From Gloeobacter violaceus PCC 7421 (GTDB lineage Bacteria > Cyanobacteriota > Cyanobacteriia > Gloeobacterales > Gloeobacteraceae), in NCBI RefSeq assembly GCF_000011385.1, contig NC_005125.1, positions 2,294,001-2,358,000 of the forward strand: a stretch of 64,000 nucleotides of DNA. The letters run 5' to 3'. Position 1 is the stretch's first letter. Every line of letters starts with the position of its first letter. A model generated the notes under the pieces. It was not told where the DNA came from, ran no database searches, and saw nothing but the letters and a program-made list of their open reading frames with translations. Below are positions 1 to 64,000 of the stretch, piece by piece. Made by a program: the position numbers and the translations under genes.

Positions 1-624
1 CGTCAACAAAATCTTTGTGCCGATTGGCGGGCGGTGGCAATCTTTCCAGAGCAGTCACAGGATGTCGACGTACCCGAGAGTCTACGGGATCTCGCGGATG
101 GCCCGCGCTTTAAACGAGTATATTTAAATACTTTGAGGGTCACGGAGGCAAGCTCCCTGAGATTGGGATTGGTAGAATTGATAGCGATCAAAGATGAAGG
201 CGATTTCATTGAGGGTGCCCGTCAGCTACTGCGCAGGACACGGCAGCAAACAGTTGCCGAGCAGGAGGGTATACGGCTTTTGGGGTTGATCGAAACGGTA
301 ATTGTTTACAAGCTTTCGTATAGCCGGGAGGAAATCGAAGCCATGTTTGGACTGGAAGAGTTAAAGAAAACCCGTTACTTTCAAGAGGTTGCTGAGGAGG
401 CAAGGCAAAAGGGGCTGCAGGAAGGACGGCAGGAAGGACGGCAGGAAGGTGAGCTGACCCTGATTGTACGCATACTGACAAAGAAGTTTGGCACTCTGGA
501 ACCAGAAATCTCGGAGAAATTAAGGCGAATGACTATTCAGCAGCTGGAGACTTTTGCCGAGGCTTCTCTGGATTTTGCGAATATCGCTCAACTCAATGCC
601 TGGTTAGAGGAAAGCGGCTCCTAA
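1..624 (+). CDS. DUF2887/DUF4351 protein (Rpn/PD-(D/E)XK-like family), 5' end cut by window
   Basis: The reading frame is open from base 1 (…ADWRAVAIFPEQ…), so the gene begins outside the window; a GTG at 34 is in frame but lies inside the conserved region and is unlikely to be the start. The visible part resembles the C-terminal half of cyanobacterial DUF2887 proteins, related to the Rpn recombination-promoting nuclease/putative transposase group. It ends in a DUF4351-like helical tail from about residue 140 of the visible part. A linker of near-repeated Gly-Arg-Gln-Glu residues is encoded by a 12-bp tandem repeat at 418-449. The nuclease core would lie upstream and cannot be checked. Cellular role unknown. 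Confidence 0.75.
   Translation, partial: RQQNLCADWRAVAIFPEQSQDVDVPESLRDLADGPRFKRVYLNTLRVTEASSLRLGLVELIAIKDEGDFIEGARQLLRRTRQQTVAEQEGIRLLGLIETVIVYKLSYSREEIEAMFGLEELKKTRYFQEVAEEARQKGLQEGRQEGRQEGELTLIVRILTKKFGTLEPEISEKLRRMTIQQLETFAEASLDFANIAQLNAWLEESGS
418..449 (+). repeat. 12-bp tandem repeat inside the DUF4351 linker
   Basis: Two full copies and a partial third copy of caggaaggacgg encode an EGRQ-type linker between the DUF2887 and DUF4351 parts. Repeats of this kind at this place are common in the family and allow length variation of the linker. Confidence 0.8.
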
Positions 625-675
625 AAGTTAGCCAGGTGAGTGGCAGACCAAAGTTAGCCAGGTGAGTGGCAGACC
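624..675. repeat. Perfect 26-bp tandem duplication of the VOC gene 3' end
   Basis: Two adjacent identical 26-bp units cover 624-649 and 650-675. The right unit holds the last codons (His-Ser-Pro-Gly) and TAA stop of the minus-strand VOC gene. The left unit is an extra copy filling the gap to the stop of the upstream plus-strand gene. It looks like a recent slippage or repair duplication. Confidence 0.9.
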
Positions 676-1031
676 GCTTCAAGGCGGTGGCCGTCGGGAT
701 CGATAACGAAGGCGGCGTAGTAGTTGGGGTGGTAGTGGGGGCGCGGTCCCGGCGGGCCATCGTCTTTGCCTCCGGCCGCCAGGGCGGTCCGGTAAAAGGC
801 ATCGACGTGGGTGCGGCTGTTGGCCTGGAAAGCCAGGTGGTTGCCCTGGACAGCCTGGACGGCCGCTTCGGGTTGGTAATGCAACCAGAAAACCGGGCGT
901 CCGCTCGGCCCGTAAGCCGCTCCTTTGGGAAAGCGAAAAGCGCGCTGGCAGCCCAGAGAAGCCAGTGCCGCATCGTAAAAGGCAATGCTCACCTCTAGAT
1001 CCCGGATACCGACGGAGATGTGATCGAACAT
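654..1031 (-). CDS. VOC family (glyoxalase/dioxygenase superfamily) protein
   Basis: This is a 125-residue single vicinal-oxygen-chelate module, the usual length for this group. The N-terminus (MFDHISVGIRDLE) is the typical first beta-alpha unit. Candidate metal ligands are His4, His65 (in GNHLAF) and Glu118 (in HRLEAV), the usual positions in glyoxalase-like folds. The ATG at 1031 is the natural start because the conserved fold begins at once. The substrate cannot be deduced. It ends inside the 26-bp tandem duplication and is 8 bp from the downstream end of the next minus-strand gene, so the two may be co-transcribed. Confidence 0.85.
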   Translation of the reverse strand: MFDHISVGIRDLEVSIAFYDAALASLGCQRAFRFPKGAAYGPSGRPVFWLHYQPEAAVQAVQGNHLAFQANSRTHVDAFYRTALAAGGKDDGPPGPRPHYHPNYYAAFVIDPDGHRLEAVCHSPG

Positions 1032-1039
1032 GGGTACTC

Positions 1040-2992
1040 CTAATTCTCTGCGCGCACGAGGCTGGTACGCAGTTGGGCCTCCAGTTGCGCTTCGCTTTCA
1101 ATGGGCTCTAGACAGCGCAGCCCCTCGCACACCAGTGCGACAGCAGGCTTGACATCGACCGCCTTGAAGACGGCCGTCGGCCAGTAGCCGCGCAGCAACT
1201 CGGCGATGCGCTCCGGATCGGACTGCACCAGCACCTGGTTGCGGTACCAGTCGTAACCTGCCAACAGCGACGGGCCGGCGCGGGGAACTTCAGCCAGGAT
1301 GCGGGCGAATTGCCGCAGCAGCGCCTCGGCCGCCTCCAGGTAAGCAGGTTCGTCGGTGAGCAAAAACAGTCGCACCAGGTTGGCGGCGGCGAGCCCGTTG
1401 GCCGCCGGGGTGGCGCTGTCTTGAAAGTCTTTTTCGCGGATGAGCAAATCAGGACCGGACGGAGCGCTGAAGTAACCGCCCATTTCCAGATCCCAGAGCC
1501 GCTCGTCCATCTGTTGCTGCAAGGCGCGGGCCGCCTCCAGCCATTCGCCCTGCTGCGTGCTCACGTACAGATCGATCAGGGCTTTGATAAAGCAGGCGTA
1601 GTCTTCAGCGTGAGCCGGGATGGCCGGTTCGCCGTCATAGTTGAGGCGATAAAATTCACCCGGCGCGCGCTGGTGCTCCAGGATGAAGCGCGCGGCGCCC
1701 ACGGCCGTCTCGCGGTACTCCGGCCGCCCAAAGACGTCGGCGGCACGGTTGAGCCCCGCGATCATCAGCGCGTTCCAGGAGACGATGAGCTTGGTATCGG
1801 TGGCGGCGGGCACTCGGCGGCTGCGCACCCCGAAAAGCTTTGTCAGGGCAGTTTCGACCACCGGTGCGAGCACATCGCCGCTGCGGCGCTGCAGTACGGT
1901 CGTGCGGCCCTCGAAGTTGCCCTCGGCAGAGAGAAAAAAGGCCGATTCCAGGGCGGCCAGTTCCTCGCCACTCAATATCTCCTGCAGCTCGGAAGCACTC
2001 CAGACGTAGAATTTGCCTTCCTCGCCCTCAGAATCGGCATCCTGAGCAGCGTAAAAGTAACCGCGTCCGTCGGTCATCTCGCGCAGGAGCCAGCGATGGG
2101 TAAACTCGACCGCCCGCTCAAAAGCTGGAATATGCAGTCCCGAGGCCCACAAATCGCTTAAAAATTCGACAATCTGGCCGTTGTCGTAGAGCATCTTCTC
2201 GAAGTGAGGTACCGTCCAGGTGCCGTCCACGGTGTAACGGTGAAAGCCGCCTCCGACATGATCGAAGATGCCGCCGGTGGCCAGGTCTTCGCCCCGCTCG
2301 CAGGCGCTCTGGGCCAGTTCCACCTCCAGAAAGCGACCCATGCGCAGGGCAAACCCGGCGTGGGGGATCATCGGGAAGCTCGGACCCATCCCATCGCGGG
2401 CAAGCAGGGCGCGAAGCGGAGGAACGGCCCGCCGCAACGGGTCCGGCGGCAGTTCCGAGAGCGGTTGTAGGCGGGTGGCCGCTTCGAGGGCGCCCAGCAT
2501 CCGCTCTTTGTGATCGCCCAGCCGCTCGCGCTGGCCACGGTAGTAGTCGTGGATGGCTTCGAGCACCCGCAAGAAGCCGGGGCGGCCGTAGCGATCCTGC
2601 ACCGGAAAGTAGGTGCCGCCATAAAAAGGCACCAGATCGCCGGGGGTGAGAAAAATATTGAGCGGCCAGCCCCCCTGCTGGTTCATCAACTGCAGCGCCT
2701 GCATATAGATCGCATCGATGTCGGGCCGCTCCTCACGGTCGACTTTGATGGCCACGAAGTGGGCATTCATGAATCCCGCGATCTCAGGGTCGGAAAACGC
2801 CTCGTTCTCCATGACCGTGCACCAGTGGCAGCTCGAATAACCGATCGAGACAAATAGCGGCTTGTCCTCGTGCTCGGCTTTTGCCAGGGCTTCCGGTCCC
2901 CAGGGCAGCCAGTCGATCGGGTTATAGGCGTGCTTGCGCAGATACAGCGACTTTTCGTGCAGCAGGCGGTTGGGTGTGGCCGGTGTACTCAT
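1040..2992 (-). CDS. Thioredoxin domain-containing protein (DUF255, YyaL/SPATA20 family)
   Basis: A 650-residue protein, close to the usual length of the family. The N-terminal thioredoxin-like domain (about residues 5-170) has the motif [10 protein letters not shown] with Cys55 and Cys58. The remainder is an alpha/alpha barrel like that of N-acylglucosamine 2-epimerases, with the family motif GGGFHRY and HFEKMLYDN around residues 245-270. Members are widespread and mostly uncharacterised; a role in thiol redox or in sugar/nucleoside handling has been suggested for relatives but is not shown here. It may share a transcript with the downstream VOC gene. Confidence 0.9.
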
Positions 2993-3022
2993 CGAGCGCC
3001 CCAGAAAACCGACACTTTCAAG

Positions 3023-3910
3023 CTACACCGCCAGAGCGGCGGCAGGCTCGATGTTGCGCAACGCCAGGGCGGGCACCGTCCGCTTGGCAAGGCCCGTGAG
3101 CACCGCACCGGGGCCGATTTCCACCAGCTCGGTGATCCCCGAATCGGCCATGCGCAAGATCGTCTCGCGCCAGCGCACCGGATGATCGATCTGCCGGCGC
3201 AGCAGCTCGCGCATCGAGGCGACATCGGCCACTGGCCGGGTCGGATCGGCGTTGAACAGCACCGGGATGTGCGCGGGATGCAACTCGGCCCTGGCAAGCA
3301 CGGCGGCAAATTCGGCGGCGGCCGGAGCCATCAAAGGCGAATGAAAGGCGCCGCTTACCGCAAGCGGAATCACCCGTTTGGCCCGGATGGCCGCGGAAAC
3401 CTCCGCCACGCGCTCCGGCTCGCCGGAGATGACCACCTGCATCGGGTTGTTGTCATTGGCGATCACCACCCCGGGCCGCTCGGCGCACAGCTTTTCGAGT
3501 TTGTCGCGATCGAAGCCGACGATGGCGCTCATCGCCCCGGCCTGCTGGGCGTCCATCAGCCGGGCGCGCTCGGCCACCAGTTCCAGACCCGTCTCAAAAT
3601 CGAAGACCGCCGCCGCCCACAACGCCGCGTACTCGCCCAGCGAATGGCCGGCCACCAGCGCCGGCTCGCCAAGTTCGCCCTGCTTGCGCGCGCGCTGGGC
3701 GAGGGCCACACAGACGGTAAATAGAGCAGGCTGGGTGTAGAGGGTACGGTCGAGGCGCTCTTGCGGCCCGGCGCACACCGCCGCCACCGACCAGCCCAAG
3801 ATCCCAGATGCCCGCTCAAACAGTGCGGCCGTGTCGGGATGGCCGCTCAGCGCATCGGCCATCCCAACGACCTGCGAACCTTGCCCTGGAAAGATCCAGG
3901 CTGTCGCCAT
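3023..3910 (-). CDS. fabD: Malonyl-CoA:ACP transacylase
   Basis: FabD moves the malonyl group from CoA to acyl carrier protein, supplying chain-extender units for fatty-acid synthesis in the cytoplasm. The 295-residue length is typical. Visible motifs are the glycine-rich start FPGQGSQ, the nucleophile elbow GHSLGEYAAL with Ser90, Arg115/Arg117 in ERARLM, and the catalytic His190 in SGAFHSPLM. The start is an ATG at 3910. It is not beside other fab genes; the neighbour is the DUF255 gene 30 bp downstream on the same strand. Confidence 0.96.
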   Translation of the reverse strand: MATAWIFPGQGSQVVGMADALSGHPDTAALFERASGILGWSVAAVCAGPQERLDRTLYTQPALFTVCVALAQRARKQGELGEPALVAGHSLGEYAALWAAAVFDFETGLELVAERARLMDAQQAGAMSAIVGFDRDKLEKLCAERPGVVIANDNNPMQVVISGEPERVAEVSAAIRAKRVIPLAVSGAFHSPLMAPAAAEFAAVLARAELHPAHIPVLFNADPTRPVADVASMRELLRRQIDHPVRWRETILRMADSGITELVEIGPGAVLTGLAKRTVPALALRNIEPAAALAV

Positions 3911-3973
3911 AACAATCCCTCGTTTTATTCACAAGGGATCATCCTAACCTGTTTGCGATCCCCGCGTCTAACG

Positions 3974-5314
3974 CTAGCGCGCGGTGAGGCGCAGCGCCTT
4001 GTCGAGGCGCACCAGGATGAACTCGTTGTCATCGGCTACCCCCGGCGTGCGGCCGACGCTGCCGGGGAAGTTGTTGTCGTTGGCCACCAACAGCAGGCGC
4101 GGGGCGATGGGCAGCACGCTCTCGATGGTCACAAACGGAAAGGTGAACGCGCCGTTGGTAGTGCCGTTGCCCCCGACGTTGTTGGGATCGGGGATGTTCA
4201 GCAGGTCCACCACCACTTCCTTCTCGACGAAGCCCTGGCTGTCGAGTTTGCGGAGGTTGATCTTGTAGATGCGCTTGAACTGGGCGGGGTCGGTAAAGGC
4301 GGGGTTGTTGGGGTCTCCCTGCTTGCCGTCGCGCTCGATCACCAGAAACTCGCTGTCGTTGATGGCGGTCAATTCGCCGATCGCCTGGCCCGACTCGGTG
4401 GTGTTCTCCATGCGGTAGAAGAAAATTTTGCCGGTGTAGGTTTTGGTGGCCAGGTCGAACTCGTTGATGATGAGGCGGTTGCGGTCGGGGTCATCGGTCA
4501 GGGGGCCTTCGAGGAGCGCGTAGAGCTTGTCGCCGCTCGCGTTGAGGGCGAGGCCCTCGAAGCCGCGCGAGCCGCCCAGGTTGGGGGTAGCCCCGTTCAA
4601 TAGCGGATTGTCAGGCGATTGGACCAGCGGATTGGTGCCCAAGCCCCCGAAGTTGGGAAGGGCTACCGGCGCATCGAGTAGTTCGCCGGTGGCCGAAAAG
4701 TGCAGTAAGAACGGCCCGAACTCCTCACCCACCCAGAAGGTGCCGTCTGGGACTTTGCGGAAAGATTCAAGGTCGAAATCCGCCCCGGTCAACAGCCGGT
4801 TGTTCTTGATACCCGGATCGACGGGGATGGTGCTGGTGGGATAGTAAGTGGCCTGCTCCGCCACGATCGCGAAGCCCGCCTTCAAAGCCGGATCTTGAAG
4901 CTGCAGCCAGGTGGGAAAGTCAAAGGCCGGCAGCAGCGCGCCCGTGGCCAGGTCCACCGGAAAAACCCGGCCGCTGCCGCCTGTGGCGGTCTTGAAGTCG
5001 GGCCGCAGACCGTAGGAGCGCAGCAGGTAATCGGCGGAGTTGCTCTTGGCGCCAAAGCCGTTGTCGGAGAGCACCCGATAGGTGCCCGGCACGGGACCTG
5101 CGATCACCGAGGAAACGCCCTGGACGGGCTGGCGAAACAGATACGGGGCGACGATGCCGTTGCCGCCGGTGGTGAACTGGCCGGAGGTGGGACCGAAGGC
5201 GTAGGTCTCGGCAGGCAGCACCGCCCGGCCCACCAGTTCGGTCGCTCCGGCGGCACCAGCGGACGCTCCTGCAACGCAGACCGCGAGGAGCATGCCGATC
5301 GTTGTATTTTTCAT
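3974..5314 (-). CDS. Secreted esterase-like activity of phytase family protein
   Basis: The product matches the phytase-like beta-propeller family often annotated as 'esterase-like activity of phytase'. Motifs include RGFEGLALN, WVGEEFGPF and VANDNNF. I place the start at the ATG 5314 because a Sec signal peptide follows directly (MKNTTIGMLLAVCVAGASA…); an upstream in-frame TTG at 5353 would put 13 residues before it. The mature protein would be periplasmic or extracellular, about 420 residues, and could release phosphate from organic esters. Substrate is unproven. Downstream is fabD on the same strand after 63 bp. Confidence 0.85.
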   Translation of the reverse strand: MKNTTIGMLLAVCVAGASAGAAGATELVGRAVLPAETYAFGPTSGQFTTGGNGIVAPYLFRQPVQGVSSVIAGPVPGTYRVLSDNGFGAKSNSADYLLRSYGLRPDFKTATGGSGRVFPVDLATGALLPAFDFPTWLQLQDPALKAGFAIVAEQATYYPTSTIPVDPGIKNNRLLTGADFDLESFRKVPDGTFWVGEEFGPFLLHFSATGELLDAPVALPNFGGLGTNPLVQSPDNPLLNGATPNLGGSRGFEGLALNASGDKLYALLEGPLTDDPDRNRLIINEFDLATKTYTGKIFFYRMENTTESGQAIGELTAINDSEFLVIERDGKQGDPNNPAFTDPAQFKRIYKINLRKLDSQGFVEKEVVVDLLNIPDPNNVGGNGTTNGAFTFPFVTIESVLPIAPRLLLVANDNNFPGSVGRTPGVADDNEFILVRLDKALRLTAR

Positions 5315-5434
5315 TGCACTTTGCACCCAAACAAAACGCCGCTCACTGTACAACGCCCCCGGTATCGTGCCGTTAAGCCGGGGTTATCGGCCGGTTATCG
5401 GGCGGCCGTCCATCGCCGTTCGGGCCGCAGGGGG

Positions 5435-5440
5435 TATAAT
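5435..5440 (+). promoter_or_regulatory. Candidate -10 element (TATAAT)
   Basis: A consensus TATAAT lies 40 bp upstream of the ATG at 5481. No convincing -35 box sits 16-18 bp upstream, so promoter function is only plausible. Confidence 0.35.
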
Positions 5441-5480
5441 CGCCAGCGTTCGCGGCCTGCCCAGTGAGGAGGAGCCTGCC

Positions 5481-6032
5481 ATGCCCAGCAAACATTTGGT
5501 AAAGATCTTGCTTGCCGTCGCGGCAGTGGGTGCCTTCGCGCTCGAACCCGCCACCGCCCAGATTCCCAACCCCTTCCAGAGCGGCACCGCCGTCACCCCG
5601 GAGGCGGTGCGCAAGGTGCTGCAGGCAGTGGAGGCGGCGGGCCAAGCCAAAAATGTCGACGAAGTGCTCAGATACGTCGCCCCCTTTGCCACGCTCGAAT
5701 CGACCCTCGAAGGCATCGGCTACTCCCAGACGACGCGGGTGATAGGCAAAGAGCAGATCCGCGCCCGCCTGCTCGAATCGTTCGAGCGCCTCCAGAGTTC
5801 GGAGTATCTCGACAAAGAACAAAAAATCGACATCATCGACAACGGACAGGCAGCCATCGTCAGCAACGACACGATCGTTGGTGCCACACTCAAAGATGGC
5901 CGACGCTGGATCATCAACGGTCGCGACACTTACGTGCTCGGGCAGGTGGGGGGACAGTTGATGCTCACCGCGGGCGTCAGTTCCCGCAGTGCCGATGTGC
6001 GCCCGGCGGCGGATAAACCGGCATCTAAATAA
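5481..6032 (+). CDS. Secreted NTF2/SnoaL-like protein of unknown function
   Basis: I chose the ATG at 5481 because a strong ribosome-binding site (gaggagg) precedes it and the product starts with a Sec signal peptide (MPSKHLVKILLAVAAVGAFA…ATAQ). The 183-residue protein has an alpha-beta pattern like the NTF2/SnoaL fold: helical start, a TTRVIGKEQIRARL segment, then strands such as QAAIVSNDTIVG and RRWIINGRDTYVL. Such proteins are often ligand-binding or scaffold modules. Its TAA stop abuts the stop of the convergent gene with no bases between. Confidence 0.7.
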   Translation: MPSKHLVKILLAVAAVGAFALEPATAQIPNPFQSGTAVTPEAVRKVLQAVEAAGQAKNVDEVLRYVAPFATLESTLEGIGYSQTTRVIGKEQIRARLLESFERLQSSEYLDKEQKIDIIDNGQAAIVSNDTIVGATLKDGRRWIINGRDTYVLGQVGGQLMLTAGVSSRSADVRPAADKPASK

Positions 6033-6731
6033 TTACCCGCCAGAACCGGACACAAGCTTGGCAAGATCGGGCAGTTGCTTGAGCGCCTGCACCGTGCTGC
6101 CGCCCAACTGCCAGTTCTGGACGCTGCCGGTGTTGTAGAGCAGTTGCACCTGCAGTGTGCGGTTGGGCAGCTGGGCGATCGCCGTTTTCACCGGGGTGAG
6201 ATCGAAGCGGGTGCTGCCGGTGCTGCAGTCGACTTCCGGAAAGTACGTGCCCGGATCGGCGATGTAGCCTCCCCAGAAGCCGCCGTAAGGTCCAAAGCCC
6301 ACCGGACCGACGACGGCAGGCGGAATGTACCTGGGCGGGCTCACCTCCACTTGGCGGGCGCGCTTGGCGGCTAACACCTGGGTGATGCGCGCCAGCGGCT
6401 GGTTGTTGTCGAGCAGGATCATCTCGGTGAGGGTCGCCTGTTCGTTGGCGATGTCGCGCTCTTCGACGCAGTAGCGCACGGCGACTTCGAGGACGTTCTG
6501 GGTGGGAATGTCCACCCAGAGGCTCGAAAACCGCAGTTTCGGCTGGCTCGGGTTGAAGTCCTTGTCTTTGACTAAGTAGGCGGGGCCAACCGTGAACATC
6601 TGGCTGAAGGGGCCGTTTCTGGTGGCGACGGCCTCCTCGGTGGCGGTCGGTTGGGCCAGCACCGTGCGGGTCTCGATGGCGCAGCTCAGGATCGCTGCGC
6701 AAGCGAGGGCGGGGGGAAGGATTTTGAACAT
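6033..6731 (-). CDS. Hypothetical secreted protein
   Basis: A 232-residue product with an N-terminal signal peptide (MFKILPPALACAAILSCA…), so probably exported. The middle has a Pro/Gly-rich stretch (PPRYIPPAVVGPVGFGPYGG, residues about 133-155). Only three cysteines remain outside the signal. I do not recognise the family. The stop codons of this gene and the plus-strand neighbour touch (6030-6032 and 6033-6035). The malic enzyme gene starts its 3' end 62 bp upstream on the same strand but no operon evidence is seen. Confidence 0.6.
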   Translation of the reverse strand: MFKILPPALACAAILSCAIETRTVLAQPTATEEAVATRNGPFSQMFTVGPAYLVKDKDFNPSQPKLRFSSLWVDIPTQNVLEVAVRYCVEERDIANEQATLTEMILLDNNQPLARITQVLAAKRARQVEVSPPRYIPPAVVGPVGFGPYGGFWGGYIADPGTYFPEVDCSTGSTRFDLTPVKTAIAQLPNRTLQVQLLYNTGSVQNWQLGGSTVQALKQLPDLAKLVSGSGG

Positions 6732-6793
6732 CTGGGCTCTCCTGGCAATGCGTGCACAAGATTAGCCCGGACTTGTCCTCTTGCAAAGCGACT

Positions 6794-8182
6794 TTAGCGG
6801 GCGACGCCCGTGGCGCGGGCAGCCTGCTGCACGGCGGCCGAAACCGCCACAACCACGCGCCGGTCGAACACGCTCGGGATAATCGATTCGGGCGCAATTT
6901 CGTCGGGGCTCACCAGGGCGGCGATCGCCCGCGCGGCGGCCATCTTCATCTCCAGATTCACCCGGCGCGCGCGGCAGTCGAGGGCACCCCGGAAGATCCC
7001 CGGAAAAGCGAGCACGTTGTTGATCTGGTTGGGATAGTCGCTGCGGCCGGTGGCCATCACCGCCACCACCCCTTCGGCTTCTTCAGGCAAGATTTCGGGC
7101 ACCGGGTTGGCCATGGCGAAGACCACCGGGTCGGTCGCCATGCTCTGCACCATCGCGCGGCTGAGCACCCCCCCTTTGCTCACCCCCAAAAACACATCCG
7201 CCCCCGCCATGGCATCGGCCAGGGCGCCGGTCTGCTCGACGGCGACCGCACGCTTCTCGGCGTTCAAGTCGGCGCGCCCGGCGCTCACGATGCCGTGGGA
7301 ATCGCACATCACGATCGCCCGCGCCCCGGCGGCGGTGAGCAACTGGTGAATGGCGATCCCCGCCGCCCCCGCCCCATTGATGACGATCCGCACCGATGCG
7401 AGGGACTTGTCCACCAGCTTGAGGGCGTTTTCGAGGGCGGCGAGCACGACGATGGCGGTACCGTGCTGATCGTCGTGAAAGACCGGAATGTCGAGGCGCT
7501 CCTGCAGCAGGCGCTCGACTTCGAAGCAGCGCGGGGCGCTGATGTCTTCGAGGTTGATGCCGCCGAAGACAGTGCTTATGCGCACGGCGGTCTCGACAAT
7601 CTCATCGACATTCTGGGTGCTCAGGCAGACCGGAAAGGCGTCGATATTGGCGAATTCTTTGAACAACAGCGCCTTGCCCTCCATGACCGGCAACGCCCCG
7701 GCCGGGCCGATGTCGCCCAGCCCCAGTACCGCTGAGCCGTCGGTGAGGACCGCCACGGTGTTGCGCTTGATGGTCAGTTCATAGACCCGCTCCGGATTGC
7801 GGGCAATCGCCATGCAAATGCGCCCGACGCCGGGGGTGTAGGCCATCGCCAGATCCGAGCGCGTCCTGAGCGGAATTTTGCTGACGATCTGGATCTTGCC
7901 GCCCTGGTGGATCTGAAACGTCCGGTCGTCCACCTGCAGCAGCTTCAATTCGGGAATGGCGCTTACCCGCTCGGCGATTGCGTGGGCATGCTCCTCGCTG
8001 GTGGCATCGACGATGAGATCGCGCACGGTGTAGGCGCGCTCCTGCTCAATCAGCTCGATGTCGCCGATGTTGCCGCCCGCCTCGCCGATGGCGGCGGTTG
8101 CCTTGGCGAGCATCCCCGGCTGGTTGGGCAGGTGCAGGCGCAGGGTCAGGCTGAAGCTGGAATTGGGCGTGATCCGAGTCAT
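6794..8182 (-). CDS. NAD(P)-dependent malic enzyme with N-terminal ACT domain
   Basis: It should convert malate to pyruvate and CO2 with NAD(P)H formation. The 462-residue protein begins with an ACT ligand-binding domain (about residues 11-85). The catalytic part follows, with Tyr115 in AYTPGVG, Lys170 in VMEGKALLF, the metal site [22 protein letters not shown], and the dinucleotide loop GAGAAG at 270-275. I chose the ATG at 8182 since the ACT domain begins right after; an in-frame TTG at 8248 is less likely. The ACT domain suggests allosteric control by a small metabolite, possibly an amino acid. Confidence 0.9.
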
Positions 8183-8343
8183 GGGCGGCGCAAAACGAGA
8201 CGTCCAAGTATAGCCTGTGCCGAATTCCACCCCTGCTCCATCCGACAATAGCCGTCAAGCAATTGAAAGATCTCCCCGAGCTGGGAACAAAAAATCTAAT
8301 CCACGTCATAATATTTAACGTATCGTTGCCAAAAAGGTATCGA

Positions 8344-8847
8344 ATGCTTCGTAAATCCTTGCTCAGTGTCGCACTGGGCCTGCCCGTGCTGCTCGGCGCC
8401 TTCGCCCCCGCCGCCTTTGCCGGCGATATCGTCGACACGGCTGTCAAAGCCGGCGATTTTAAGACGTTGGTGACTGCCCTGCAGGCCACCGGTCTTGACA
8501 AGACCTTGAAGACCAAAGGTCCCTTCACGGTCTTCGCACCCACCGACGAAGCCTTCAAGAAGCTGCCGCCCGGCACGCTCGATGCCCTGCTTAAAGACAA
8601 AGCCAAGCTGACGAAGATCCTCACCTACCACGTCGTCTCAGGCAAGGTGCTCTCCTCCGCCCTCAAGCCCGGCTCGGTGAAAACCGTCGAGGGCGCCCCG
8701 GTGAAGGTGCAAATCGAAGGCGGCAAAGTCGAAGTGAACGAAGCCTATGTGACCAAGGCCGACATCACCGCCGACAACGGCGTCATCCACGTCATCGACT
8801 CGGTGCTGCTGCCCCCGGAAGGCGGCGCCATGAAGGGCAGCAACTAA
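8344..8847 (+). CDS. Secreted fasciclin (FAS1) domain protein
   Basis: The ATG at 8344 is followed by a clear Sec signal peptide ([13 protein letters not shown]…AFAPAAFA), giving a 167-residue precursor with a single FAS1 domain. Both conserved boxes are present: [10 protein letters not shown] and TYHVVSGK, ending in [15 protein letters not shown]1 proteins mediate cell-surface adhesion; single-domain secreted forms are common in cyanobacteria. A strong intrinsic terminator follows, so it is likely monocistronic. Confidence 0.92.
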
Positions 8848-8871
8848 GCTTCCGGACTTTCAATCGCTCTG

Positions 8872-8896
8872 GGGCGCGGGCAACCGCGCCCTTTTT
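8872..8896 (+). terminator. Intrinsic terminator after the fasciclin gene
   Basis: Perfect 8-bp stem gggcgcgg/ccgcgccc with a 4-base loop (gcaa), followed at once by five T, starting 25 bp after the stop codon. Confidence 0.88.
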
Positions 8897-8904
8897 GCCG
8901 GATA

Positions 8905-9291
8905 TCAAGGCACTTTGTAGCCCGAGACGCGCAGGCGAAGTTGCCCCGCTCTGGGGTCGCGCTCGAAGATGAAGACGCCGGTTTCTGTTTCGCCGCCGGC
9001 CAAAAAGTCGATTTCTTGCTCGGCAACTTCACGGCTGCCTTCCGCCGAGCGCAGTTCGGCCTCTACGCGCACCGCTTCCGCCGTCTGGCCGCCTTGATTT
9101 TCGACTGCGAAGGGCACGTAAAACTGTCCGGCGGCGGAGCGCACCGCCCCGGCGGGGGCCGCCACGAGGACCGCCGCTTTGCCGTCCGAGGCAATCCAGT
9201 CATAGATGACCAATCCCACCAGCCCGGCGAGGATGGCAACGCACAGTCCGAAGCTGACCTGCTCGGCCAGGGTACGCTTCGGTGCATTCAC
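8905..9291 (-). CDS. TIGR02588 family protein (partner of TIGR02587)
   Basis: A 128-residue product starting at GTG 9291, which overlaps the stop of the upstream gene (GTGA), so translation is probably coupled. One membrane helix lies near the N-terminus (FGLCVAILAGLVGLVIYDWI). The rest is a beta-rich domain (FYVPFAVENQGGQTAEAVRV…) probably outside the membrane, looking like an Ig-type or DUF-type module. As I recall, TIGR02588 genes are always paired with TIGR02587 and are known from few bacteria, Gloeobacter among them. Function unknown. Confidence 0.82.
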   Translation of the reverse strand: MNAPKRTLAEQVSFGLCVAILAGLVGLVIYDWIASDGKAAVLVAAPAGAVRSAAGQFYVPFAVENQGGQTAEAVRVEAELRSAEGSREVAEQEIDFLAGGETETGVFIFERDPRAGQLRLRVSGYKVP

Positions 9292-10214
9292 ACCACCAGC
9301 CTTCCGGCGGCGCCGCCGATCGTGGCGGGTAGCCCCAGAAGCAGCGTGTGGCTCAGCCACACCTGCCACGGGTCGTCGAAGACCAGTCGGTCAAAGAACC
9401 ACAACATTGCAGCAGCGATCGCCAGCGAAACCAGATAAGAAAATACCGTCTCGCTGAGGGGCTGCTGGAATAAACCCTGCTGACGGGCGCGCTTTTTTTG
9501 ATCGGCAAAGTCGGCCTCGAAGACGATTCCATAGGAAATCAAAAGCGAAGCCAGGACGATCAGCAACAGCCAGGGTGGCGAGGTGGCGGCGGCCAGCATC
9601 GAGATCTCGTCGGTCGGGGCGATGTTGAAGGCGATGAACACCGCGCCGATGGCCGTAAAACCGAGATCGGTGAGGGTGCCGTTCAGGGCGTCCTGGGTAC
9701 CGGGGGACTGATTATCCTGGTTGGGAGCTTGACTGGCACTCTCGTCGCTGTCGGTGCGCAGCAGCAAATTGGCCAGTGCGATGCCAATCGTAAACGGGAC
9801 ACTCTCGAAGACGACTTTGCCCAGGGCTTCTCCCAGGGCCGTCTGCGGGGTGATCTCGCGCAGGAGCACCAGCATCAGCAGGGTGCAGATTGCTCCCAGG
9901 GCCATCGCTTCGATGCTGTCGCGCAGGGCGTCCTCGACGCGCACGTCCCTGGTGGAGCGAAAGCCGGCGGTGCGATTGAGCAGGAAGACCACGACAAAGG
10001 TGAGCGCCAAGGCCACCAACAGACGGGGCGGGCCGATCCAGGCGCCGATCCACCAGACTTCCATAGTGTAAAGCAGCGGGATGCCGAACAAAAAACCGCC
10101 GCACGTTCCACGGATAACGTCGCCGAGTTCCCGTTTCCACGCCTGAAGGTTGTCCAATACTGCCGTCAACTCGTGGAGCGCCCCTCTAAAGTAGAGAACA
10201 ACGAGCGCGCCCAT
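9288..10214 (-). CDS. TIGR02587 family integral membrane protein
   Basis: The product has about seven membrane segments and the diagnostic start GDVIRGTCGGFLFGIPLLYTMEVWW in two overlapping motifs (IRGTCGGFLFGIP, LLYTMEVWW). The ATG at 10214 is preferred because an earlier ATG at 10307 would run into the divergent PPK2 gene start (10280) and leave no promoter room; the exact start is uncertain. A soluble loop rich in Asp, Gln and Asn lies about residues 190-210. It is translationally coupled to the TIGR02588 partner. Function unknown. Confidence 0.82.
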   Translation of the reverse strand: MGALVVLYFRGALHELTAVLDNLQAWKRELGDVIRGTCGGFLFGIPLLYTMEVWWIGAWIGPPRLLVALALTFVVVFLLNRTAGFRSTRDVRVEDALRDSIEAMALGAICTLLMLVLLREITPQTALGEALGKVVFESVPFTIGIALANLLLRTDSDESASQAPNQDNQSPGTQDALNGTLTDLGFTAIGAVFIAFNIAPTDEISMLAAATSPPWLLLIVLASLLISYGIVFEADFADQKKRARQQGLFQQPLSETVFSYLVSLAIAAAMLWFFDRLVFDDPWQVWLSHTLLLGLPATIGGAAGRLVV

Positions 10215-10279
10215 CTCTGCCGGAAGAAAGACCCCGAGCAATGGGCCTGATACAATTCCTGTCTTCAAAGGACACGCCC

Positions 10280-11161
10280 ATGAGCCTGCAATCGTTTGTT
10301 GCCCCATTTATCGTGCCCCCGGGCAAAAAGATTTCCCTCGCCAAAGATTACGACCCCGACTACCACGCCGACTACCTGACCAAAGAAGACGCCCAGGAGC
10401 AACTGCGCGAGGGCATCGAACGGCTGGCCAAATTTCAGGACATGCTCTACGCCCAGAACACCTACGCGCTGCTCATCGTGTTGCAGGCGATGGACGCCGC
10501 CGGCAAAGACGGCGTCATCAAGCACGTCATGTCCGGTCTCAATCCCCAGGGCTGCCAGGTGTTCAGCTTCAAAGCGCCCTCCTCTGAGGAACTGGATCAC
10601 GACTATCTGTGGCGCTCGTTCAAGGCCCTGCCGGAGCGGGGGCGCATCGGCATATTTAACCGTTCCTACTACGAAGAGACATTGGTGGTGCGGGTCCACC
10701 CCGAGCTGTTGCAGGCCCAGCAGTTGCCCGCCGCCATGAAGGACAAGCGCATCTGGAAGCGCCGCTTCGAAGAGATCAACACCTTCGAGAAATACCTGGT
10801 CCACAACGGCATCGTCGTGCTGAAGTTCTTCTTGTACGTCTCCAAAGACGAACAGAAAAAACGCTTTCTAGAGCGCATCGACCGCCCCGAAAAAAACTGG
10901 AAATTCTCCCTGGCCGACGCCAACGAGCGCAAGTACTGGGACGACTACATGCAAGCCTACGAAGACCTCTTCAACCACACCAGCACCGAGTGGGCGCCCT
11001 GGCACATCATTCCGGCCGATCGCAAATGGTTTACGCGCCTGGCGGTGGCGGGCACCATCTATTCAAAGCTGGCCGAACTGGATTTGCACTACCCGAGTGT
11101 GAGCGAAGCGCGCAAGCTCGAACTGGCGAAAGTGCGCGAAGTGCTCGAAAACGAGGTCTGA
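10280..11161 (+). CDS. ppk2: PPK2-family polyphosphate kinase (polyphosphate:nucleotide phosphotransferase)
   Basis: PPK2 enzymes move phosphate between inorganic polyphosphate and nucleotides in the cytoplasm. The 293-residue protein fits the single-domain class (TIGR03709 type). It has the Walker A-like motif MDAAGKDG at 71-78 (Lys76), the segment NPQGCQVFSFKAPS, the Walker B region FNRSYYEE at 126-133 and the lid RIDRPEKNWKFS. The start ATG at 10280 has an aaagga site upstream. Whether it makes ATP/GTP from ADP/GDP or acts on AMP cannot be settled by eye. It converges with the SDR gene six bases beyond its stop. Confidence 0.93.
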   Translation: MSLQSFVAPFIVPPGKKISLAKDYDPDYHADYLTKEDAQEQLREGIERLAKFQDMLYAQNTYALLIVLQAMDAAGKDGVIKHVMSGLNPQGCQVFSFKAPSSEELDHDYLWRSFKALPERGRIGIFNRSYYEETLVVRVHPELLQAQQLPAAMKDKRIWKRRFEEINTFEKYLVHNGIVVLKFFLYVSKDEQKKRFLERIDRPEKNWKFSLADANERKYWDDYMQAYEDLFNHTSTEWAPWHIIPADRKWFTRLAVAGTIYSKLAELDLHYPSVSEARKLELAKVREVLENEV

Positions 11162-11167
11162 TCTGCT

Positions 11168-11908
11168 TCAGCTTTGCCGGTGGACGAGCGCGGCGCGCGC
11201 CTGGGCGAGCGGTTTGATGACGATCTGATCGATATTGACGTGGGGCGGCAGGCTCACCACCCAGCGCACCGCCTCGGCGATATCCGCCGCCGTCAAGGGC
11301 TGCATGCCGACGTAAACCGCCCCGGCCCGCTCGGCGTCCCCCGCGAAGCGCACCAGGCTAAATTCGGTCTCCACCAGCCCCGGATCGATCTCGCTCACCC
11401 GAATCGGTTTACCCACCCACTCCAGGCGCATCGTGTCGTTGATGGCGCGCACGGCGTGCTTGACGGCGGTGTAACCGCCGCCTCCCACGTAAGTTTCCAG
11501 GCCCGCGATGCTGCCGATATTGACCACATGGGCGGAACCGGAGGCTTCAAGGCGGCCGAAAAGCGCTTTGCTCACCCGCACCAGCCCGAGCACATTTGTC
11601 TGGTACATCGCAAGCCACCGCTGCTCGTCCATCTCGACGATGCGGTCGAGCCCCAGCGCCCCCCCGGCGTTGTTGACCAGCACATGCACCCGATCGGGCA
11701 GGTGGGCGGCGAAGGCATCGACACTCGCCGGGTCGGTGACATCGAGGGCCAGGGGAATACAGCCCGCCTCCCGCGCCAAAGCTTCCAGCCGCTCGACGCG
11801 CCGGGCACCGCCGTAGACCGAAAAACCCTCGCCCGCCAACACCCGGGCGGTCGCTGCACCGATGCCCGCCGACGCCCCCGTCACCACCGCCACCCGTTTG
11901 ACCCCCAT
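11168..11908 (-). CDS. SDR family NAD(P)-dependent oxidoreductase
   Basis: A classical short-chain dehydrogenase of 246 residues. The cofactor loop TGASAGIG (10-17), NNAG (78-81), and the catalytic Ser132, Tyr145 and Lys149 (YTAVK) are all present. Similarity to YdfG-like serine/3-hydroxy acid dehydrogenases is suggested by the VNNAGGALGLD and EIDPGLVETEFS segments. Substrate unknown. The gene lies alone between PPK2 (convergent) and the peroxiredoxin (divergent). Confidence 0.9.
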   Translation of the reverse strand: MGVKRVAVVTGASAGIGAATARVLAGEGFSVYGGARRVERLEALAREAGCIPLALDVTDPASVDAFAAHLPDRVHVLVNNAGGALGLDRIVEMDEQRWLAMYQTNVLGLVRVSKALFGRLEASGSAHVVNIGSIAGLETYVGGGGYTAVKHAVRAINDTMRLEWVGKPIRVSEIDPGLVETEFSLVRFAGDAERAGAVYVGMQPLTAADIAEAVRWVVSLPPHVNIDQIVIKPLAQARAALVHRQS

Positions 11909-12019
11909 GACGCTCTCCTGTAAATAGTGCAGCGATATAGTCGTATCCCGCCGGGAGTACCGGTGTTTTATGCTACAGTGTAGGCCGTCATTGCATGCAT
12001 CATAAGAGGAAGCGCAGAC

Positions 12020-12658
12020 ATGGCCCTTCGATTAGGTGACAAGGTACCGGACTTCACCCAGGAGTCCACCGAAGGCCCGATCCAGTTCTACGATTGGGCA
12101 GGGGACAGTTGGGTGGTCCTTTTTTCTCATCCAAAAGATTTCACGCCCGTGTGCACCACCGAACTCGGTGAGGTAGCCAAGCTCAAGCCCGAATTCGCCA
12201 AACGCAACGTCAAGGTGATTGCCCTGAGCGTCGACGATGTCGATTCCCACAAAGGCTGGGCTCAGGACATCGAGGAGACCCAGGGGGCGGCCTTGAATTT
12301 TCCGGTGCTCGCCGACGCCGATCGCAAGGTGAGCGACCTCTACGACATGATCCACCCCAGCGCCAACGACACCCTGACGGTGCGCTCGGTGTTCGTGATC
12401 GATCCCAACCAGAAACTGCGCCTGACGCTCACCTATCCGGCAAGCACCGGCCGCAACTTCGACGAACTGCTGCGGGTGATCGACTCGCTGCAACTGACCG
12501 ACAACTACTCGGTGGCCACCCCGGCCAACTGGCAGGACGGCGAGGACTGTGTGATCGTTCCGTCGCTCAAAGACGAAGCAGTGCTCAAGGAGAAGTTCCC
12601 CAAGGGCTACACCGTCGTCAAGCCCTACCTGCGCATGACCCCGCAGCCGAATAAGTAG
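12020..12658 (+). CDS. 1-Cys peroxiredoxin (Prx6 type)
   Basis: It reduces hydrogen peroxide and organic peroxides in the cytoplasm. The peroxidatic Cys45 sits in DFTPVCTTELG. The length of 212 residues and the C-terminal dimerisation part (VATPANWQDGEDC) are typical of Prx6-type enzymes; no resolving Cys is seen at the 2-Cys position. The ATG at 12020 follows an agaggaag ribosome-binding site. A strong terminator follows, so it is probably monocistronic. A weak -10-like tatgct is present at 11969-11974. Confidence 0.93.
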   Translation: MALRLGDKVPDFTQESTEGPIQFYDWAGDSWVVLFSHPKDFTPVCTTELGEVAKLKPEFAKRNVKVIALSVDDVDSHKGWAQDIEETQGAALNFPVLADADRKVSDLYDMIHPSANDTLTVRSVFVIDPNQKLRLTLTYPASTGRNFDELLRVIDSLQLTDNYSVATPANWQDGEDCVIVPSLKDEAVLKEKFPKGYTVVKPYLRMTPQPNK

Positions 12659-12678
12659 ACCCCCGTGACCTGCAGGCG

Positions 12679-12713
12679 ATGGGGCAGACGGCATCCGTCT
12701 GCCCCATTGTTTT
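12679..12713 (+). terminator. Intrinsic terminator after the peroxiredoxin gene
   Basis: A 13-bp perfect stem (atggggcagacgg with ccgtctgccccat) closes on a three-base loop and is followed by tgtttta. It starts 21 bp after the stop. Confidence 0.88.
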
Positions 12714-13045
12714 AGATTGCAACGACGAGGCTGAGTAATCAGAGCGCCAAACGCAAGGAAAATATAACAAAAGATAATCAAATGAATAACAAATCATAGA
12801 ATCCACTTACCAATAAACGGTGATAAGCTTTGTGGTGTCGGCAACAGGGATAGCCAACCGGCGCGGAGCATGGACCAACTGGGCGCTTGAAGGCGGTTTG
12901 GAGCATCGTTCGACAGACCGCCCGAGAGAAGTCCCGTCCGCGCGCCGGGTTCATCCAGTACTGAAAGCTGGCATTCACGCGCAGTTCATGCAGGTCGCGG
13001 GATCTGCAGCGGTTTTGCGCATCTTTTGCATTGCAGGAGGTCCAC
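12714..13045 (+). promoter_or_regulatory. rbcL leader and promoter region
   Basis: About 330 bp without a credible gene lie before rbcL. An AT-rich patch (about 12755-12830) contains a tataac hexamer (12763-12768) and an imperfect dyad ctta…taag with 14 bases between (12806-12827). Such dyads resemble LysR-type (CbbR) sites, but the match is weak. A ribosome-binding site aggagg at 13035-13040 precedes the GTG start by five bases. The 200 bp between patch and gene hold nothing I can name, so a long 5' leader is likely. Confidence 0.45.
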
Positions 13046-14470
13046 GTGTCCTATACGAAGACGCAAGCCAAAGCGGGTTATCAAGCAGGGGTCAAGGACT
13101 ATCGCCTGACCTACTACACCCCGGACTACACGCCCAAGGACACCGATGTCCTGGCGGCGTTCCGCGTCACCCCGCAGCCGGGGGTACCGATCGAGGAAGC
13201 GGGCGCCGCCGTGGCCGCCGAATCTTCCACCGGTACCTGGACGACGGTCTGGACCGACGGCCTCACCGAACTGGACCGCTACAAGGGCCGCTGCTACGAT
13301 ATCGAGCCGGTGCCGGGCGAAGATAACCAGTGGATCTGCTATATCGCCTACCCGCTCGACCTGTTCGAAGAAGGTTCGGTCACCAACGTGCTTACCTCGC
13401 TGGTGGGCAACGTCTTCGGCTTCAAGGCGCTGCGCGCTTTGCGCCTGGAGGACATCCGCTTTCCCATCGCCCTGGTGAAGACTTACCAGGGGCCGCCCCA
13501 CGGCATCGTCGTCGAGCGCGACAAAATCAACAAGTACGGCCGTCCGCTCTTGGGCTGCACGATCAAGCCCAAATTGGGCCTTTCTGCCAAGAACTACGGC
13601 CGCGCCGTCTACGAGTGCCTGCGCGGCGGTCTGGACTTTACCAAAGACGACGAAAACATCAATTCGCAGCCCTTCATGCGCTGGCGCGACCGCTTCTTGT
13701 TCGTGCAGGACGCCATCGTCAAGTCCCAGGCGGAGACCGGTGAAATCAAGGGCCACTACCTCAACTGCACCGCCGGCACCTGTGAGGAGATGATGGAGCG
13801 CGCCGAGTTCGCCAAGGAACTCAAGACGCCCATCATCATGCACGACTATCTGACCGGGGGGTTCACCGCCAACACGACCCTGGCCAAGTGGTGCCGCCGC
13901 AACGGCATTCTGCTGCACATCCACCGGGCGATGCACGCCGTCATCGACCGCCAGAAGAACCACGGCATCCACTTCCGGGTGCTCGCCAAGTGCCTGCGCC
14001 TGTCGGGCGGCGACCACATTCACACCGGCACGGTGGTGGGCAAGCTCGAAGGTGAGCGCGCCTCGACGATGGGCTTTGTCGATTTGCTGCGCGAGGAGCA
14101 CGTCGAGCGCGATCTTTCGCGCGGCATCTACTTCACCCAGGACTGGGCCTCGATGCCGGGGGTGATGGCGGTCGCCTCGGGCGGCATCCACGTCTGGCAC
14201 ATGCCGGCCTTGCTCGACATCTTCGGCGACGACGCCGTGCTGCAGTTCGGCGGCGGCACCCTGGGTCACCCCTGGGGCAACGCGCCGGGGGCCACGGCCA
14301 ACCGCGTCGCCCTCGAAGCCTGCGTCAAGGCCCGCAACGAAGGCCGTGACCTGATGCGCGAAGCGGGCGACATCATCCGCGAAGCGGCGCGCTGGAGCCC
14401 CGAGTTGGCGGCGGCCTGCGAGCTGTGGAAGGAAATCAAGTTCGAGTACGAGGCGGTCGACAAACTCTAG
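13046..14470 (+). CDS. rbcL: RuBisCO large subunit, form IB
   Basis: Fixes CO2 onto ribulose-1,5-bisphosphate as part of the L8S8 enzyme. The 474-residue product starts at GTG 13046 behind a strong aggagg site ([20 protein letters not shown]). Visible are the catalytic TIKPKLGL (Lys174), the carbamylated Lys200 in [10 protein letters not shown], the HIHRAMHAV and [16 protein letters not shown] segments, and the C-terminal [16 protein letters not shown]. The sequence is the cyanobacterial/green form. It heads rbcL-rbcX-rbcS, with 29 bp to rbcX. Confidence 0.98.
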
Positions 14471-14499
14471 GGCGCCCCTGCGACACCCGGACGCGTCCT

Positions 14500-14877
14500 A
14501 TGGATCTCAAGGCGATCACCAAGGCCACGGCAAAAGTGCTGGTAAGCTACCTCACCTACCAGGCCGTCCGGGTGGTTCTCGACCAGTTGCGCGAGACCGA
14601 CCCCCAGCGGGCCATCTGGTTCAACCAGTTCTCCACAGCCAAGACGCTGCAGGACGGCGAAGCCTACCTGCGCGAACTGGTCGCTGTCGATCCGGCTCTG
14701 GCCATGCGGGTGATGACCGTGCGCGAGCACCTCGCCGAGCAGGTGGCCGACTTTCTGCCCGAACTGGTCAGAACCGGCGTGCAGCAGTCGAACATGGATC
14801 ACCGCCGCCAGTACATCGAGCGCACCTTGCAGCTGGAGTCTCCCGCCGAATCCGAGGCGGAAACACCCAACGATTGA
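14500..14877 (+). CDS. rbcX: RuBisCO assembly chaperone RbcX
   Basis: RbcX binds the C-terminal peptide of RbcL (EIKFEYE type) and stabilises the large-subunit antiparallel dimers during L8 assembly. The product is 125 residues, mainly helical, with the typical [20 protein letters not shown] and YLREL segments. I chose the ATG at 14500, the first residue of the conserved domain (MDLKAITK). The position between rbcL and rbcS is the classical cyanobacterial order. The C-terminal tail is acidic ([13 protein letters not shown]). Confidence 0.96.
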
Positions 14878-14899
14878 CCCATTTACGGAGTCCCATCCC

Positions 14900-15220
14900 A
14901 TGCAAACGCTGCCCAAGAAGAAGTTCTACGAGACGATGTCCTATCTGCCGCCGCTCACCGACGCGGAGATAGCCAAGCAAATCCAGTACATGCTCGACAA
15001 AGGCTATATCCCCTGCGTCGAATTCAACGAGACCAGCGAGCCCACGATGGTCTACTGGACGATGTGGAAACTGCCGCTGTTTTCGGTACGCTCTCCCCAG
15101 GAAGTGCTCAGCGAAGTGAACGCCTGCCGCTCGTCCTACCCCGGCTGCTTTATCCGGGTGATCGGCTTCGACAATATCCGCCAGTGCCAGACGATGAGCT
15201 TCATCGTCTACAAGCCCTAG
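14900..15220 (+). CDS. rbcS: RuBisCO small subunit
   Basis: The 106-residue product has the typical start ([19 protein letters not shown]-like), a short betaA-betaB loop as in prokaryotic form I enzymes, YWTMWKLP, and the terminal segment [21 protein letters not shown] in overlapping motifs. It lies 22 bp after rbcX with an acggag ribosome-binding site. It is followed by a terminator-like hairpin before raf1. Confidence 0.97.
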
Positions 15221-15239
15221 GTCCGAGCCCGATGCCTGC

Positions 15240-15280
15240 GCCCGCCGCCACCCACACCGGTCGCGGCGGGCTGCTATTTT
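15240..15280 (+). terminator. Terminator-like hairpin between rbcS and raf1
   Basis: A perfect 9-bp GC stem (gcccgccgc/gcggcgggc) with a 14-base loop is followed by tgctatttt. It starts 20 bp after rbcS and ends 21 bp before the raf1 start, so it may set the ratio of RuBisCO to Raf1 by partial read-through. Confidence 0.7.
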
Positions 15281-15301
15281 GTCCGCTACCGTGTATTGGT
15301 A

Positions 15302-16369
15302 ATGAGTGAATTTTCCAAGTCCGAACCGACCGCTACCGCAATCGACATTGCCGCAGCCCTTGAACAACTGCGGCGCAAGGAAGGCGACTGGGTGGAGTGG
15401 GGGCAGATCCTCCAGCAACTGCACGCGGCCAACCAAGATCCGCAAAGCATCTTCGAAGCCACCGGCTTCGAGCCGAGCCGCCAGAACCTCTTTGTCGTGG
15501 GTGCCCAGGTCTGGGCGGGCCTGCAGAGCGTCGGGACACCCGAGGAAGTGCTTTCCCACTTTCGCCGCGAAGGCAGCAATGTGCTTTACGAGTTGCGGGT
15601 GCTGGGCCGCCAGGAGCGCCAGGCGGCGGCGGAACTGGCCCTGGCGCGCAAGCTCGACCCGGATGGAGCGCGGGAGGTGGCCAAGGCGATCAAAGACCTT
15701 GCCCACACCGGCCCCTTGCCCGAGGGGTTTACCCGCCACCCCGGCGATGCGGTGGCCTGCCGCTGCTGGCAACTCGCCCGCCAGACCACCGACCTGCGCG
15801 AGCGCACGCAACTGATCGCCAAGGGCCTTGCCTTCGCCCACAGCGAAACCGCCCGCGTTCAAATCGAAAAACTACTGATCGACTTTACTGCTCCCAAAGT
15901 TCCGCCTGCTCCCCGTTTGCCCTTTTACCGGCTCGACAACAGCGAGGAGATGCCGCGCATCTTGCCGCTGGCGAGTGGGTTGCCCCTGGGGGAAGCCGAT
16001 TTCAAAGCCCTGCCCTGGCCTGAAGAGGTTGGACCCTTTCGCGCGGTGACGGGCGAAGGCGGCTGGGTAGCTATGCCCGGCTATCAGATTATCCGCAGCG
16101 CCGAGGCACCGATCGCGATCGCCACCACCACCGACCAACTGCCCGGGGGCGACACCACGGAGCCGGTGCTGGTGGTGGTCGACCGTGAAGCGCGCGCGTG
16201 GCGCGACGACAGCTACTTTTTGGTGACGGGCGAACCGGGCCAGTTACGGTTGGCCTGGTTCGGCGAGGCCCCCGAGGTGCCGCTGTTCGGACAAGTGATC
16301 GTCGTGCTCAGACCCAAGCGCATCCTGGATGAAGAATTTACCAAAGATCCGTGGCAGCTGGACGAGTAG
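15302..16369 (+). CDS. raf1: RuBisCO accumulation factor 1
   Basis: Raf1 is a dimeric assembly chaperone that clamps RbcL dimers and hands them on to form L8. The product of 355 residues has the expected alpha-helical N-domain (…LRRKEGDWVEWGQILQQLH…, …PQSIFEATGFEP) and the beta-sheet C-domain with PRLPFYRLDNSEEMPRI and WVAMPGYQ. The ATG at 15302 is chosen over a TTG two codons earlier. It directly follows rbcS, whereas in most cyanobacteria I know of raf1 lies elsewhere. Confidence 0.93.
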   Translation: MSEFSKSEPTATAIDIAAALEQLRRKEGDWVEWGQILQQLHAANQDPQSIFEATGFEPSRQNLFVVGAQVWAGLQSVGTPEEVLSHFRREGSNVLYELRVLGRQERQAAAELALARKLDPDGAREVAKAIKDLAHTGPLPEGFTRHPGDAVACRCWQLARQTTDLRERTQLIAKGLAFAHSETARVQIEKLLIDFTAPKVPPAPRLPFYRLDNSEEMPRILPLASGLPLGEADFKALPWPEEVGPFRAVTGEGGWVAMPGYQIIRSAEAPIAIATTTDQLPGGDTTEPVLVVVDREARAWRDDSYFLVTGEPGQLRLAWFGEAPEVPLFGQVIVVLRPKRILDEEFTKDPWQLDE

Positions 16370-16434
16370 TACAAAAAACCGCGGCTTCGCTCAAATATCA
16401 GGCAATCTGCTCATGCGGCGCTGGTACACGCATT

Positions 16435-16782
16435 TCATTTTTCTCGTGCAGGTCGATTGACCCGGATCAACACCCCTTCGGTATTAGCCACAGCAGAAAC
16501 AGCTTCATCAATTCGAGTGGCCAGATTTTCCCAGTTTCTGTCGTCCGTGCACACGACCATTCCAGAATGATCCGGGTGTTGACTGTGCAGCTGGATAAAA
16601 TCGCGACGATTCAAGGTCAAAAGGATTCGGCCGGTTGTAATCGCAAAGGCGAGCACTTCCGTATCTGGCACCTTTTGATTGGCCATCCCTGCTTCTTGAA
16701 CTGTGAGCACGTCGTGTCCGAGGGAGCGCAGATGGAATGTCGCCTGAAAAGGAAATTGTTCATCGGTGAAGAAGCGAGCCAC
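16435..16782 (-). CDS. DUF5615 family PIN-like protein (probable toxin)
   Basis: A 115-residue protein whose N-terminus (ARFFTDEQFP) and central NRRDFIQLH match DUF5615, a PIN-domain-like group paired with DUF433 antitoxins. Conserved acidic residues at Asp7/Glu8 and Asp61 could form a nuclease site. It starts with GTG at 16782, two bases after the stop of the DUF433 gene, so the two are one transcription unit with antitoxin first. RNase activity has not been shown here. Confidence 0.8.
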   Translation of the reverse strand: MARFFTDEQFPFQATFHLRSLGHDVLTVQEAGMANQKVPDTEVLAFAITTGRILLTLNRRDFIQLHSQHPDHSGMVVCTDDRNWENLATRIDEAVSAVANTEGVLIRVNRPAREK

Positions 16783-16784
16783 CT

Positions 16785-17111
16785 TCAGGCAGCTTCGTGT
16801 TCGCGCAAGGCGCGCTCGATTTGATCGGGATAGGCCTCGGCATAGGCCCAGGCGTTGACAAGATCGGCCGCGGTAAGGGACGGGTAATTCGTGAGCAGCT
16901 CAGCGTCGCTCACCCCCTGACGACGAAAGCTCTCGAGCAGCCACACAGGGATACGTGTGCGCCCAATACAGGCGTCTCCTCCCATCACCTCGGGAGTTTG
17001 CTCAACACCCAGACCGGTACTTGTCAAACCGAGGGTGAGCGTTTGAACGGCTTGGGCTTTCTGCGCCGGGGTAAGGGCAGAGAGCAAATAAGCCATCTCC
17101 TCGGAGGTCAT
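16785..17111 (-). CDS. DUF433 domain protein (probable antitoxin)
   Basis: The 108-residue product has a helical N-terminal stretch (MTSEEMAYLLSALTPAQKAQAVQ) in two parts and a DUF433 winged-helix-like domain (ACIGRTRIPVWLLESFRRQG…YPSLTAADLVNAWAYAE). The ATG at 17111 is chosen because an aaggagt ribosome-binding site lies five bases upstream; a TTG at 17144 is not supported. DUF433 proteins are DNA-binding partners of DUF5615 proteins, so autoregulation is likely. Confidence 0.8.
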   Translation of the reverse strand: MTSEEMAYLLSALTPAQKAQAVQTLTLGLTSTGLGVEQTPEVMGGDACIGRTRIPVWLLESFRRQGVSDAELLTNYPSLTAADLVNAWAYAEAYPDQIERALREHEAA

Positions 17112-17184
17112 AGACCACTCCTTCGCACGACTTACTGCTTCCAATTAAAGTCGAACGTTGGGTCGATCGGCTCACATCAGCACG

Positions 17185-17216
17185 AAAAACCGGGTCGGGC
17201 TAATAGCCCGACCCGG
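17185..17216 (-). terminator. Intrinsic terminator for the ctaCDE operon
   Basis: On the minus strand an 11-bp perfect stem ccgggtcgggc/gcccgacccgg with a five-base loop is followed by five T. It lies 20 bp beyond the ctaE stop. Confidence 0.9.
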
Positions 17217-17235
17217 CAATGACGACAAACGCCAC

Positions 17236-17862
17236 CTAAATGATGTACAGCAGCGCGAACAAGAATATCCAGACCACATCCACGAAGTGCCAGTACAGCG
17301 AACTGGCGCCGACGCCGAAGTGGCTGGCGGGCGTGTAGTGGTTGGTCTTGAACGAACGGAAGAAGACCACCGCCTGCAACAATAGACCGATGATCACGTG
17401 CATGCCGTGGAAGCCGGTGAGCACGTAGAATGTCCCGCCGAACAGACCGTCTTTGAGGCCGAATTCGAGGTGCATCCATTCGTAGGCCTGGCCCGCCACG
17501 AAGACGGTGCCCATCGCCGTGGTGAGCAGCCAGAAAAGCCGAAACTGCCCCATGTCGCCATGCTTGAGGGCGCGCTCGGCGAGCATGATCACCCCAGAAC
17601 TGGCTACCAGGATGACTGTGAAGATGGCAGGCAGAATCTTCTCCAATTCGGGGGTGCCCGCCGGGGGCCAGGCCGGGGCGGCGGCCCGGTAGGTGAGGTA
17701 GGCCACGAACAGACCCACGAAGAGCATCCCCTCCGAGATCAAAAACAGGGTGAAACCGAGCATGCGCAGGTCGGGGTGCTCGCCGTGGCCGTGGCCGTGG
17801 CCGTCGCTATGGCCGATTGCCTGGGACATCGCCGCGTCGTTGGAACTGATCGGTGATTGCAT
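17236..17862 (-). CDS. ctaE: Cytochrome c oxidase subunit III
   Basis: The 208-residue subunit III has five membrane segments, as expected for the short cyanobacterial form. Typical motifs are SEGMLFVGLFVAYLTYR, GTFYVLTGFHGMHV and YWHFVDVVWIFLFALLYI. The ATG at 17862 is chosen; a second ATG 11 codons on is possible. The N-terminus is unusually His-rich (GHSDGHGHGHGEH), encoded by a six-base tandem repeat at 17783-17804. It follows ctaD after 17 bp. Confidence 0.95.
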   Translation of the reverse strand: MQSPISSNDAAMSQAIGHSDGHGHGHGEHPDLRMLGFTLFLISEGMLFVGLFVAYLTYRAAAPAWPPAGTPELEKILPAIFTVILVASSGVIMLAERALKHGDMGQFRLFWLLTTAMGTVFVAGQAYEWMHLEFGLKDGLFGGTFYVLTGFHGMHVIIGLLLQAVVFFRSFKTNHYTPASHFGVGASSLYWHFVDVVWIFLFALLYII

Positions 17863-17879
17863 CGTGTCTATCCGGAGTG

Positions 17880-19562
17880 TCAGGACTTGGGTTGGGAGAT
17901 GGCGGTCGGGGTGTTGCCCTCGGGGCTGGAGCCGACCGTGCCGTACTCGTAAGGGCCGGCGGTGACCACCGGCAGGTACTCGAAGTTCTCGACCGGCGGC
18001 GGCGAGGCGGTGGTCCATTCCAGGGTCAATGCCCGCCAGGGATTGGCCGGAGCCTTCGGTCCCCACAGCCAGCTGTAGATGGCATTGAACAAAAAGGGCA
18101 ACGTCGAGATACCCAGCAGGAAGCCGCCGATACTCACCAGCACGTTGAGGCTCTGGAACTGCTCGGCGTACTCGGCGACGCGCCGGGGCATTCCCTGCAG
18201 TCCCAACTGGTGCATCGGCAAGAAGCACAGGTTGAAGCCGATGAAGGTGAGGGCGAAGTGGATCTTGCCCCAGGTCTCGTTGAGCAGCCGCCCGGTCATC
18301 TTCGGAAACCAGTAGTAAAGCCCCGCGTAGATGGCGAAGACGCTGCCGCCGAAGAGCACGTAGTGCAGGTGGGCGACCACGAAGTAGGTGTCGTGGACGT
18401 GGATATCCACCGGCACCGAGGCGAGCATGATGCCCGACAGGCCGCCCACGACGAACATCGAGACGAAGCCCATGGCAAAGAGCATCGCCGAGGACAGTTC
18501 CAGCTTGCCGCCCCAGATCGTGCCCAGCCAGCTGAAGACCTTGATGCCGGTGGGTACCGCGATCAAAAACGAAGTGACCATGAAGAACATGCGCAGCCAG
18601 TCGGGGGTGCCGGAGGTGAACATGTGGTGCGCCCAGACCAGAAAGCCCAGCACGGCGATGCCCATGCTCGAAATGGCGATCGCCTTGTAGCCGAAGATCG
18701 GTTTGCGCGAGAAGACCGGCAGCACCTCGGAGATGATTCCCATCGCCGGCAGGACCATGATGTAGACCGCCGGGTGGGAGTAGAACCAGAACATGTGCTG
18801 GTAGACCACCGGGTCGCCGCCGCCGGTCGGGTTGAAAAAGACGGTTCCAAGGAGCAGGTCGAAGGCGAGCAAAATCACCGCTCCGGCCAGGACCGGTGTG
18901 CCCAGCAGCGTGATGCACGAGGCGGTGAGCGTCGCCCAGCAAAACAGCGGCATCCGAAACAGCTCCATCCCCTCGGTGCGCATCGCCACGATCGTGACGA
19001 TGAAGTTGAGGGCTGCCAGGATTGAGGAGGTGCCCAAAAAGACGACGCTTGCAATCCAGATGACCTGACCGAAGTTGGTCACCAGCAAGTCGCCCACCTG
19101 CACCTGCTGGGTGCTGAGGGGCGGATAGGAGGTCCAACCGGCACCGGCTGCACCGCTTTGCACAAAAAAGCTCGAAAGCAAAAGCAGCCCCCCGGGCGGA
19201 ATCATCCAGAAGCTGAGGGCGTTGAGCCGCGGAAAGGCCATGTCCCGGGCGCCAATCATCAAAGGCACCAGGAAGTTGCCGAAGCCCGCCAGGGTCGGAA
19301 TGATCCAAAGAAAGATCATGATCGTCGCGTGGATGGTGAACACGCCGTTGTAAAGCGAACGATCCAGTTCGGCCCCAGGGGTCATCAGCTCGGCGCGGAT
19401 GACCATCGCCAGGGCGCCGCCCAGCAGGTAGAAGAAAAAGGTCGTCACCAGATACTGGATGCCGATCACCTTGTGATCGACACAGAAGCTGAAGTAGCGG
19501 CGCCAATCGCCCAGAGGCTCCGGCTGCCGTTGCTCGACACGTTGTTGGGTGGTTTCAACCAT
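17880..19562 (-). CDS. ctaD: Cytochrome c oxidase subunit I
   Basis: The catalytic subunit (560 residues, 12 helices) reduces O2 to water and pumps protons. Ligands are visible: His78 and His400 for heme a, His398 for heme a3, His263, His312 and His313 for CuB, and Tyr267 cross-linked to His263 in SHPAVYIM. The K-channel and E278-type residue context (MGIISEV) place it in the A-type aa3 family. It is 3 bp from the ctaC stop, so it belongs to the ctaC-ctaD-ctaE operon. Confidence 0.98.
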   Translation of the reverse strand: MVETTQQRVEQRQPEPLGDWRRYFSFCVDHKVIGIQYLVTTFFFYLLGGALAMVIRAELMTPGAELDRSLYNGVFTIHATIMIFLWIIPTLAGFGNFLVPLMIGARDMAFPRLNALSFWMIPPGGLLLLSSFFVQSGAAGAGWTSYPPLSTQQVQVGDLLVTNFGQVIWIASVVFLGTSSILAALNFIVTIVAMRTEGMELFRMPLFCWATLTASCITLLGTPVLAGAVILLAFDLLLGTVFFNPTGGGDPVVYQHMFWFYSHPAVYIMVLPAMGIISEVLPVFSRKPIFGYKAIAISSMGIAVLGFLVWAHHMFTSGTPDWLRMFFMVTSFLIAVPTGIKVFSWLGTIWGGKLELSSAMLFAMGFVSMFVVGGLSGIMLASVPVDIHVHDTYFVVAHLHYVLFGGSVFAIYAGLYYWFPKMTGRLLNETWGKIHFALTFIGFNLCFLPMHQLGLQGMPRRVAEYAEQFQSLNVLVSIGGFLLGISTLPFLFNAIYSWLWGPKAPANPWRALTLEWTTASPPPVENFEYLPVVTAGPYEYGTVGSSPEGNTPTAISQPKS

Positions 19563-19565
19563 TGC

Positions 19566-20492
19566 TTACTGTCCTTGTGCGCGCAGGTGCCCGACGAGGG
19601 CGCGGGTTTGTTCGGATTGCAGCACGGTCGTGCCGCTCGTCGCCCCGTAGGCGGCGGCCGGATCGGCCAGTTGCGCCACCCGGGTGCTCGTCCCCAGCGA
19701 CGCCTGGCTTTTGAGCCACGCATCGACGTCCTTTTTGTCTTCGACAATCACATCGACGACCATGCCGCCGTGGTAGGCGCCGCACAACTCCGCGCAGCGC
19801 AGCTGGTACTTACCGGCTTTGGTCGGGGTGAAGCTCACCTGGGTCGTGCGTCCGGGAATCACATCCTGCTTGAGGCGAAATTCGGGGACCCAGAAGGCGT
19901 GAATGACGTCGTTGGACTTCATGTCCATCCGGACCGGCCGGCCGATGGGCAAGTGCAACTCGGAGACTTGTGTCTCGCTGCCGGGGTAGCTAAAGATCCA
20001 GGCATACTGCACCGCCTCAACAGCGATGATCAGCGGCGGCGGGGCGGCCGGGTCCGGGTTGGTCGCCTGAAAGCGAATCGGCAGCCCCGAGTCTTCGTGG
20101 TGGGCGCCGCCGCCCATCGGCGAACTGGCACCCATCAGCTGAAAGACCTCGAAGCTGTAGATCGACAGATACAGCACCAGCGCCGTCGGAATCGCCGTCC
20201 AGAGGATCTCCAGGCGCAGGTTGCCGTGCATATTGGGACCGTCGCCCATGTCGTCTTTGGCCCGCTTGAAGACGAAGGCCGAGTACAGCAGCACACCCTG
20301 GACGCCCAGAAAGATTCCGGTGGCGATAATCAGCATAAAGCGGAAAAGACCATCGATTTGCCCGGCTTCTTTAGAAGCTTCCACCGGCATCAGCCAGCCC
20401 ACCGTCTGCCCCGCCCAGACGCTCGCAATCACAATCAGTACAGTGCTGACAACAAGAAGGCTTGTATTGGGGGTGATTCTTGGAATTCTCAC
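19566..20492 (-). CDS. ctaC: Cytochrome c oxidase subunit II
   Basis: Subunit II receives electrons from cytochrome c or plastocyanin-like donors through the CuA centre. The 308-residue protein has two N-terminal helices and a periplasmic cupredoxin domain with His198, Cys233, Glu235, Cys237, His241 and Met244 (CAELCGAYHGGM). The start is a GTG at 20492. The C-terminal tail of about 40 residues is low in conservation. No heme c motif (CxxCH) is attached. Confidence 0.96.
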   Translation of the reverse strand: MRIPRITPNTSLLVVSTVLIVIASVWAGQTVGWLMPVEASKEAGQIDGLFRFMLIIATGIFLGVQGVLLYSAFVFKRAKDDMGDGPNMHGNLRLEILWTAIPTALVLYLSIYSFEVFQLMGASSPMGGGAHHEDSGLPIRFQATNPDPAAPPPLIIAVEAVQYAWIFSYPGSETQVSELHLPIGRPVRMDMKSNDVIHAFWVPEFRLKQDVIPGRTTQVSFTPTKAGKYQLRCAELCGAYHGGMVVDVIVEDKKDVDAWLKSQASLGTSTRVAQLADPAAAYGATSGTTVLQSEQTRALVGHLRAQGQ

Positions 20493-20893
20493 AGTCGCAT
20501 CATCCCTTAAACATCGGCAGTACCTTCGACTGCGCCATCACAAGGCTATCTGCCACCTTCTGGGAATCGAAGGCCTTTTGGCTTTTCTTCACGATGTCGT
20601 TCAACTTCTGCAAAGCGAGGCGAGACTGCGATCCCCCGCACCCGGCAACTCCCCGACTCCTGACTGCCCTGTGCCGGCGGCCGCAGAGATGGAGCATTCG
20701 CTCAGAAAAACTTTACATATTTCAACAAACGCGCAGGACCTTTCTCGTGCCGGGCTTGCAATAGGAGAACGCTTCGCAAAAAAGATTCTAAAAAAATGGC
20801 TAAAGCTCCTGCGCCGGGCCGGGGCAGCTGATTACTGTGGAAGTTGAGATAGACGCATCCACTGCGTTCGACAAGCAGGGGCTTCGCGATTAA
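20493..20893. promoter_or_regulatory. Divergent intergenic region between ctaC and ctaA
   Basis: About 400 bp separate the two divergent cytochrome oxidase units, so promoters for both should lie here. The half next to ctaC (20500-20640) has a coding-like minus-strand frame (listed separately). The half next to ctaA (20700-20893) is AT-richer, with runs such as acatatttc and aaaaaagattctaaaa that could hold a -10 element. No -35/-10 pair is convincing. Confidence 0.4.
20500..20697 (-). CDS. Possible small ORF upstream of ctaC
   Basis: A minus-strand frame ends at TGA 20500-20502, eight bases before the ctaC GTG. Its last 45 codons have protein-like composition and third-position GC (…LQKLNDIVKKSQKAFDSQ…, …MAQSKVLPMFKG), while the first 20 codons after the ATG at 20697 look non-coding (Arg/Gly rich). 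A shorter start at an internal TTG or GTG would give a helical peptide of about 40-50 residues. No family is recognised. It could be a small subunit or leader peptide, or a chance frame. Confidence 0.3.
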   Translation of the reverse strand: MLHLCGRRHRAVRSRGVAGCGGSQSRLALQKLNDIVKKSQKAFDSQKVADSLVMAQSKVLPMFKG

Positions 20894-21829
20894 ATGGCTC
20901 AATTTCGATTCAAGCTTTCGCTGCCGCAGCGGATGGTGATCCAAGATTCCGCTCCCCAAACCCAGCTCACCCGCACCCGAGTCTGGGTACAGCGGCTTCT
21001 GTACACCCTGATTGGCCTGACGTTTGGCCTGATGGCCGTGGGTAGCCTCACCCGGGTGATGGGGGCAGGATTGTCGTGCCCGGACTGGCCGCTGTGCTAC
21101 GGCGAGGTACTGCCCCATCTGGACCCATTTATTTTTCTGGAGTGGTTCCACCGCCAGGTGGCCCAGGCGGTGGGGCTGCTGACCGTGGTGCTGTGCGTCC
21201 TCACCTGGCGGCGCCGCCGGGTACTGCCCGGCTGGCTGCCGGGTCTGGCCACCGCCGCCCTGGTGTTGGTGCTGGTGCAAGGAGCGCTCGGGGCGTTCAC
21301 GGTCACCGAGTACCTGCGCTTTGATATCGTGACTGCCCATCTGGGCACGGCGATGCTCTACTTCGGCGTGCTGCTGGCAGGCACGGCCCTACTGACCCCG
21401 AACCGGGTCTTCGCCCGACCGCCGGCCGCCCTGGGCTGGATCGCCGCCGCCGCCGCCCTGGTCTGCTACGGCCAGATCATTCTCGGAGGGCTGGTCGCCT
21501 CGCAGTGGGCATTCCACCAGTGCCTGGCGGGTTCCGCGCTGTGCGAGGTCATGAACAATCACCTCTGGGGGGTGCTGCCGGCCACCGTCGCCACCCTGGT
21601 GGCCGCCTGGTTCAGCTGGAAGCCTCTCAAGCCGATGGCCCTGGTGCTTTTGGGCCTGCTCGCCCTTCAGATTGGCCTGGGAGTCGGCACTTTCCTGTTG
21701 CAATTGAGCGTACCGGCCCTCACGGTGGCGCATTTGGCGGTCGGCGCCGCTCTATTCGGCAGCCTGGTCGTCCTCGCTGCGCTCGCCCTGGCCGCGCCCC
21801 ACCGCTTTATCGACCGCCTGCACCCATAG
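20894..21829 (+). CDS. ctaA: Heme A synthase (COX15/CtaA)
   Basis: Oxidises the C8 methyl group of heme O to form heme A, needed by the aa3 oxidase encoded divergently. The 311-residue membrane protein has eight predicted helices and the heme-ligating histidines in EWFHRQVAQ, VTAHLGTAM, MNNHLWGVL and LTVAHLAVGA. It also has the cysteine pair in the loops (GLSCPDWPLCYG and QCLAGSALCEV). The start ATG at 20894 directly follows gcgattaa, with no strong ribosome-binding site. Confidence 0.95.
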   Translation: MAQFRFKLSLPQRMVIQDSAPQTQLTRTRVWVQRLLYTLIGLTFGLMAVGSLTRVMGAGLSCPDWPLCYGEVLPHLDPFIFLEWFHRQVAQAVGLLTVVLCVLTWRRRRVLPGWLPGLATAALVLVLVQGALGAFTVTEYLRFDIVTAHLGTAMLYFGVLLAGTALLTPNRVFARPPAALGWIAAAAALVCYGQIILGGLVASQWAFHQCLAGSALCEVMNNHLWGVLPATVATLVAAWFSWKPLKPMALVLLGLLALQIGLGVGTFLLQLSVPALTVAHLAVGAALFGSLVVLAALALAAPHRFIDRLHP

Positions 21830-21840
21830 GACAACACCCC

Positions 21841-22758
21841 GTGCAAGAAACGCTTCTTTCCCGCGCCGAGCGCAGCGTACCGCGCCTGAGTGCCGCCCTC
21901 AACGACTACTACCAGCTCACCAAGCCGCGCATCCAGGTGCTGCTGCTTATCACGACCGCCGGTGCGATGTGGATCGCAGGCAAAGGCCACGTCGAGCCGC
22001 TGTTGCTTCTGGTCACCCTGCTGGGGGGTACCCTGGCCGCGAGTTCCGCCAACGCCTTCAACTGTCTGATCGACCGCGACATCGACCTGCTCATGGAGCG
22101 CACCCGCCGCCGGGCCATCCCGGCCGGGCGCATCCTGCCGTGGCAGGCGGCCCTCTTTGCTACAGCCCTGGGGGTGGCCTCCTTCGCCGTGCTGGCAGCC
22201 TTTGCCAACCTGTTCGCCGCCTTGCTGGCCATCTCGGGCATCGGCTTCTACGTAGTTATCTATACTCTGTGGCTGAAGCGCACCACCACCCAGAACATCG
22301 TCATCGGCGGCGCGGCGGGGGCCATTCCGCCGCTGGTGGGCTGGGCTGCGGTCACCGGCGACCTTGGTTGGTCGGCCTGGGTGCTGTTTGGCATTATCTT
22401 TATGTGGACGCCGCCCCACTTCTGGGCCCTCGCCATGATGATCCGCGAGGACTACCGCAAGGCGGGCGTGCCGATGCTGCCGGTGGTGGCGGGGGACGAG
22501 GCGACCGCGCGGCAGATCTTTATTTACACCCTGGTCCTGGTACCGGTCACGCTCGTACTCTACCCGCTGGGTACAATGGGCTGGATATACCTGCTTGCGG
22601 CCGGTGCTTTGGGCCTCTGGCTGATCGAGGGGGCCTTCAGGCTTTTGAAAGCTCCCAACGACCGCAAGGAATCTCGTTCCCTGTTTAAGCGCTCGATTTT
22701 TTATCTGATGTTGCTCTTTGTGGCGATGGGTATCGACAGCATCTTCCTGTTTGCCTGA
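21841..22758 (+). CDS. ctaB: Protoheme IX farnesyltransferase (heme O synthase)
   Basis: Attaches farnesyl diphosphate to heme B to give heme O. The 305-residue UbiA-family protein starts at GTG 21841 (VQETLLSRAERS), 11 bp after ctaA. The prenyl-diphosphate motif NCLIDRDIDLLMERTRRR has the aspartates D..D, and the second motif lies at FMWTPPHFWALAM…DYRKAGVPMLP. About nine helices are predicted. It forms an operon with ctaA and probably with the ABC pair downstream. Confidence 0.96.
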   Translation: MQETLLSRAERSVPRLSAALNDYYQLTKPRIQVLLLITTAGAMWIAGKGHVEPLLLLVTLLGGTLAASSANAFNCLIDRDIDLLMERTRRRAIPAGRILPWQAALFATALGVASFAVLAAFANLFAALLAISGIGFYVVIYTLWLKRTTTQNIVIGGAAGAIPPLVGWAAVTGDLGWSAWVLFGIIFMWTPPHFWALAMMIREDYRKAGVPMLPVVAGDEATARQIFIYTLVLVPVTLVLYPLGTMGWIYLLAAGALGLWLIEGAFRLLKAPNDRKESRSLFKRSIFYLMLLFVAMGIDSIFLFA

Positions 22759-22777
22759 GAGGGTCCGGAGACTCACG

Positions 22778-23785
22778 GTGGAAGCGGCAATCGGAATCGA
22801 AGATTTGCACAAGTCCTACGGCTCCACCAAGGCCGTGGACGGTTTGTCGCTGACGGTGGCTCCCGGTCAGATCTACGGCCTGTTGGGTCCGAACGGCGCG
22901 GGCAAGACCACGACGCTGCGCTGCCTGTGTACCCTGGAGCGCCCCGATCGGGGTCGGCTTGAGGTGGCGGGGATTTCGGTGGCGGACGATCCACGCGCTG
23001 TGCGCCAACTGTTGGGCTATGTCGCCCAGGAAATCGCCCTCGACAAGATCCTCACCGGCCGTGAGTTGTTGCAACTGCAGGCCGATCTTTATCATCTAAG
23101 CCCGGCGGCGGCCCGTGAGCAGATTGCTCAAATGCTCGAACTGTTGGATCTGAGCGAGCGGGCCGACGAGCGGATCAAGACTTACTCCGGCGGTTTGATG
23201 AAGCGGCTGGACTTGGCCGCCGGGTTGCTGCACAACCCGAAAGTGCTCGTCCTCGACGAGCCCACCGTGGGACTCGACATCCAGAGCCGCCTTGCGGTCT
23301 GGAATTTCCTGCGCGAGTTGCGCCGCCGGGGGGTGACGGTCCTGCTCATCAGCCATTACCTCGAAGAGATCGACATGCTCGCGGCCCGTGTGGCGATCAT
23401 CGATCGCGGCCGGCTCATCGCCGAGGGTACCCCCGAGGAACTGAAGCAGCGGGTGGGAGGCGAGCGGGTCACCCTGCGCATCCGCGAATTTTCTCCGGCT
23501 GCGGAGGCTCGCGAGGCGGCGGCGCTCCTGGGTGCGCTCCCGTTTGTAAAGGAAGTTATCATTAACGAGGCCCAGGGCAACGCCCTCTACCTGGTGGTGG
23601 CCGCCGCCGATCCGCTCTCGACGGTGCCCACCCTGCGCGAGGAACTCACCCGCTCGGGGTTGCCGCTCTTCGGGGTTGCCCTCGCGCGTCCGAGCCTCGA
23701 CGACGTTTTCCTCGCCGCCACCGGCCAAACGCTCCAGGACGCCGACCTGGCTGCCGGCAGCCCCGGCAAGAAAAAACGCAAGTGA
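22778..23785 (+). CDS. ABC transporter ATP-binding protein (DrrA-like)
   Basis: A 335-residue ABC-2 type ATPase starting at GTG 22778 behind a ggag site. It has Walker A GPNGAGKT (37-44), signature YSGGLMKRL, Walker B VLVLDEPTVGL and H-loop ISHYLEEID. The extra C-terminal domain after about residue 215 is as in DrrA/CcmA-like exporters. It lies 19 bp after ctaB and pairs with the permease 36 bp downstream. Cyanobacteria keep such a pair near ctaAB, which suggests a link to oxidase assembly, but the substrate is unknown. Confidence 0.92.
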   Translation: MEAAIGIEDLHKSYGSTKAVDGLSLTVAPGQIYGLLGPNGAGKTTTLRCLCTLERPDRGRLEVAGISVADDPRAVRQLLGYVAQEIALDKILTGRELLQLQADLYHLSPAAAREQIAQMLELLDLSERADERIKTYSGGLMKRLDLAAGLLHNPKVLVLDEPTVGLDIQSRLAVWNFLRELRRRGVTVLLISHYLEEIDMLAARVAIIDRGRLIAEGTPEELKQRVGGERVTLRIREFSPAAEAREAAALLGALPFVKEVIINEAQGNALYLVVAAADPLSTVPTLREELTRSGLPLFGVALARPSLDDVFLAATGQTLQDADLAAGSPGKKKRK

Positions 23786-23821
23786 GAGTCCCCTTGACGG
23801 CTCTTTTCGACGGTCGCTTCT

Positions 23822-24706
23822 ATGGGTAATTCGTTCATTCCGGATAATTCCGCTTCGCTCCCGCTGCGTCAACCGCAGCGCGCCAGGACGGGTTCTTTCG
23901 CCCAGTTTCGCCAGGAGACAATGGCCCTGGCGCGGCGGCTGTTTATCCAGTTGGGGCGGCGACCCTCGGCTTTTGTGGGCAGCATCATCCAGTCGCTTCT
24001 GTGGCTGATGCTGTTCAGTGCCCTGTTTGCCCAGGCCCCCCGGGGCACCTTCGGCATCGAGGGAGGCTACATCCAGTTTCTGGCGGCGGGGATCATCGTC
24101 TTTGCCGCCTTTGGCGGCGCCCTCAACGCCGGGGTGCCCTTAATATTCGACCGCGAATTCGGCTTTCTCAACCGCCTGCTGGTCGCCCCCCTGGTCTCGC
24201 GCACCTCGATCATCTTCGCTTCGGCGCTGTTTATCGTGAGCACGACGCTGGTACAGGCGGCGGCCATCGGCGCGGTGAGCTTTCTGATGGGTGCCCAGTT
24301 CGCAGGCGGCCTCGAAGGGGCGCTCATCGTCGCCCTGGTCGTAACGCTGTTGGTCTTCGGCATCGCTGCATTGAGCCTGGGGCTGGCTTTCGTGCTGCCC
24401 GGCCACATCGAGATGCTGGCGGCCATCTTCGTCATCAACCTGCCGATGATCTTCGCCAGCACCGCCCTGGCACCGATGTCCTTCATGCCCCTATGGCTGC
24501 AGTTAGTGGCAAGCGCCAACCCGCTCACCTACGCCATCGAACCCATCCGGCATCTGTTTTTGCACAGCAACTGGTCGTTGGCCGATCCGGTTTTGCTGGC
24601 CCCCTGGGGTTCGCTGAGCCTGACGGGCTGCGTGCTGGTGCTGTTGGTCTTCGATGTGGTTGCCATCGCGCTGGTGGGCGGCATGCTCAAGCGGAAACTC
24701 GGTTAA
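23822..24706 (+). CDS. ABC-2 type transporter permease (Ycf38-like)
   Basis: A 294-residue permease with six helices, the usual ABC-2 fold. The conserved pieces QSLLWLMLFSALF, FDREFGFLNRLLVAPL and PLTYAIEPIRHLF resemble algal/cyanobacterial Ycf38. It is the membrane partner of the preceding ATPase. Its TAA stop shares bases with the stop of the convergent gene (ttaa at 24703-24706). Exported compound unknown. Confidence 0.9.
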   Translation: MGNSFIPDNSASLPLRQPQRARTGSFAQFRQETMALARRLFIQLGRRPSAFVGSIIQSLLWLMLFSALFAQAPRGTFGIEGGYIQFLAAGIIVFAAFGGALNAGVPLIFDREFGFLNRLLVAPLVSRTSIIFASALFIVSTTLVQAAAIGAVSFLMGAQFAGGLEGALIVALVVTLLVFGIAALSLGLAFVLPGHIEMLAAIFVINLPMIFASTALAPMSFMPLWLQLVASANPLTYAIEPIRHLFLHSNWSLADPVLLAPWGSLSLTGCVLVLLVFDVVAIALVGGMLKRKLG

Positions 24707-25401
24707 ACCCTGTCGTCGCCGATTAGACCGCCGATGCGCTTGAGGATGCGCAGCACGTCGTACAGCTCGTTGCGCCCATAGGAAAACAGCGAAAAATCTT
24801 CAGAAAGGTTGTACTGTGACTCAGGAGTTCTAACCAGTTTTAGAAATCGAAAACCGTCGCCATTGGTGACCAGTCCGTATACCGCCCGCTGTGATTCGGG
24901 GGCACCCATCATATAGGCAAGTGCCTGGGGAACGGCTGCTTGAAAGTTGAAGCGCGTTTGCTTGGATTCGACTAGCAACAGCCAGAAACGATTGCGGATC
25001 ACGAGTGTATCGATGCGTCCGCGATAAATCCGCTGCTCCTCCTCGACGGTGATTGCCACCGTCAGCTCCGAACGAAGCTTAAAGGGTGGATAGAAAAATC
25101 CGGCCAACTGCAACAGCGGAGAAATTAACAGCAAATTGACCGTACTTTCGGTCAGCATATAACCATCGGACTGGTAGAGGTAGGTTTCTTTGAGGCTGTC
25201 GAGGGTCCGCCGTTCGCCGTCGGTCAGTTCCGGCAGCGAACGGGTCCATTCCGGGAAGAAGTCGGCGACAACGTTTCTGCGTAGGCGGAACTGCTCTTCC
25301 ACCGCGGCGACGCTCGCGAATGCTTCGGCGGTAGCGACGGTTTCCAATGGTTGCTCTCCCGGAACGGTTGTACCGCCGGTGGGGCGGGCCTGAGCGATCA
25401 T
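24703..25401 (-). CDS. PD-(D/E)XK-like nuclease family protein (restriction subunit R N-terminal-like)
   Basis: A 232-residue protein of a group common in cyanobacteria and often annotated as 'type I restriction enzyme R protein N terminal'. The probable active site is in GRIDTLVIRNRF followed by VESKQTRF, the D…ExK pattern of PD-(D/E)XK nucleases. A Tyr/Leu-rich central part (FYPPFKLRSE) precedes it. The ATG at 25401 is preferred over a TTG at 25467. No methylase or specificity gene is nearby, so it is not a complete restriction system. Cellular role unknown. Confidence 0.75.
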   Translation of the reverse strand: MIAQARPTGGTTVPGEQPLETVATAEAFASVAAVEEQFRLRRNVVADFFPEWTRSLPELTDGERRTLDSLKETYLYQSDGYMLTESTVNLLLISPLLQLAGFFYPPFKLRSELTVAITVEEEQRIYRGRIDTLVIRNRFWLLLVESKQTRFNFQAAVPQALAYMMGAPESQRAVYGLVTNGDGFRFLKLVRTPESQYNLSEDFSLFSYGRNELYDVLRILKRIGGLIGDDRV

Positions 25402-25718
25402 TGTAGTGACTCTGGCCTTAGAAAGCCCAATCTGCCACGGCCACCTCCTATTGAGGCTGTGTCCCAATCAGTCTGGCTACCGCTATAAGTGTTGTTGCCG
25501 ACGGGGCAATGCGCGGACACAACGGAGCCTTGCATTGCATAATTTACTGTAGGTCTCCCCTATATTAGGGAGGCGCTTGTCGCATCCAGGTTCCGATGCA
25601 AACCTGCTCCAAATCCATGGGCAGCGAGCAACCAGTTCATTTTTCTTTCATAAGTTCAGTTCACTAAATACGGTAAACGACATTGCCGGGGTAAGCCGTT
25701 TGCTTTCGGGGTTTACGT
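25402..25718. other. Intergenic region with small dyads
   Basis: About 315 bp between divergent genes. It holds a short palindrome ccctatattaggg around 25556-25570 and a gcatc…gatgc hairpin near 25579-25600. No gene, tRNA or recognised riboswitch is seen. Promoters for both flanking genes must lie here, but no clear -35/-10 pair stands out. Confidence 0.4.
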
Positions 25719-26294
25719 ATGCAAAAAATGGTTCACAACGCGCTCGTCGACAGGCCCGGGACACGATGGCAAGGTTTTGCCGTCTTTGCCGGGATTTTCG
25801 GATTACTTTGCTTGCTTTTGATGGCCGTTCCGGCTATCGACGCCGATCGGTGGCTACAGGCCAAAATCGAGCTAAAAAATGCTGATGGCCTCCCTGTAGG
25901 CAATGCGTCATTGACCCAGCTGAGCGATGGGGTGCGGGTATCGGTCCAAGTGCAGGGCTTGCTGCCCGGCAAATACCCGATTCACTTTCACTCGAAGGGA
26001 AAATGCGTTGCACCGGATTTCAGGTCTTCGCGGGGTGTATTTGACACCCACTCCCTTGGACACAAAACCCGTCCGGACGGCCAACCCGTTCCTCCCGCCG
26101 GTTTGCTGCCTGCTCTGATAGTTGGAGCGGCCGGTACCGGCGAGTTGAACGCCCTGAATACGGACGTGACCCTGCGGGCCCACAAGTTGCATTCTTTGCT
26201 CAGACCCGGAGGTTCTGCACTGGTCATCCATGCAGCGCACTCCAGACAGATCATCGCCTGCGGAGCGGTCACCAGAACACCCGTTTCCGATTGA
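25719..26294 (+). CDS. SodC-like (Cu/Zn superoxide dismutase fold) protein with degenerate metal site
   Basis: A 191-residue protein with an N-terminal membrane anchor or signal (FAVFAGIFGLLCLLLMAVPA). It keeps the SodC framework: PIHFHSKGKC (His89 and His91, matching Cu ligands His46/His48), VIHAAH (His171, matching His120), and the disulfide cysteines Cys96 and Cys181. The bridging His63 position is Val107, and the Zn ligands His80 and Asp83 are replaced (PAGLLP, Pro126 and Leu129). So a Zn site is not expected, and catalysis is doubtful. It lies 43 bp upstream of the copper-radical oxidase-like gene and is probably in its operon. Confidence 0.75.
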   Translation: MQKMVHNALVDRPGTRWQGFAVFAGIFGLLCLLLMAVPAIDADRWLQAKIELKNADGLPVGNASLTQLSDGVRVSVQVQGLLPGKYPIHFHSKGKCVAPDFRSSRGVFDTHSLGHKTRPDGQPVPPAGLLPALIVGAAGTGELNALNTDVTLRAHKLHSLLRPGGSALVIHAAHSRQIIACGAVTRTPVSD

Positions 26295-26337
26295 ACCCCA
26301 CCTTCCTGTTTGCCCTTTCTTTTTGTGAGGTACCCCC

Positions 26338-28587
26338 ATGCCGAAGTTTAAAGCGACGCGCCTGCTACGCCGCCGTCAGTTGTTGAAACTGGCCGTATTT
26401 ACAGGGGTCGGCAGTGCCCTGTACTTTGTCGCCGACCGCCAACGCGCCACCTTTGCCCAAGAAGACACCCAGGGACTCTGGCAAGTCCTGCCGTTCGATT
26501 CTCAAATTTTGGCGGTCCACGCTGCTCTGCTACGCACGGGCAAGGTTTTGTTCGTCGCCGGTTCGAGCAACGACGAAACGAATATCCCGTTTGAACACGG
26601 CAGCGTCGTTCTAGATATCAATGCCCCGGACGGTAATCCCGTGTTCCCGGCGGACCTGCTCAACAGCCAGGGCAAGCAAATCGACCTGTTCTGCTGTGCC
26701 CACGCGGCCCTCGCCGACGGCCGCATCCTGTTTGGGGGAGGCACCAAGCAATACGACCCGTTCTACGGCATCAACGAGGCGATTACTTTTGATCCGCAGA
26801 CCCAAAAATGGACCAAGGTCAATTCGATGGCGATCGGCCGCTGGTACCCGACCTACACGACCCTCGGCGACGGACGGGTTTTGGCCGTGTCGGGTTTCGA
26901 CGGCGGCGGCAAATACACCCTGGTTCCGGAAATTTTCTCAACCGCTACGGGCAATTGGTCCTCCCTGGCCAAAACCGCCAAGACCTGGCCGCTGTATGCC
27001 CATCTGTACTTGTTGCGCGACGGCAGAATTTTCTATGCGGGCGGCTACTACGGCAGTTACGTCGCAAACCAGAACACCCTGCCCCCGACGCTGTGGAACA
27101 TGACGACCAACGCCACCACGACCGTCGGCGGCCTCACCAGTACGACCCTGCGCAGCCAGGCGGCCAGTGTTCTGCTGCCCCCCGCCCAAGATCAAAAAGT
27201 CCTGCTCATCGGCGGTGGCCCGGCCACCGGGACAGGTTCGGCCACCCGCGACGTCAACATCGTGAATTTGGCCGTGAGCAGCCCGGTTTATACGAAAGTC
27301 GCCTCGCTCAACTTCGCCCGCCTGCACCATAGTGCCGTGCTGCTGCCGGACCGGACAGTGCTGGTCTGCGGTGGGAGCGGCGCCGATGAAGATGCCGCCA
27401 AAGCGGCCTTGCAGGCAGAAATTTACGACCCGGTCGCCAATACCTGGAAAGTGGCGGCTACCGCCACCGTTGCCCGCCTGTACCACTCCATCGCGCTGCT
27501 GTTGCCGGACGGCAGGGTGATCACCGCCGGTTCGAATCCCGAACGGGAGGTGGAGGAGTTGCGCCTGGAGGTCTTCAGTCCTCCCTATCTGTTTCGCGGG
27601 CCGCGGCCGGTGATCGAGAGCGTTGCGCAGTCGTGGAACTACGGCAACGCCGTGGAGATCAAGACGCCGCAGGCAACCGACATCCGGTGGATCAGCCTCA
27701 TTCGCCCGGGAACGCCTACCCACGCTTTTGACATGGACCAAAGGCTGGTGGATGTGCCGTTTACCCTCAATACCAGCGGCGGCCTGACGGCGACGATTCC
27801 GAGTGAACCGAACCTGGCACCGCCCGGCTGGTACATGCTTTTTATCACTGACAACGACAAAGTGCCCTCGGTGGCAGCTTGGGTGCAGCTGAAGCCTTCT
27901 ACTTCCCCTACCACCTTCAGCCTGCAGTCGAGTACTTCGCCCGGCCGCAGCGGCCCGACCCCCCTGCAGGGCAAGACCGTCAGCGGCAACCTCTACGTAT
28001 TTCTCACCCCCGAAAGCGGCGTCACCCAGGTGCGCTTCTTCCTGGACAACCCGTCCGGCAGCGGCACGCCGACCCAGGTGGAAAATACCGCCCCCTACGA
28101 CTTCAAAGGCGGCAGTGCGACCCAGGCCAACCCCTTCGACACCAAGACGATCAGCGACGGACAGCACACGATAACCGCTTCGATCAGTCTCTCTGCCGGC
28201 GGAACGCAAACCGTCAGCTCCACCTTCACCGTCGCCAACAGCGGACCGCCCCCGAGCACCTTCAGCCTGCAGTCGAGTACTTCGCCCGGCCGCAGCGGCC
28301 CGACCCCCCTGCAGGGCAAGACCGTCAGCGGCAACCTCTACGTATTTCTCACCCCCGAAAGCGGCGTCACCCAGGTGCGCTTCTTCCTGGACAACCCGTC
28401 CGGCAGCGGCACGCCGACCCAGGTGGAAACCGTCGCTCCCTTTGACTTCAAAGGCGGGACCACGACCGCGGCCAGACCCTTCGACACCAAAACGGTCAGC
28501 AACGGCTCCCACACCATCACCGCTTCGGTGACGCTCAGCAGCGGCACGATCCAGACAACCAGCGCGACTTTCACCGTCGCCAACTAA
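26338..28587 (+). CDS. Tat-exported galactose/glyoxal oxidase-like copper-radical protein with two C-terminal repeat domains
   Basis: A 749-residue protein. Residues 1-40 are a twin-arginine signal (RRRQLLKLAVFTG). A kelch propeller follows (about 45-390), then a DUF1929/E-set domain (about 415-518), then two 115-residue repeats (from about 525 and 640). All copper-radical residues can be placed by motif: Cys119 or 120 in FCCAH, Tyr170 in GRWYPT, Tyr382/His383 in LYHSIALLLPDGR, His462 in THAFDMDQR. It should oxidise an alcohol or aldehyde with release of H2O2 outside the cytoplasm. The ribosome-binding site is gtgaggt. Substrate unknown. Confidence 0.88.
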   Translation: MPKFKATRLLRRRQLLKLAVFTGVGSALYFVADRQRATFAQEDTQGLWQVLPFDSQILAVHAALLRTGKVLFVAGSSNDETNIPFEHGSVVLDINAPDGNPVFPADLLNSQGKQIDLFCCAHAALADGRILFGGGTKQYDPFYGINEAITFDPQTQKWTKVNSMAIGRWYPTYTTLGDGRVLAVSGFDGGGKYTLVPEIFSTATGNWSSLAKTAKTWPLYAHLYLLRDGRIFYAGGYYGSYVANQNTLPPTLWNMTTNATTTVGGLTSTTLRSQAASVLLPPAQDQKVLLIGGGPATGTGSATRDVNIVNLAVSSPVYTKVASLNFARLHHSAVLLPDRTVLVCGGSGADEDAAKAALQAEIYDPVANTWKVAATATVARLYHSIALLLPDGRVITAGSNPEREVEELRLEVFSPPYLFRGPRPVIESVAQSWNYGNAVEIKTPQATDIRWISLIRPGTPTHAFDMDQRLVDVPFTLNTSGGLTATIPSEPNLAPPGWYMLFITDNDKVPSVAAWVQLKPSTSPTTFSLQSSTSPGRSGPTPLQGKTVSGNLYVFLTPESGVTQVRFFLDNPSGSGTPTQVENTAPYDFKGGSATQANPFDTKTISDGQHTITASISLSAGGTQTVSSTFTVANSGPPPSTFSLQSSTSPGRSGPTPLQGKTVSGNLYVFLTPESGVTQVRFFLDNPSGSGTPTQVETVAPFDFKGGTTTAARPFDTKTVSNGSHTITASVTLSSGTIQTTSATFTVAN
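27912..28429 (+). repeat. Perfect 173-bp direct repeat within the oxidase gene
   Basis: Bases 27912-28084 and 28257-28429 are identical, with a period of 345 bp (115 codons). The following parts of each unit differ by many bases. The two units encode paired Ig-like/surface domains. Identity confined to half of the unit points to gene conversion or a recent exchange rather than a fresh duplication of the whole unit. Confidence 0.92.
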
Positions 28588-28602
28588 CCCCACCGACGCC
28601 GA

Positions 28603-28635
28603 ACCGCCCGGGCTGAAACTTTCAGCCCGGGCGGT
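28603..28635. terminator. Long inverted repeat between convergent genes
   Basis: accgcccgggctgaaa and its exact complement flank a single base, giving a stem of at least 13 bp. It lies 15 bp after the oxidase stop and 24 bp before the stop of the next minus-strand gene. No T-run follows on either side, so termination (perhaps in both directions) is likely but not typical. Confidence 0.6.
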
Positions 28636-28658
28636 CACGCGAGTTGGTTGTGGGCAAA

Positions 28659-28937
28659 TCAGGCGGCGACTGTGCTCAACTCTTTTTCGCCGACGGCATC
28701 GACGGTTTCTAAGTTCGGCAGGTTGCACCAGACCTGAAAACCGTCTTCGTCCGAGACAATCAGCGACGAACCCGGGCAGCTGCGATAGAACGCGATCGCC
28801 TCGCGCATCTCGGTCGCCGCAAAATTGCTACAGGGGTAAAACAGGTGATCCCCAAACTTTAACCCGACTTCGATCCCCGAGCGCCGAGAGCGGCGGATTG
28901 GGCAGAGATCGACGGAAGCTTTATTCAATATCAACAT
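28659..28937 (-). CDS. Small hypothetical protein
   Basis: A 92-residue protein starting at ATG 28937. The body (KFGDHLFYPCSNFAATEMRE, AIAFYRSCPG, LIVSDEDGFQVWCNLPN) looks like a globular alpha-beta domain with four cysteines but no zinc motif. The family is not recognised. Just upstream, an 8-bp direct repeat cgaatgcg occurs at 28938-28945 and 28956-28963, close enough to the start to be an operator. Coding status is supported by protein-like composition only. Confidence 0.55.
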   Translation of the reverse strand: MLILNKASVDLCPIRRSRRSGIEVGLKFGDHLFYPCSNFAATEMREAIAFYRSCPGSSLIVSDEDGFQVWCNLPNLETVDAVGEKELSTVAA

Positions 28938-29030
28938 CGAATGCGTCCCTACTCACGAATGCGAGCTTTCGCTCCCTCCATTCTAACGACGTGTGTCGGA
29001 ACGCGGCGGCTTCTACTTAGATGTGAACAA

Positions 29031-29546
29031 TTATGTATGGTGGTTTCTGTAGTGCTCCGCGAGCGCGCGGTAATTGAGGGCGTGTTCTCGGCGTTCGGCT
29101 TTTTCGGCTTCCTCCAGGGTGCGCACGACGCGGGCGGGCACTCCTGCCACGAGCAATCCCGGCGGCACCGTCCGGGTGACCACTGCCCCCGCCGCCACGA
29201 TCGACTGGGTGCCCACGGTCACGCCGTCGAGCACCACCGCGCCGATGCCAATCAGGCACTCGTCCTCGACGACGGCGGCGTGGATGACCGCCCGGTGGCC
29301 GATGGTCACGCGCGCACCGACGATCACCGGGCGGCCGGGATCGCCGTGCAGGACGGCACCATCCTGGATGTTGGTGTCCTCGCCAATCTCGATGCGCTCG
29401 ACATCGCCGCGCAGGACCGCACCGTACCAGAGGCTCACCCCCCGGGCCACCACCACCCGGCCCACCACCACCGCGTCCGGGGCCACGAAGGCGGCGAGGC
29501 TCAGATCCGGTCTGCCTAGGACGATGTCGATGCCTTCGAGGTCCAC
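29031..29546 (-). CDS. Gamma carbonic anhydrase family protein
   Basis: A left-handed beta-helix protein of 171 residues (YrdA/PaaY type). The metal ligands are present as His67 (NIQDGAVLH), His84 and His89 (TIGHRAVIH), with the conserved Arg-Gly-Asp at 46-48. It may hydrate CO2 or be an inactive structural relative. The start is a GTG at 29546, eight bases after the stop of the stomatin gene, which makes it the third gene of an nfeD-stomatin-gammaCA unit. Confidence 0.9.
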   Translation of the reverse strand: MDLEGIDIVLGRPDLSLAAFVAPDAVVVGRVVVARGVSLWYGAVLRGDVERIEIGEDTNIQDGAVLHGDPGRPVIVGARVTIGHRAVIHAAVVEDECLIGIGAVVLDGVTVGTQSIVAAGAVVTRTVPPGLLVAGVPARVVRTLEEAEKAERREHALNYRALAEHYRNHHT

Positions 29547-29554
29547 AGGAGCAC

Positions 29555-30511
29555 CTAGCCTTCGACCTTGGGTCGTTCGCGCAAATGCAGCGGCGGCAGG
29601 ATGGCCGGGGCGCCGTTGGTTTTTTGCCCATCGCCCTCGTCGCTCTTGTCGGCAAGCGACAGTAGAGCGCCAAGCGCAGCCGGGATCGAGGCCGGGTCCA
29701 TGAAGAGCACCTTGCTGCTCGGGGAGGCACCGACGGCGTTGGCGACGTCGAGGTAGTTGCGGGCCAGATAAAACTGCAGCGCCTCGCGGGCTTTGGGATC
29801 GCTCAGGGTCTCAGCCAGGGTGCGCAGCGCCTCGGCGGTGCCCTGGGCCTGGAGGATCTGCTCCTGGCGTTCGGCCTCAGCCCGGGCGATGCGCGCCGAG
29901 GCTTCGCCCTGGGCGCTGTTGATGGCCGACTGGCGCTCGCCCTCGGAGTTGAGGATCACCGCGCGCTTGCGGCGTTCAGCCGCCATCTGCTGCTCCATCG
30001 AATCGAGCACCGTGCGCGACGGGGCAATGTTGCGCACCTCGACGCGGGTGACTTTGATCCCCCAGGGATCGGTGGCGGTGTCGAGCTGATCGAGCAGGGC
30101 CTGGTTAATTTCGGCGCGCGAAGCGAACGTCTCGTCGAGTTCGAGTTTGCCGATCTCGGAGCGCAGGGCGGTGAGCACCAGATTGCTCATCGCCTGACGG
30201 ATATTGGCCACCGAGTAGTAAGCCTTGCGCACATCGACGATCCGCCAGTAGATGACCGCGTCGGCGTCGAGGGAGACGTTGTCGCGGGTGATGGCCGTCT
30301 GGGGCTGGATGTCGAGCACCTGCTCGCGGATGGTTTCTTTGAAGGCGAGCCGGTCGATATAGGGAATGATGATGTGCAGGCCCGGGGTGAGTCTGGCGTG
30401 AAAGCGGCCCAAGCGTTCGACGAGCGCTTCGTCGCCCTGGTTGATGATTTTGACCCCGGCCACGATCGTGGCCAGGAGGATAAACCCGATTGCAAACAGA
30501 AAAATTTCCAC
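29555..30511 (-). CDS. SPFH/stomatin-like membrane protein (QmcA/paraslipin type)
   Basis: A 318-residue protein with one N-terminal membrane helix (FLFAIGFILLATIVAGV) and an SPFH domain (about 25-190: GLHIIIPYIDR, TRDNVSLDADAVIYWRI). A long Ala/Glu/Arg-rich coiled coil follows (about 190-250). Such proteins scaffold membrane microdomains and modulate proteases. It lies 16 bp after nfeD and belongs with it, as in many bacteria. Confidence 0.92.
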   Translation of the reverse strand: MEIFLFAIGFILLATIVAGVKIINQGDEALVERLGRFHARLTPGLHIIIPYIDRLAFKETIREQVLDIQPQTAITRDNVSLDADAVIYWRIVDVRKAYYSVANIRQAMSNLVLTALRSEIGKLELDETFASRAEINQALLDQLDTATDPWGIKVTRVEVRNIAPSRTVLDSMEQQMAAERRKRAVILNSEGERQSAINSAQGEASARIARAEAERQEQILQAQGTAEALRTLAETLSDPKAREALQFYLARNYLDVANAVGASPSSKVLFMDPASIPAALGALLSLADKSDEGDGQKTNGAPAILPPLHLRERPKVEG

Positions 30512-30527
30512 CGCAGTCTCTCCTTCT

Positions 30528-30974
30528 TCAAGGCCCCGGCGGGGCTTCCTTGAGCGCCCCGAGGGGCATCACGTCGAGCACATTGCCCTGCCTTCCCAGC
30601 ACCATTACCTTTGTCCCGGCCGGAAGCGGCCTGTCGCTGGTGTCGCAACGGGCGTTCCAGGTAGTCCCCTCGAAGGCGACGCGGCCCATGCCCCCAGGCT
30701 CGATGGCCCGGGTGATCGTCGCCTGGGCGCTGTAGTCGGGCCTTTCGAGATCGGTGCTCGCCTTGGGGACGAGCCGCCGCGTGAGCAGAATCAACCCCGA
30801 AGCGATAAGGGCAAAGACAAACAGCTGCAAAAACAGGCTGGGAATCGACGGTCCCACCAGCAGCATCAGCAGGGCGGCCGTGCCGAGCGAACCCGCCACC
30901 AGGGCAGGGGTAAAAAATTCGAGCACCCACAGCGCAATGCCCAGAACCAGCCAGAAAGTCGACACGGCGCTCAT
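30528..30974 (-). CDS. NfeD family membrane protein
   Basis: The 148-residue protein has three to four hydrophobic helices (FWLVLGIALWVLEFFTPAL, AALLMLLVG, LQLFVFALIASGLILLTRR) and a C-terminal OB-fold domain (GRVAFEGTTWNARCD…GTKVMVLGRQGNVLDV). The lack of a ClpP-like protease part makes it the short NfeD type. Such proteins are encoded with and bind stomatins; the stomatin gene is 16 bp downstream. Confidence 0.92.
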   Translation of the reverse strand: MSAVSTFWLVLGIALWVLEFFTPALVAGSLGTAALLMLLVGPSIPSLFLQLFVFALIASGLILLTRRLVPKASTDLERPDYSAQATITRAIEPGGMGRVAFEGTTWNARCDTSDRPLPAGTKVMVLGRQGNVLDVMPLGALKEAPPGP

Positions 30975-30994
30975 GCTCCCAAGCTAGCGCAGAG

Positions 30995-31011
30995 CGCCCA
31001 GAACCTGGGCG
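30995..31011. terminator. Small hairpin between the FDH-like gene and nfeD
   Basis: Perfect 7-bp stem cgcccag/ctgggcg with a three-base loop, 10 bp past the stop of the minus-strand FDH-like gene. No T-run follows on the minus strand. It could be a weak terminator or attenuator. Confidence 0.35.
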
Positions 31012-31021
31012 GGCGTTGGGA

Positions 31022-33229
31022 TTATTTAGCAAAGGGCAGGGGGCCGCCCGCGGGCAGGGCCGCGGGCAAAAAGGCGATGCCGGTATCGAGGTTGAGCCCG
31101 GCGGCGTAGTAGGCGGCAAACAGCCGGGCCACCCCCTCGGGGGTTCCCCGAAACGAGCGCGTGGCGGCCGGGTCGTCGGGGTTGGCCGGGTTGGCGATAT
31201 CGGGGGTATCCGGTCCGCTCCAGGCTTTGCCGTCCCAGCGCATAAAGGGCGGCGCGAGGCGGGGGTTGCCCTGCAGATCGGCGCTGGCACGATTGGCGAT
31301 CACGCGCACATCGCCGGGCCACGGATAGCCGTAGGCCGGATAAAGCCCGAGTCCGGAGCCGTCTTCGCCGCGCTCCCGCCGCCCGGCGAGCTTTTCGCCG
31401 CTCGCCCCGGCGTAGATGGCCACCCCGCAGCGCAATTCGCGCGGATTGGCGGCCCCGTCAACCTCGGCCGGATTGCCCAAATCGGCACCGACCATCTCGG
31501 CCCAGACTGCCGCCGGGGTCGTCTCGCGCCACCAGCGCGCCTCGCGCAGGGACTCCTCGCGCGGCTGGGTGCGCGAAGCCAGTTTGAAGCCGATTTGCTC
31601 CCACAGGCTTGCCGCCGTCGTCAGGCCCGTCTGACTCTGGCCTCTGGGTCCAGAGGCGGGTGAAAGCAGCACGATGCGGCGGCCGGAATCGGTGGTGGTG
31701 CCCTCCCGCTCGTCGGGGTGGGCCAGGGGCAAAAACAGCACCTCGGTGCGCGCCGCGCCCCGTCCCTGCCAGAAGCGGGCGGTGCGGTTGGTACCGGCGT
31801 GGTCGAGCACCACCAGGGTTTTGAGTTTTTCGAGGGGCCAGTTGCCCTCCGCTAACGGGTCGGCACCCACGCACACCAACATCTCCAGGTTGCCGCCGCG
31901 CAGAGTCGGCTCGCCGGGACGGGAGCACGGCAGGGCCGCAAAGCCAAAATCGGGGGCCGCCGTGTCGTACCAGCTGCGCAGCATGGCCACCAACCGGCGC
32001 TGGTTGCGCACCCCGTGGCGCTGTACCCAGCCGATAAAATCTTCTCCCGCCAAAGGCGGCGCCCCGGCGTACCCCGGCAGCATGGCGCCGGTGGCCCCGA
32101 CATCGGCAGTGCCCTGGGGGTTGAAACCTGGGGAAGCCACGACGATACCGCCTCCGGGTCGGCCCACCTGCCCGAGCAGCAAACTGGCGATCGCCGCCAG
32201 GCGCACCCGCTGCTCGATCGCCGCCGGCTCAGCCGCGGCGTCAATAGCACAGACGATCGCCGCCGACCGGCGCTCGGGAGCGGTGAATTCGCGATAAAAG
32301 CGCCCCAGTGCTGCTTCGCCTACCCCTGCCGTGCGGGCCGCCCGCTCCAGGGTGTAGGGCGCAAAGAACCGGGCTATCTGCGCGTAGACGGTGCCTTCCT
32401 CGGCAATCTGTTCAGAACGGGCGGGCCGGCCGTTCTCGAGAAATTCGTAGCCCCAGGATTCGGGGTCGTAGCGGCGCGTCTTCGGGTCGAAGCCCGAGAA
32501 AACGCCGTTTTGGAAGCCAAATTCCGGCAGCAGACGAAAAGCGGCGTTGGTGTGGACATCGAGAAAGGCGGCATCGGCGCGCTTGTTCTCGACGATAAAC
32601 CGGATCAGCCCGCCCAGGACCGCCACCTCGCCGCGGGGAGCAACCGCCAGGGCGTTGCCGATAGAGGCGTCCTGGCCCTCCCCCAGACTCCAGACCGGCA
32701 CACCCGCCTGCGCCGCCGCCTGCGCCGCTGCAAAGGCGGGATGTCCCGCACCGCCCGCCCGGCCAACCACCAAGATTGCCTGACTTTTGCTCAGTTCCAG
32801 CCAGTGGTTGGGGGCGGCGGGCACGCCGAAGGTGGCCTCCAGGGCGCGGGCAAGGGCCAGGCTCGCTCCCTCGCCGCTGCGCTCCAGGCGCGCTCCGCTC
32901 AACCGGGCCAGTTTGGCCCAGGCATAAGCCTCTTCGTTGGTCAGCCCCGTGCCGCAGTAGACACCCAGCCGCTCGGCGCGCCGGTTCGCCTCCGACCAGC
33001 TCGAGGCGCGCACCTCGAGCAGGCGCTCGGCGACCGTGGCCCAGGCTTTGTTCCAGGTGATCGCAGAAAAGCTTGCCGCCCCCGCCGCCCGGTACTGGGG
33101 AACGAGCAACCGTCCGGCCGCCGCGCGCGCGCCAACCTTCGCCGGGTTCTGGGCCAGGGCGGGAACTCCCGCTCCCCCGGCGGCCCCCAATCCGAGACCC
33201 GCGAGCCGAAGAATGTCACGTCTGCGCAT
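31022..33229 (-). CDS. Formate dehydrogenase alpha-like protein lacking Fe-S domain and catalytic Cys/Sec
   Basis: A 735-residue Tat-signal protein (MRRRDILRLAGLGLG) matching the FdnG/FdoG molybdopterin family from about residue 40 on (QYRAAG…, NEEAYAWAKLARLSG, NHWLEL, GRPGGGI, GATGAMLPGY, TTDSGRR). The N-terminal four-Cys [4Fe-4S] domain is absent: the signal peptide joins directly to the part after it. At the Sec/Cys position the sequence reads ERSGEGASLA (about 116-125), with no Cys or Sec. It therefore cannot work as a normal formate dehydrogenase. No beta or gamma subunit genes are near. A hairpin ggagt/actcc (33233-33249) lies just upstream of the ATG. Confidence 0.85.
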   Translation of the reverse strand: MRRRDILRLAGLGLGAAGGAGVPALAQNPAKVGARAAAGRLLVPQYRAAGAASFSAITWNKAWATVAERLLEVRASSWSEANRRAERLGVYCGTGLTNEEAYAWAKLARLSGARLERSGEGASLALARALEATFGVPAAPNHWLELSKSQAILVVGRAGGAGHPAFAAAQAAAQAGVPVWSLGEGQDASIGNALAVAPRGEVAVLGGLIRFIVENKRADAAFLDVHTNAAFRLLPEFGFQNGVFSGFDPKTRRYDPESWGYEFLENGRPARSEQIAEEGTVYAQIARFFAPYTLERAARTAGVGEAALGRFYREFTAPERRSAAIVCAIDAAAEPAAIEQRVRLAAIASLLLGQVGRPGGGIVVASPGFNPQGTADVGATGAMLPGYAGAPPLAGEDFIGWVQRHGVRNQRRLVAMLRSWYDTAAPDFGFAALPCSRPGEPTLRGGNLEMLVCVGADPLAEGNWPLEKLKTLVVLDHAGTNRTARFWQGRGAARTEVLFLPLAHPDEREGTTTDSGRRIVLLSPASGPRGQSQTGLTTAASLWEQIGFKLASRTQPREESLREARWWRETTPAAVWAEMVGADLGNPAEVDGAANPRELRCGVAIYAGASGEKLAGRRERGEDGSGLGLYPAYGYPWPGDVRVIANRASADLQGNPRLAPPFMRWDGKAWSGPDTPDIANPANPDDPAATRSFRGTPEGVARLFAAYYAAGLNLDTGIAFLPAALPAGGPLPFAK

Positions 33230-33283
33230 ATAGGAGTCAAAAAAACTCCATCAACCTTACACCACTTCGCGGCGAGGCGCTGT

Positions 33284-33742
33284 TTAGACCGGCGCTTTGT
33301 AGCCGGTGCCGCAGTAGGGACAGAATCGGAACTTCAAGGACGCCACGCTCTCCTGACAGTTGGGGCAGCGGTCGCACAGGGGCGTGCCGCACATATAACA
33401 GTAGTGCGCCCGCGGATCGAGCCAGAGCACGTCGGCCTCGCTGCCCGGTTCCCAACACTGCGGACAAAACTGCACAATGCCGCCCGCCGGGAGCGGTCGG
33501 CCGCGCTCCGCCGCTTCGAGGTGTTCGGCGGGAATTTCCAGCGCCAGCGCCAGGGTCTTCTTGGTGCGCAAATTGAGGCGGGTGGTCTGGCCGCGCTCGA
33601 TCTTGCCGACGCTCTGGGGATGAATTGCCGCCTTGAGGGCCAGTTCGCGCTGGCTGAGGCAGAGGGTCTCGCGGCGACGGCGGACGTAATGGGCCAGGCT
33701 TTCGCCGATCTGCGGCCAGGCCTCGAAAGCAGGGGTTTGCAC
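33284..33742 (-). CDS. XRE-family HTH regulator with zinc-ribbon domain
   Basis: Residues about 15-80 form a Cro/CI-type helix-turn-helix (LCLSQRELALKAAIHPQSVGKIERG). The rest holds CxxC pairs (CPQC, CYMC, CDRC, CPNC, CPYCG), that is a double zinc ribbon. The start is uncertain: GTG 33742 (152 residues) or TTG 33772. Combined HTH plus ribbon suggests a DNA-binding regulator whose target is unknown; it stands at the end of the polysaccharide locus. Confidence 0.75.
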   Translation of the reverse strand: MQTPAFEAWPQIGESLAHYVRRRRETLCLSQRELALKAAIHPQSVGKIERGQTTRLNLRTKKTLALALEIPAEHLEAAERGRPLPAGGIVQFCPQCWEPGSEADVLWLDPRAHYCYMCGTPLCDRCPNCQESVASLKFRFCPYCGTGYKAPV

Positions 33743-33878
33743 GGGCTGTAGAGATGGATATAGAACAACCAAAACAAAGCTCAGATTGACGAGTCCTTAA
33801 ATTTAGCCAACCCGTATCCGCTGTCTACGATTAGGGTTTCTGGCGGCCTTGGGCGACAAAGTCGGTACGGCTTGGCTA

Positions 33879-33901
33879 CAGTACTCCTAAGAAGAGTACT
33901 G
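33879..33901 (-). repeat. Inverted repeat spanning the stop codon of the hexapeptide-GAF gene
   Basis: cagtactc and gagtactg, perfectly complementary over 8 bp, flank ctaagaa. The TAG stop of the gene lies within the structure. It may act as a transcript-end hairpin, although no T-run follows. Confidence 0.5.
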
Positions 33902-35128
33902 CGCAATGCGGATCAGTGGACCGATCCGCTCGGCGACCGACTCGACCGTGCAGGTGTCTTCGCCTGTGAAGTGCCGCCGCTGAAAACTGCCCACATGAAA
34001 AACACCCACCATCTGCTTCTCCAGATGCAGCGGAACCCCAAGCAGGGACTGAACGCCTCTATTGCGCAAAACGGGGCTGGCCACCTCCACCTGGGCCAGG
34101 TTCTCAACGATGAGCGGTTGGATGTCTGCGGCAATCTGCCCGGCCACTCCCTGTCCAAGGGGAATGCGCACCTGTTGCTCGATTTCTTCTTCAAGACCGA
34201 TGGTGTTGTACACAAAGAGATCCCGGCTGCTCGATCTAGGCAGCAGCAGGGTGACCGTGTCCACATCCAGAGCAGTGCGGATTTCCTCAAACAGCCTGTG
34301 CAGCAACTCGGCAAAGACCACCTGCAACAGCACAGCACTGACTTCATGCCGCAACTTCTGAAGGTGTTCAAGAGCCTGCTCGGCCCGCCTCAACGCCTGT
34401 TTGAGCGTATCGGGCATTCCCTGTTCCACCAATCGACTCTGAGGGGTCACCGAAAGGCCGTCGCGCCTCCGGATCACCCGAGCCGGTACGCCAACGGCCA
34501 CCGAGTAGGGCGGAATGTCCTGGGTCACGACGGCTCCGGCACCGATCACGCTGCCCCGGCCGATGGTGACGCCGTCGAGCACGCTCACGGCGTGGCCGAG
34601 CCAGCAGTCGTCCTCGATGACGATTCCCTCTCGGCTGACACCCTGTTCGCGAATCGTCAACTCCGGATCCGCAAAGCGGTGGTTGTTGGCAAAAATCCCG
34701 GCATGGGCAGCGATCAAGCAGTTGTTGCCGATCGTAAGATGCCCGGGGCCGGCCAATACAGAGTAGGGACCCACCAAGGTCCCTTCGCCTACCTCGATAG
34801 TGGTCTGTCGCATCGCCATGATCATCACCCCGCGCTCTAGAAAAGCTTTGCTTTTGAGCACCAGGCGGTTGCCGGGGTTGCGGGCATCGAGTCTTACTCC
34901 GGCGCGTACACAGACTTTGTCACCGATTTCGATCGCGGCGGCATTGAGAATTTCGACATCGGTGTCAATAAATACACCGTCTCCCATCTTCCGAAACAGC
35001 TGTCGGTAGAGCGTCCGGCGCAGGGCAGGTCCCATCAGAAGCCTGGGCAGCCAGCCCAAGGCGTCTTTGAGGGCCGCCTCGCGCCAGCGCGCCAACTTCA
35101 GCAACGTGAATGTATTCGTCTCACTCAT
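33887..35128 (-). CDS. Hexapeptide acetyltransferase fused to a GAF domain
   Basis: A 413-residue fusion. Residues about 35-225 are a left-handed beta-helix O-acetyltransferase of the LacA/NodL/WcaF type (EGIVIEDDCWLGHAVSVLDGV, GRGSVIGAGAVVTQDIPPY, with His of NNHRF and WLGHA). Residues about 265-410 form a GAF domain (GLEEEIEQQVRIPLGQGVAG, GVQSLLGVPLH, GVFHVGS). The GAF part has no chromophore Cys and is of the small-ligand type. The order recurs in the 38140-40662 protein, pointing to a paralogous pair. It probably acetylates the polymer or a precursor, under ligand control. Confidence 0.85.
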   Translation of the reverse strand: MSETNTFTLLKLARWREAALKDALGWLPRLLMGPALRRTLYRQLFRKMGDGVFIDTDVEILNAAAIEIGDKVCVRAGVRLDARNPGNRLVLKSKAFLERGVMIMAMRQTTIEVGEGTLVGPYSVLAGPGHLTIGNNCLIAAHAGIFANNHRFADPELTIREQGVSREGIVIEDDCWLGHAVSVLDGVTIGRGSVIGAGAVVTQDIPPYSVAVGVPARVIRRRDGLSVTPQSRLVEQGMPDTLKQALRRAEQALEHLQKLRHEVSAVLLQVVFAELLHRLFEEIRTALDVDTVTLLLPRSSSRDLFVYNTIGLEEEIEQQVRIPLGQGVAGQIAADIQPLIVENLAQVEVASPVLRNRGVQSLLGVPLHLEKQMVGVFHVGSFQRRHFTGEDTCTVESVAERIGPLIRIAQYSS

Positions 35129-35247
35129 TCCGACTCTCCGCTTGCTGTGGGTAGGGGTCAGGACGCGGTCTTTCTGAGCGGATGAAGGGCGCCAGCCCGG
35201 ACCGGTCCCATTGGTCGCCCCGCAGTGCTTCCCTCGAGGTCCGGGCC

Positions 35248-36207
35248 TCAGGGCACTGCAATCAAGCTCGGGCGCACTCCTCTACCCAGCCGTTTGGCAA
35301 AGTCCTCCGCCGTCAGCAAGAGCCCTTCGCGCAGTTCAACCTGGGGCTGCCATCCCAGCAAACGTCGTGCCAGGGAGATGTCCGGTCGGCGCTGGCGCGG
35401 ATCATCGGACGGTAGGGGCCGGTACACGATAGGCAAGCCCGGATTGATCAGCTTCCGCACCAAGTCTGCCAGCTCATTGATCGTATACTCCCCCGGATTG
35501 CCAAGATTCACCGGGTGGGTATAGTCGCTTTCCATGAGCCCGACCATCCCCTCCACCAGGTCCGACACATAGCAGAAGCTGCGCGTCTGCTCACCGTTGC
35601 CGTAAACGCTCAGTGCTTCTCCCTGCAGTGCCTGGACAATGAGGTTGCTGACCACCCGCCCGTCGTGCTCGCTCATGCGCGGACCGTAGGTGTTAAAAAT
35701 CCGGATAATCCGCGTATCGACTCCGTTCTGGCGGTGGTAGTCCATCGTCAAGGTCTCGGCGAGGCGCTTCGATTCGTCGTAGCAGCTGCGCACGCCAATC
35801 GGGTTGACATGTCCCCAGTACTCTTCGTGCTGCGGGTGCACCAGCGGGTCGCCGTAAACTTCCGAAGTCGAAGCGAGCAACAGGCGCGCTCTGACCCGCT
35901 TGGCCAGACCCAGCATGTTGAGGGTGCCCAGCACGCCGGTCTTGATCGTTTTGATCGGGTTGGCCTGGTAGTGCACCGGGGAGGCGGGGCAAGCCAGGTG
36001 GTAGATGCGTTCGACCTCGAGCAGAATCGGCTCGATGACGTCGTGGCGAATCAGCTCAAAACGCGGGTGGGTGAGTAAGGGGGCGATGTTGAGCCGCGAG
36101 CCGGTGTAGAAATTGTCCAGGCAGAGGACTTCGTGTCCTTCGCCAACCAGTCGTTCACACAGGTGCGAGCCGATGAAGCCCGCTCCGCCGGTAACCAGTA
36201 TGCGCAT
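35248..36207 (-). CDS. UDP-glucuronate decarboxylase (UDP-xylose synthase), SDR family
   Basis: Makes UDP-xylose from UDP-glucuronate. The 319-residue protein has GGAGFIG (7-13), STSEVYGDP (Thr/Glu of the UXS active site), SCYDESKR (Tyr/Lys catalytic pair) and the UXS-type tail [15 protein letters not shown]. The ATG at 36207 starts at the Rossmann fold. It lies 19 bp after ugd, which supplies its substrate. Confidence 0.92.
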
Positions 36208-36226
36208 GGGTTGTTCTCCTCAGTTG

Positions 36227-37615
36227 TTAGCGGCCGACACCGACGTAGCGCAGCCCGGCACCCTGCACCGCCTGGGTGTCCAGGCAGTTGCGCGCGTCGA
36301 TGACAATCGGTTGGCGCAGTACCGCCGCCACCGTCTGCGGGTCGATCCCACCGTACTCGGGCCACTCGGTCATCACCAACAGCGCATCGGCCCCCTGGAC
36401 AGCCTCCAGAGCACTACCCGCCACTTGCAAGTCCGGCAGTTGACCTTGCACCTGGGCCGCCGTCACCACCGGGTCGTGGGCCACCACCCGGCAACCGAGA
36501 TTGAGCAGATGCTCCGCCACCGCCAACGCCGGCGCGCAACGGATGTCGTCGGTGTGCGGTTTGAAGGCCAATCCCCACAGCGCCACCGTCCGACCCTTGA
36601 GAATGCGCAGCTCCCGCTGCAATTTCTCGATCACCAGTTGGCGCTGGTGCTCGTTGACCGACAAGGTCGCCTTCAGCAACTCGCAGTTGTAGCCATACTC
36701 AGCCGCCGTCGAGACCAAGGCCGAGACGTCTTTTGGAAAGCACGAACCGCCCCAGCCCGCCCCGGCGTTCAGAAACGAGCGGCCGATGCGCTTGTCGAGT
36801 CCGATCGCCTCGGCGATGCGGGTGACATCCGCCCCCACCCGCTCGCAGATGTTGGCGATTTCGTTGATGAAGCTGATTTTGGTGGCCAGAAAGGCGTTGG
36901 CGGCGTACTTGATCATCTCGGCGGAGGCCAAGTCCGTCACCACCATCGGCACCGCCTGGGTATCGGTGTCGGCGGGACTCACCCAGTGGGCGTACAGTCG
37001 GCGCATCACTTCGACGGCGCGGGCGTCCTCCGCCCCGATGACGATGCGATCAGGATTGAAGGTGTCCCAGACCGCGCTGCCTTCGCGCAAAAATTCCGGG
37101 TTGCTCGCCACACTGAAGTTCGGCGGGGCGGCGGGGGCGAGCACCGCCAGACCGTTGCCCGCGTGCTGGCCGCTTCTGGCGGTGGCGGCAACGAGGTTCG
37201 CCCCGTCTTCGACCAGCATGCGCACCCAGTTGCCCGAACCGACCGGCACGGTCGATTTGTTCACAATCACCCGGAAGCGGCCGTCCAGGTGGGAGCCGAT
37301 GGAGCGGGCCACGGCGCGCACGGCAGAGAGGTCCGGCGAGCCGTCCGCCCGGGAGGGGGTGCCCACGGTGATGAAGACGACGTCACTGTCTTGAACGGTC
37401 TCGGCCATGCCGGTGGTGAACTGCAGCCGCCCGGCGGCGACGGCCGCAGCGACCAACTCGTCGAGTCCGGGTTCGTAAATCGGCATGACGCCCTGGCGCA
37501 AGCCTTCGACTTTGGCGGTGTTGTTGTCCATGCAGACGACGGTGTGGCCGATGGTAGACAGGCAGGCGCCCGTGACCAGGCCGACGTAACCGGTGCCGAT
37601 AACCCCTACTTTCAT
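36227..37615 (-). CDS. ugd: UDP-glucose 6-dehydrogenase
   Basis: Oxidises UDP-glucose twice to UDP-glucuronate. The 462-residue protein has GTGYVGLV at the N-terminus, the Ugd helical core, and the catalytic cysteine in GGSCFPKDVSAL. The ATG at 37615 has an aaggag ribosome-binding site seven bases upstream, so an earlier in-frame start at 37657 is not needed. Together with the UXS gene downstream it makes UDP-glucuronate and UDP-xylose for the polymer. Confidence 0.95.
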   Translation of the reverse strand: MKVGVIGTGYVGLVTGACLSTIGHTVVCMDNNTAKVEGLRQGVMPIYEPGLDELVAAAVAAGRLQFTTGMAETVQDSDVVFITVGTPSRADGSPDLSAVRAVARSIGSHLDGRFRVIVNKSTVPVGSGNWVRMLVEDGANLVAATARSGQHAGNGLAVLAPAAPPNFSVASNPEFLREGSAVWDTFNPDRIVIGAEDARAVEVMRRLYAHWVSPADTDTQAVPMVVTDLASAEMIKYAANAFLATKISFINEIANICERVGADVTRIAEAIGLDKRIGRSFLNAGAGWGGSCFPKDVSALVSTAAEYGYNCELLKATLSVNEHQRQLVIEKLQRELRILKGRTVALWGLAFKPHTDDIRCAPALAVAEHLLNLGCRVVAHDPVVTAAQVQGQLPDLQVAGSALEAVQGADALLVMTEWPEYGGIDPQTVAAVLRQPIVIDARNCLDTQAVQGAGLRYVGVGR

Positions 37616-37681
37616 GGATGCTCCTTGCTGGGTTGAGTAGTCAAAAAAGCTATACAAACCGATCGCCTGACAAACGGGGCG

Positions 37682-38095
37682 TCAGTTGTTGGAAAATCCG
37701 CCGCTGTGCAGGTCGAGCCATCGTTGCTCGGCCATTTTGTAGCGGTGGATATCGGTGCAGGTGCCGAACCAGCGGATCACCTGGACGTCGCCGTCGTGAA
37801 CCGGTCTGCCCCGGGCCAGGTGCCAGAGGAAGGCACCATCCCTACGACGCCTTAGGCGGTACTCAAGCTCGTAAGCCTGCCCGGTGCGCAGTGCCTCGCA
37901 CCAGGGCACGGTGCAGCGCAGCCAATCCTCCGGGTGTACCACCGAGCGCCAGCCCCACCCGCAGATCTGCTCCAGGGCAAGGCCGGTGTACTCCAGACAC
38001 AGCTGGTTGGCGCACTCCAAGCGGCCGTCCGGTGTCGCGCTCCAGGCCATCTGCGGAATGCACTCGAGCAAAAAGCGCGCGTGCCAATCGTCCAT
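37682..38095 (-). CDS. Stand-alone PAS domain protein
   Basis: A 137-residue protein consisting of one PAS/PAC unit (LLECIPQMAWSATPDGRLE, WRSVVHPEDWLRC, EYRLRRRRDGAFLWHLARG, GTCTDIHRYK). No kinase, cyclase or DNA-binding part follows. The ATG at 38095 is chosen; a GTG at 38161 would overlap the end of the preceding gene. It could sense redox or a ligand and act on a partner, perhaps the GAF acetyltransferases beside it. Confidence 0.8.
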   Translation of the reverse strand: MDDWHARFLLECIPQMAWSATPDGRLECANQLCLEYTGLALEQICGWGWRSVVHPEDWLRCTVPWCEALRTGQAYELEYRLRRRRDGAFLWHLARGRPVHDGDVQVIRWFGTCTDIHRYKMAEQRWLDLHSGGFSNN

Positions 38096-38139
38096 GGGTC
38101 TGTACCCCAACAGGCAAAGGTGGATTTGAGCGCCCGGCG

Positions 38140-40662
38140 TCAGCTTTGCAACGCCGGGCACCGGAAGGCCGGAGATTGGGTCCGCGGACGCGGCACGGCC
38201 AAATCGACGGTCAAAGGCACGCTGCTTTCGACCAATCGGGCCAGTCGTCTGCTGATGGTCACCATTTGCCTGCAGTCGTGCATGTCGAAGCGACGAGCAA
38301 TCGAACCGATATGAAAAACGCCGATCACACGGCCGTCGCTCAGCAGCGGCACACCGGCCAGATGCTGCAGACCTCGATCGCGCAAGATCGGGCTTTCGAT
38401 TTCCATCCTGGAAAGATCGTCGACGACAAGCGGCTGGCGGCTCGCGGCGATCCGGCCGGCGATGCCCCGTCCGTTGCGAATACAGATTCCCTCCGCCACT
38501 TCCTGCTCCAGACCGACGCTGGCGTGGACCTGCAGCGCATTTTTTTCGGCGGCGGCAAGCAACACGGTGACGGTCTCCACCCCGAGGGCGCGGTGGATAA
38601 ATTTCAGCGCGTTGTGCAGCAACTTCACGCGCACCACCGGTATCAGCAGAGAGCCAAAGTCTCGGTCCAGGCTCTCCAGCAAGATCAAGGTCCGGTCGAG
38701 TTCTGCCTCGATGCGCCGCCAGGGTGACGCGCCCGAAGAGCCGGCCACCTGAACGGCCACCTCGGGAGTGTCGGTCCGGTAGCTGCCCAGCACCCGCGCC
38801 GGTGCCCCGGCCGCGATGGCGTAGGCAGGGATGTCACCGGTAACCACCGCGCCCGCGCCGACGATACTGCCGCGGCCGATCCTGACCCCGGCGACGATAG
38901 TGACGTCGTGACCGATCCAGCAGTCGTCCTCGATGACGATCCCCGGCGCCGTGGTGCCGGGTTGCGCCGGGTCGGCCTCCAGGCGGGGAGCGCCGCAGAT
39001 TTCGGCGTGGGCGGCGATCAGGCAGTCTCGGCCGATGCTGAGCGTGCCCGGACCGCTCAGACAACTGTAAGGGCCGATGTACGCCTGCTCCCCCACTTCG
39101 ATGCTGCCTCCCTGCAGCGTCTGGAGGACGACTCCAGAAGCGAGGGTGGCCTCGTCGGCAATCACAATGCGGTTGTTGTGCCCGCGCGCATCGAGGCGGA
39201 CGTTGCTGTCGATGCGCACCCGTTTCCCCAGTTCGATGCGGCGCGCGTTCAAAAACTCGACGCTGGTGCTGATCGCAGTGCCGTCGCCGACTCTTGCCAA
39301 TAACTTCCGGTAGACCGCCCGGCGCACCTGCGCGCCGAAGGCGACGGCCGGAATCCAACCGACAGCCGCACCGGCGGCGACTTCTTGGACACGGGTTTGA
39401 AAGGGCACATCTGAGTGTTGATCCATCCGCTTCACCTTGGTCGACGACTGCATCTGCACAAACGGCCGTTCCGCCCACAGGTAAAATCCCCGGGCGCACA
39501 GCAAAGACAACACCACGGTCAGCGGCGCAAACAGCAATAGTTGTACATCGGCAGTCACAGGCAGCTTATCCACCAGCAGCCAGCTCACCCCCTGCAAAGG
39601 GGCATGCACCAGATAGAGACTGTAGGAAAAAGCGCCCAACGCCAGCACCGGCGGCGATTCGAGCAAGCGCATTACCACCGAGGTACCCCCCCGCCCTTCG
39701 AGACTCAGCCGCGTGCAGTACATCAGCAGGCAGGGGGTGGCCAGGGCGATCAGCAGGTGGAACACCGGCTGGGGCACCGCCAGCAGCCCAAAGGAGCGGG
39801 CCGTCGCCGCGAGCACGATCAGCAACCACAGCGAACCGCTGGTCAGCTTGAGCTGGGAGGTGGTCAGTTTCACCAGGCCTCGTCCGGGAGCAAATTCCCA
39901 CACCGCCGCCGCCATGCCGAGGGCAAAAAAGCCCACGTACCAGGGGGCGGCCCAGGCGAGCCACCCGTCAAACAGCACCACCGGAGCGAGGCCGACCCCA
40001 AAGCCCACCGCCACCGCCGCCGCGATCCCTATCCGCCGCCACAGCGGCAGCAGCAAAGCCGGGAACAAAAAATAGATTTGCCACTCGGTGGCGACGCTCC
40101 ACAGCGGAGCGCTGATTGTACTGGCTTGGGCTTCGCTCCAGTTGTGGACTAGCAGCAGATGGGCCAGCACACCCTCCCAGGTGAAACCGTTCATCGCCTT
40201 GTCCCACATATACCCGAGGCTTTGGCCGCTCCCGGCGCCCACCAGAGCGATCACCAGCAGCGACAGCCCCAAAGCGGCAAAGTACGGAGGCAGGATGCGC
40301 CAGGCGCGCCGCTTGAGGTAGCCTGTCACCCCGCCGCGCAACCGGCCGTCGGAGCGCACCACCGGCAGCATCAGGCAGTACCCCGACAGCACCATAAAGA
40401 TGCCGACGCTGAAGAGGCCGTAGCCGGCCCAGGCCGTGGCCGCCTGCAACCAGGTCGGCATCGGCTCGCCCGCCAGACGCAGCTGCGGCTTGAAGCTCAG
40501 GTCGCACCAGAGGTGAAAAAAGAGAATATACAGTGCCGTCAACCCGCGCAGACCGTCCAGGTAGTGCAGTCTGAGGGAGGGCTTGTCCGGCTTGGGCTCG
40601 GTCGTCATGTCGCCTCGGGGCTCCCGTGGGGTGATCGCATCCGGTAGGATGTTGCTGGTCAT
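38140..40662 (-). CDS. Membrane acyltransferase 3 fused to hexapeptide acetyltransferase and GAF domain
   Basis: An 840-residue three-part protein. Residues about 30-405 are an OafA/acyltransferase-3 membrane domain (YLDGLRGLTALYILFFH, SVGIFMVLSGY, SYSLYLVHAPL). Residues about 440-630 are a left-handed beta-helix acetyltransferase (PGIVIEDDCWIGHDVTI, GSIVGAGAVV). Residues about 690-830 are a GAF domain. The last two parts mirror the whole 33887-35128 protein. A Met at residue 413 (codon at 39424-39426) has aaggtg six bases upstream, so a separate LbH-GAF protein may also be made. The ATG overlaps the stop of the upstream gene (ATGA). Confidence 0.85.
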   Translation of the reverse strand: MTSNILPDAITPREPRGDMTTEPKPDKPSLRLHYLDGLRGLTALYILFFHLWCDLSFKPQLRLAGEPMPTWLQAATAWAGYGLFSVGIFMVLSGYCLMLPVVRSDGRLRGGVTGYLKRRAWRILPPYFAALGLSLLVIALVGAGSGQSLGYMWDKAMNGFTWEGVLAHLLLVHNWSEAQASTISAPLWSVATEWQIYFLFPALLLPLWRRIGIAAAVAVGFGVGLAPVVLFDGWLAWAAPWYVGFFALGMAAAVWEFAPGRGLVKLTTSQLKLTSGSLWLLIVLAATARSFGLLAVPQPVFHLLIALATPCLLMYCTRLSLEGRGGTSVVMRLLESPPVLALGAFSYSLYLVHAPLQGVSWLLVDKLPVTADVQLLLFAPLTVVLSLLCARGFYLWAERPFVQMQSSTKVKRMDQHSDVPFQTRVQEVAAGAAVGWIPAVAFGAQVRRAVYRKLLARVGDGTAISTSVEFLNARRIELGKRVRIDSNVRLDARGHNNRIVIADEATLASGVVLQTLQGGSIEVGEQAYIGPYSCLSGPGTLSIGRDCLIAAHAEICGAPRLEADPAQPGTTAPGIVIEDDCWIGHDVTIVAGVRIGRGSIVGAGAVVTGDIPAYAIAAGAPARVLGSYRTDTPEVAVQVAGSSGASPWRRIEAELDRTLILLESLDRDFGSLLIPVVRVKLLHNALKFIHRALGVETVTVLLAAAEKNALQVHASVGLEQEVAEGICIRNGRGIAGRIAASRQPLVVDDLSRMEIESPILRDRGLQHLAGVPLLSDGRVIGVFHIGSIARRFDMHDCRQMVTISRRLARLVESSVPLTVDLAVPRPRTQSPAFRCPALQS

Positions 40663-41060
40663 CGAATTTCGGGTTTGGGAAGGAGCGGGGTAACCCCCGC
40701 CACCGCCGCACCCGGCGGAATGACGACACTGCTGCGGCGCACGAGGCTGTTGCTCAGCTGCGCACCGCGGCCGATGGTGGCCCCGGCCGCCACGTAGCAG
40801 CCGGTGAGGCTCGCCTGGATGCCCACGCGCACCGCGCCCGACAGCACCGTGTCGCGCAGGTAGGCGTCGGCAGCGATCGTGCAGTCGTTGGCGACCAGCA
40901 CATAGCCTTCGAGCACCACCCCCGGTCCGATGCGGCAGTTGCTGCCGATATAGCTCTGGGGCGACAGGCGCGCAGTCGCGTCGATCAGCGTACCGGGGCC
41001 GATTTCCGGGTGGCCGGGGACATTCTCTTCGCCCCCGAAGTCGATCTGCAGTTCTTCCAT
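40659..41060 (-). CDS. Hexapeptide-repeat (left-handed beta-helix) protein
   Basis: A 133-residue protein made nearly entirely of hexapeptide turns (PGTLIDATARLSP, IGSNCRIGPGVVLEG, ATIGRGAQLSNSLV). It resembles the C-terminal part of sugar-nucleotide pyrophosphorylases, without the catalytic head. The ATG at 41060 is chosen (aggag upstream). It is 17 bp after the PIG-L gene and overlaps the next gene by ATGA, so it belongs to the same operon. Possible roles are acyltransferase subunit or oligomeric scaffold. Confidence 0.75.
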   Translation of the reverse strand: MEELQIDFGGEENVPGHPEIGPGTLIDATARLSPQSYIGSNCRIGPGVVLEGYVLVANDCTIAADAYLRDTVLSGAVRVGIQASLTGCYVAAGATIGRGAQLSNSLVRRSSVVIPPGAAVAGVTPLLPKPEIR

Positions 41061-41076
41061 GGCGTGATCTGCTCCT

Positions 41077-41724
41077 TTAAAACAAAGCCAACTTGCGGCA
41101 GTAAAAGGCCTCGGCGTAGCGGGCGTTCGCTTCGATGCCCCGCAGGCGCGCCAGGGCCCGAAAGGTCTCCTCGCTGAACCAGCCCTTGCCCGCCTGGCTC
41201 GCAAACGCCGCTGTCAATAGCCGGATCTTGCGCTCCAGGAGGGCTTCGTCGCAGGCGACATAGCCGTTCGGCCGCCCGAGATCGCCGTCGAATTTGGGAA
41301 TTTCGTACTCGAGCACCAGTTGATCGCGAAAGGTATTCCAGGTGAGGTCCGACACCAGGCGGTGGTCCTGGTGCCGGTCCTCGCGGTAGTGGGTGAAGAC
41401 CAGATCCGGAACAAAGGCGCGCTTGATCTGCTCGAAGCAGGCTTTGACCTCCGCCCCGGCGTAGGGCAAAAAGCCGTCTTGAAAATCCCACAGCGCCGTC
41501 GCCTCCAGCGCATCGCCCACAAAGGCCTTGGCGCTGGCGGACGCTTCTGCGGCGCGCTCGCCCCGGGCCGTAAACACCGCCCAGTAAAAGCGGGTCTGCG
41601 GGTACACGCGCGCCAGGTGCAACAGCGTCGCACCGCAGCCGATTTCGATGTCGTCGGCGTGCGCTCCCAGGCAGAGCACGCGCCGCAGCGGACGGCCCCC
41701 AGGGTGGCAAACCAGGTGGAGCAT
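41077..41724 (-). CDS. PIG-L family deacetylase
   Basis: A 215-residue LmbE/PIG-L protein. The zinc site is visible as AHADD (21-25) and His112 with HQDH (118-121). Such enzymes remove N-acetyl groups from amino sugars such as GlcNAc derivatives. It starts three bases after the stop of the nucleotidyltransferase gene, so the two are likely co-translated. In the context of the locus it may deacetylate a nucleotide-sugar or lipid-linked sugar. Substrate unproven. Confidence 0.88.
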   Translation of the reverse strand: MLHLVCHPGGRPLRRVLCLGAHADDIEIGCGATLLHLARVYPQTRFYWAVFTARGERAAEASASAKAFVGDALEATALWDFQDGFLPYAGAEVKACFEQIKRAFVPDLVFTHYREDRHQDHRLVSDLTWNTFRDQLVLEYEIPKFDGDLGRPNGYVACDEALLERKIRLLTAAFASQAGKGWFSEETFRALARLRGIEANARYAEAFYCRKLALF

Positions 41725-41727
41725 CGC

Positions 41728-42543
41728 TTAACCCACCGCAACCTGGGGCATCAGCGGCAGCACCCGCCCCTGGCGCCAGACCTCCCAGGGCGCTTCCTGG
41801 CGGGCGTACAGTTCGTCGAGCTGCTGCTTTTCTTTGAAGGTGTCCATGCAGGCCCAGAAGCCCTGGTAGGGGTAGGTGAGCAATTCCTGCGCGGCGATGA
41901 GACGGCGGAACGGTTCGCAGACCAATTCCTCCCCGTAGCGCATGTAATCAAAAATCTGGCGCTTGAAGACGAAGTAGCCGCCGTTAATCCAGACATCCGA
42001 GCGGCGGGTGTCGCAGATATCGCGCACCAGTCCCTGTTCGTCCATGGCGACCAGGTGAAAACTCTGGCTCGGTTTGACGCTCAAGAACGTGGCGATGCGC
42101 TCCTGGCGCTGAGAAAAAGCGATCAAGTCGGGCAGATGCAGGTTGGTGAGGCCGTCGCTGTAGTTGGCCAGGAAGTACTTGTCCCCCTCCAGGTAGGGTT
42201 CGATGGCCATCAGGCGCTGGCCGATGTTGGCATTGAAGCCGGTATCGACGAAGGTGATGTTCCAGTCGTGGATGTCGCTGTTGGAAAGTTGCAGCTTGCG
42301 CCCGCCCTCCGAGAGGGTGAAGTCGTTGGAAAGACATTCGTCGTAGTTGAGAAAGTAGTTTTTGATGGCGTCGGCTTTGTAGCCCAGGCAGAGGATGAAG
42401 TCGCGGTGGCCGTAGTGGGCGTAGTACTTCATGACATGCCAGAGGATCGGCCGGTAGCCGATGGTCACCAGGGGTTTGGGGATGCTTTCTGAGTAGTCGC
42501 GGATGCGCGTGCCCAGACCGCCGCAAAACAGTACAACTTTCAT
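41728..42543 (-). CDS. Sugar-1-phosphate nucleotidyltransferase (RfbF-like)
   Basis: A 271-residue GT-A fold nucleotidyltransferase with the active-site start FCGGLGTRIRDYSESIPKP and the segment YSDGLTNLHLPDL. The closest family by eye is glucose-1-phosphate cytidylyltransferase (RfbF), usual length about 257. The expected partner CDP-glucose dehydratase (RfbG) is absent; PIG-L and hexapeptide genes follow instead, so the product may be another activated sugar. The ATG at 42543 has a tggag site upstream. Confidence 0.82.
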   Translation of the reverse strand: MKVVLFCGGLGTRIRDYSESIPKPLVTIGYRPILWHVMKYYAHYGHRDFILCLGYKADAIKNYFLNYDECLSNDFTLSEGGRKLQLSNSDIHDWNITFVDTGFNANIGQRLMAIEPYLEGDKYFLANYSDGLTNLHLPDLIAFSQRQERIATFLSVKPSQSFHLVAMDEQGLVRDICDTRRSDVWINGGYFVFKRQIFDYMRYGEELVCEPFRRLIAAQELLTYPYQGFWACMDTFKEKQQLDELYARQEAPWEVWRQGRVLPLMPQVAVG

Positions 42544-42794
42544 GGTGGATGGACTCCAGAAAGGGGGATGGTAGTCGAGGAGAAGGTTGAGGAGGACCGG
42601 GGGCAAGGGTGCCCGTTAGCTGCACTGAGACGAAGGTGGGCTCCAAGGCCAGAGCGAGTAGGGGCCGAAAATCACACGCCCACGAGCGGCATCGGCACCG
42701 GCAGCCGGATGAGTCCGCGCCGCGGATGGGCGGTTGCCGACAGGCACAACAATCGAAATGCATCGTAGGGCCGAGGCCATGGACGGGTTGTCCG

Positions 42795-43904
42795 TCAATG
42801 GCGGTCCAGGAGGCGTTTACGGCAAGATTCGAGCAAGGGTCGCTCGATATAGCTGTAGCAGGCGCACCCGAGGCCGAGGCCGAGCGCACCGACCGGGAGC
42901 ATCGTCCAAGAAGCGCCGAAGCCCAGTTTGACGAGGAGGCGGGTGAGGGCGGAGATGACCGGGGCATGCACCAGATAGATCGAATAGGAAGCATCTCCGA
43001 AGTATTTCCAGAGAAAAGGCACCCTGACGTTGCCTTTGAGATCGATGGCAGCGGCGCCGAAGAGCACAAAGGCGGCGGGCAGCCCGAATCCGAAGACCCG
43101 GACAAACTTCACCTGCTGCCAGGCCCAGGCGGCCGGCTCGCCCCCGGTCATACCGCCGCCCAGCACCGACAAGAGCACCGGAATAGCCAGAAGCCCCAAT
43201 CCCAGGACCAGGACGGCACCGCCCGCGGCGATCGCCCGCTCGCGGTAACGGACCAGCCCATAGGCGACAACGCATCCGAAGCAAAACTCCAGCCGCAAAT
43301 CGCCGAAGACCAGTTCAATCAGATCCGTTCCCGTCGGGGTTACCGGAGCACTCACGTAGGCGGCGCCTTTGGAAGCGAGCCAGGCTGCGGCAATGAGCGG
43401 CAACGCCACGGGCGGTTTGCACCAGATCACCAGGGCAAACAGCAAGTAGAAGCCGACCTCATAGCTGAGGGTCCAACTGCCGGTGAGCACCGGTTCCGGT
43501 TGGGGCAGCAGCAGCACCGAGGCTGTGATCACTTCCCAGCTGAGCCGGCCGGCCCCCTGGCCCGGCGACAGCGAGAAAAAGACCAGTACCGCACCCATTA
43601 CCACCCAGTAGATGGGATAGATGCGCACGAACCGCCGCAGCAAAAAGGCCCCGGGGCCGGCGTCCGGTTTGACAAGATACAGATAGGCCAGGATGAAGCC
43701 GCTCAGGACAAAAAAGAGATCCACCCCCGCCCAACCGCAGGCAAACGCCCCACCCAAAAAGCGCTGCCCCAGCCGCTCGAAGAACATCCGATCGACGTGG
43801 TAGCCCAGCACCGCCAGGGAGGCAACCCCCCGCAACACCTGGACGAGGATAAGTTTGTCCTGCCGGTTGACAGGTGGGGAGAGAGCAGGAGATTGCAGCT
43901 GCAT
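42795..43904 (-). CDS. Acyltransferase 3 family membrane protein (OafA/WecH-like)
   Basis: A 369-residue integral membrane protein with about ten helices. Conserved acyltransferase-3 motifs are VLRGVASLAVLGYHV, GWAGVDLFFVLSGFILAYLY, RFVRIYPIYWV and SYSIYLVHAPV. Such proteins O-acetylate surface polysaccharides from acetyl-CoA. It stands apart from the following gene by a 250-bp gap rich in small hairpins. It is a second membrane acyltransferase besides the 38140-40662 fusion. Confidence 0.9.
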   Translation of the reverse strand: MQLQSPALSPPVNRQDKLILVQVLRGVASLAVLGYHVDRMFFERLGQRFLGGAFACGWAGVDLFFVLSGFILAYLYLVKPDAGPGAFLLRRFVRIYPIYWVVMGAVLVFFSLSPGQGAGRLSWEVITASVLLLPQPEPVLTGSWTLSYEVGFYLLFALVIWCKPPVALPLIAAAWLASKGAAYVSAPVTPTGTDLIELVFGDLRLEFCFGCVVAYGLVRYRERAIAAGGAVLVLGLGLLAIPVLLSVLGGGMTGGEPAAWAWQQVKFVRVFGFGLPAAFVLFGAAAIDLKGNVRVPFLWKYFGDASYSIYLVHAPVISALTRLLVKLGFGASWTMLPVGALGLGLGCACYSYIERPLLESCRKRLLDRH

Positions 43905-43932
43905 CGTCGGTTGTAGATAGAAGGTGTAAAAA

Positions 43933-44442
43933 TCAAAGCGGCCGGTGGCTGAAGCGGCGCTGGGCAGTCAAGCGAAACTGAGAAGCACTGAGGGTCAAAG
44001 ACCGCGAGCGCGTCGATTTGAGGGTGACTTTGAGGCGGTAGCGTACCGTGTCGTAAACCACTTTGTAGGAGACATCGATGCCGCACTCACTGGCAAGCCA
44101 CTCCTGGATTTGCTTATAACTTTTGAAGGCATCCGGCTGCTTGAGCCGCTCTTTGAGCTTTTCGAGCACTTCCCCCTGGATGTCGGCGGGTCTGCCGCTG
44201 CTTCTTTGGGTGCGGGTGAGGCCCGCGATCCCGTCGCTGCGGTAGATCTGCAACCAGCGAAAGACCGTCGAGGTGCTGCGGCCCACCACCGCCGCGAGCC
44301 CCTGCTCGGTCGTGACGATCCCGGTCTTGTAGAGGTACAACACCTGAATGCGTTCTTTGACTTCGCTGGAGGCGCGCTGGCGCAGTAAAGCTCTCAGCTC
44401 CTCGGCGCTCTCTTGGATTTCGATGCGGTTCGCGCGTGGCAT
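43933..44442 (-). pseudogene. IS630-family transposase remnant (helix-turn-helix part only)
   Basis: The 169-codon frame starts normally (MPRANRIEIQESAEELRALLR) and has the IS630 N-terminal HTH (VVGRSTSTVFRWLQIYRSDGI) and the YKVVYDTVRYRLK segment. Where the DDE catalytic domain should begin, the frame turns into an unrelated Ser/Arg-rich tail and stops. No catalytic remnant could be found in other frames downstream, and no flanking inverted repeats were seen. It is a 3'-truncated insertion relic within the polysaccharide locus. Confidence 0.75.
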
Positions 44443-44553
44443 ATCGGCCTTTCAGAACGCCAGTATTCAGTCAGTGACAGATAAAAAACATGGACCCATG
44501 CAGGAGCAAGGACGCGCGAAGGTGGGCGCACCGGTGTTGTCGGGAAAGGATTT

Positions 44554-45207
44554 TTAGTAAGCGCCGCTGCGCCTGAGGACCACCAGCAGCGTGCGCAGCA
44601 AGATCGACAGGTCAAGGGCAAAAGTCCAGTGCTCGACATACTCGCAGTCGAGCTTCAACATCTGCTCGAAGCTCAAGGCACTGCGCCCGGAAACCTGCCA
44701 GGGGCCGGTGATCCCCGGCAGGACGCCCAGACGCCGCTCGAAGGCTTCGCGGTCGTATTCGAGCGCCCGCTCGCAGTCGCGCAGTTGCAGCGGCCGGGGA
44801 CCGACCAGGCTCATGTGTCCCTGCAGCACATTGAACAGTTGCGGCAACTCATCGAGGCTGGTGGAGCGCAAGAGGCGGCCGGTGCGCGTCACGCGCGGAT
44901 CGCACTTGAGTTTGAACAGCACGCCCCCTTCGGACTCGTTGAGTGCTTCGAGGTCTTTGAGGCGCGCTTCGGCATCGACCGCCATGGTCCGAAATTTCCA
45001 AACCCGGAAGGTGCGGCCACCCAGACCCTTGCGCTCCTGGCGAAAGAAGACCGGACCGGGCGAGTCGAGGAGGATCGCCAGGGCAGTCAGCAGCAGCAAA
45101 GGCGCCAGCAACAGCACCCCCAGCCCGGCTGCGCCGTAATCGAGCACCCGTTTGGCCAGAAACTGTACAGGCGGGCGACGCCGATTCGCTCGTTGAATGG
45201 CAATCAT
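44554..45207 (-). CDS. Polyprenyl-phosphate sugar-1-phosphate transferase (WbaP-like)
   Basis: Starts repeat-unit synthesis by moving hexose-1-phosphate onto undecaprenyl phosphate. The 217-residue short form has one N-terminal membrane segment (VLLLAPLLLLTALAILL) and the catalytic part VFFRQERKGLGGRTFRVWKF in pieces, LRSTSLDELPQLFNVL, SLVGPRPLQLR and GITGPWQVSGRS. The ATG at 45207 has a caggaa site upstream. It lacks the N-terminal four-helix module seen in full-length WbaP. Confidence 0.9.
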   Translation of the reverse strand: MIAIQRANRRRPPVQFLAKRVLDYGAAGLGVLLLAPLLLLTALAILLDSPGPVFFRQERKGLGGRTFRVWKFRTMAVDAEARLKDLEALNESEGGVLFKLKCDPRVTRTGRLLRSTSLDELPQLFNVLQGHMSLVGPRPLQLRDCERALEYDREAFERRLGVLPGITGPWQVSGRSALSFEQMLKLDCEYVEHWTFALDLSILLRTLLVVLRRSGAY

Positions 45208-45246
45208 GGTGATTCCTGTGTGCAAAACTTTGAGCTTGCAGGGCCG

Positions 45247-46185
45247 TCAAGGAGAAAGAATGGAACGCAGTTTTCGGGCGAAGGTGGCGACTTCGCGGTA
45301 GGTATCGGCGGACAAATATTGGTGCATGGCGATGGCGGCGGTGAGCCGTAGGCTCGGGGAGCATCGCCATAGCCGCGGGCAGTGGGCTACCGCGCGGCTG
45401 CGCCAGTTCCAGGCCTCGACGCTCTCGCCGCGCTCCAGGGCTTTCCAGCCTAGATACAGGTAAATGCGTCCATAACACTCCGCCTTCAGATGCCGCAGAT
45501 GCTCAGGTCCGCGCTCGAAGGCTTTGTCCATCACCCTGAGCAGGCCGGCTTCGGAACTTTTTTTGGATTTGCACTGGGGATGGCGCCGGTAGCGCATCAA
45601 CGGCTCGCGCAATACCGCAAAGGCATAATCGCCTGCGAGGCGCAGCCACATCTCCCAGTCCTCGGCAAAGCGCAATTCGAGATCAAAAAGCCCGACGCGC
45701 TCGAAGCACTGGCGCCGCACCATGGCTGCGCTGGGGTAGATGTTGTTGGCCCGCACCAACTGCGGCCAGACCATTCCCTCGTCGCCGGGGCGGTAGAGGC
45801 TGCCGGTGGGCTCGCCATCTTGATCGATCACCTGCACCCAGGTGTAGACCAGTCCCACCTCCGGACGGGCGTCCAGGCAGGCGACCTGGCGCTCCAGTTT
45901 GGTGGGTTCCCACAGATCGTCCGCGTCCAAAAAGGCGATGTATTCGCCCCGGGCCTCACGGATGGCCGCGTTGCGGGCCGCCGCCGCGCCCTGGTTTTTT
46001 TGTTCGAGCAGACGCACGCGCCGATCGGCGATCGTGCGCACCCAGTCGGCGGTCCCATCGGTGCTCTCATCGTCGACGATGAGCACCTCAAAATCGCCGA
46101 ACGACTGGGCCAGGGCACTAGCCACGGTCTGGGGCAGATAGCGCAGGGCGTTAAATGCCGGAATAATCACAGAGACTTTGGGCAT
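45247..46185 (-). CDS. Glycosyltransferase family 2
   Basis: A 312-residue GT-A enzyme. The N-terminus VSVIIPAFNALRYLPQTV, the nucleotide site EVLIVDDESTDGT and the DXD-type FLDADDLWEP are typical of GT2. A further RFAEDWEMWLRLAG segment is a conserved acceptor-side motif. The ATG at 46185 starts directly at the domain. It lies 39 bp before the sugar transferase and 9 bp after another GT2, in one operon. Confidence 0.92.
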   Translation of the reverse strand: MPKVSVIIPAFNALRYLPQTVASALAQSFGDFEVLIVDDESTDGTADWVRTIADRRVRLLEQKNQGAAAARNAAIREARGEYIAFLDADDLWEPTKLERQVACLDARPEVGLVYTWVQVIDQDGEPTGSLYRPGDEGMVWPQLVRANNIYPSAAMVRRQCFERVGLFDLELRFAEDWEMWLRLAGDYAFAVLREPLMRYRRHPQCKSKKSSEAGLLRVMDKAFERGPEHLRHLKAECYGRIYLYLGWKALERGESVEAWNWRSRAVAHCPRLWRCSPSLRLTAAIAMHQYLSADTYREVATFARKLRSILSP

Positions 46186-46194
46186 CGCTTTACC

Positions 46195-47037
46195 TCAGGC
46201 GAGGGCGCGCTTGTATTTGAGCCGCAGGGCGAGGGCGGCCTTGAGGGTCAGCAGTGGAAAAGGACCGTACAGACGGGTTAGCCGCAAAAAGTGGTGCTTG
46301 GCCAGCCAGAGGATCAGCCGGTGCTTTTCGATGAGCAGATGCGTACCGGTCTTGGTAACCGACAGGTTGTGGATCCGGTAGTAATAAGAAGGGACATCAA
46401 AGCCTTTGATGCGGTAGCCCTGCAGAGCGCACCAGATGATCGCCGCCGCATCGGTGAGTTTGTTGTCGATATGGGGCAATTGCCGGATGAGCGGCGTGCG
46501 CAGCACAAAGCCGGGCCAGTTGCCGTAGTGGGAAGGGTAAGTGGAAAGCCAGATGGCGATCCATTGCCACCAGGCGTCCTCGCGGGGCGCAAGCACCCAA
46601 TTGAGAAATTGGCCTTTTTCGTGACCGTCGACGTCGATGATCACCGCATCGCTCGCGGTCATGCCGCGATCCTCGCCGCCTTCGAGCCAGGCGAGCGCCT
46701 GCTCCAGGTGGTGGGGCATCCAGATGTCGTCGTCGTTGTGGACGGCGACGAAGGGTGTCTCCACCTCCTGCAGTGCCGCCTGAAAGTGCCCCATGACCGT
46801 CAGCTTGCCGCTGCGGCGGACGTAGGCCACCTCGTGGTGCGGGTGGGCTGCGGCAAATTGGCGGGTCATCTCGGCGTTGGCCCGGGCGCAGGCCGGATCG
46901 CTGGAGTTGTCCGAGAGCACCAGCCGCCAGCGCCGCTCCGTCTGGAGGGCGACCGAGCGCAGGGTATGGGGCAGAAAGTGCGGACGGTCGCGCGCAAACA
47001 GCAGCACGGTGACCACCGCATCAGTAGCAGATTTCAC
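46195..47037 (-). CDS. Glycosyltransferase family 2
   Basis: A GT-A protein of 280 residues with VVTVLLFARDRPHFLPHTL, the nucleotide site WRLVLSDNSSD and the metal motif HNDDDIWMP. The GTG at 47037 is preferred (gagg site upstream), but a GTG at 47061 is also possible. The middle part is less conserved, with many Trp residues (WWQWIAIWL). It acts in cytoplasmic assembly of the repeat unit. Donor and linkage unknown. Confidence 0.85.
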   Translation of the reverse strand: MKSATDAVVTVLLFARDRPHFLPHTLRSVALQTERRWRLVLSDNSSDPACARANAEMTRQFAAAHPHHEVAYVRRSGKLTVMGHFQAALQEVETPFVAVHNDDDIWMPHHLEQALAWLEGGEDRGMTASDAVIIDVDGHEKGQFLNWVLAPREDAWWQWIAIWLSTYPSHYGNWPGFVLRTPLIRQLPHIDNKLTDAAAIIWCALQGYRIKGFDVPSYYYRIHNLSVTKTGTHLLIEKHRLILWLAKHHFLRLTRLYGPFPLLTLKAALALRLKYKRALA

Positions 47038-47063
47038 AGCTAGAACCTCGCGAGACAACACAC

Positions 47064-48518
47064 TTAACCGCGCTTGACCAGCGGTGCAACGATGTACAAT
47101 TTGGCGTCTTTGACCACATTGATCACTTCTTCGGAGACCCCGTAGCGACCGCCGTAGGGCTCCAGTTCCCGGTTGCTGAGCTGGCCTTTAAAGTCCATGT
47201 CGCGCCGGCCCGAGTCGTCGCACATCCAGCCGTAGTTCTGCATCGCCTCCAGCAACCGGAACGCCGGCAGCGACAGTTTCTTCTCGCGGTACATCTTCTG
47301 TAAATCGAGGCTCGGATCGAGCTGCAGCAGCATGCCGTAGGGGATCAAGCCGCCGTTGAACCCGTCGATGGTGTGATCCCAGTTGCGGCCCGGGTAGATG
47401 GCGGCCTTCCACAACTTGCGGCCGCTGGCGCGCGACGGCCCCCCGACGACGTGGCGGATCGGTTCGTTGGGGTTGGTCAACTCTCCTGGACGGATGAGCT
47501 TGGGCAGATCCGCCATATTGGCGGCATTGACGCCGCCGCGGTCGCCCAGGCCCGACAGCTGTTCGGTGACGATGTAATCGCCTGTCCAGTTGCCCAGTCG
47601 GGTGCCCAGGGTCGGATCGTCGCACTGTTCGTAGGCGTGCCAGGTGTAGGTCGCTTGTTTGGTGGCATCGTCGATCCAGATGACGACGCGATCAGCGGCG
47701 TTGCGCGGCACTCCATAGGCCGCTACGCCTGCGACGTTGTTGCCGACCAGGCGAAAATTCTCAGCATCCGGGATGCGCGTAGTGGTGTTCCAGCGTCTGT
47801 CGCGGTGGAGCACCGGACATTCGAGGCCCAAAAGCCGACCGTTGGGCCGGTTTTTTTCAAGGTTCATCTTTGGCTTGGGCATCTTGGCGCGCCGCTCGAT
47901 CTGGCGCACCGGATCGCCGGCGCGGCCAATCACCAGGCCGATGCCGTAGCCGAAGGACCCGTCGCCTACAGGCCCCAGCGTCGAGATGTGGCTGGTTTGG
48001 AAGTAGTCTTTGACAGGAAATTCCAGCTTCGGCCAGTTTTTGGGGATGCGCTGGTAGAAGGGGCTATCCACCGAGTAGGGCATGCGGTAGTCCCCCGCGA
48101 GCGGCTCGGGGGTGCGCTTGCTCCAGCTTTGGGGCAACAGCGGGATCGTCTCCTGGCTGGTGAGGCTGATATCGAAGCCGTTGTCTTTGTAAAACTGGGT
48201 AATTTTCAGCCGGGCGGCGGCAATTTCGGGGTCGAGGGGAAAATCGGGTTTGGTGCGCTCGAAGATCTCCTGCGCTGACCGGGTGCGGGAGGTGGGCTGG
48301 ATCGGGTAAGTGCTCAGTTCGGTTGAAAAACCGGGCTTCTCCGGCGCCGGCCCCAGGGTGACGACGGGGGCCGGCGGCGGCCCTAAAGCCTGCAGCAGGG
48401 TGTTGCCGGGAGCTTCAGGTGCTTTGGGCGGGACGGGAACGATTAGTTTTTGGGCGTAGGCCCCGGCGGCGATGAGGCTCGCCGCCGCGATCACCGCCCC
48501 AGCCAGTGCTTTGCGCAT
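47064..48518 (-). CDS. Secreted protein of unknown function in the polysaccharide locus
   Basis: The 484-residue precursor has a Sec signal (MRKALAGAVIAAASLIAAGAYA) and a Pro-rich start of the mature part. The rest contains a probable catalytic or lectin-like body (NWPKLEFPVKDYFQTSH, VVIWIDDATKQATYTWHAYEQ in parts, GLIPYGMLLQLDP, MQNYGWMCDDSG). The last segments recall uncharacterised secreted proteins of actinobacteria ('IPYGARLRL…YGMILADNGG' type). I cannot assign a function. The place between glycosyltransferases suggests action on the exported polymer. Confidence 0.65.
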   Translation of the reverse strand: MRKALAGAVIAAASLIAAGAYAQKLIVPVPPKAPEAPGNTLLQALGPPPAPVVTLGPAPEKPGFSTELSTYPIQPTSRTRSAQEIFERTKPDFPLDPEIAAARLKITQFYKDNGFDISLTSQETIPLLPQSWSKRTPEPLAGDYRMPYSVDSPFYQRIPKNWPKLEFPVKDYFQTSHISTLGPVGDGSFGYGIGLVIGRAGDPVRQIERRAKMPKPKMNLEKNRPNGRLLGLECPVLHRDRRWNTTTRIPDAENFRLVGNNVAGVAAYGVPRNAADRVVIWIDDATKQATYTWHAYEQCDDPTLGTRLGNWTGDYIVTEQLSGLGDRGGVNAANMADLPKLIRPGELTNPNEPIRHVVGGPSRASGRKLWKAAIYPGRNWDHTIDGFNGGLIPYGMLLQLDPSLDLQKMYREKKLSLPAFRLLEAMQNYGWMCDDSGRRDMDFKGQLSNRELEPYGGRYGVSEEVINVVKDAKLYIVAPLVKRG

Positions 48519-48556
48519 GGCGTGAGCTCCTTGTGCGTGAGGGTTTTTAATGGGTA

Positions 48557-49495
48557 TCAGCCGAACAGCGAGCCGGTGAGCCCTGCGACTTTTTTCAAGG
48601 CGGCCTGCGGCACCTGGGTGAGCAAATCCCGCACCAGCCCCTTACCGTTCCAGAGGCTCCACTCGCACATATGCATGTAGCAGGCCAGCCGTTCGAAGGC
48701 GTTCATGCGGGCGCGGTGCACCGATTTGAGGTACTCCCCGAGCCACACCCAGTTCACCGGGAGGATGCGGTCTTTCTGATTCGGATTGAACCACTTGTCC
48801 ACCTCGCGGATGGTGCGGTGGGCGAGCACAGAGCGCTGGGGATGATCCCGGCGGAAAAACAGCCGCTCGGGCAACTCGTAATACTCGCCGTACAGAGCTA
48901 GTTCGGCAAGCATCACCCGGTCGGAAGACGGATAGCTGGCAATCAGCCGGGTCTGCTTGAGGGCTGCTGTGCGCATCAGCCCAAAGAGCGGGTTGCTGAA
49001 GGCCGATTGCCGGTAGAAACAGTGCAACACATGCCGGAAACGGGTGTGGGAGTGCTGTGAGTGGCAGTCGAAGTGCACCCGATCGTCTTTGATCGGGTGG
49101 CCCTGGGCGTCGATGAAGCAGGTGCTCGCGTAGCAGACGACCACGCCCGGTTCGCGGTCGAGCACCTCCACGCAGCGCTCGATGAGGGCAGGAGCACAGA
49201 CATCGTCGTGGTGCGCCCATTTGAAGTATTCGCTGTTGCTGAGGCGAACCACCTCGCTCTGGCTGTAGGCCGCCCCGAGGTTTTTGTCGCTGCGGTAGAG
49301 GCGGATGCGCCGGTCGTGCTTGGCGTAGGCGTGGCAGATCGCCGGCGTCCGATCGGTAGAACCGTTGTCGAAGATGAGGATATCGAGGTCTGTAAAAGTC
49401 TGGTGGATCACCGATTCGAGGGCCTGTTCGAGATAATCGGCGCCGTTGTATACCGGGATGCCGATCGTGACGCGGGGCGGGTGGTGCTGGTCCAT
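48557..49495 (-). CDS. Glycosyltransferase family 2
   Basis: The 312-residue GT-A enzyme begins VTIGIPVYNGADYLEQAL, has the nucleotide site DILIFDNGSTDRT, and the metal motif WAHHDDVCAP. The C-terminal region (RSVLAHRTIREVDKWF…) resembles GT2 enzymes of capsule loci. The start ATG at 49495 is placed by domain onset; an upstream open frame to 49909 has no domain and no good ribosome-binding site. Donor unknown. Confidence 0.9.
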   Translation of the reverse strand: MDQHHPPRVTIGIPVYNGADYLEQALESVIHQTFTDLDILIFDNGSTDRTPAICHAYAKHDRRIRLYRSDKNLGAAYSQSEVVRLSNSEYFKWAHHDDVCAPALIERCVEVLDREPGVVVCYASTCFIDAQGHPIKDDRVHFDCHSQHSHTRFRHVLHCFYRQSAFSNPLFGLMRTAALKQTRLIASYPSSDRVMLAELALYGEYYELPERLFFRRDHPQRSVLAHRTIREVDKWFNPNQKDRILPVNWVWLGEYLKSVHRARMNAFERLACYMHMCEWSLWNGKGLVRDLLTQVPQAALKKVAGLTGSLFG

Positions 49496-49640
49496 GGAGT
49501 GTCTCCAGGGGGGAATCAAGGGGTGGAAGGGACCGTGGGCATCGATGGGCATTGGGGTGTACAGGCTGAAAACCTGAGACCCGGCGCCCCGGCGCCGGGT
49601 TGCACCCGAAGAAACTGCAGTAAACTCTCCCAGGGCTTCG

Positions 49641-50591
49641 TCACCGCTGGGAGGATGTGGCGGCGGGGGCAAGCCAATCGGGCAAGTTGGTGTAGCTGCG
49701 GCGATGCAACAGAGCTGCCAACCGCTGATTGTAGGGAGCATAAATCGCCTGCAGGCAGGTACGGGCCTTCTGCGACATACGCTCTTCAAAGGGTTGGCCG
49801 TTGAAGTGGAAGTACACCCGACGCAGCGCGTCTTTGAGAAAAGGATAGGAGCGCAAAAAACGCTCGAACTTGCGGTTCCACTGGAGTGCCGCTTTATGCA
49901 GAAAGGCATTTTTATAGTTGACGGTTTTATTCTCGACGGTGAGTGCTGGAGGGATGAACGGTTCGATGCCCAGCCAGGTATAAATTTTGTTCAACAAAGC
50001 CAGAGGTTCGCGCTTGAGTTCGTCAAAAAAATAGACCCGCAAATCGTCGCCGAACACGTCGTACCACTCCTCCAGATAGTCGGTGTAGAAGCCGCCGCGC
50101 ACCCCCCAGAACTTGTGGTTGGTCTGGATGCGGACTTGCTCCTCGGGCATCGCCACGCACAGTTCGATATAGCGATCAAAATCGATCTCGCTGTCGAGAA
50201 AGAACATCGCCTTCTCGAAGTGATAAAACGAAAACAGCCGCTCCACCGGCTCGCGCAAGACGATCATTACCCGGGTAGGTCCCAGGGTGCTCCGGATGGC
50301 CTGGGCCACCTTGCGCCCGCCGTCGAAGTAGCCGGGGGTCGCCTCCATCGCGTAGCGCTCGCCGCTGTAGTGCTTGAAGTTGAAGTGGTACTGCTCGATG
50401 GGTGCAATCGGTTTGTCGTAGCGCAGCGGCAGAAAGTAGCAGGTCTCCTTTTTGCTCGAGGCGCACACCTCCGGGTGCTGGGCCATGTAGGTGTGCAGCG
50501 AAGTGGTTCCGGCTTTCATCACACCGGCAATCACCAGATTCGGAAGCACACCGGCCTCGGTGCGCACGGGGTAACTACGAGTCTGAGCCAT
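49641..50591 (-). CDS. PAPS-dependent sulfotransferase
   Basis: A 316-residue sulfotransferase of the Sulfotransfer_1/heparan-type group. The PAPS 5'-phosphosulfate loop is GVMKAGTTSLHTYMAQHP (about 23-40). The 3'-phosphate site is VLREPVERLFSFYHF. The ending FNGQPFEERMSQKARTCLQ in parts is also typical. The ATG at 50591 is chosen because the open frame further upstream is only an out-of-frame reading of the next gene. It should add sulfate to a sugar residue of the polymer, a feature often seen in cyanobacterial exopolysaccharides. Confidence 0.9.
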   Translation of the reverse strand: MAQTRSYPVRTEAGVLPNLVIAGVMKAGTTSLHTYMAQHPEVCASSKKETCYFLPLRYDKPIAPIEQYHFNFKHYSGERYAMEATPGYFDGGRKVAQAIRSTLGPTRVMIVLREPVERLFSFYHFEKAMFFLDSEIDFDRYIELCVAMPEEQVRIQTNHKFWGVRGGFYTDYLEEWYDVFGDDLRVYFFDELKREPLALLNKIYTWLGIEPFIPPALTVENKTVNYKNAFLHKAALQWNRKFERFLRSYPFLKDALRRVYFHFNGQPFEERMSQKARTCLQAIYAPYNQRLAALLHRRSYTNLPDWLAPAATSSQR

Positions 50592-50608
50592 AGGAATACA
50601 CCAGCCTG

Positions 50609-50638
50609 AAGGAATAAGAACAGAAGGAATAAGAACAG
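50609..50638. repeat. Perfect 15-bp tandem repeat upstream of the sulfotransferase start
   Basis: Two adjacent copies of aaggaataagaacag (50609-50623 and 50624-50638) fill most of the 59-bp gap between the GT4 stop and the sulfotransferase ATG. On the coding strand it reads as pyrimidine-rich sequence, so it changes the spacing rather than supplying a ribosome-binding site. Confidence 0.85.
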
Positions 50639-50650
50639 AGCAACGGTGGA

Positions 50651-51835
50651 CTATTTGTTCAGAGCGGACGGCGAGTCGGTCTGGACCGACAGTTGGAGCG
50701 GATCCGGCCGGGTGCGCTCCAGCAGCGTCCGGTAAACCTGCAGCGTCTGCTCGGCGATGCGATCCCAATCGTGGTGGATGCGCACGTAGCGCCGGGCGCT
50801 GCGGGCCATGGCCGCCAGTTGCTGGGGGTGCTCGATGGCCCACTGCAGGCTGTTGCGGCAGGCTTCGGCGTCCCCGGCCGCAAAGAGCAGGCCCCGGCCG
50901 CCGTAGGTGAGCTGTTGGTGGACCGGCAGGTCGCTGGCGACGACGGGCACGCACTCCTGCATCGCCTCGAGCATCACCAGCGGCAGCCCCTCCAGATCCG
51001 AAGGCAGCACAAAAAGCCCCGCCCCGCGGATCATCTCCGCCAGATTCGCCCCCCCCAACTGGCCGCAAAAATGCACCCCCCCGCCCTCGCCCAGGCGGGC
51101 CAATTCGGCGGCGTAGGCGCCGGTGTCGCTGCTGCCGCCCACGATCACCAGCTGCCATCCCTCCGGCTTGAGCGCTTTGAACGCTTCGATGAGCAGGTCG
51201 GGCCGCTTCTCGGGCACCAGCCGCCCCACGAACAGCAAGTAGCGCCCCGGGCACAGGCCCAGCGAAGCGACAAACGGAAAATCCGGGTCGGACTCGCAGA
51301 TGCTGGCGGCGGCGTTGGGGATGTACACCGGTGTGCGGCCGTAGGTGGCGGCAAAGTACGACTGCAGTTCCTGGGAGACGACAATCAGCTCGTGGGCAAA
51401 GTGCACGCCGTTGCGCTCCCCCTGGTGCAACAAAGCGCTGGCCGCGCGGCTCCACTTGGAGCGCTGCCAGTCGAGGCCGTGGCAGGTGACCACCACCCGC
51501 GCCGGTGAGAGCAAACGGGGCAGAGCACTAAATAGGGCCGGGCCGACGGCATGGAAGTGGACGATGTCGTAGCGGCGCAGACAGGCCCAGAGCGTTCCCA
51601 ACGCCGAGGTCCACAGGGCGTCGAACCCCTTGACGGGCACCCCGGGTAGAGGAAACACCCGCACCCCCTGGCACTCGTAGTGGCCGGCGGCGGCCGGGCG
51701 GGTGTAGGTGGAACGGGCGTAGATATCCACCGCGTGGCCGAGCCGCACCAGCCGCGCGTAAATTTCTTCGCAGTGGCGCTCGATACCGCCTTGGGCGGCG
51801 GGCAGGCCCTTCGAACCGATGACGGCGATTTTCAT
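50651..51835 (-). CDS. Glycosyltransferase family 4
   Basis: A 394-residue GT-B enzyme. It begins KIAVIGSKGLPAAQGGIERH, has the DXH-type turn in YDIVHFHAVGPALF, and the C-terminal GT4 site YLLFVGRLVPEKRPDLLIEA and PSDLEGLPLVMLEAM (the EX7E pattern). The related group includes rhamnosyl- and mannosyltransferases. The ATG at 51835 begins the Rossmann fold. Donor sugar cannot be named. Confidence 0.92.
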   Translation of the reverse strand: MKIAVIGSKGLPAAQGGIERHCEEIYARLVRLGHAVDIYARSTYTRPAAAGHYECQGVRVFPLPGVPVKGFDALWTSALGTLWACLRRYDIVHFHAVGPALFSALPRLLSPARVVVTCHGLDWQRSKWSRAASALLHQGERNGVHFAHELIVVSQELQSYFAATYGRTPVYIPNAAASICESDPDFPFVASLGLCPGRYLLFVGRLVPEKRPDLLIEAFKALKPEGWQLVIVGGSSDTGAYAAELARLGEGGGVHFCGQLGGANLAEMIRGAGLFVLPSDLEGLPLVMLEAMQECVPVVASDLPVHQQLTYGGRGLLFAAGDAEACRNSLQWAIEHPQQLAAMARSARRYVRIHHDWDRIAEQTLQVYRTLLERTRPDPLQLSVQTDSPSALNK

Positions 51836-51857
51836 GGGAGGAGAAGAGGTGAGGGGA

Positions 51858-53072
51858 TTAGGCGGCGCCGACGGTGCGGCGCGTTTGAAAGCGGGCGAGC
51901 ATTTCGTTTGCCAGTTCACCGACGACGGTGCGCGCCTGGTAGGGTCGGGCCGCCTCCAGACAGCGCTCGGCCGGGAAGGCGCTCGGATGGTGCAGCACGG
52001 TGCGCAGGGCGTCGGCAAGGGCCGTGGGGGTCCGCTCCCGGCTAATCAGGCCGCTGCCGGAGACGAGAATCCGGGGGGTGTCGCCGCTGGCGGTGCTGAC
52101 CACGGGCTTGCCGGAGGAAAGCGCCTCCAGCACGACCAGGGGCAGGCCCTCGTAGACACTCGAGAGCACCACAAGCGTGCTCGCGCGGTGCAGAACCGCC
52201 ATGCGCTCGCGGGGCACCGGCCCGAGCAAGCTCACCCGGTCTGCCAATCCCAATGCGCCGACGGTGCGGCGGATCTCCGTTTCCAACTCCCCCGCCCCCG
52301 CCATCAGTAGGTGCACCCCGGGTTCGTCCAGTTCCTGCACCGCCCGCAGCAGCAGCAGCGGATCTTTTTGGGCGTGCAGGCGGCCCGCGAACAGTAAAAA
52401 GCGCGTCTCCGGCTCCAGGCCCATCTGGGCGGCCAGAGCCCGCCTTTGGGCCAGCTCCTCCCCGGGAGTCGGCGGGTGGTACAGCGAAGTGTCGAGCATA
52501 TAGCGGAAGGTGTGGATGCGCCCGGCCAGCCGCGGGTAGCGCTCGCGGTAGAACGTCGTCGACTCGCTGTTGCACGAGAGGATCTGATCGAAATCCCCCA
52601 GGATCTGCCGTTCGAGGGCGAAGTAGCCGCTCGGGAAGCGCTGCCACAGTAAGGCGTCCTTGCGCTCGCTGGTGAGCATCTGGGCGCGCACGTCGTTGTG
52701 GACAAAATAGGTCTTCTCGCCGCTCCAGCCCCGGGCCGCCAGGGCCGGCTCCAGGCGATGAAAGTGCAGAAAGTCGCCTTCGATGCGCTTACCCAGCAGG
52801 GCGGCGGTGTAGGTAAGCGTCGTCGGGATCTTGCGGCGCACGTTGTCGTCGCCGCTCACAAACAGCGGCAAAAACCGCAACTGGCGCCCGTCGAGTTCGC
52901 CGTCGCGCCACTGACCGACTGGATGGCGATCATCGCCGGCGGTACCCACCAGCCTCAGATCAAATACCTCGGGGGCGTAGCGGATGCAGGCGCGGATGGC
53001 GGTCTGGATACCGCCGATACTGGTACCCCACGGGTCGAACTGATAAAAAATGGTCCAGATCGGTCGTCTCAT
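51858..53072 (-). CDS. Glycosyltransferase family 4
   Basis: A 404-residue GT-B enzyme starting MRRPIWTIFYQFDPWGTSIGG. The C-terminal half has FLLFAGRLHAQKDPLLLLRA and SSVYEGLPLVVLEALSSGKP, the donor-binding site of GT4. The ATG at 53072 is chosen; a frame open further upstream is a reading of the ABC gene in another frame. It lies 22 bp from the following GT4 and 19 bp from the ABC exporter, so all belong to one operon. Confidence 0.92.
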   Translation of the reverse strand: MRRPIWTIFYQFDPWGTSIGGIQTAIRACIRYAPEVFDLRLVGTAGDDRHPVGQWRDGELDGRQLRFLPLFVSGDDNVRRKIPTTLTYTAALLGKRIEGDFLHFHRLEPALAARGWSGEKTYFVHNDVRAQMLTSERKDALLWQRFPSGYFALERQILGDFDQILSCNSESTTFYRERYPRLAGRIHTFRYMLDTSLYHPPTPGEELAQRRALAAQMGLEPETRFLLFAGRLHAQKDPLLLLRAVQELDEPGVHLLMAGAGELETEIRRTVGALGLADRVSLLGPVPRERMAVLHRASTLVVLSSVYEGLPLVVLEALSSGKPVVSTASGDTPRILVSGSGLISRERTPTALADALRTVLHHPSAFPAERCLEAARPYQARTVVGELANEMLARFQTRRTVGAA

Positions 53073-53091
53073 CTTGGTGTTCCAGTGCGGT

Positions 53092-54912
53092 TTATCGTGC
53101 GACAGTCTGCAGATTGTGAAAGGACCAGTAGGCCCCCCGCTGGGCAAGCAATTGGGCGTGCTCGCCCGCCTCGACGATGCGGCCTTTTTCCATGACGACG
53201 ATTTTGTCGGCGTTGCGGACCGTCGAGAGGCGGTGGGCAATGACGATCACCGTGCGATTGAAGCGCAGCCGCTCGATGGCTTCCTGCACAAGCGCCTCCG
53301 ACTGCGAGTCGAGAGCCGAGGTCGCCTCGTCGAGAATCAAGATTTCCGGATTTCGAAGCAGCGTGCGGGCGATCGACAGGCGCTGGCGCTGGCCGCCGGA
53401 CAACTGCACGCCCCGATCCCCCACGAAAGTCTGGTAACCCTCGGGCAGGTGCTGAATAAATTCGTGGGCGTTGGCCAACAGCGCCGCTTCGCGCACTTGC
53501 TCCGGCGTCGCTTCGGGCAGACCGTAGGCGATGTTCTCGAAGACGGTCGCATTGAATATGTAAGTGTCCTGGCTGACAATGCCGATATGGTGCCTAAGCG
53601 AGATGGGGTCGAGTTCGCGGATGTCGAGCCCGTCGATTTCGATCGATCCGCTGGTCACCTCGTAAAAGCGCGGCAGCAGGGACGCGACGGTGGATTTGCC
53701 CGCCCCCGAAGAACCCACCAGCGCCACGGTCTGCCCCTGGGGCACTTCCAGGTCGAAGTCGCGCAAGACCTCGGAGCGGCCGTTGTAGGAGAAGCCCACC
53801 TGGCGAAAACGGATCGCCCGCGCCAGCCCCTCGAAGGGCAGGTGGCCCGTGGCCGGCGGGAACTGCTCGGCGAGCCTCAGCCCCTCGGCCACTTTGGCAA
53901 AGGCTGAAAGGTTCTCCAGGATATAGCCGCGGGCGTTGTTGATGCGCCGGGTGACCGGCACGCTGCGGATGAGCACCAGCATAAAGAGCATCAATTCGGC
54001 CGTATTGAGCAAGCCCTGCTGGATGAGAAACACGTAGGCACCCGCCAGGATGAGCATGCCGCTACCGAGGGTGGCCAGTTCTGTCAGCGGTTCGACGACG
54101 TGCTGCTTGGCCCGCAGCTCCATACGGGCGGTGCGGTACTCGTTGGAAAATGCCGAGAAGCGCTCCTGTTCGAATTTTTCGGTGCCGAAGGCCTTGACGA
54201 CGCGGATACCCGAGAGGGTTTCGAGAATGCGCACACTCAGCACGCGCCCGAGTTCGATGACCCGATCGCCGTACTTGCGCAGCGAGCGCAGGTACAAAGA
54301 CATCGCGTAAGCAATGACTGAGATCAACACTACAATCACCAGCGTCAGCTTCCAGGAGACGACCAGCAGCGTGGCGATATAGGCCAGCAGCGTCAGGACG
54401 CTGATCATGCACACCGAGGCGTAGCCCAGCGTGTTGCCGACATAGACCACCTCCATTTGCAAATTGTTGGTGATGGTGCCGAGTTTGGTCGTGTCGTAAA
54501 AGCGGGTCGGCGCGTAGAGGTAGTTGGTGAACAGCCGCCTGCGCAGCGCGTGGGTAGCCGCCTCTTCGTAGCCGGTGGTTTGCTCCTTGGCGGTGAAGAA
54601 AAAGTAAGCCTTCAGGCACAGCGAACATACCAGGACGATGGTGCACAGGCCGACGGTCGTGTCTTTGCCCTGCGCCTGCAGCCACTGGTTCAAAGATGCC
54701 GTCCAACCAAGATCCGGCAGGGTGAAGGTGTCGATCTCCCCCAGCACCAGCTTCAAAAACGGGATCAACAGCGCAATGGTCAACCCGTCAAACAGCGAAG
54801 AGAGGAACATCGAGCCGATGCCCAGGTACAGAGGCCGGCGATCGACTCCCCGAAACAACAGCCGCGGCGTCTCGAAGCGGCGCAGGTTCAACTTGGGCAG
54901 GAACTTCACCAT
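53092..54912 (-). CDS. ABC transporter ATP-binding/permease protein (MsbA/PglK-like)
   Basis: A 606-residue half-transporter: six N-terminal helices (about 30-320) and an ATPase domain with Walker A GSSGAGKST, signature LSGGQRQRL, Walker B ILILDEATSALD and H-loop AHRLSTV. The ATG at 54912 has caggaa upstream. No wzx flippase is in the window, while wzy and wbaP are. So this exporter could flip the lipid-linked repeat unit as PglK does in Campylobacter. Alternatively it exports lipid. The flippase role is inference. Confidence 0.9.
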   Translation of the reverse strand: MVKFLPKLNLRRFETPRLLFRGVDRRPLYLGIGSMFLSSLFDGLTIALLIPFLKLVLGEIDTFTLPDLGWTASLNQWLQAQGKDTTVGLCTIVLVCSLCLKAYFFFTAKEQTTGYEEAATHALRRRLFTNYLYAPTRFYDTTKLGTITNNLQMEVVYVGNTLGYASVCMISVLTLLAYIATLLVVSWKLTLVIVVLISVIAYAMSLYLRSLRKYGDRVIELGRVLSVRILETLSGIRVVKAFGTEKFEQERFSAFSNEYRTARMELRAKQHVVEPLTELATLGSGMLILAGAYVFLIQQGLLNTAELMLFMLVLIRSVPVTRRINNARGYILENLSAFAKVAEGLRLAEQFPPATGHLPFEGLARAIRFRQVGFSYNGRSEVLRDFDLEVPQGQTVALVGSSGAGKSTVASLLPRFYEVTSGSIEIDGLDIRELDPISLRHHIGIVSQDTYIFNATVFENIAYGLPEATPEQVREAALLANAHEFIQHLPEGYQTFVGDRGVQLSGGQRQRLSIARTLLRNPEILILDEATSALDSQSEALVQEAIERLRFNRTVIVIAHRLSTVRNADKIVVMEKGRIVEAGEHAQLLAQRGAYWSFHNLQTVAR

Positions 54913-54941
54913 CACATTCCTGTAGCGAAACAATAGGCCTT

Positions 54942-56063
54942 TCAGGCGGCAAACCGGTCGTAGACAGCTTCAAGCTTGGCGGTCTGGGTGTCGATGTCGA
55001 ACTGTTCGCACACGAACTCCCGCCCCCGCAGGCCCAGACGTCGGCCGAGGCCGCGGTCCGCGAGCAAAATATCCAGCTTTTCTGCCAGGGCGACGGCATC
55101 TCCTTCCGGGGCGAGCAGGCCCGTCTCACCATCCAGGATCGCCTCCGGGATGCCGCCGTGGCGGGTGGAGACCACCGGCACCGCGCAGGCGGAGGCTTCG
55201 TTGAAGACGATGCCCAGCGCTTCGCTGTCGCCGCTTCGGGAGGTGCGGCTGGGCAGCGAAAAGATTTCCGCCCCGCGCATCCATTCGATCACCCGGGCGT
55301 GGGGCTGGGCTCCCAAAAAGCGCACCCGACCGGCCACCCCCAGCCGCCGGGCAAGCGCCTGCAATTCGCCGGTGAGCGCCCCAGCGCCGATCTGCACCAG
55401 CGCCACCTCCGGATGGCGCGCGGCAATGCGGGCGAACGCCTCGATGAGCACATCGATCCCTTTGCGCTTGGCGTGGCGGCCGACGCAGAGAATATAGCGC
55501 TCATCGGCCGGTCGTTCGGCGGGGGTGAACTTGGCGGTGTCGATGCCGATGTAGTGGCGGATGATCTTCTCGGGCGGGCAGCCTTTGGCGAGCAACCGCT
55601 CGCGAATGAAGTCGGAGACGGCAATGATCGCGGCGGCTCGGCGCTGCAGGGCCGCCTCGTGCAGCAAAAACTGGTAATTCATCAGCCCGCGCGAGCACCA
55701 CAGCGCCAGAGGCGAAGCGGTGGCGTCGAAGCCGTGGTAGGTGACCACCAGCGGGATGTCGATCGCCTCGGCGAGGGCCAGGGCGTAGACCCCGTCGCGC
55801 CCGAAGTGGGCGTGCAGCAGCGGCAGGCGCCTGAGGGCCTCGTGGCGCGCGCGCCCCCCCGCCTGGCGCGTCAGCCAAAAAAGCCGCTCCTGCCATCCCC
55901 ATAGGCTTGCCGCCGTCAGTTTGACGTTGTCGAAGGGCACCTCCCGGAGCAGCCTGGCGACCACGAAGGTGGGGTGGTAGCGCCGCAGATGGCTCGCCTG
56001 CTCGACGATAAAAGTCTCCGAGACGCACGGGAAGACCATACGACAGATGCCGACATTTTTCAT
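54942..56063 (-). CDS. Glycosyltransferase family 4 (colanic acid WcaL/AmsK-like)
   Basis: A 373-residue GT-B enzyme. Motifs include VCSETFIVEQASHLRRY-like FPCVSETFIVEQ, the LHAHFGRDG site, and ERYILCVGRHAKRKGIDVLIEA with SRTSRSGDSEALGIVFNEAS in the C-domain. The arrangement resembles WcaL/AmsK enzymes that complete capsule repeat units. Start ATG at 56063. It lies 3 bp after the GT2 stop upstream, indicating coupling. Confidence 0.92.
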   Translation of the reverse strand: MKNVGICRMVFPCVSETFIVEQASHLRRYHPTFVVARLLREVPFDNVKLTAASLWGWQERLFWLTRQAGGRARHEALRRLPLLHAHFGRDGVYALALAEAIDIPLVVTYHGFDATASPLALWCSRGLMNYQFLLHEAALQRRAAAIIAVSDFIRERLLAKGCPPEKIIRHYIGIDTAKFTPAERPADERYILCVGRHAKRKGIDVLIEAFARIAARHPEVALVQIGAGALTGELQALARRLGVAGRVRFLGAQPHARVIEWMRGAEIFSLPSRTSRSGDSEALGIVFNEASACAVPVVSTRHGGIPEAILDGETGLLAPEGDAVALAEKLDILLADRGLGRRLGLRGREFVCEQFDIDTQTAKLEAVYDRFAA

Positions 56064-56066
56064 AGG

Positions 56067-56912
56067 TTAGGCCAGAAAGTCGAAGCGGAAGAAGGTGTGG
56101 TGGCCAAAATAGCGCCGAAAGAGCCTGGCGCGCTCGGCGAGGGTAATCTTGAAGCGCCCGTCGCCCCGGTAGTAGTGGCAGTCCGCGCTCGGTTCGACAA
56201 AGCGCATCCAGTCAAAGTTTTCGTCGATGTTGCGGTAGTGCTGGAAGTTGTGGCGGTTGGCGGCGCGCGCCGCCAGGCGGGTGGCAAGCCGCAGCTGCAT
56301 CTGTTCGGGATCGCGGTACTGGTAGTGGCAGTTGGCGAGCCGGCGCGAGCATTTTTTGAGTTTGGGCGGCATCGCATAGCCGCGCGGCCGTGCGGCATCG
56401 ACGCCGGTCGGCCAGACGAGGGCGTCGTCGACGCGAAACAGGCGCTGCTCGATATTGGAGAAGCGGTAGTAGCGGCGGCGCTGCTGGACGGGCAGTCCGC
56501 GCGAGTCGTCGCCCGCTTTCCAGAGGGCCAGATCGGTGTCGGTGAAGATGAAGTTGTACTGCAGGGTGTTGATCTGGCGGGCGCCCTCGCGCTCGGCGGC
56601 GGCGATTGCCCGCCTGGGACTTTCGGCCAGAAACTCGTCGGCATCGAGGACGAAGATCCAATCGCCCGGCTGACAGGTGGGCCGGATGTCGGCGAACATC
56701 TGGGCGCGCAGCCCGAAGTGAAAGGGCGAACCCTCGCGCCGGTAGGGAACGATCACCGCCGATTCGACGCGTTTTACCTGCTCCCAGGTGTCGTCTTCGC
56801 TGCCGTTATCCCACACGTAGATGCGGTGACAGAAGCGGCTCGCGTGGAGCAGGGTCTGGGCGATCACATCGCCTTCATTGCGCGCCAGACAGAGGGCGTG
56901 GATGCGGGTCAT
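56067..56912 (-). CDS. Glycosyltransferase family 2
   Basis: The 281-residue protein begins RIHALCLARNEGDVIAQTL, with DNGSEDDTWEQ and the metal motif FVLDADEFLAE, the pattern of 'LpsC/SunS-like' GT2 enzymes. The C-terminal half is Arg/Tyr rich (RRYYRFSNIEQRLFR). The ATG at 56912 lies inside the end of the Wzy-like gene (38-bp overlap in another frame), so translation is likely coupled to it. Confidence 0.88.
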   Translation of the reverse strand: MTRIHALCLARNEGDVIAQTLLHASRFCHRIYVWDNGSEDDTWEQVKRVESAVIVPYRREGSPFHFGLRAQMFADIRPTCQPGDWIFVLDADEFLAESPRRAIAAAEREGARQINTLQYNFIFTDTDLALWKAGDDSRGLPVQQRRRYYRFSNIEQRLFRVDDALVWPTGVDAARPRGYAMPPKLKKCSRRLANCHYQYRDPEQMQLRLATRLAARAANRHNFQHYRNIDENFDWMRFVEPSADCHYYRGDGRFKITLAERARLFRRYFGHHTFFRFDFLA

Positions 56913-58317
56913 GTCGGGTTTTCTCCGAAAAAGTCCAGCCGGCGACCGCCACGGCCGTCCACCAGTAGAAATAAAAGGTCGTCGTTTCCCACAAGTGGTT
57001 GGTGAGGCTGCCAAACAGCAGCGCCGCGCAGACGGCGATGAGCACCAGGCGAAGCTCCCGGGCGCAAGAATTGCGCGGCGAAGCCCGCCATAACCCAACC
57101 AGCCGCGTCAGCACCGCCGCCCACAACCCCAGGTAGAGCACCAGCCCGACGGCGCCCGTCTCGGCCAGGGCGCGCACGTAGTCGTTGTGGGCGCCGTTGT
57201 GAAACGGCGAGAGCGCAGTCGAGGTGTTCAGGCCGTGGCCCAGCAGAGGGGCGCGCTCCCAGGCATGGAGCAGATAGGTCCACTGCGCCAGACGCCAGAC
57301 AAACGAGTTGTTCTGGACGCTCGCCAGATGCACGGCGCTGTTGACATCGAACTGGCCGTTGAATATCGGTGTTTGGCGCAGCGATTCGAGGCGCTCCTGC
57401 CCCGCCGGGGAAGCCGTAAACGTTCCCAAGACCAGCGCCACGGCGACCGCTCCGCCGATGATCGTCTTGGCATTCAGGCGCGGCAGCAGCAGCACCGCCA
57501 GAAAGACCGCCGCCATGCCCAGGCCCCCGAGGGTCTTGGTACCCGTGTAAGGGATGACCAGCACCGCCATCAGCACCAGCCAGCGCCAGTGGCCGGTGAG
57601 CTTGAAGCGCCACCACGAGAGCCCCATCATCAAAAGCAAATAGAGCACGAAGGTGTCGGGGTGGCTGACGGTGCCGAAGACGCGGCCCTCCATGCGCGTC
57701 TGCATCAGCGGCGGCAAGGCGCCGTTGGCGAACATCTGTAAAAAGGCGACTGTGAGCGGCACGACGAGGGAGAGCATGATCAGGCTCAGTAGCCGCTCGG
57801 GGGTGATGCGGCCTTTGAGCTGCATCGCCAGGCCGTAGATCATCGCATAGGAGAGGATGCGGATCCACTCGCGCAGACTGTCCTCGCCCAACGTCGGGTA
57901 ACCCAGCATCGCCGCGTCGGCGCGGTGGCCGAGCCAACCCTGGGCCATGGCGAGGGGCCAAAAGCCCATCAAGGCGATAAACAGCGCCAACACCCCCCAC
58001 AGCCAGTCGCCCTGGATCGGTTTGCGCGCAAGCAGGCGGGTGATCAGATAAATCACCGTCACCGCGTCGATCAGTAGCGCCAGCGCCCCGGTCAGCCCGA
58101 AGCTGCTGAATGGGTCGAGGCTCGAGCGCAGCACCAGCAGGATAATCACCGTCACCTCGAATTTGAGGATGAGGCAGATCACGCCCACGGCGACCACGGC
58201 GGCGGCCCCCACCAGCAGGGGCGATTTGACCAGGGCGGCCCCGACCAGAGCGCACCCGGCGATAAAGGCCACCAGGGCGATCCAGCCGCCCGAGCGGTTG
58301 AGCAGGGCTCCTTGCAT
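56875..58317 (-). CDS. O-antigen ligase/polymerase family protein (Wzy/WaaL-like)
   Basis: A 480-residue membrane protein with about twelve helices. The large loop after the middle (GTKTLGGLG …, HLASVQNNSFVWRLAQW, LLGHGLNTSTA, HNDYVRALAETGAVGL) contains the HNDYxxxxxExG motif typical of Wzy_C/O-antigen ligases. In a locus with Wzc and Wza it is most likely the periplasmic polymerase. The ATG at 58317 is used. It overlaps the next gene by 38 bp. Confidence 0.88.
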   Translation of the reverse strand: MQGALLNRSGGWIALVAFIAGCALVGAALVKSPLLVGAAAVVAVGVICLILKFEVTVIILLVLRSSLDPFSSFGLTGALALLIDAVTVIYLITRLLARKPIQGDWLWGVLALFIALMGFWPLAMAQGWLGHRADAAMLGYPTLGEDSLREWIRILSYAMIYGLAMQLKGRITPERLLSLIMLSLVVPLTVAFLQMFANGALPPLMQTRMEGRVFGTVSHPDTFVLYLLLMMGLSWWRFKLTGHWRWLVLMAVLVIPYTGTKTLGGLGMAAVFLAVLLLPRLNAKTIIGGAVAVALVLGTFTASPAGQERLESLRQTPIFNGQFDVNSAVHLASVQNNSFVWRLAQWTYLLHAWERAPLLGHGLNTSTALSPFHNGAHNDYVRALAETGAVGLVLYLGLWAAVLTRLVGLWRASPRNSCARELRLVLIAVCAALLFGSLTNHLWETTTFYFYWWTAVAVAGWTFSEKTRHDPHPRPLSGAQ

Positions 58318-58326
58318 GGGATATTC

Positions 58327-59298
58327 CTAACTAATGGCGATGCAGCAATCGTCGGCGCGCACCGAGCGCACGACCGTATCGGCGACGCTCAGGCGAAAGG
58401 CTGCCGCCGACCAGACCACCGAGTCGAGCACCCGGGCGCCGTGATTGAGGATGGTGCCGTCGCCGATGCAGGAGTTGCCCTCGATGATGGCGGTGGAGTG
58501 GATGTAGCAGTGATCCCCCACCAGGGCAGTGGGCGAGATGCGCGCCCCCGGCTCGATGACCGTGTGGCGGCCGATGCGCGACTGCAGCCCCGGTTGGCTC
58601 AACAGATCCCAGTGGGTGTGCAGGTACTGGCTGAGGGTGCCGATGTCCGACCAGTAGGCTTTGGTCTCCAGCGCGTAGATGGGCGCCCCTTTAGCCACCA
58701 GCATCGGAAACAGTTGCGAGCCGAAGTCGAATTCTTCTGCGGCGGGAATGAAGTCAAAAATTTCCGGTTCGAGCATGTAGATGCCCATGTTGACCAGATT
58801 CGAGCGCGCGGTGCCGGGGGCGGGTTTTTCTTGAAAGGAGCGCACGCGCCCGTCCGGGTCGCACACCAGCACCCCAAAGCGCGACGGGTCGCTCACGACG
58901 GTGGTGGCGATGGTGGCCAGCGCCCCCCGGGTGCGGTGAAAAGCCAACAGTTCGGAAAAATCGAGATCGGTCACCACGTCCGCCGAGGTGACCACGAAGG
59001 TGCCGCCCTGCAGGTAAGCCGCCTGGCGGCGCACCCCGCCCGCGGTGCCCAACAGCTGCGTCTCGTGGGAGTAAGCGAGATCGACGCCGTACTCGTAGCC
59101 ACTGCCAAAGGCCCGCTCGATCTTTTCGCCCTGATAGTGCAAGTTGGCCATCGCTTCACAAAAACCGTGCTCGCGGCACAGATCGAGCATGCGACCCATC
59201 ACCGGCCGATTCAGTACAGGGACCAGGGGTTTGGGCACCAGGTTGGTGAGCGGACGCAGGCGGGTTCCCTTGCCCGCCGCCAGGATGAAGGCTTTCAT
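58327..59298 (-). CDS. Nucleotidyltransferase/mannose-1-phosphate guanylyltransferase-like
   Basis: A 323-residue sugar-nucleotide pyrophosphorylase. The N-domain has AAGKGTRLRPLTNLVPKPLVPV and the LLGTAGGVRR turn; a short left-handed beta-helix C-domain (ISPTALVGDHCYIHSTAI) follows from about 240. This layout matches GDP-mannose pyrophosphorylases of the GMPP type, though a different NDP-hexose is possible. It should provide an activated sugar for the glycosyltransferases. Start ATG at 59298. Confidence 0.88.
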   Translation of the reverse strand: MKAFILAAGKGTRLRPLTNLVPKPLVPVLNRPVMGRMLDLCREHGFCEAMANLHYQGEKIERAFGSGYEYGVDLAYSHETQLLGTAGGVRRQAAYLQGGTFVVTSADVVTDLDFSELLAFHRTRGALATIATTVVSDPSRFGVLVCDPDGRVRSFQEKPAPGTARSNLVNMGIYMLEPEIFDFIPAAEEFDFGSQLFPMLVAKGAPIYALETKAYWSDIGTLSQYLHTHWDLLSQPGLQSRIGRHTVIEPGARISPTALVGDHCYIHSTAIIEGNSCIGDGTILNHGARVLDSVVWSAAAFRLSVADTVVRSVRADDCCIAIS

Positions 59299-59387
59299 AT
59301 AATTTGCACACCTCTATGAAGAACCGTTGGGCTGGGAACAAAGCCGGGCCGCGCAGGTGCTGCAGCCCGGCAGGAACAGCGCGGCCT

Positions 59388-60479
59388 CTAGAAAAAGCGG
59401 AACGGGAAGGTGAAGATGCGCAGTATGTCGCCCAGCGGTCCCAAAAACGCGCGGGACTGATCGGCGGCGGTAAAGCTGCCGCCGCGGCCGACGAAGACGA
59501 CATCGCCGTTGCGCACCTGGACTTTTTGGCTGCCGTCGGAGACTTTGTTGAGGTTGAGGGCGACGCGCTCGATGCGGCCGTTGGGGAGCATGCGGGCTAC
59601 CGAGATGTCCTCAAGGTTGGCTTCGGTGGTGGCGCCGCCCGCTGCGGAGATGGCGTTGAGCAGGCCCGAGCGCGGGTCGATATCTACCGAGCCGGGCCGC
59701 TTCACCTCGCCTGCCACCTGCACGCTGATCGTCCGGGGGGCGAGCGAGGAGGTGGCCACCTGCTGGGCCATGTCCTCGGTAATTTTGTCGTCCGCAGGCA
59801 GGGTGGGCACCTGGATGGTGTCGCCGTCGGTGAGGGTCAGATCGCGCCGGAAATCGCCGGTCTGCAGCGCCTCCCAGAGGTTGACGGTCTCTTTTTGATC
59901 GCCGTCCGGCAGCTGGCGAATCAGGGTGACTTGTCGCACGTCGGCGCGGTGGGTGACCCCACCGGCCAGGGCGATGGCGTTGGAGATGCGCTCGACCCCG
60001 ACCCGCCGGGTGAGGCCGCCCTGGGTACCGCCCGTCGCCATAGCGCCGGTCTGGGGCAAGAATACCTGCGGGCCGGGGCGCATCACCTCACCCACGACGT
60101 TGACCTGCAGGGGCCGCGTCTCCATCACCGACACGGCAATCACCGGTTTTTTGAGGATGCCGGTGAACTGGCTGCGCAGGTGCTCAGATAAGTCCTCCGG
60201 GGTGCGCCCGGCGGCGCGCACCGCGCCCACGTACATGATGTTGATCGTGCCGTCGGGCAAAATCGTCTGCTCGCGCGAAAGGTCCACGAAGCCCAGCACA
60301 TCGATGCGGATCTGATCGCCGGAGCGCAGGCGGTAACCCTGGTTGGTCACCGACGCGTCGAAGCTCGCCACCGGGGCCGCCGCCTGCTGGGCCGGGGCGG
60401 GTAGGCCCGCCCCCACAGCGGCGGTGCAGGCGAGGCTTAAGGACAACCAAAAGGTTCTATTCATGGCACGCTCGCTCAT
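59388..60479 (-). CDS. wza: Polysaccharide export protein (Wza/SLBB type)
   Basis: A 363-residue export protein. It has a signal peptide (MNRTFWLSLSLACTAAVGAG), the Poly_export domain (GYRLRSGDQIRIDVLGFVDLS …, LQVNVVGEVMRPG) and two SLBB units (ISNAIALAGGVTHRA and LLNAISAAGGATTEA). No lipobox Cys of the Wza kind is seen. Two starts are possible: ATG 60479, overlapping the wzc stop as ATGA, or ATG 60464 right before the signal peptide. It should form or feed the outer-membrane channel. Confidence 0.92.
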   Translation of the reverse strand: MSERAMNRTFWLSLSLACTAAVGAGLPAPAQQAAAPVASFDASVTNQGYRLRSGDQIRIDVLGFVDLSREQTILPDGTINIMYVGAVRAAGRTPEDLSEHLRSQFTGILKKPVIAVSVMETRPLQVNVVGEVMRPGPQVFLPQTGAMATGGTQGGLTRRVGVERISNAIALAGGVTHRADVRQVTLIRQLPDGDQKETVNLWEALQTGDFRRDLTLTDGDTIQVPTLPADDKITEDMAQQVATSSLAPRTISVQVAGEVKRPGSVDIDPRSGLLNAISAAGGATTEANLEDISVARMLPNGRIERVALNLNKVSDGSQKVQVRNGDVVFVGRGGSFTAADQSRAFLGPLGDILRIFTFPFRFF

Positions 60480-62575
60480 TCGGGAAGAAGCAGCTGTTTT
60501 CTGGGCTTGCTGGTGCGGTCGTAGTAGTAGCTCGCCGTCATGTCCTCGGCGGCGTCGACGCCGTTGAAGACGGTGCCGAGCAGCGGGATGCGGTTGCGGT
60601 CGAGGGTCTGTTTGAGGTGCTTGAGGTGCTCGATGTCCGCGTGGCCGGGCCTGAGGACCAACAGCACCCCTTCGGAGCGGGCCGCGAGGCTGTGGCCGTG
60701 GGCGTAACCCGCCATGGGCGGCGTGTCGATGATGATCTGCTCGTAATGGGGTTCAAGCGCACCGATGAGCGCGTCGACCGCCTCCTCGTCGAGCAGGCTG
60801 CCGGAGTCGGGCAACTGCAGGCTGCCTGCCCCGAGCACATCGAGGTTGCTCACCGCCGTCTGCTGCACGTAGTTGCCGACGCTGCCCGCGCTGGGGCGGT
60901 GGAACAGCCATTCCGCCAGGCCCCCCCGGCCCTCCAGGCCGAAGGTCTCACTGAGGCTCGGGCGCACCAGATCGGCGTCGACGACGAGGGTGCGCCGGCC
61001 GGCCCGGGCCATCGCCCGGGCGAGGTTGGTGGCGACGGTGGACTTGCCCTCGTTGGCCACGGCCGAACTCACCACGATCACCGCCGCCTTGCCGGGGGCA
61101 CCGGGCACCAGAAAGCGCAAGTTCATGCACAGCATCCGGTAGCTCTCGCGGTTCCAGGCGTGGATGAGCCGCTCCGAAGAAGATTCCAGCAGCGGCAGCG
61201 AGGCGAGCACCGGCACCTGCAGCAGATCTTGCATCTGCTGGGAGTTGATGCTCTTGCGGCCTGCTTCCAGCAAAGCGACGATCCCGGAAGCGGCCCCAAG
61301 ACCCAGCACGGTGCCTGCCACCGCCAACAGCGGGAAGTTGGGCCAGACCGGTTTTTCCGGTTCGCTCGCCGGATCGACCACCCGCACATTGGCAAAGGTT
61401 TGAGCCTCGGCAATCTTGGCTTCCTCCAGGCGGCTGGCAAGCAGATTGTAGGCGGCACCGTCAAGTTGCACCTGGCGGTCGAGCTGGGCCAGGGTCACCT
61501 GCCGCTCCGGCAGGGTCGCCAGGCGGCCCCGGTAGCGGTTAATCGAAGCTTCGACACTTGCCAGTTCCTGGCGGCCGCCGCTCAGGCGCGCTTCGAGGTC
61601 GGACATTTGGCCGGTGATATTTTGCGAAACCGGATCGACCGCACCGGTGCGGCTGCCTCCCAGGGCTTTGACCCGGCGGGCGATAAGCCGGTTGAGTTCT
61701 CTTTGCTGCTCGCGCAGGTTGATCATCTGGGGGTGGCGCTCGCCCAGTTGGGCACTCTGGCGGGCAATCTCGGCGTCGAGGTCCGCCAGGGCGCGCCGGT
61801 TGGCCTGCAGGTCCGGATCGGCGCTCACCGCCACATCGGTCACCGCCTGCTGGGTGGACTTGCCCCCCAGTTGGCGCCGCAGTTGGGCGATTTGCGAATT
61901 TAAGGAGCCATTGGTCGCCTGCAGGCGGCGGCCTGTGGCCTCCAGTTCCCCCAGTTCGCGCACGGCCGCCTGCGCCTCGACGGTGACTTCCACCGATCCC
62001 GACCGCTTCTGGTACTGCTGGCGGCGCCGCTCGCTGTCTTTGAGCCTGCGCTCGACCCCAGGCAGTTTCTTCTCGATAAATTCGCGCAGCGTCGTGGCCC
62101 GGGCGCGGTTGCTTGCGATCGTGTCGTCGATGAGCGTCTGGGCCAGGGCCGTGACGACGCTGCGGGCAATCTGGGGATCGGTGTTGGTGAAGGCCATGTC
62201 CACCATGTCGGTACCCAGGACGCTTTCGATGGCGAGCCCCGAGCGCAACTCCTCGGGGGTGAACGCTTCGCCGTTCACCGGGTTGCGAAGCTTGTACTTG
62301 TCGATCGCCGTGTTCAAGATGGCATGGGTCTTGACCAACTCCATCTTGTTCTCGAGCGGATCGCTGGTGCGGGTAAAGGGAGTGCCCTCGGCGAAGCCTT
62401 CGAGCATCTGCATGCGCGGAGCATTGTCGAGGAAAATAAACCGCATCTGGGACTTATAGATGGGCGTGGTGACAAAGCCGACCGCCATCGCCGAGCCCAA
62501 TACCGCGCAGAAAGCAAGCGCAGCCCAGAGCCAGTGGCGCTGAAAGGCCGCCAGGATCGATGAGAGTGTGGTCAT
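60476..62575 (-). CDS. wzc: Wzc-like polysaccharide co-polymerase / tyrosine autokinase
   Basis: A 699-residue BY-kinase. The Wzz-type part has two helices (about 17-36 and 415-437) around a periplasmic coiled coil (about 160-390). The kinase has Walker A SSAVANEGKST (503-513), A' LVVDADLVRPS (529-539) and Walker B IIIDTPP. The tail is short with a Tyr triplet (ASYYYDRTSKP) as the only cluster. The Pro usually before EGKST is replaced by Ala. It controls polymer length and export with the Wza gene, whose ATG overlaps its TGA. Confidence 0.93.
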   Translation of the reverse strand: MTTLSSILAAFQRHWLWAALAFCAVLGSAMAVGFVTTPIYKSQMRFIFLDNAPRMQMLEGFAEGTPFTRTSDPLENKMELVKTHAILNTAIDKYKLRNPVNGEAFTPEELRSGLAIESVLGTDMVDMAFTNTDPQIARSVVTALAQTLIDDTIASNRARATTLREFIEKKLPGVERRLKDSERRRQQYQKRSGSVEVTVEAQAAVRELGELEATGRRLQATNGSLNSQIAQLRRQLGGKSTQQAVTDVAVSADPDLQANRRALADLDAEIARQSAQLGERHPQMINLREQQRELNRLIARRVKALGGSRTGAVDPVSQNITGQMSDLEARLSGGRQELASVEASINRYRGRLATLPERQVTLAQLDRQVQLDGAAYNLLASRLEEAKIAEAQTFANVRVVDPASEPEKPVWPNFPLLAVAGTVLGLGAASGIVALLEAGRKSINSQQMQDLLQVPVLASLPLLESSSERLIHAWNRESYRMLCMNLRFLVPGAPGKAAVIVVSSAVANEGKSTVATNLARAMARAGRRTLVVDADLVRPSLSETFGLEGRGGLAEWLFHRPSAGSVGNYVQQTAVSNLDVLGAGSLQLPDSGSLLDEEAVDALIGALEPHYEQIIIDTPPMAGYAHGHSLAARSEGVLLVLRPGHADIEHLKHLKQTLDRNRIPLLGTVFNGVDAAEDMTASYYYDRTSKPRKQLLLPE

Positions 62576-62640
62576 GGTGATTACGAAAATAAATGACGAC
62601 TAGTGGAAAACGACCGGTAACAACTCCCCTGAGAGGCTGT

Positions 62641-62661
62641 GGGTGCCGGGGCATGGCACCC
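62641..62661 (-). other. Perfect hairpin between the SAF oxidoreductase and wzc genes
   Basis: gggtgcc and ggcaccc flank a seven-base loop, 14 bp after the oxidoreductase stop and 66 bp before the wzc ATG. There is no T-run on the minus strand. It may stabilise or attenuate the transcript, or be a weak terminator. Confidence 0.4.
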
Positions 62662-62674
62662 GATACTCGGAAAG

Positions 62675-63982
62675 CTACTCGGCAGGCTGCAAAATGCGCC
62701 GGGCGGCAAGGGCGATGTTTTGCTCACGGTGGAGCCGGTCGCTCAAGCGGCCCACGGGCAACTCCACGTCCGCAAAGGTGATGGGCTGGTCGATGGCGAT
62801 GTCGCGCAACAGCCGGCAGCCGTCGGTGAGACCCATGGGCAGCAGGTTCTCGGCGCGGGCCGTCCGGGCATTCTCGAGCATGCCGTAGCAGGTGAAACCG
62901 CCGATGCCGTCCAGGATCTCCCCGGCTCCCAGCGGCCGTTTCGCCTGGGCGATCACTTCGCAGACCGGTTCGCCGATGGGGACGACAGCCGCGTCGCCCA
63001 GCAGCACCGCCCGCGCCACCGTCAAAGGCGCCTCCAGCGGGCTCAGGTGAAAGGGTGTGTAGAACGTATAGACCGGCCCGTCGCCCATCTTATAGAAGCG
63101 CATATAGCGCTGCTTGAGCGGGTTCTCGCTGTAACCGAGCACGAACACCCCAAAACTCGGTTGGGCACCCAGGAGGTAGTCCACCAGACCGCCGCGCATC
63201 AGCTCATCAAGGTCAAACAGACCGGGAGCTTCATCGACGTGGCCGGCGGTGGGTGCGTACATGCCACGCTTGCCGACGCCGAAGCCGGTGGCGTTGGCCA
63301 CCGTGCACATCTCCATGGCGATCTTGGTCCCGTCGGCAAAGGAGGTGACCATTTTCGTGCGCTGGAAGTTGGCCTCAGCCCAGGCTTTTTGGGTCTCGGG
63401 AGTGCGCCGACAGTCGAGCAGGCTCTTGATGTTGCCGCACAGCAAGGGCTTGAAGCCCAGGGTCCGCACGTAGCGAAACAGATTCATGATCACCCCCGGC
63501 TGGTCGCCGTCGGCGTTGGTGAACACCACCCCCGCCCGGTCGGCGTAGGCTTTGAGCACCGGCCCGAGGGTTGCATCCAGTTCGGCGTTCATCAAAATGA
63601 CGTGCTTGCCGTGCTCGATCGCCCTCAAGATCACCCGGGCGCCAAATTCGACCTCGCCGGTAATTTCGACGATGGCGTCGATGTTGCCCGCATCGCACAG
63701 CAAGAACGGGTCGTCGGTGACGGTGTAGTGCCCCTCGGCGACGGCCGTCTCCAACTGGCCGGTGGTCTCGACGGTGCGCACCTGCTCCACTCCCGCCTCG
63801 CGGTAGGCGCGTTTGGCCCCGTCGAGGGTGCGGTTGGCGATGGCCACCAGTTTCATGCCGGCCATCGACGTGACAATCTGCATCGCCAGACCGCGGCCGG
63901 CAAAACCGGCACCGACCATGCCGACGCGGATAGGCTTGCCTTCCGCTTGGCGCCGTTCAAGCATCGAATCGATAATAATCAT
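62675..63982 (-). CDS. NAD(P)-binding oxidoreductase with C-terminal SAF domain
   Basis: A 435-residue protein. The N-terminal Rossmann domain (IRVGMVGAGFAGRGLAMQ) is like homoserine dehydrogenase/Gfo-type enzymes, with GDQPGVIMNLFR and MCTVANATGFGVGKRG in the catalytic part. The C-terminal SAF domain (about 355-430) ends LPVGRLSDRLHREQN. Such proteins stand at the head of several surface-polysaccharide loci and may make an unusual sugar precursor. The ATG at 63982 has aggag upstream. Substrate unknown. The gene may be the first of the operon or follow others outside the window. Confidence 0.85.
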   Translation of the reverse strand: MIIIDSMLERRQAEGKPIRVGMVGAGFAGRGLAMQIVTSMAGMKLVAIANRTLDGAKRAYREAGVEQVRTVETTGQLETAVAEGHYTVTDDPFLLCDAGNIDAIVEITGEVEFGARVILRAIEHGKHVILMNAELDATLGPVLKAYADRAGVVFTNADGDQPGVIMNLFRYVRTLGFKPLLCGNIKSLLDCRRTPETQKAWAEANFQRTKMVTSFADGTKIAMEMCTVANATGFGVGKRGMYAPTAGHVDEAPGLFDLDELMRGGLVDYLLGAQPSFGVFVLGYSENPLKQRYMRFYKMGDGPVYTFYTPFHLSPLEAPLTVARAVLLGDAAVVPIGEPVCEVIAQAKRPLGAGEILDGIGGFTCYGMLENARTARAENLLPMGLTDGCRLLRDIAIDQPITFADVELPVGRLSDRLHREQNIALAARRILQPAE

Positions 63983-64000
63983 GGCATCTCCTAGGAGTTC

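Follow-up and report, generated by a model that had tools for sequence, protein, structure and literature searches.

Bacterial periplasmic SodC proteins (PF00080) combine the superoxide dismutase (SOD) fold and a disulfide with a copper site of four histidines, one of which (H63) bridges to the zinc site (H63, H71, H80, D83), together with Arg143, an electrostatic loop, and an N-terminal export or anchor segment. In reduced SOD1, Cu(I) is held by exactly H46, H48, and H120 once the bridging histidine lets go. Bacillus subtilis YojM (1s4i) has the SOD fold with an incomplete metal site, in which the Cu ligands are lost and the Zn site is kept. In eukaryotes, the SOD-like fold also serves copper delivery, in CCS. 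The Cu-only SODs and CSRP of fungi and animals are extracytoplasmic, have no Zn site and a short loop VII, and keep four Cu histidines, often with a Glu/Asp pair; in the fungal enzymes, the Cu site is intact and the pair is present (PMC13017621). A 2026 review places such open-site Cu-only SODs in fungi, oomycetes, and animals only (PMC13017621). Among copper-radical oxidases (CROs), maturation of Streptomyces lividans GlxA under low copper requires Sco, ECuC, and DtpA: loss of Sco or of DtpA leaves the enzyme immature, and loss of ECuC leaves it mostly so (PMC4736821).

Here, we describe a locus of Gloeobacter violaceus PCC 7421 (genome of 4,659,019 bp, one contig) in which a SodC-like protein and a GlxA-like CRO are encoded side by side. 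The window, a stretch of 64,000 nucleotides, includes the genes for the SodC-like protein P0001 (191 aa; 25719..26294) and the oxidase P0002 (749 aa; 26338..28587), both on the + strand, as are all features within and between them, and separated by 43 bp; an earlier note on this DNA had given these coordinates, the gap, and the residue numbers exactly. Two SodC-like proteins of PCC 7421 with lengths of 191 and 233 aa, NP_925116 and NP_924927, were found in a 2007 paper to lack both Cu/Zn SOD signatures and were left unassigned (PMC2234264), and the non-canonical status of P0001 is thus already on record. In G. violaceus CCALA 979, no active Cu/Zn SOD was found (PMC9692673). Our literature search returned nothing on P0002 or on the P0001-P0002 pair, including under Gloeobacter galactose oxidase.

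The layout suggests a transcription unit. The 5′ neighbor of P0001 is an HSDR_N-like gene on the opposite strand (24703-25467; 24.8 bits in Pfam, just under the cut-off of 25.1). A Shine-Dalgarno-like GAGGT (26327..26331) lies six bases 5′ of the CRO start, and there is no convincing terminator between the two genes, with promoter and terminator scans at chance level. Beyond the CRO stop, an inverted repeat (28603..28635; fold z-score -5.7), its 15-bp arms near-perfect and its loop of 3 bases, resembles a terminator but lacks a T-run, and the genes 3′ of it run on the opposite strand. We infer that the two genes are co-transcribed and probably form an operon.

P0001 is clearly predicted to adopt the SOD fold. 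It matches the Pfam Sod_Cu profile (9.3e-16; 58.9 bits vs. a cut-off of 28.9), and its AlphaFold2 model (pLDDT 85.5 from an input alignment of 31 sequences) superposes on Deinococcus SodC 9m58 with a Z of 20.1 and an rmsd of 1.4 over 119 residues. Other fold matches include M. tuberculosis SodC and YojM (Z 19.5), which is among the closest solved structures although its metal site is depleted in the opposite way. A predicted hydrophobic N-terminal helix (aa 18-34; 25770..25820) may be a signal peptide or membrane anchor, as in bacterial SodC.

The metal site of P0001 was read from an alignment of 33 SodC-like sequences. As the earlier note had claimed, three Cu histidines and the disulfide are kept: His89 and His91 (25983..25991) correspond to H46 and H48, His171 (26229..26231) to H120, and Cys96 and Cys181 to C57 and C146. 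The bridging histidine and two Zn ligands are indeed lost, with Val107 (26037..26039) in place of H63 and, in the segment from Pro126 to Leu129 (26094..26105), Pro for H80 and Leu for D83. The H71 equivalent, His115, is probably kept, which leaves at most one Zn ligand. To these we add two losses: the catalytic Arg143 is replaced by Ile178, and the electrostatic loop that ends there (H120 to R143; 26232..26252) has 6 residues vs. 16-19, with ten residues gone. H63, D83, and Arg143 are kept in all 33 aligned sequences except P0001 and its orthologue in the Gloeobacter genome G390. We rejected the possibility that another alignment would restore the ligands, as V107 and L129 come out at these positions in a phmmer alignment to YojM and in each of two separately built MAFFT alignments; neither sequence nor profile comparison brings the missing Zn and Cu ligands back.

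Compared with Cu/Zn SOD, P0001 therefore has neither the four-histidine Cu site, nor the Zn site (except possibly His115), nor Arg143 and a full electrostatic loop. It resembles the fungal Cu-only type in its absent Zn site and abbreviated loop VII but departs from it in the Cu site and in the E110/D113 pair, since Val107, Pro126, and Leu129 stand at these positions. Because H46, H48, and H120 are the Cu(I) ligands of reduced SOD1, the pattern would be that of a Cu(I)-type site kept while the parts needed for SOD catalysis were lost; judged from these residues, SOD catalysis by P0001 is unlikely.

The oxidase retains a complete active site. Its closest solved structure is S. lividans GlxA 4unm (1.4e-86), and Pfam assigns a kelch propeller, an E-set domain (GO-like_E_set), and two Ig-like repeats (Big_7). 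Aligned with GlxA and galactose oxidase, all active-site residues are kept, which bears out the Cys/Tyr/His copper-radical set reported earlier: Cys119 (26692..26694; GlxA FC motif), the cross-link cysteine of the Tyr-Cys cofactor; Trp169-Tyr170 (26842..26847; GlxA RWYPT), the stacking Trp and the cross-linked Tyr; Tyr382-His383 (27481..27486), the axial Tyr and a Cu histidine; and His462 (27721..27723), the second Cu histidine. P0002 scores 391.4 bits against the NCBIfam GlxA equivalog cut-off of 800 and is therefore a relative of GlxA, not a proven orthologue. Unlike GlxA, it has C-terminal Ig-like repeats and a Tat-type leader; the twin-arginine motif LRRRQLLK (26365..26388) is consistent with the Tat export proposed in the earlier note. 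The near-identical Big_7 repeats (27916-28239 and 28249-28584) match each other across PCC 7421 (G000) and G390.

We compared the locus with those of three other Gloeobacter genomes (G388, G389, and G390). In G390, the pair is intact, with a P0001 orthologue of 96% identity and a gap of 44 bp, the intergenic region being conserved but for one inserted base. The P0001 genes of PCC 7421 and G390 differ at 17 sites (8 nonsynonymous and 9 synonymous), giving a dN/dS of about 0.30 (binomial p = 0.015 vs. neutrality, from 17 substitutions in one genome pair), while that of the CRO core is 0.11. Both genes are under purifying selection, in the case of P0001 as read from 17 substitutions. Since G390 preserves the reading frame with this dN/dS, P0001 is not a product of chance or decay. 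In G389, one deletion removed the sequence from 24929 to about 28433 of the window, taking the P0001 gene and most of the CRO gene, and at the junction (L075 1504-1512) the truncated HSDR_N-like gene is fused to the CRO 3′ remnant. We considered whether the pair was instead an island that G389 never acquired, and rejected this because the CRO 3′ end remains there. G388 yielded neither a CRO nor a close P0001 orthologue; the SodC-like protein that comes nearest there shares 44% identity with P0001 and keeps H63, D83, and Arg143.

Conservation of the gene pair elsewhere, whose lack the earlier note would have counted against its reading, comes close to being absent. In a sample of 386 genomes of the phylum, 7 have a strong CRO match, PCC 7421 included. 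With a SodC profile, hmmsearch found no SodC neighbor at the 14 CRO loci examined outside Gloeobacter (three with only 1.5-kb flanks) or at the two second-CRO loci within Gloeobacter. The pair is thus seen only in PCC 7421 and G390, two near-identical genomes, so that conservation gives it weak support and the pairing is a Gloeobacter feature. The closest cyanobacterial orthologues of P0002, at about 50% identity, are those that we label Nostocales (two sit on Nostoc plasmids). These CROs (L067-L071, L086, and L087) have no leader in their open frames, and the product of the different gene 3′ of them starts with a Tat-like leader; at L067, this product has no Pfam match. It could accompany the oxidase as a partner in Tat co-export.

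Two proteobacterial CROs have a copper carrier gene as neighbor. A Sco/SenC gene directly follows the CRO on a Burkholderia ambifaria plasmid (L090 3678-7027; Pfam 100 bits) and in another proteobacterial genome, G492 (L093 917-3666; Pfam 135 bits), which indicates that some CROs come with a copper carrier beside them. Neither Sco nor PCuAC was matched in nine Gloeobacterales genomes, in which positive controls were detected. Sco is absent also from six other CRO-bearing cyanobacteria that have no SodC neighbor; therefore, its absence alone demands no substitute. As a separate observation in this order without Sco or PCuAC matches, the window encodes an apparent CuA-type cytochrome oxidase subunit (19566-20492).

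Our leading reading, held tentatively and by analogy, is that P0001 uses its SOD fold to carry Cu(I) for maturation of the neighboring oxidase. The two genes would form a small operon with both products acting outside the cytoplasm, where P0002 would require copper to form its Tyr-Cys cofactor. P0001, presumably no longer a dismutase, would have only three Cu(I)-holding histidines left, in an opened site; most likely it would bind Cu(I) in the envelope and pass it to P0002, although we infer both the binding and the direct transfer. It would fill the role held by Sco beside proteobacterial CROs, from a position upstream instead of downstream. Sco/SenC is like P0001 in this proposed role but has a thioredoxin fold and an unrelated sequence, and unlike CCS, P0001 has neither an ATX1-like domain nor a CXC tail, so that copper would sit in a SOD-type histidine site.

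Several observations point toward such a carrier: H46, H48, H120, and the disulfide are kept while H63, H80, D83, Arg143, and loop VII are lost, on a SOD fold predicted at high confidence; the 43-44 bp gap, the Shine-Dalgarno motif, and the lack of a convincing intervening terminator are kept in G390; and both genes are under purifying selection and were lost together in G389. The need of GlxA maturation for Sco, ECuC, and DtpA under low copper (PMC4736821), the Sco genes 3′ of two proteobacterial CROs, and the lack of Sco and PCuAC matches in Gloeobacterales argue in the same direction. Against this, and as the main weakness, the pair is confined to two near-identical genomes, with a SodC neighbor at none of the 14 outside loci; CRO-bearing Nostocales without Sco evidently manage without a SodC-like partner; the double loss in G389 was a single event and could be chance; and the selection signal on P0001 comes from 17 substitutions, with its Cu binding deduced from residues. 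A copper chaperone supplying the oxidase, as suggested in the earlier note, stands as a possible role that draws on GlxA and Sco by analogy and on a pair found in two genomes.

A strong rival is that the adjacency is incidental, and that P0001 is a Gloeobacter-specific diverged envelope SodC with a general copper-buffering or a non-metal structural task. We regard this as possible, if on the doubtful side. The restriction of the pair to PCC 7421 and G390, the differing neighbors at other CRO loci, and the weak grouping (90/91) of P0001 with Gloeobacter paralogues that likewise have a short loop, and with a single cyanobacterial SodC, would all fit, as would the second CRO of G. violaceus, which stands without a SodC-like gene and also counts against the carrier reading. 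Incidental adjacency accounts less well for the same-strand order, gap, and Shine-Dalgarno motif kept in both genomes, for the prediction that both proteins are extracytoplasmic copper proteins, and for their co-loss in G389. The second CRO (L066 7615-9912; G000:C1 ~4471614-4473911) is 38% identical to P0002, has a different repetitive C-terminus, and adjoins a transporter-like gene.

Two further explanations are improbable. P0001 might be a slow copper-only SOD or a superoxide modulator, shielding the oxidase or adjusting the redox state of its radical; it still has three Cu ligands and the disulfide, and open-site Cu-only SODs that lack loop VII can reach high rates (PMC13017621). The earlier suggestion of a copper-only SOD is nonetheless poorly supported, as P0001 has lost, besides the Zn ligands, His63, Arg143, the electrostatic loop, and the Asp from the residue pair that marks Cu-only SODs, and extracts of G. 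violaceus CCALA 979 show no Cu/Zn SOD activity, perhaps for reasons of expression or method (PMC9692673). Alternatively, and with equally little likelihood, P0001 would be metal-free in vivo, and its SOD barrel would partner the secreted propeller oxidase in docking or folding, comparable to the recognition of SOD1 by CCS domain II. SOD-like domains without a Cu site do serve as recognition modules (CCS; PMC13017621), a Deinococcus protein joins a SodC domain to a beta-propeller (PMC12362111), and P0001 has several active-site losses; however, most other site residues changed, yet all three histidines and the disulfide stayed, a pattern that drift would not favor. For a linked superoxide/peroxide chemistry, also raised in the earlier note, nothing positive speaks.

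The carrier reading also raises the question of origin. Four Gloeobacter SodC paralogues (L002, L029, L031, and L034), of which L002 lies at 1465-2091 of its locus (G000:C1 ~2129326-2129952), have an electrostatic loop of 7 aa and keep H46, H48, H63, H120, D83, and Arg143; L002 and L029 are nearer to the Cu-only SOD type than P0001, which has lost His63, both residues of the Glu/Asp pair, and Arg143. We consider the four, which come close to that architecture, to be candidate bacterial open-site Cu-only SODs. We do not assign them the Glu/Asp hallmark because the H80 position is ambiguous, with a Met three residues ahead of the Asp and, in L002, a His-rich insert. Fungal SOD5 is not among the 60 PDB matches listed for this group, nor among the listed fold matches, which excludes nothing. 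Descent of P0001 from a short-loop open-site SOD is plausible, though not proven, because its grouping with these paralogues (90/91) is weak and the open fork also holds the full-loop SodC L004. It is a rather unlikely proposal that, from open-site Cu-only-type SODs in Gloeobacter, a bacterial SOD barrel lost loop VII, the Zn site, the bridging histidine, and the catalytic arginine and so became a Cu(I) chaperone dedicated to a GlxA-like radical oxidase, the lineage having no Sco. If so, the SOD scaffold would have been turned to copper delivery in bacteria too, besides the eukaryotic CCS, with a bearing on how CROs outside Streptomyces obtain copper. The short-loop paralogues could themselves test an independent rise of open-site Cu-only SODs in bacteria; three of the four, L002 included, carry a His-rich insert.
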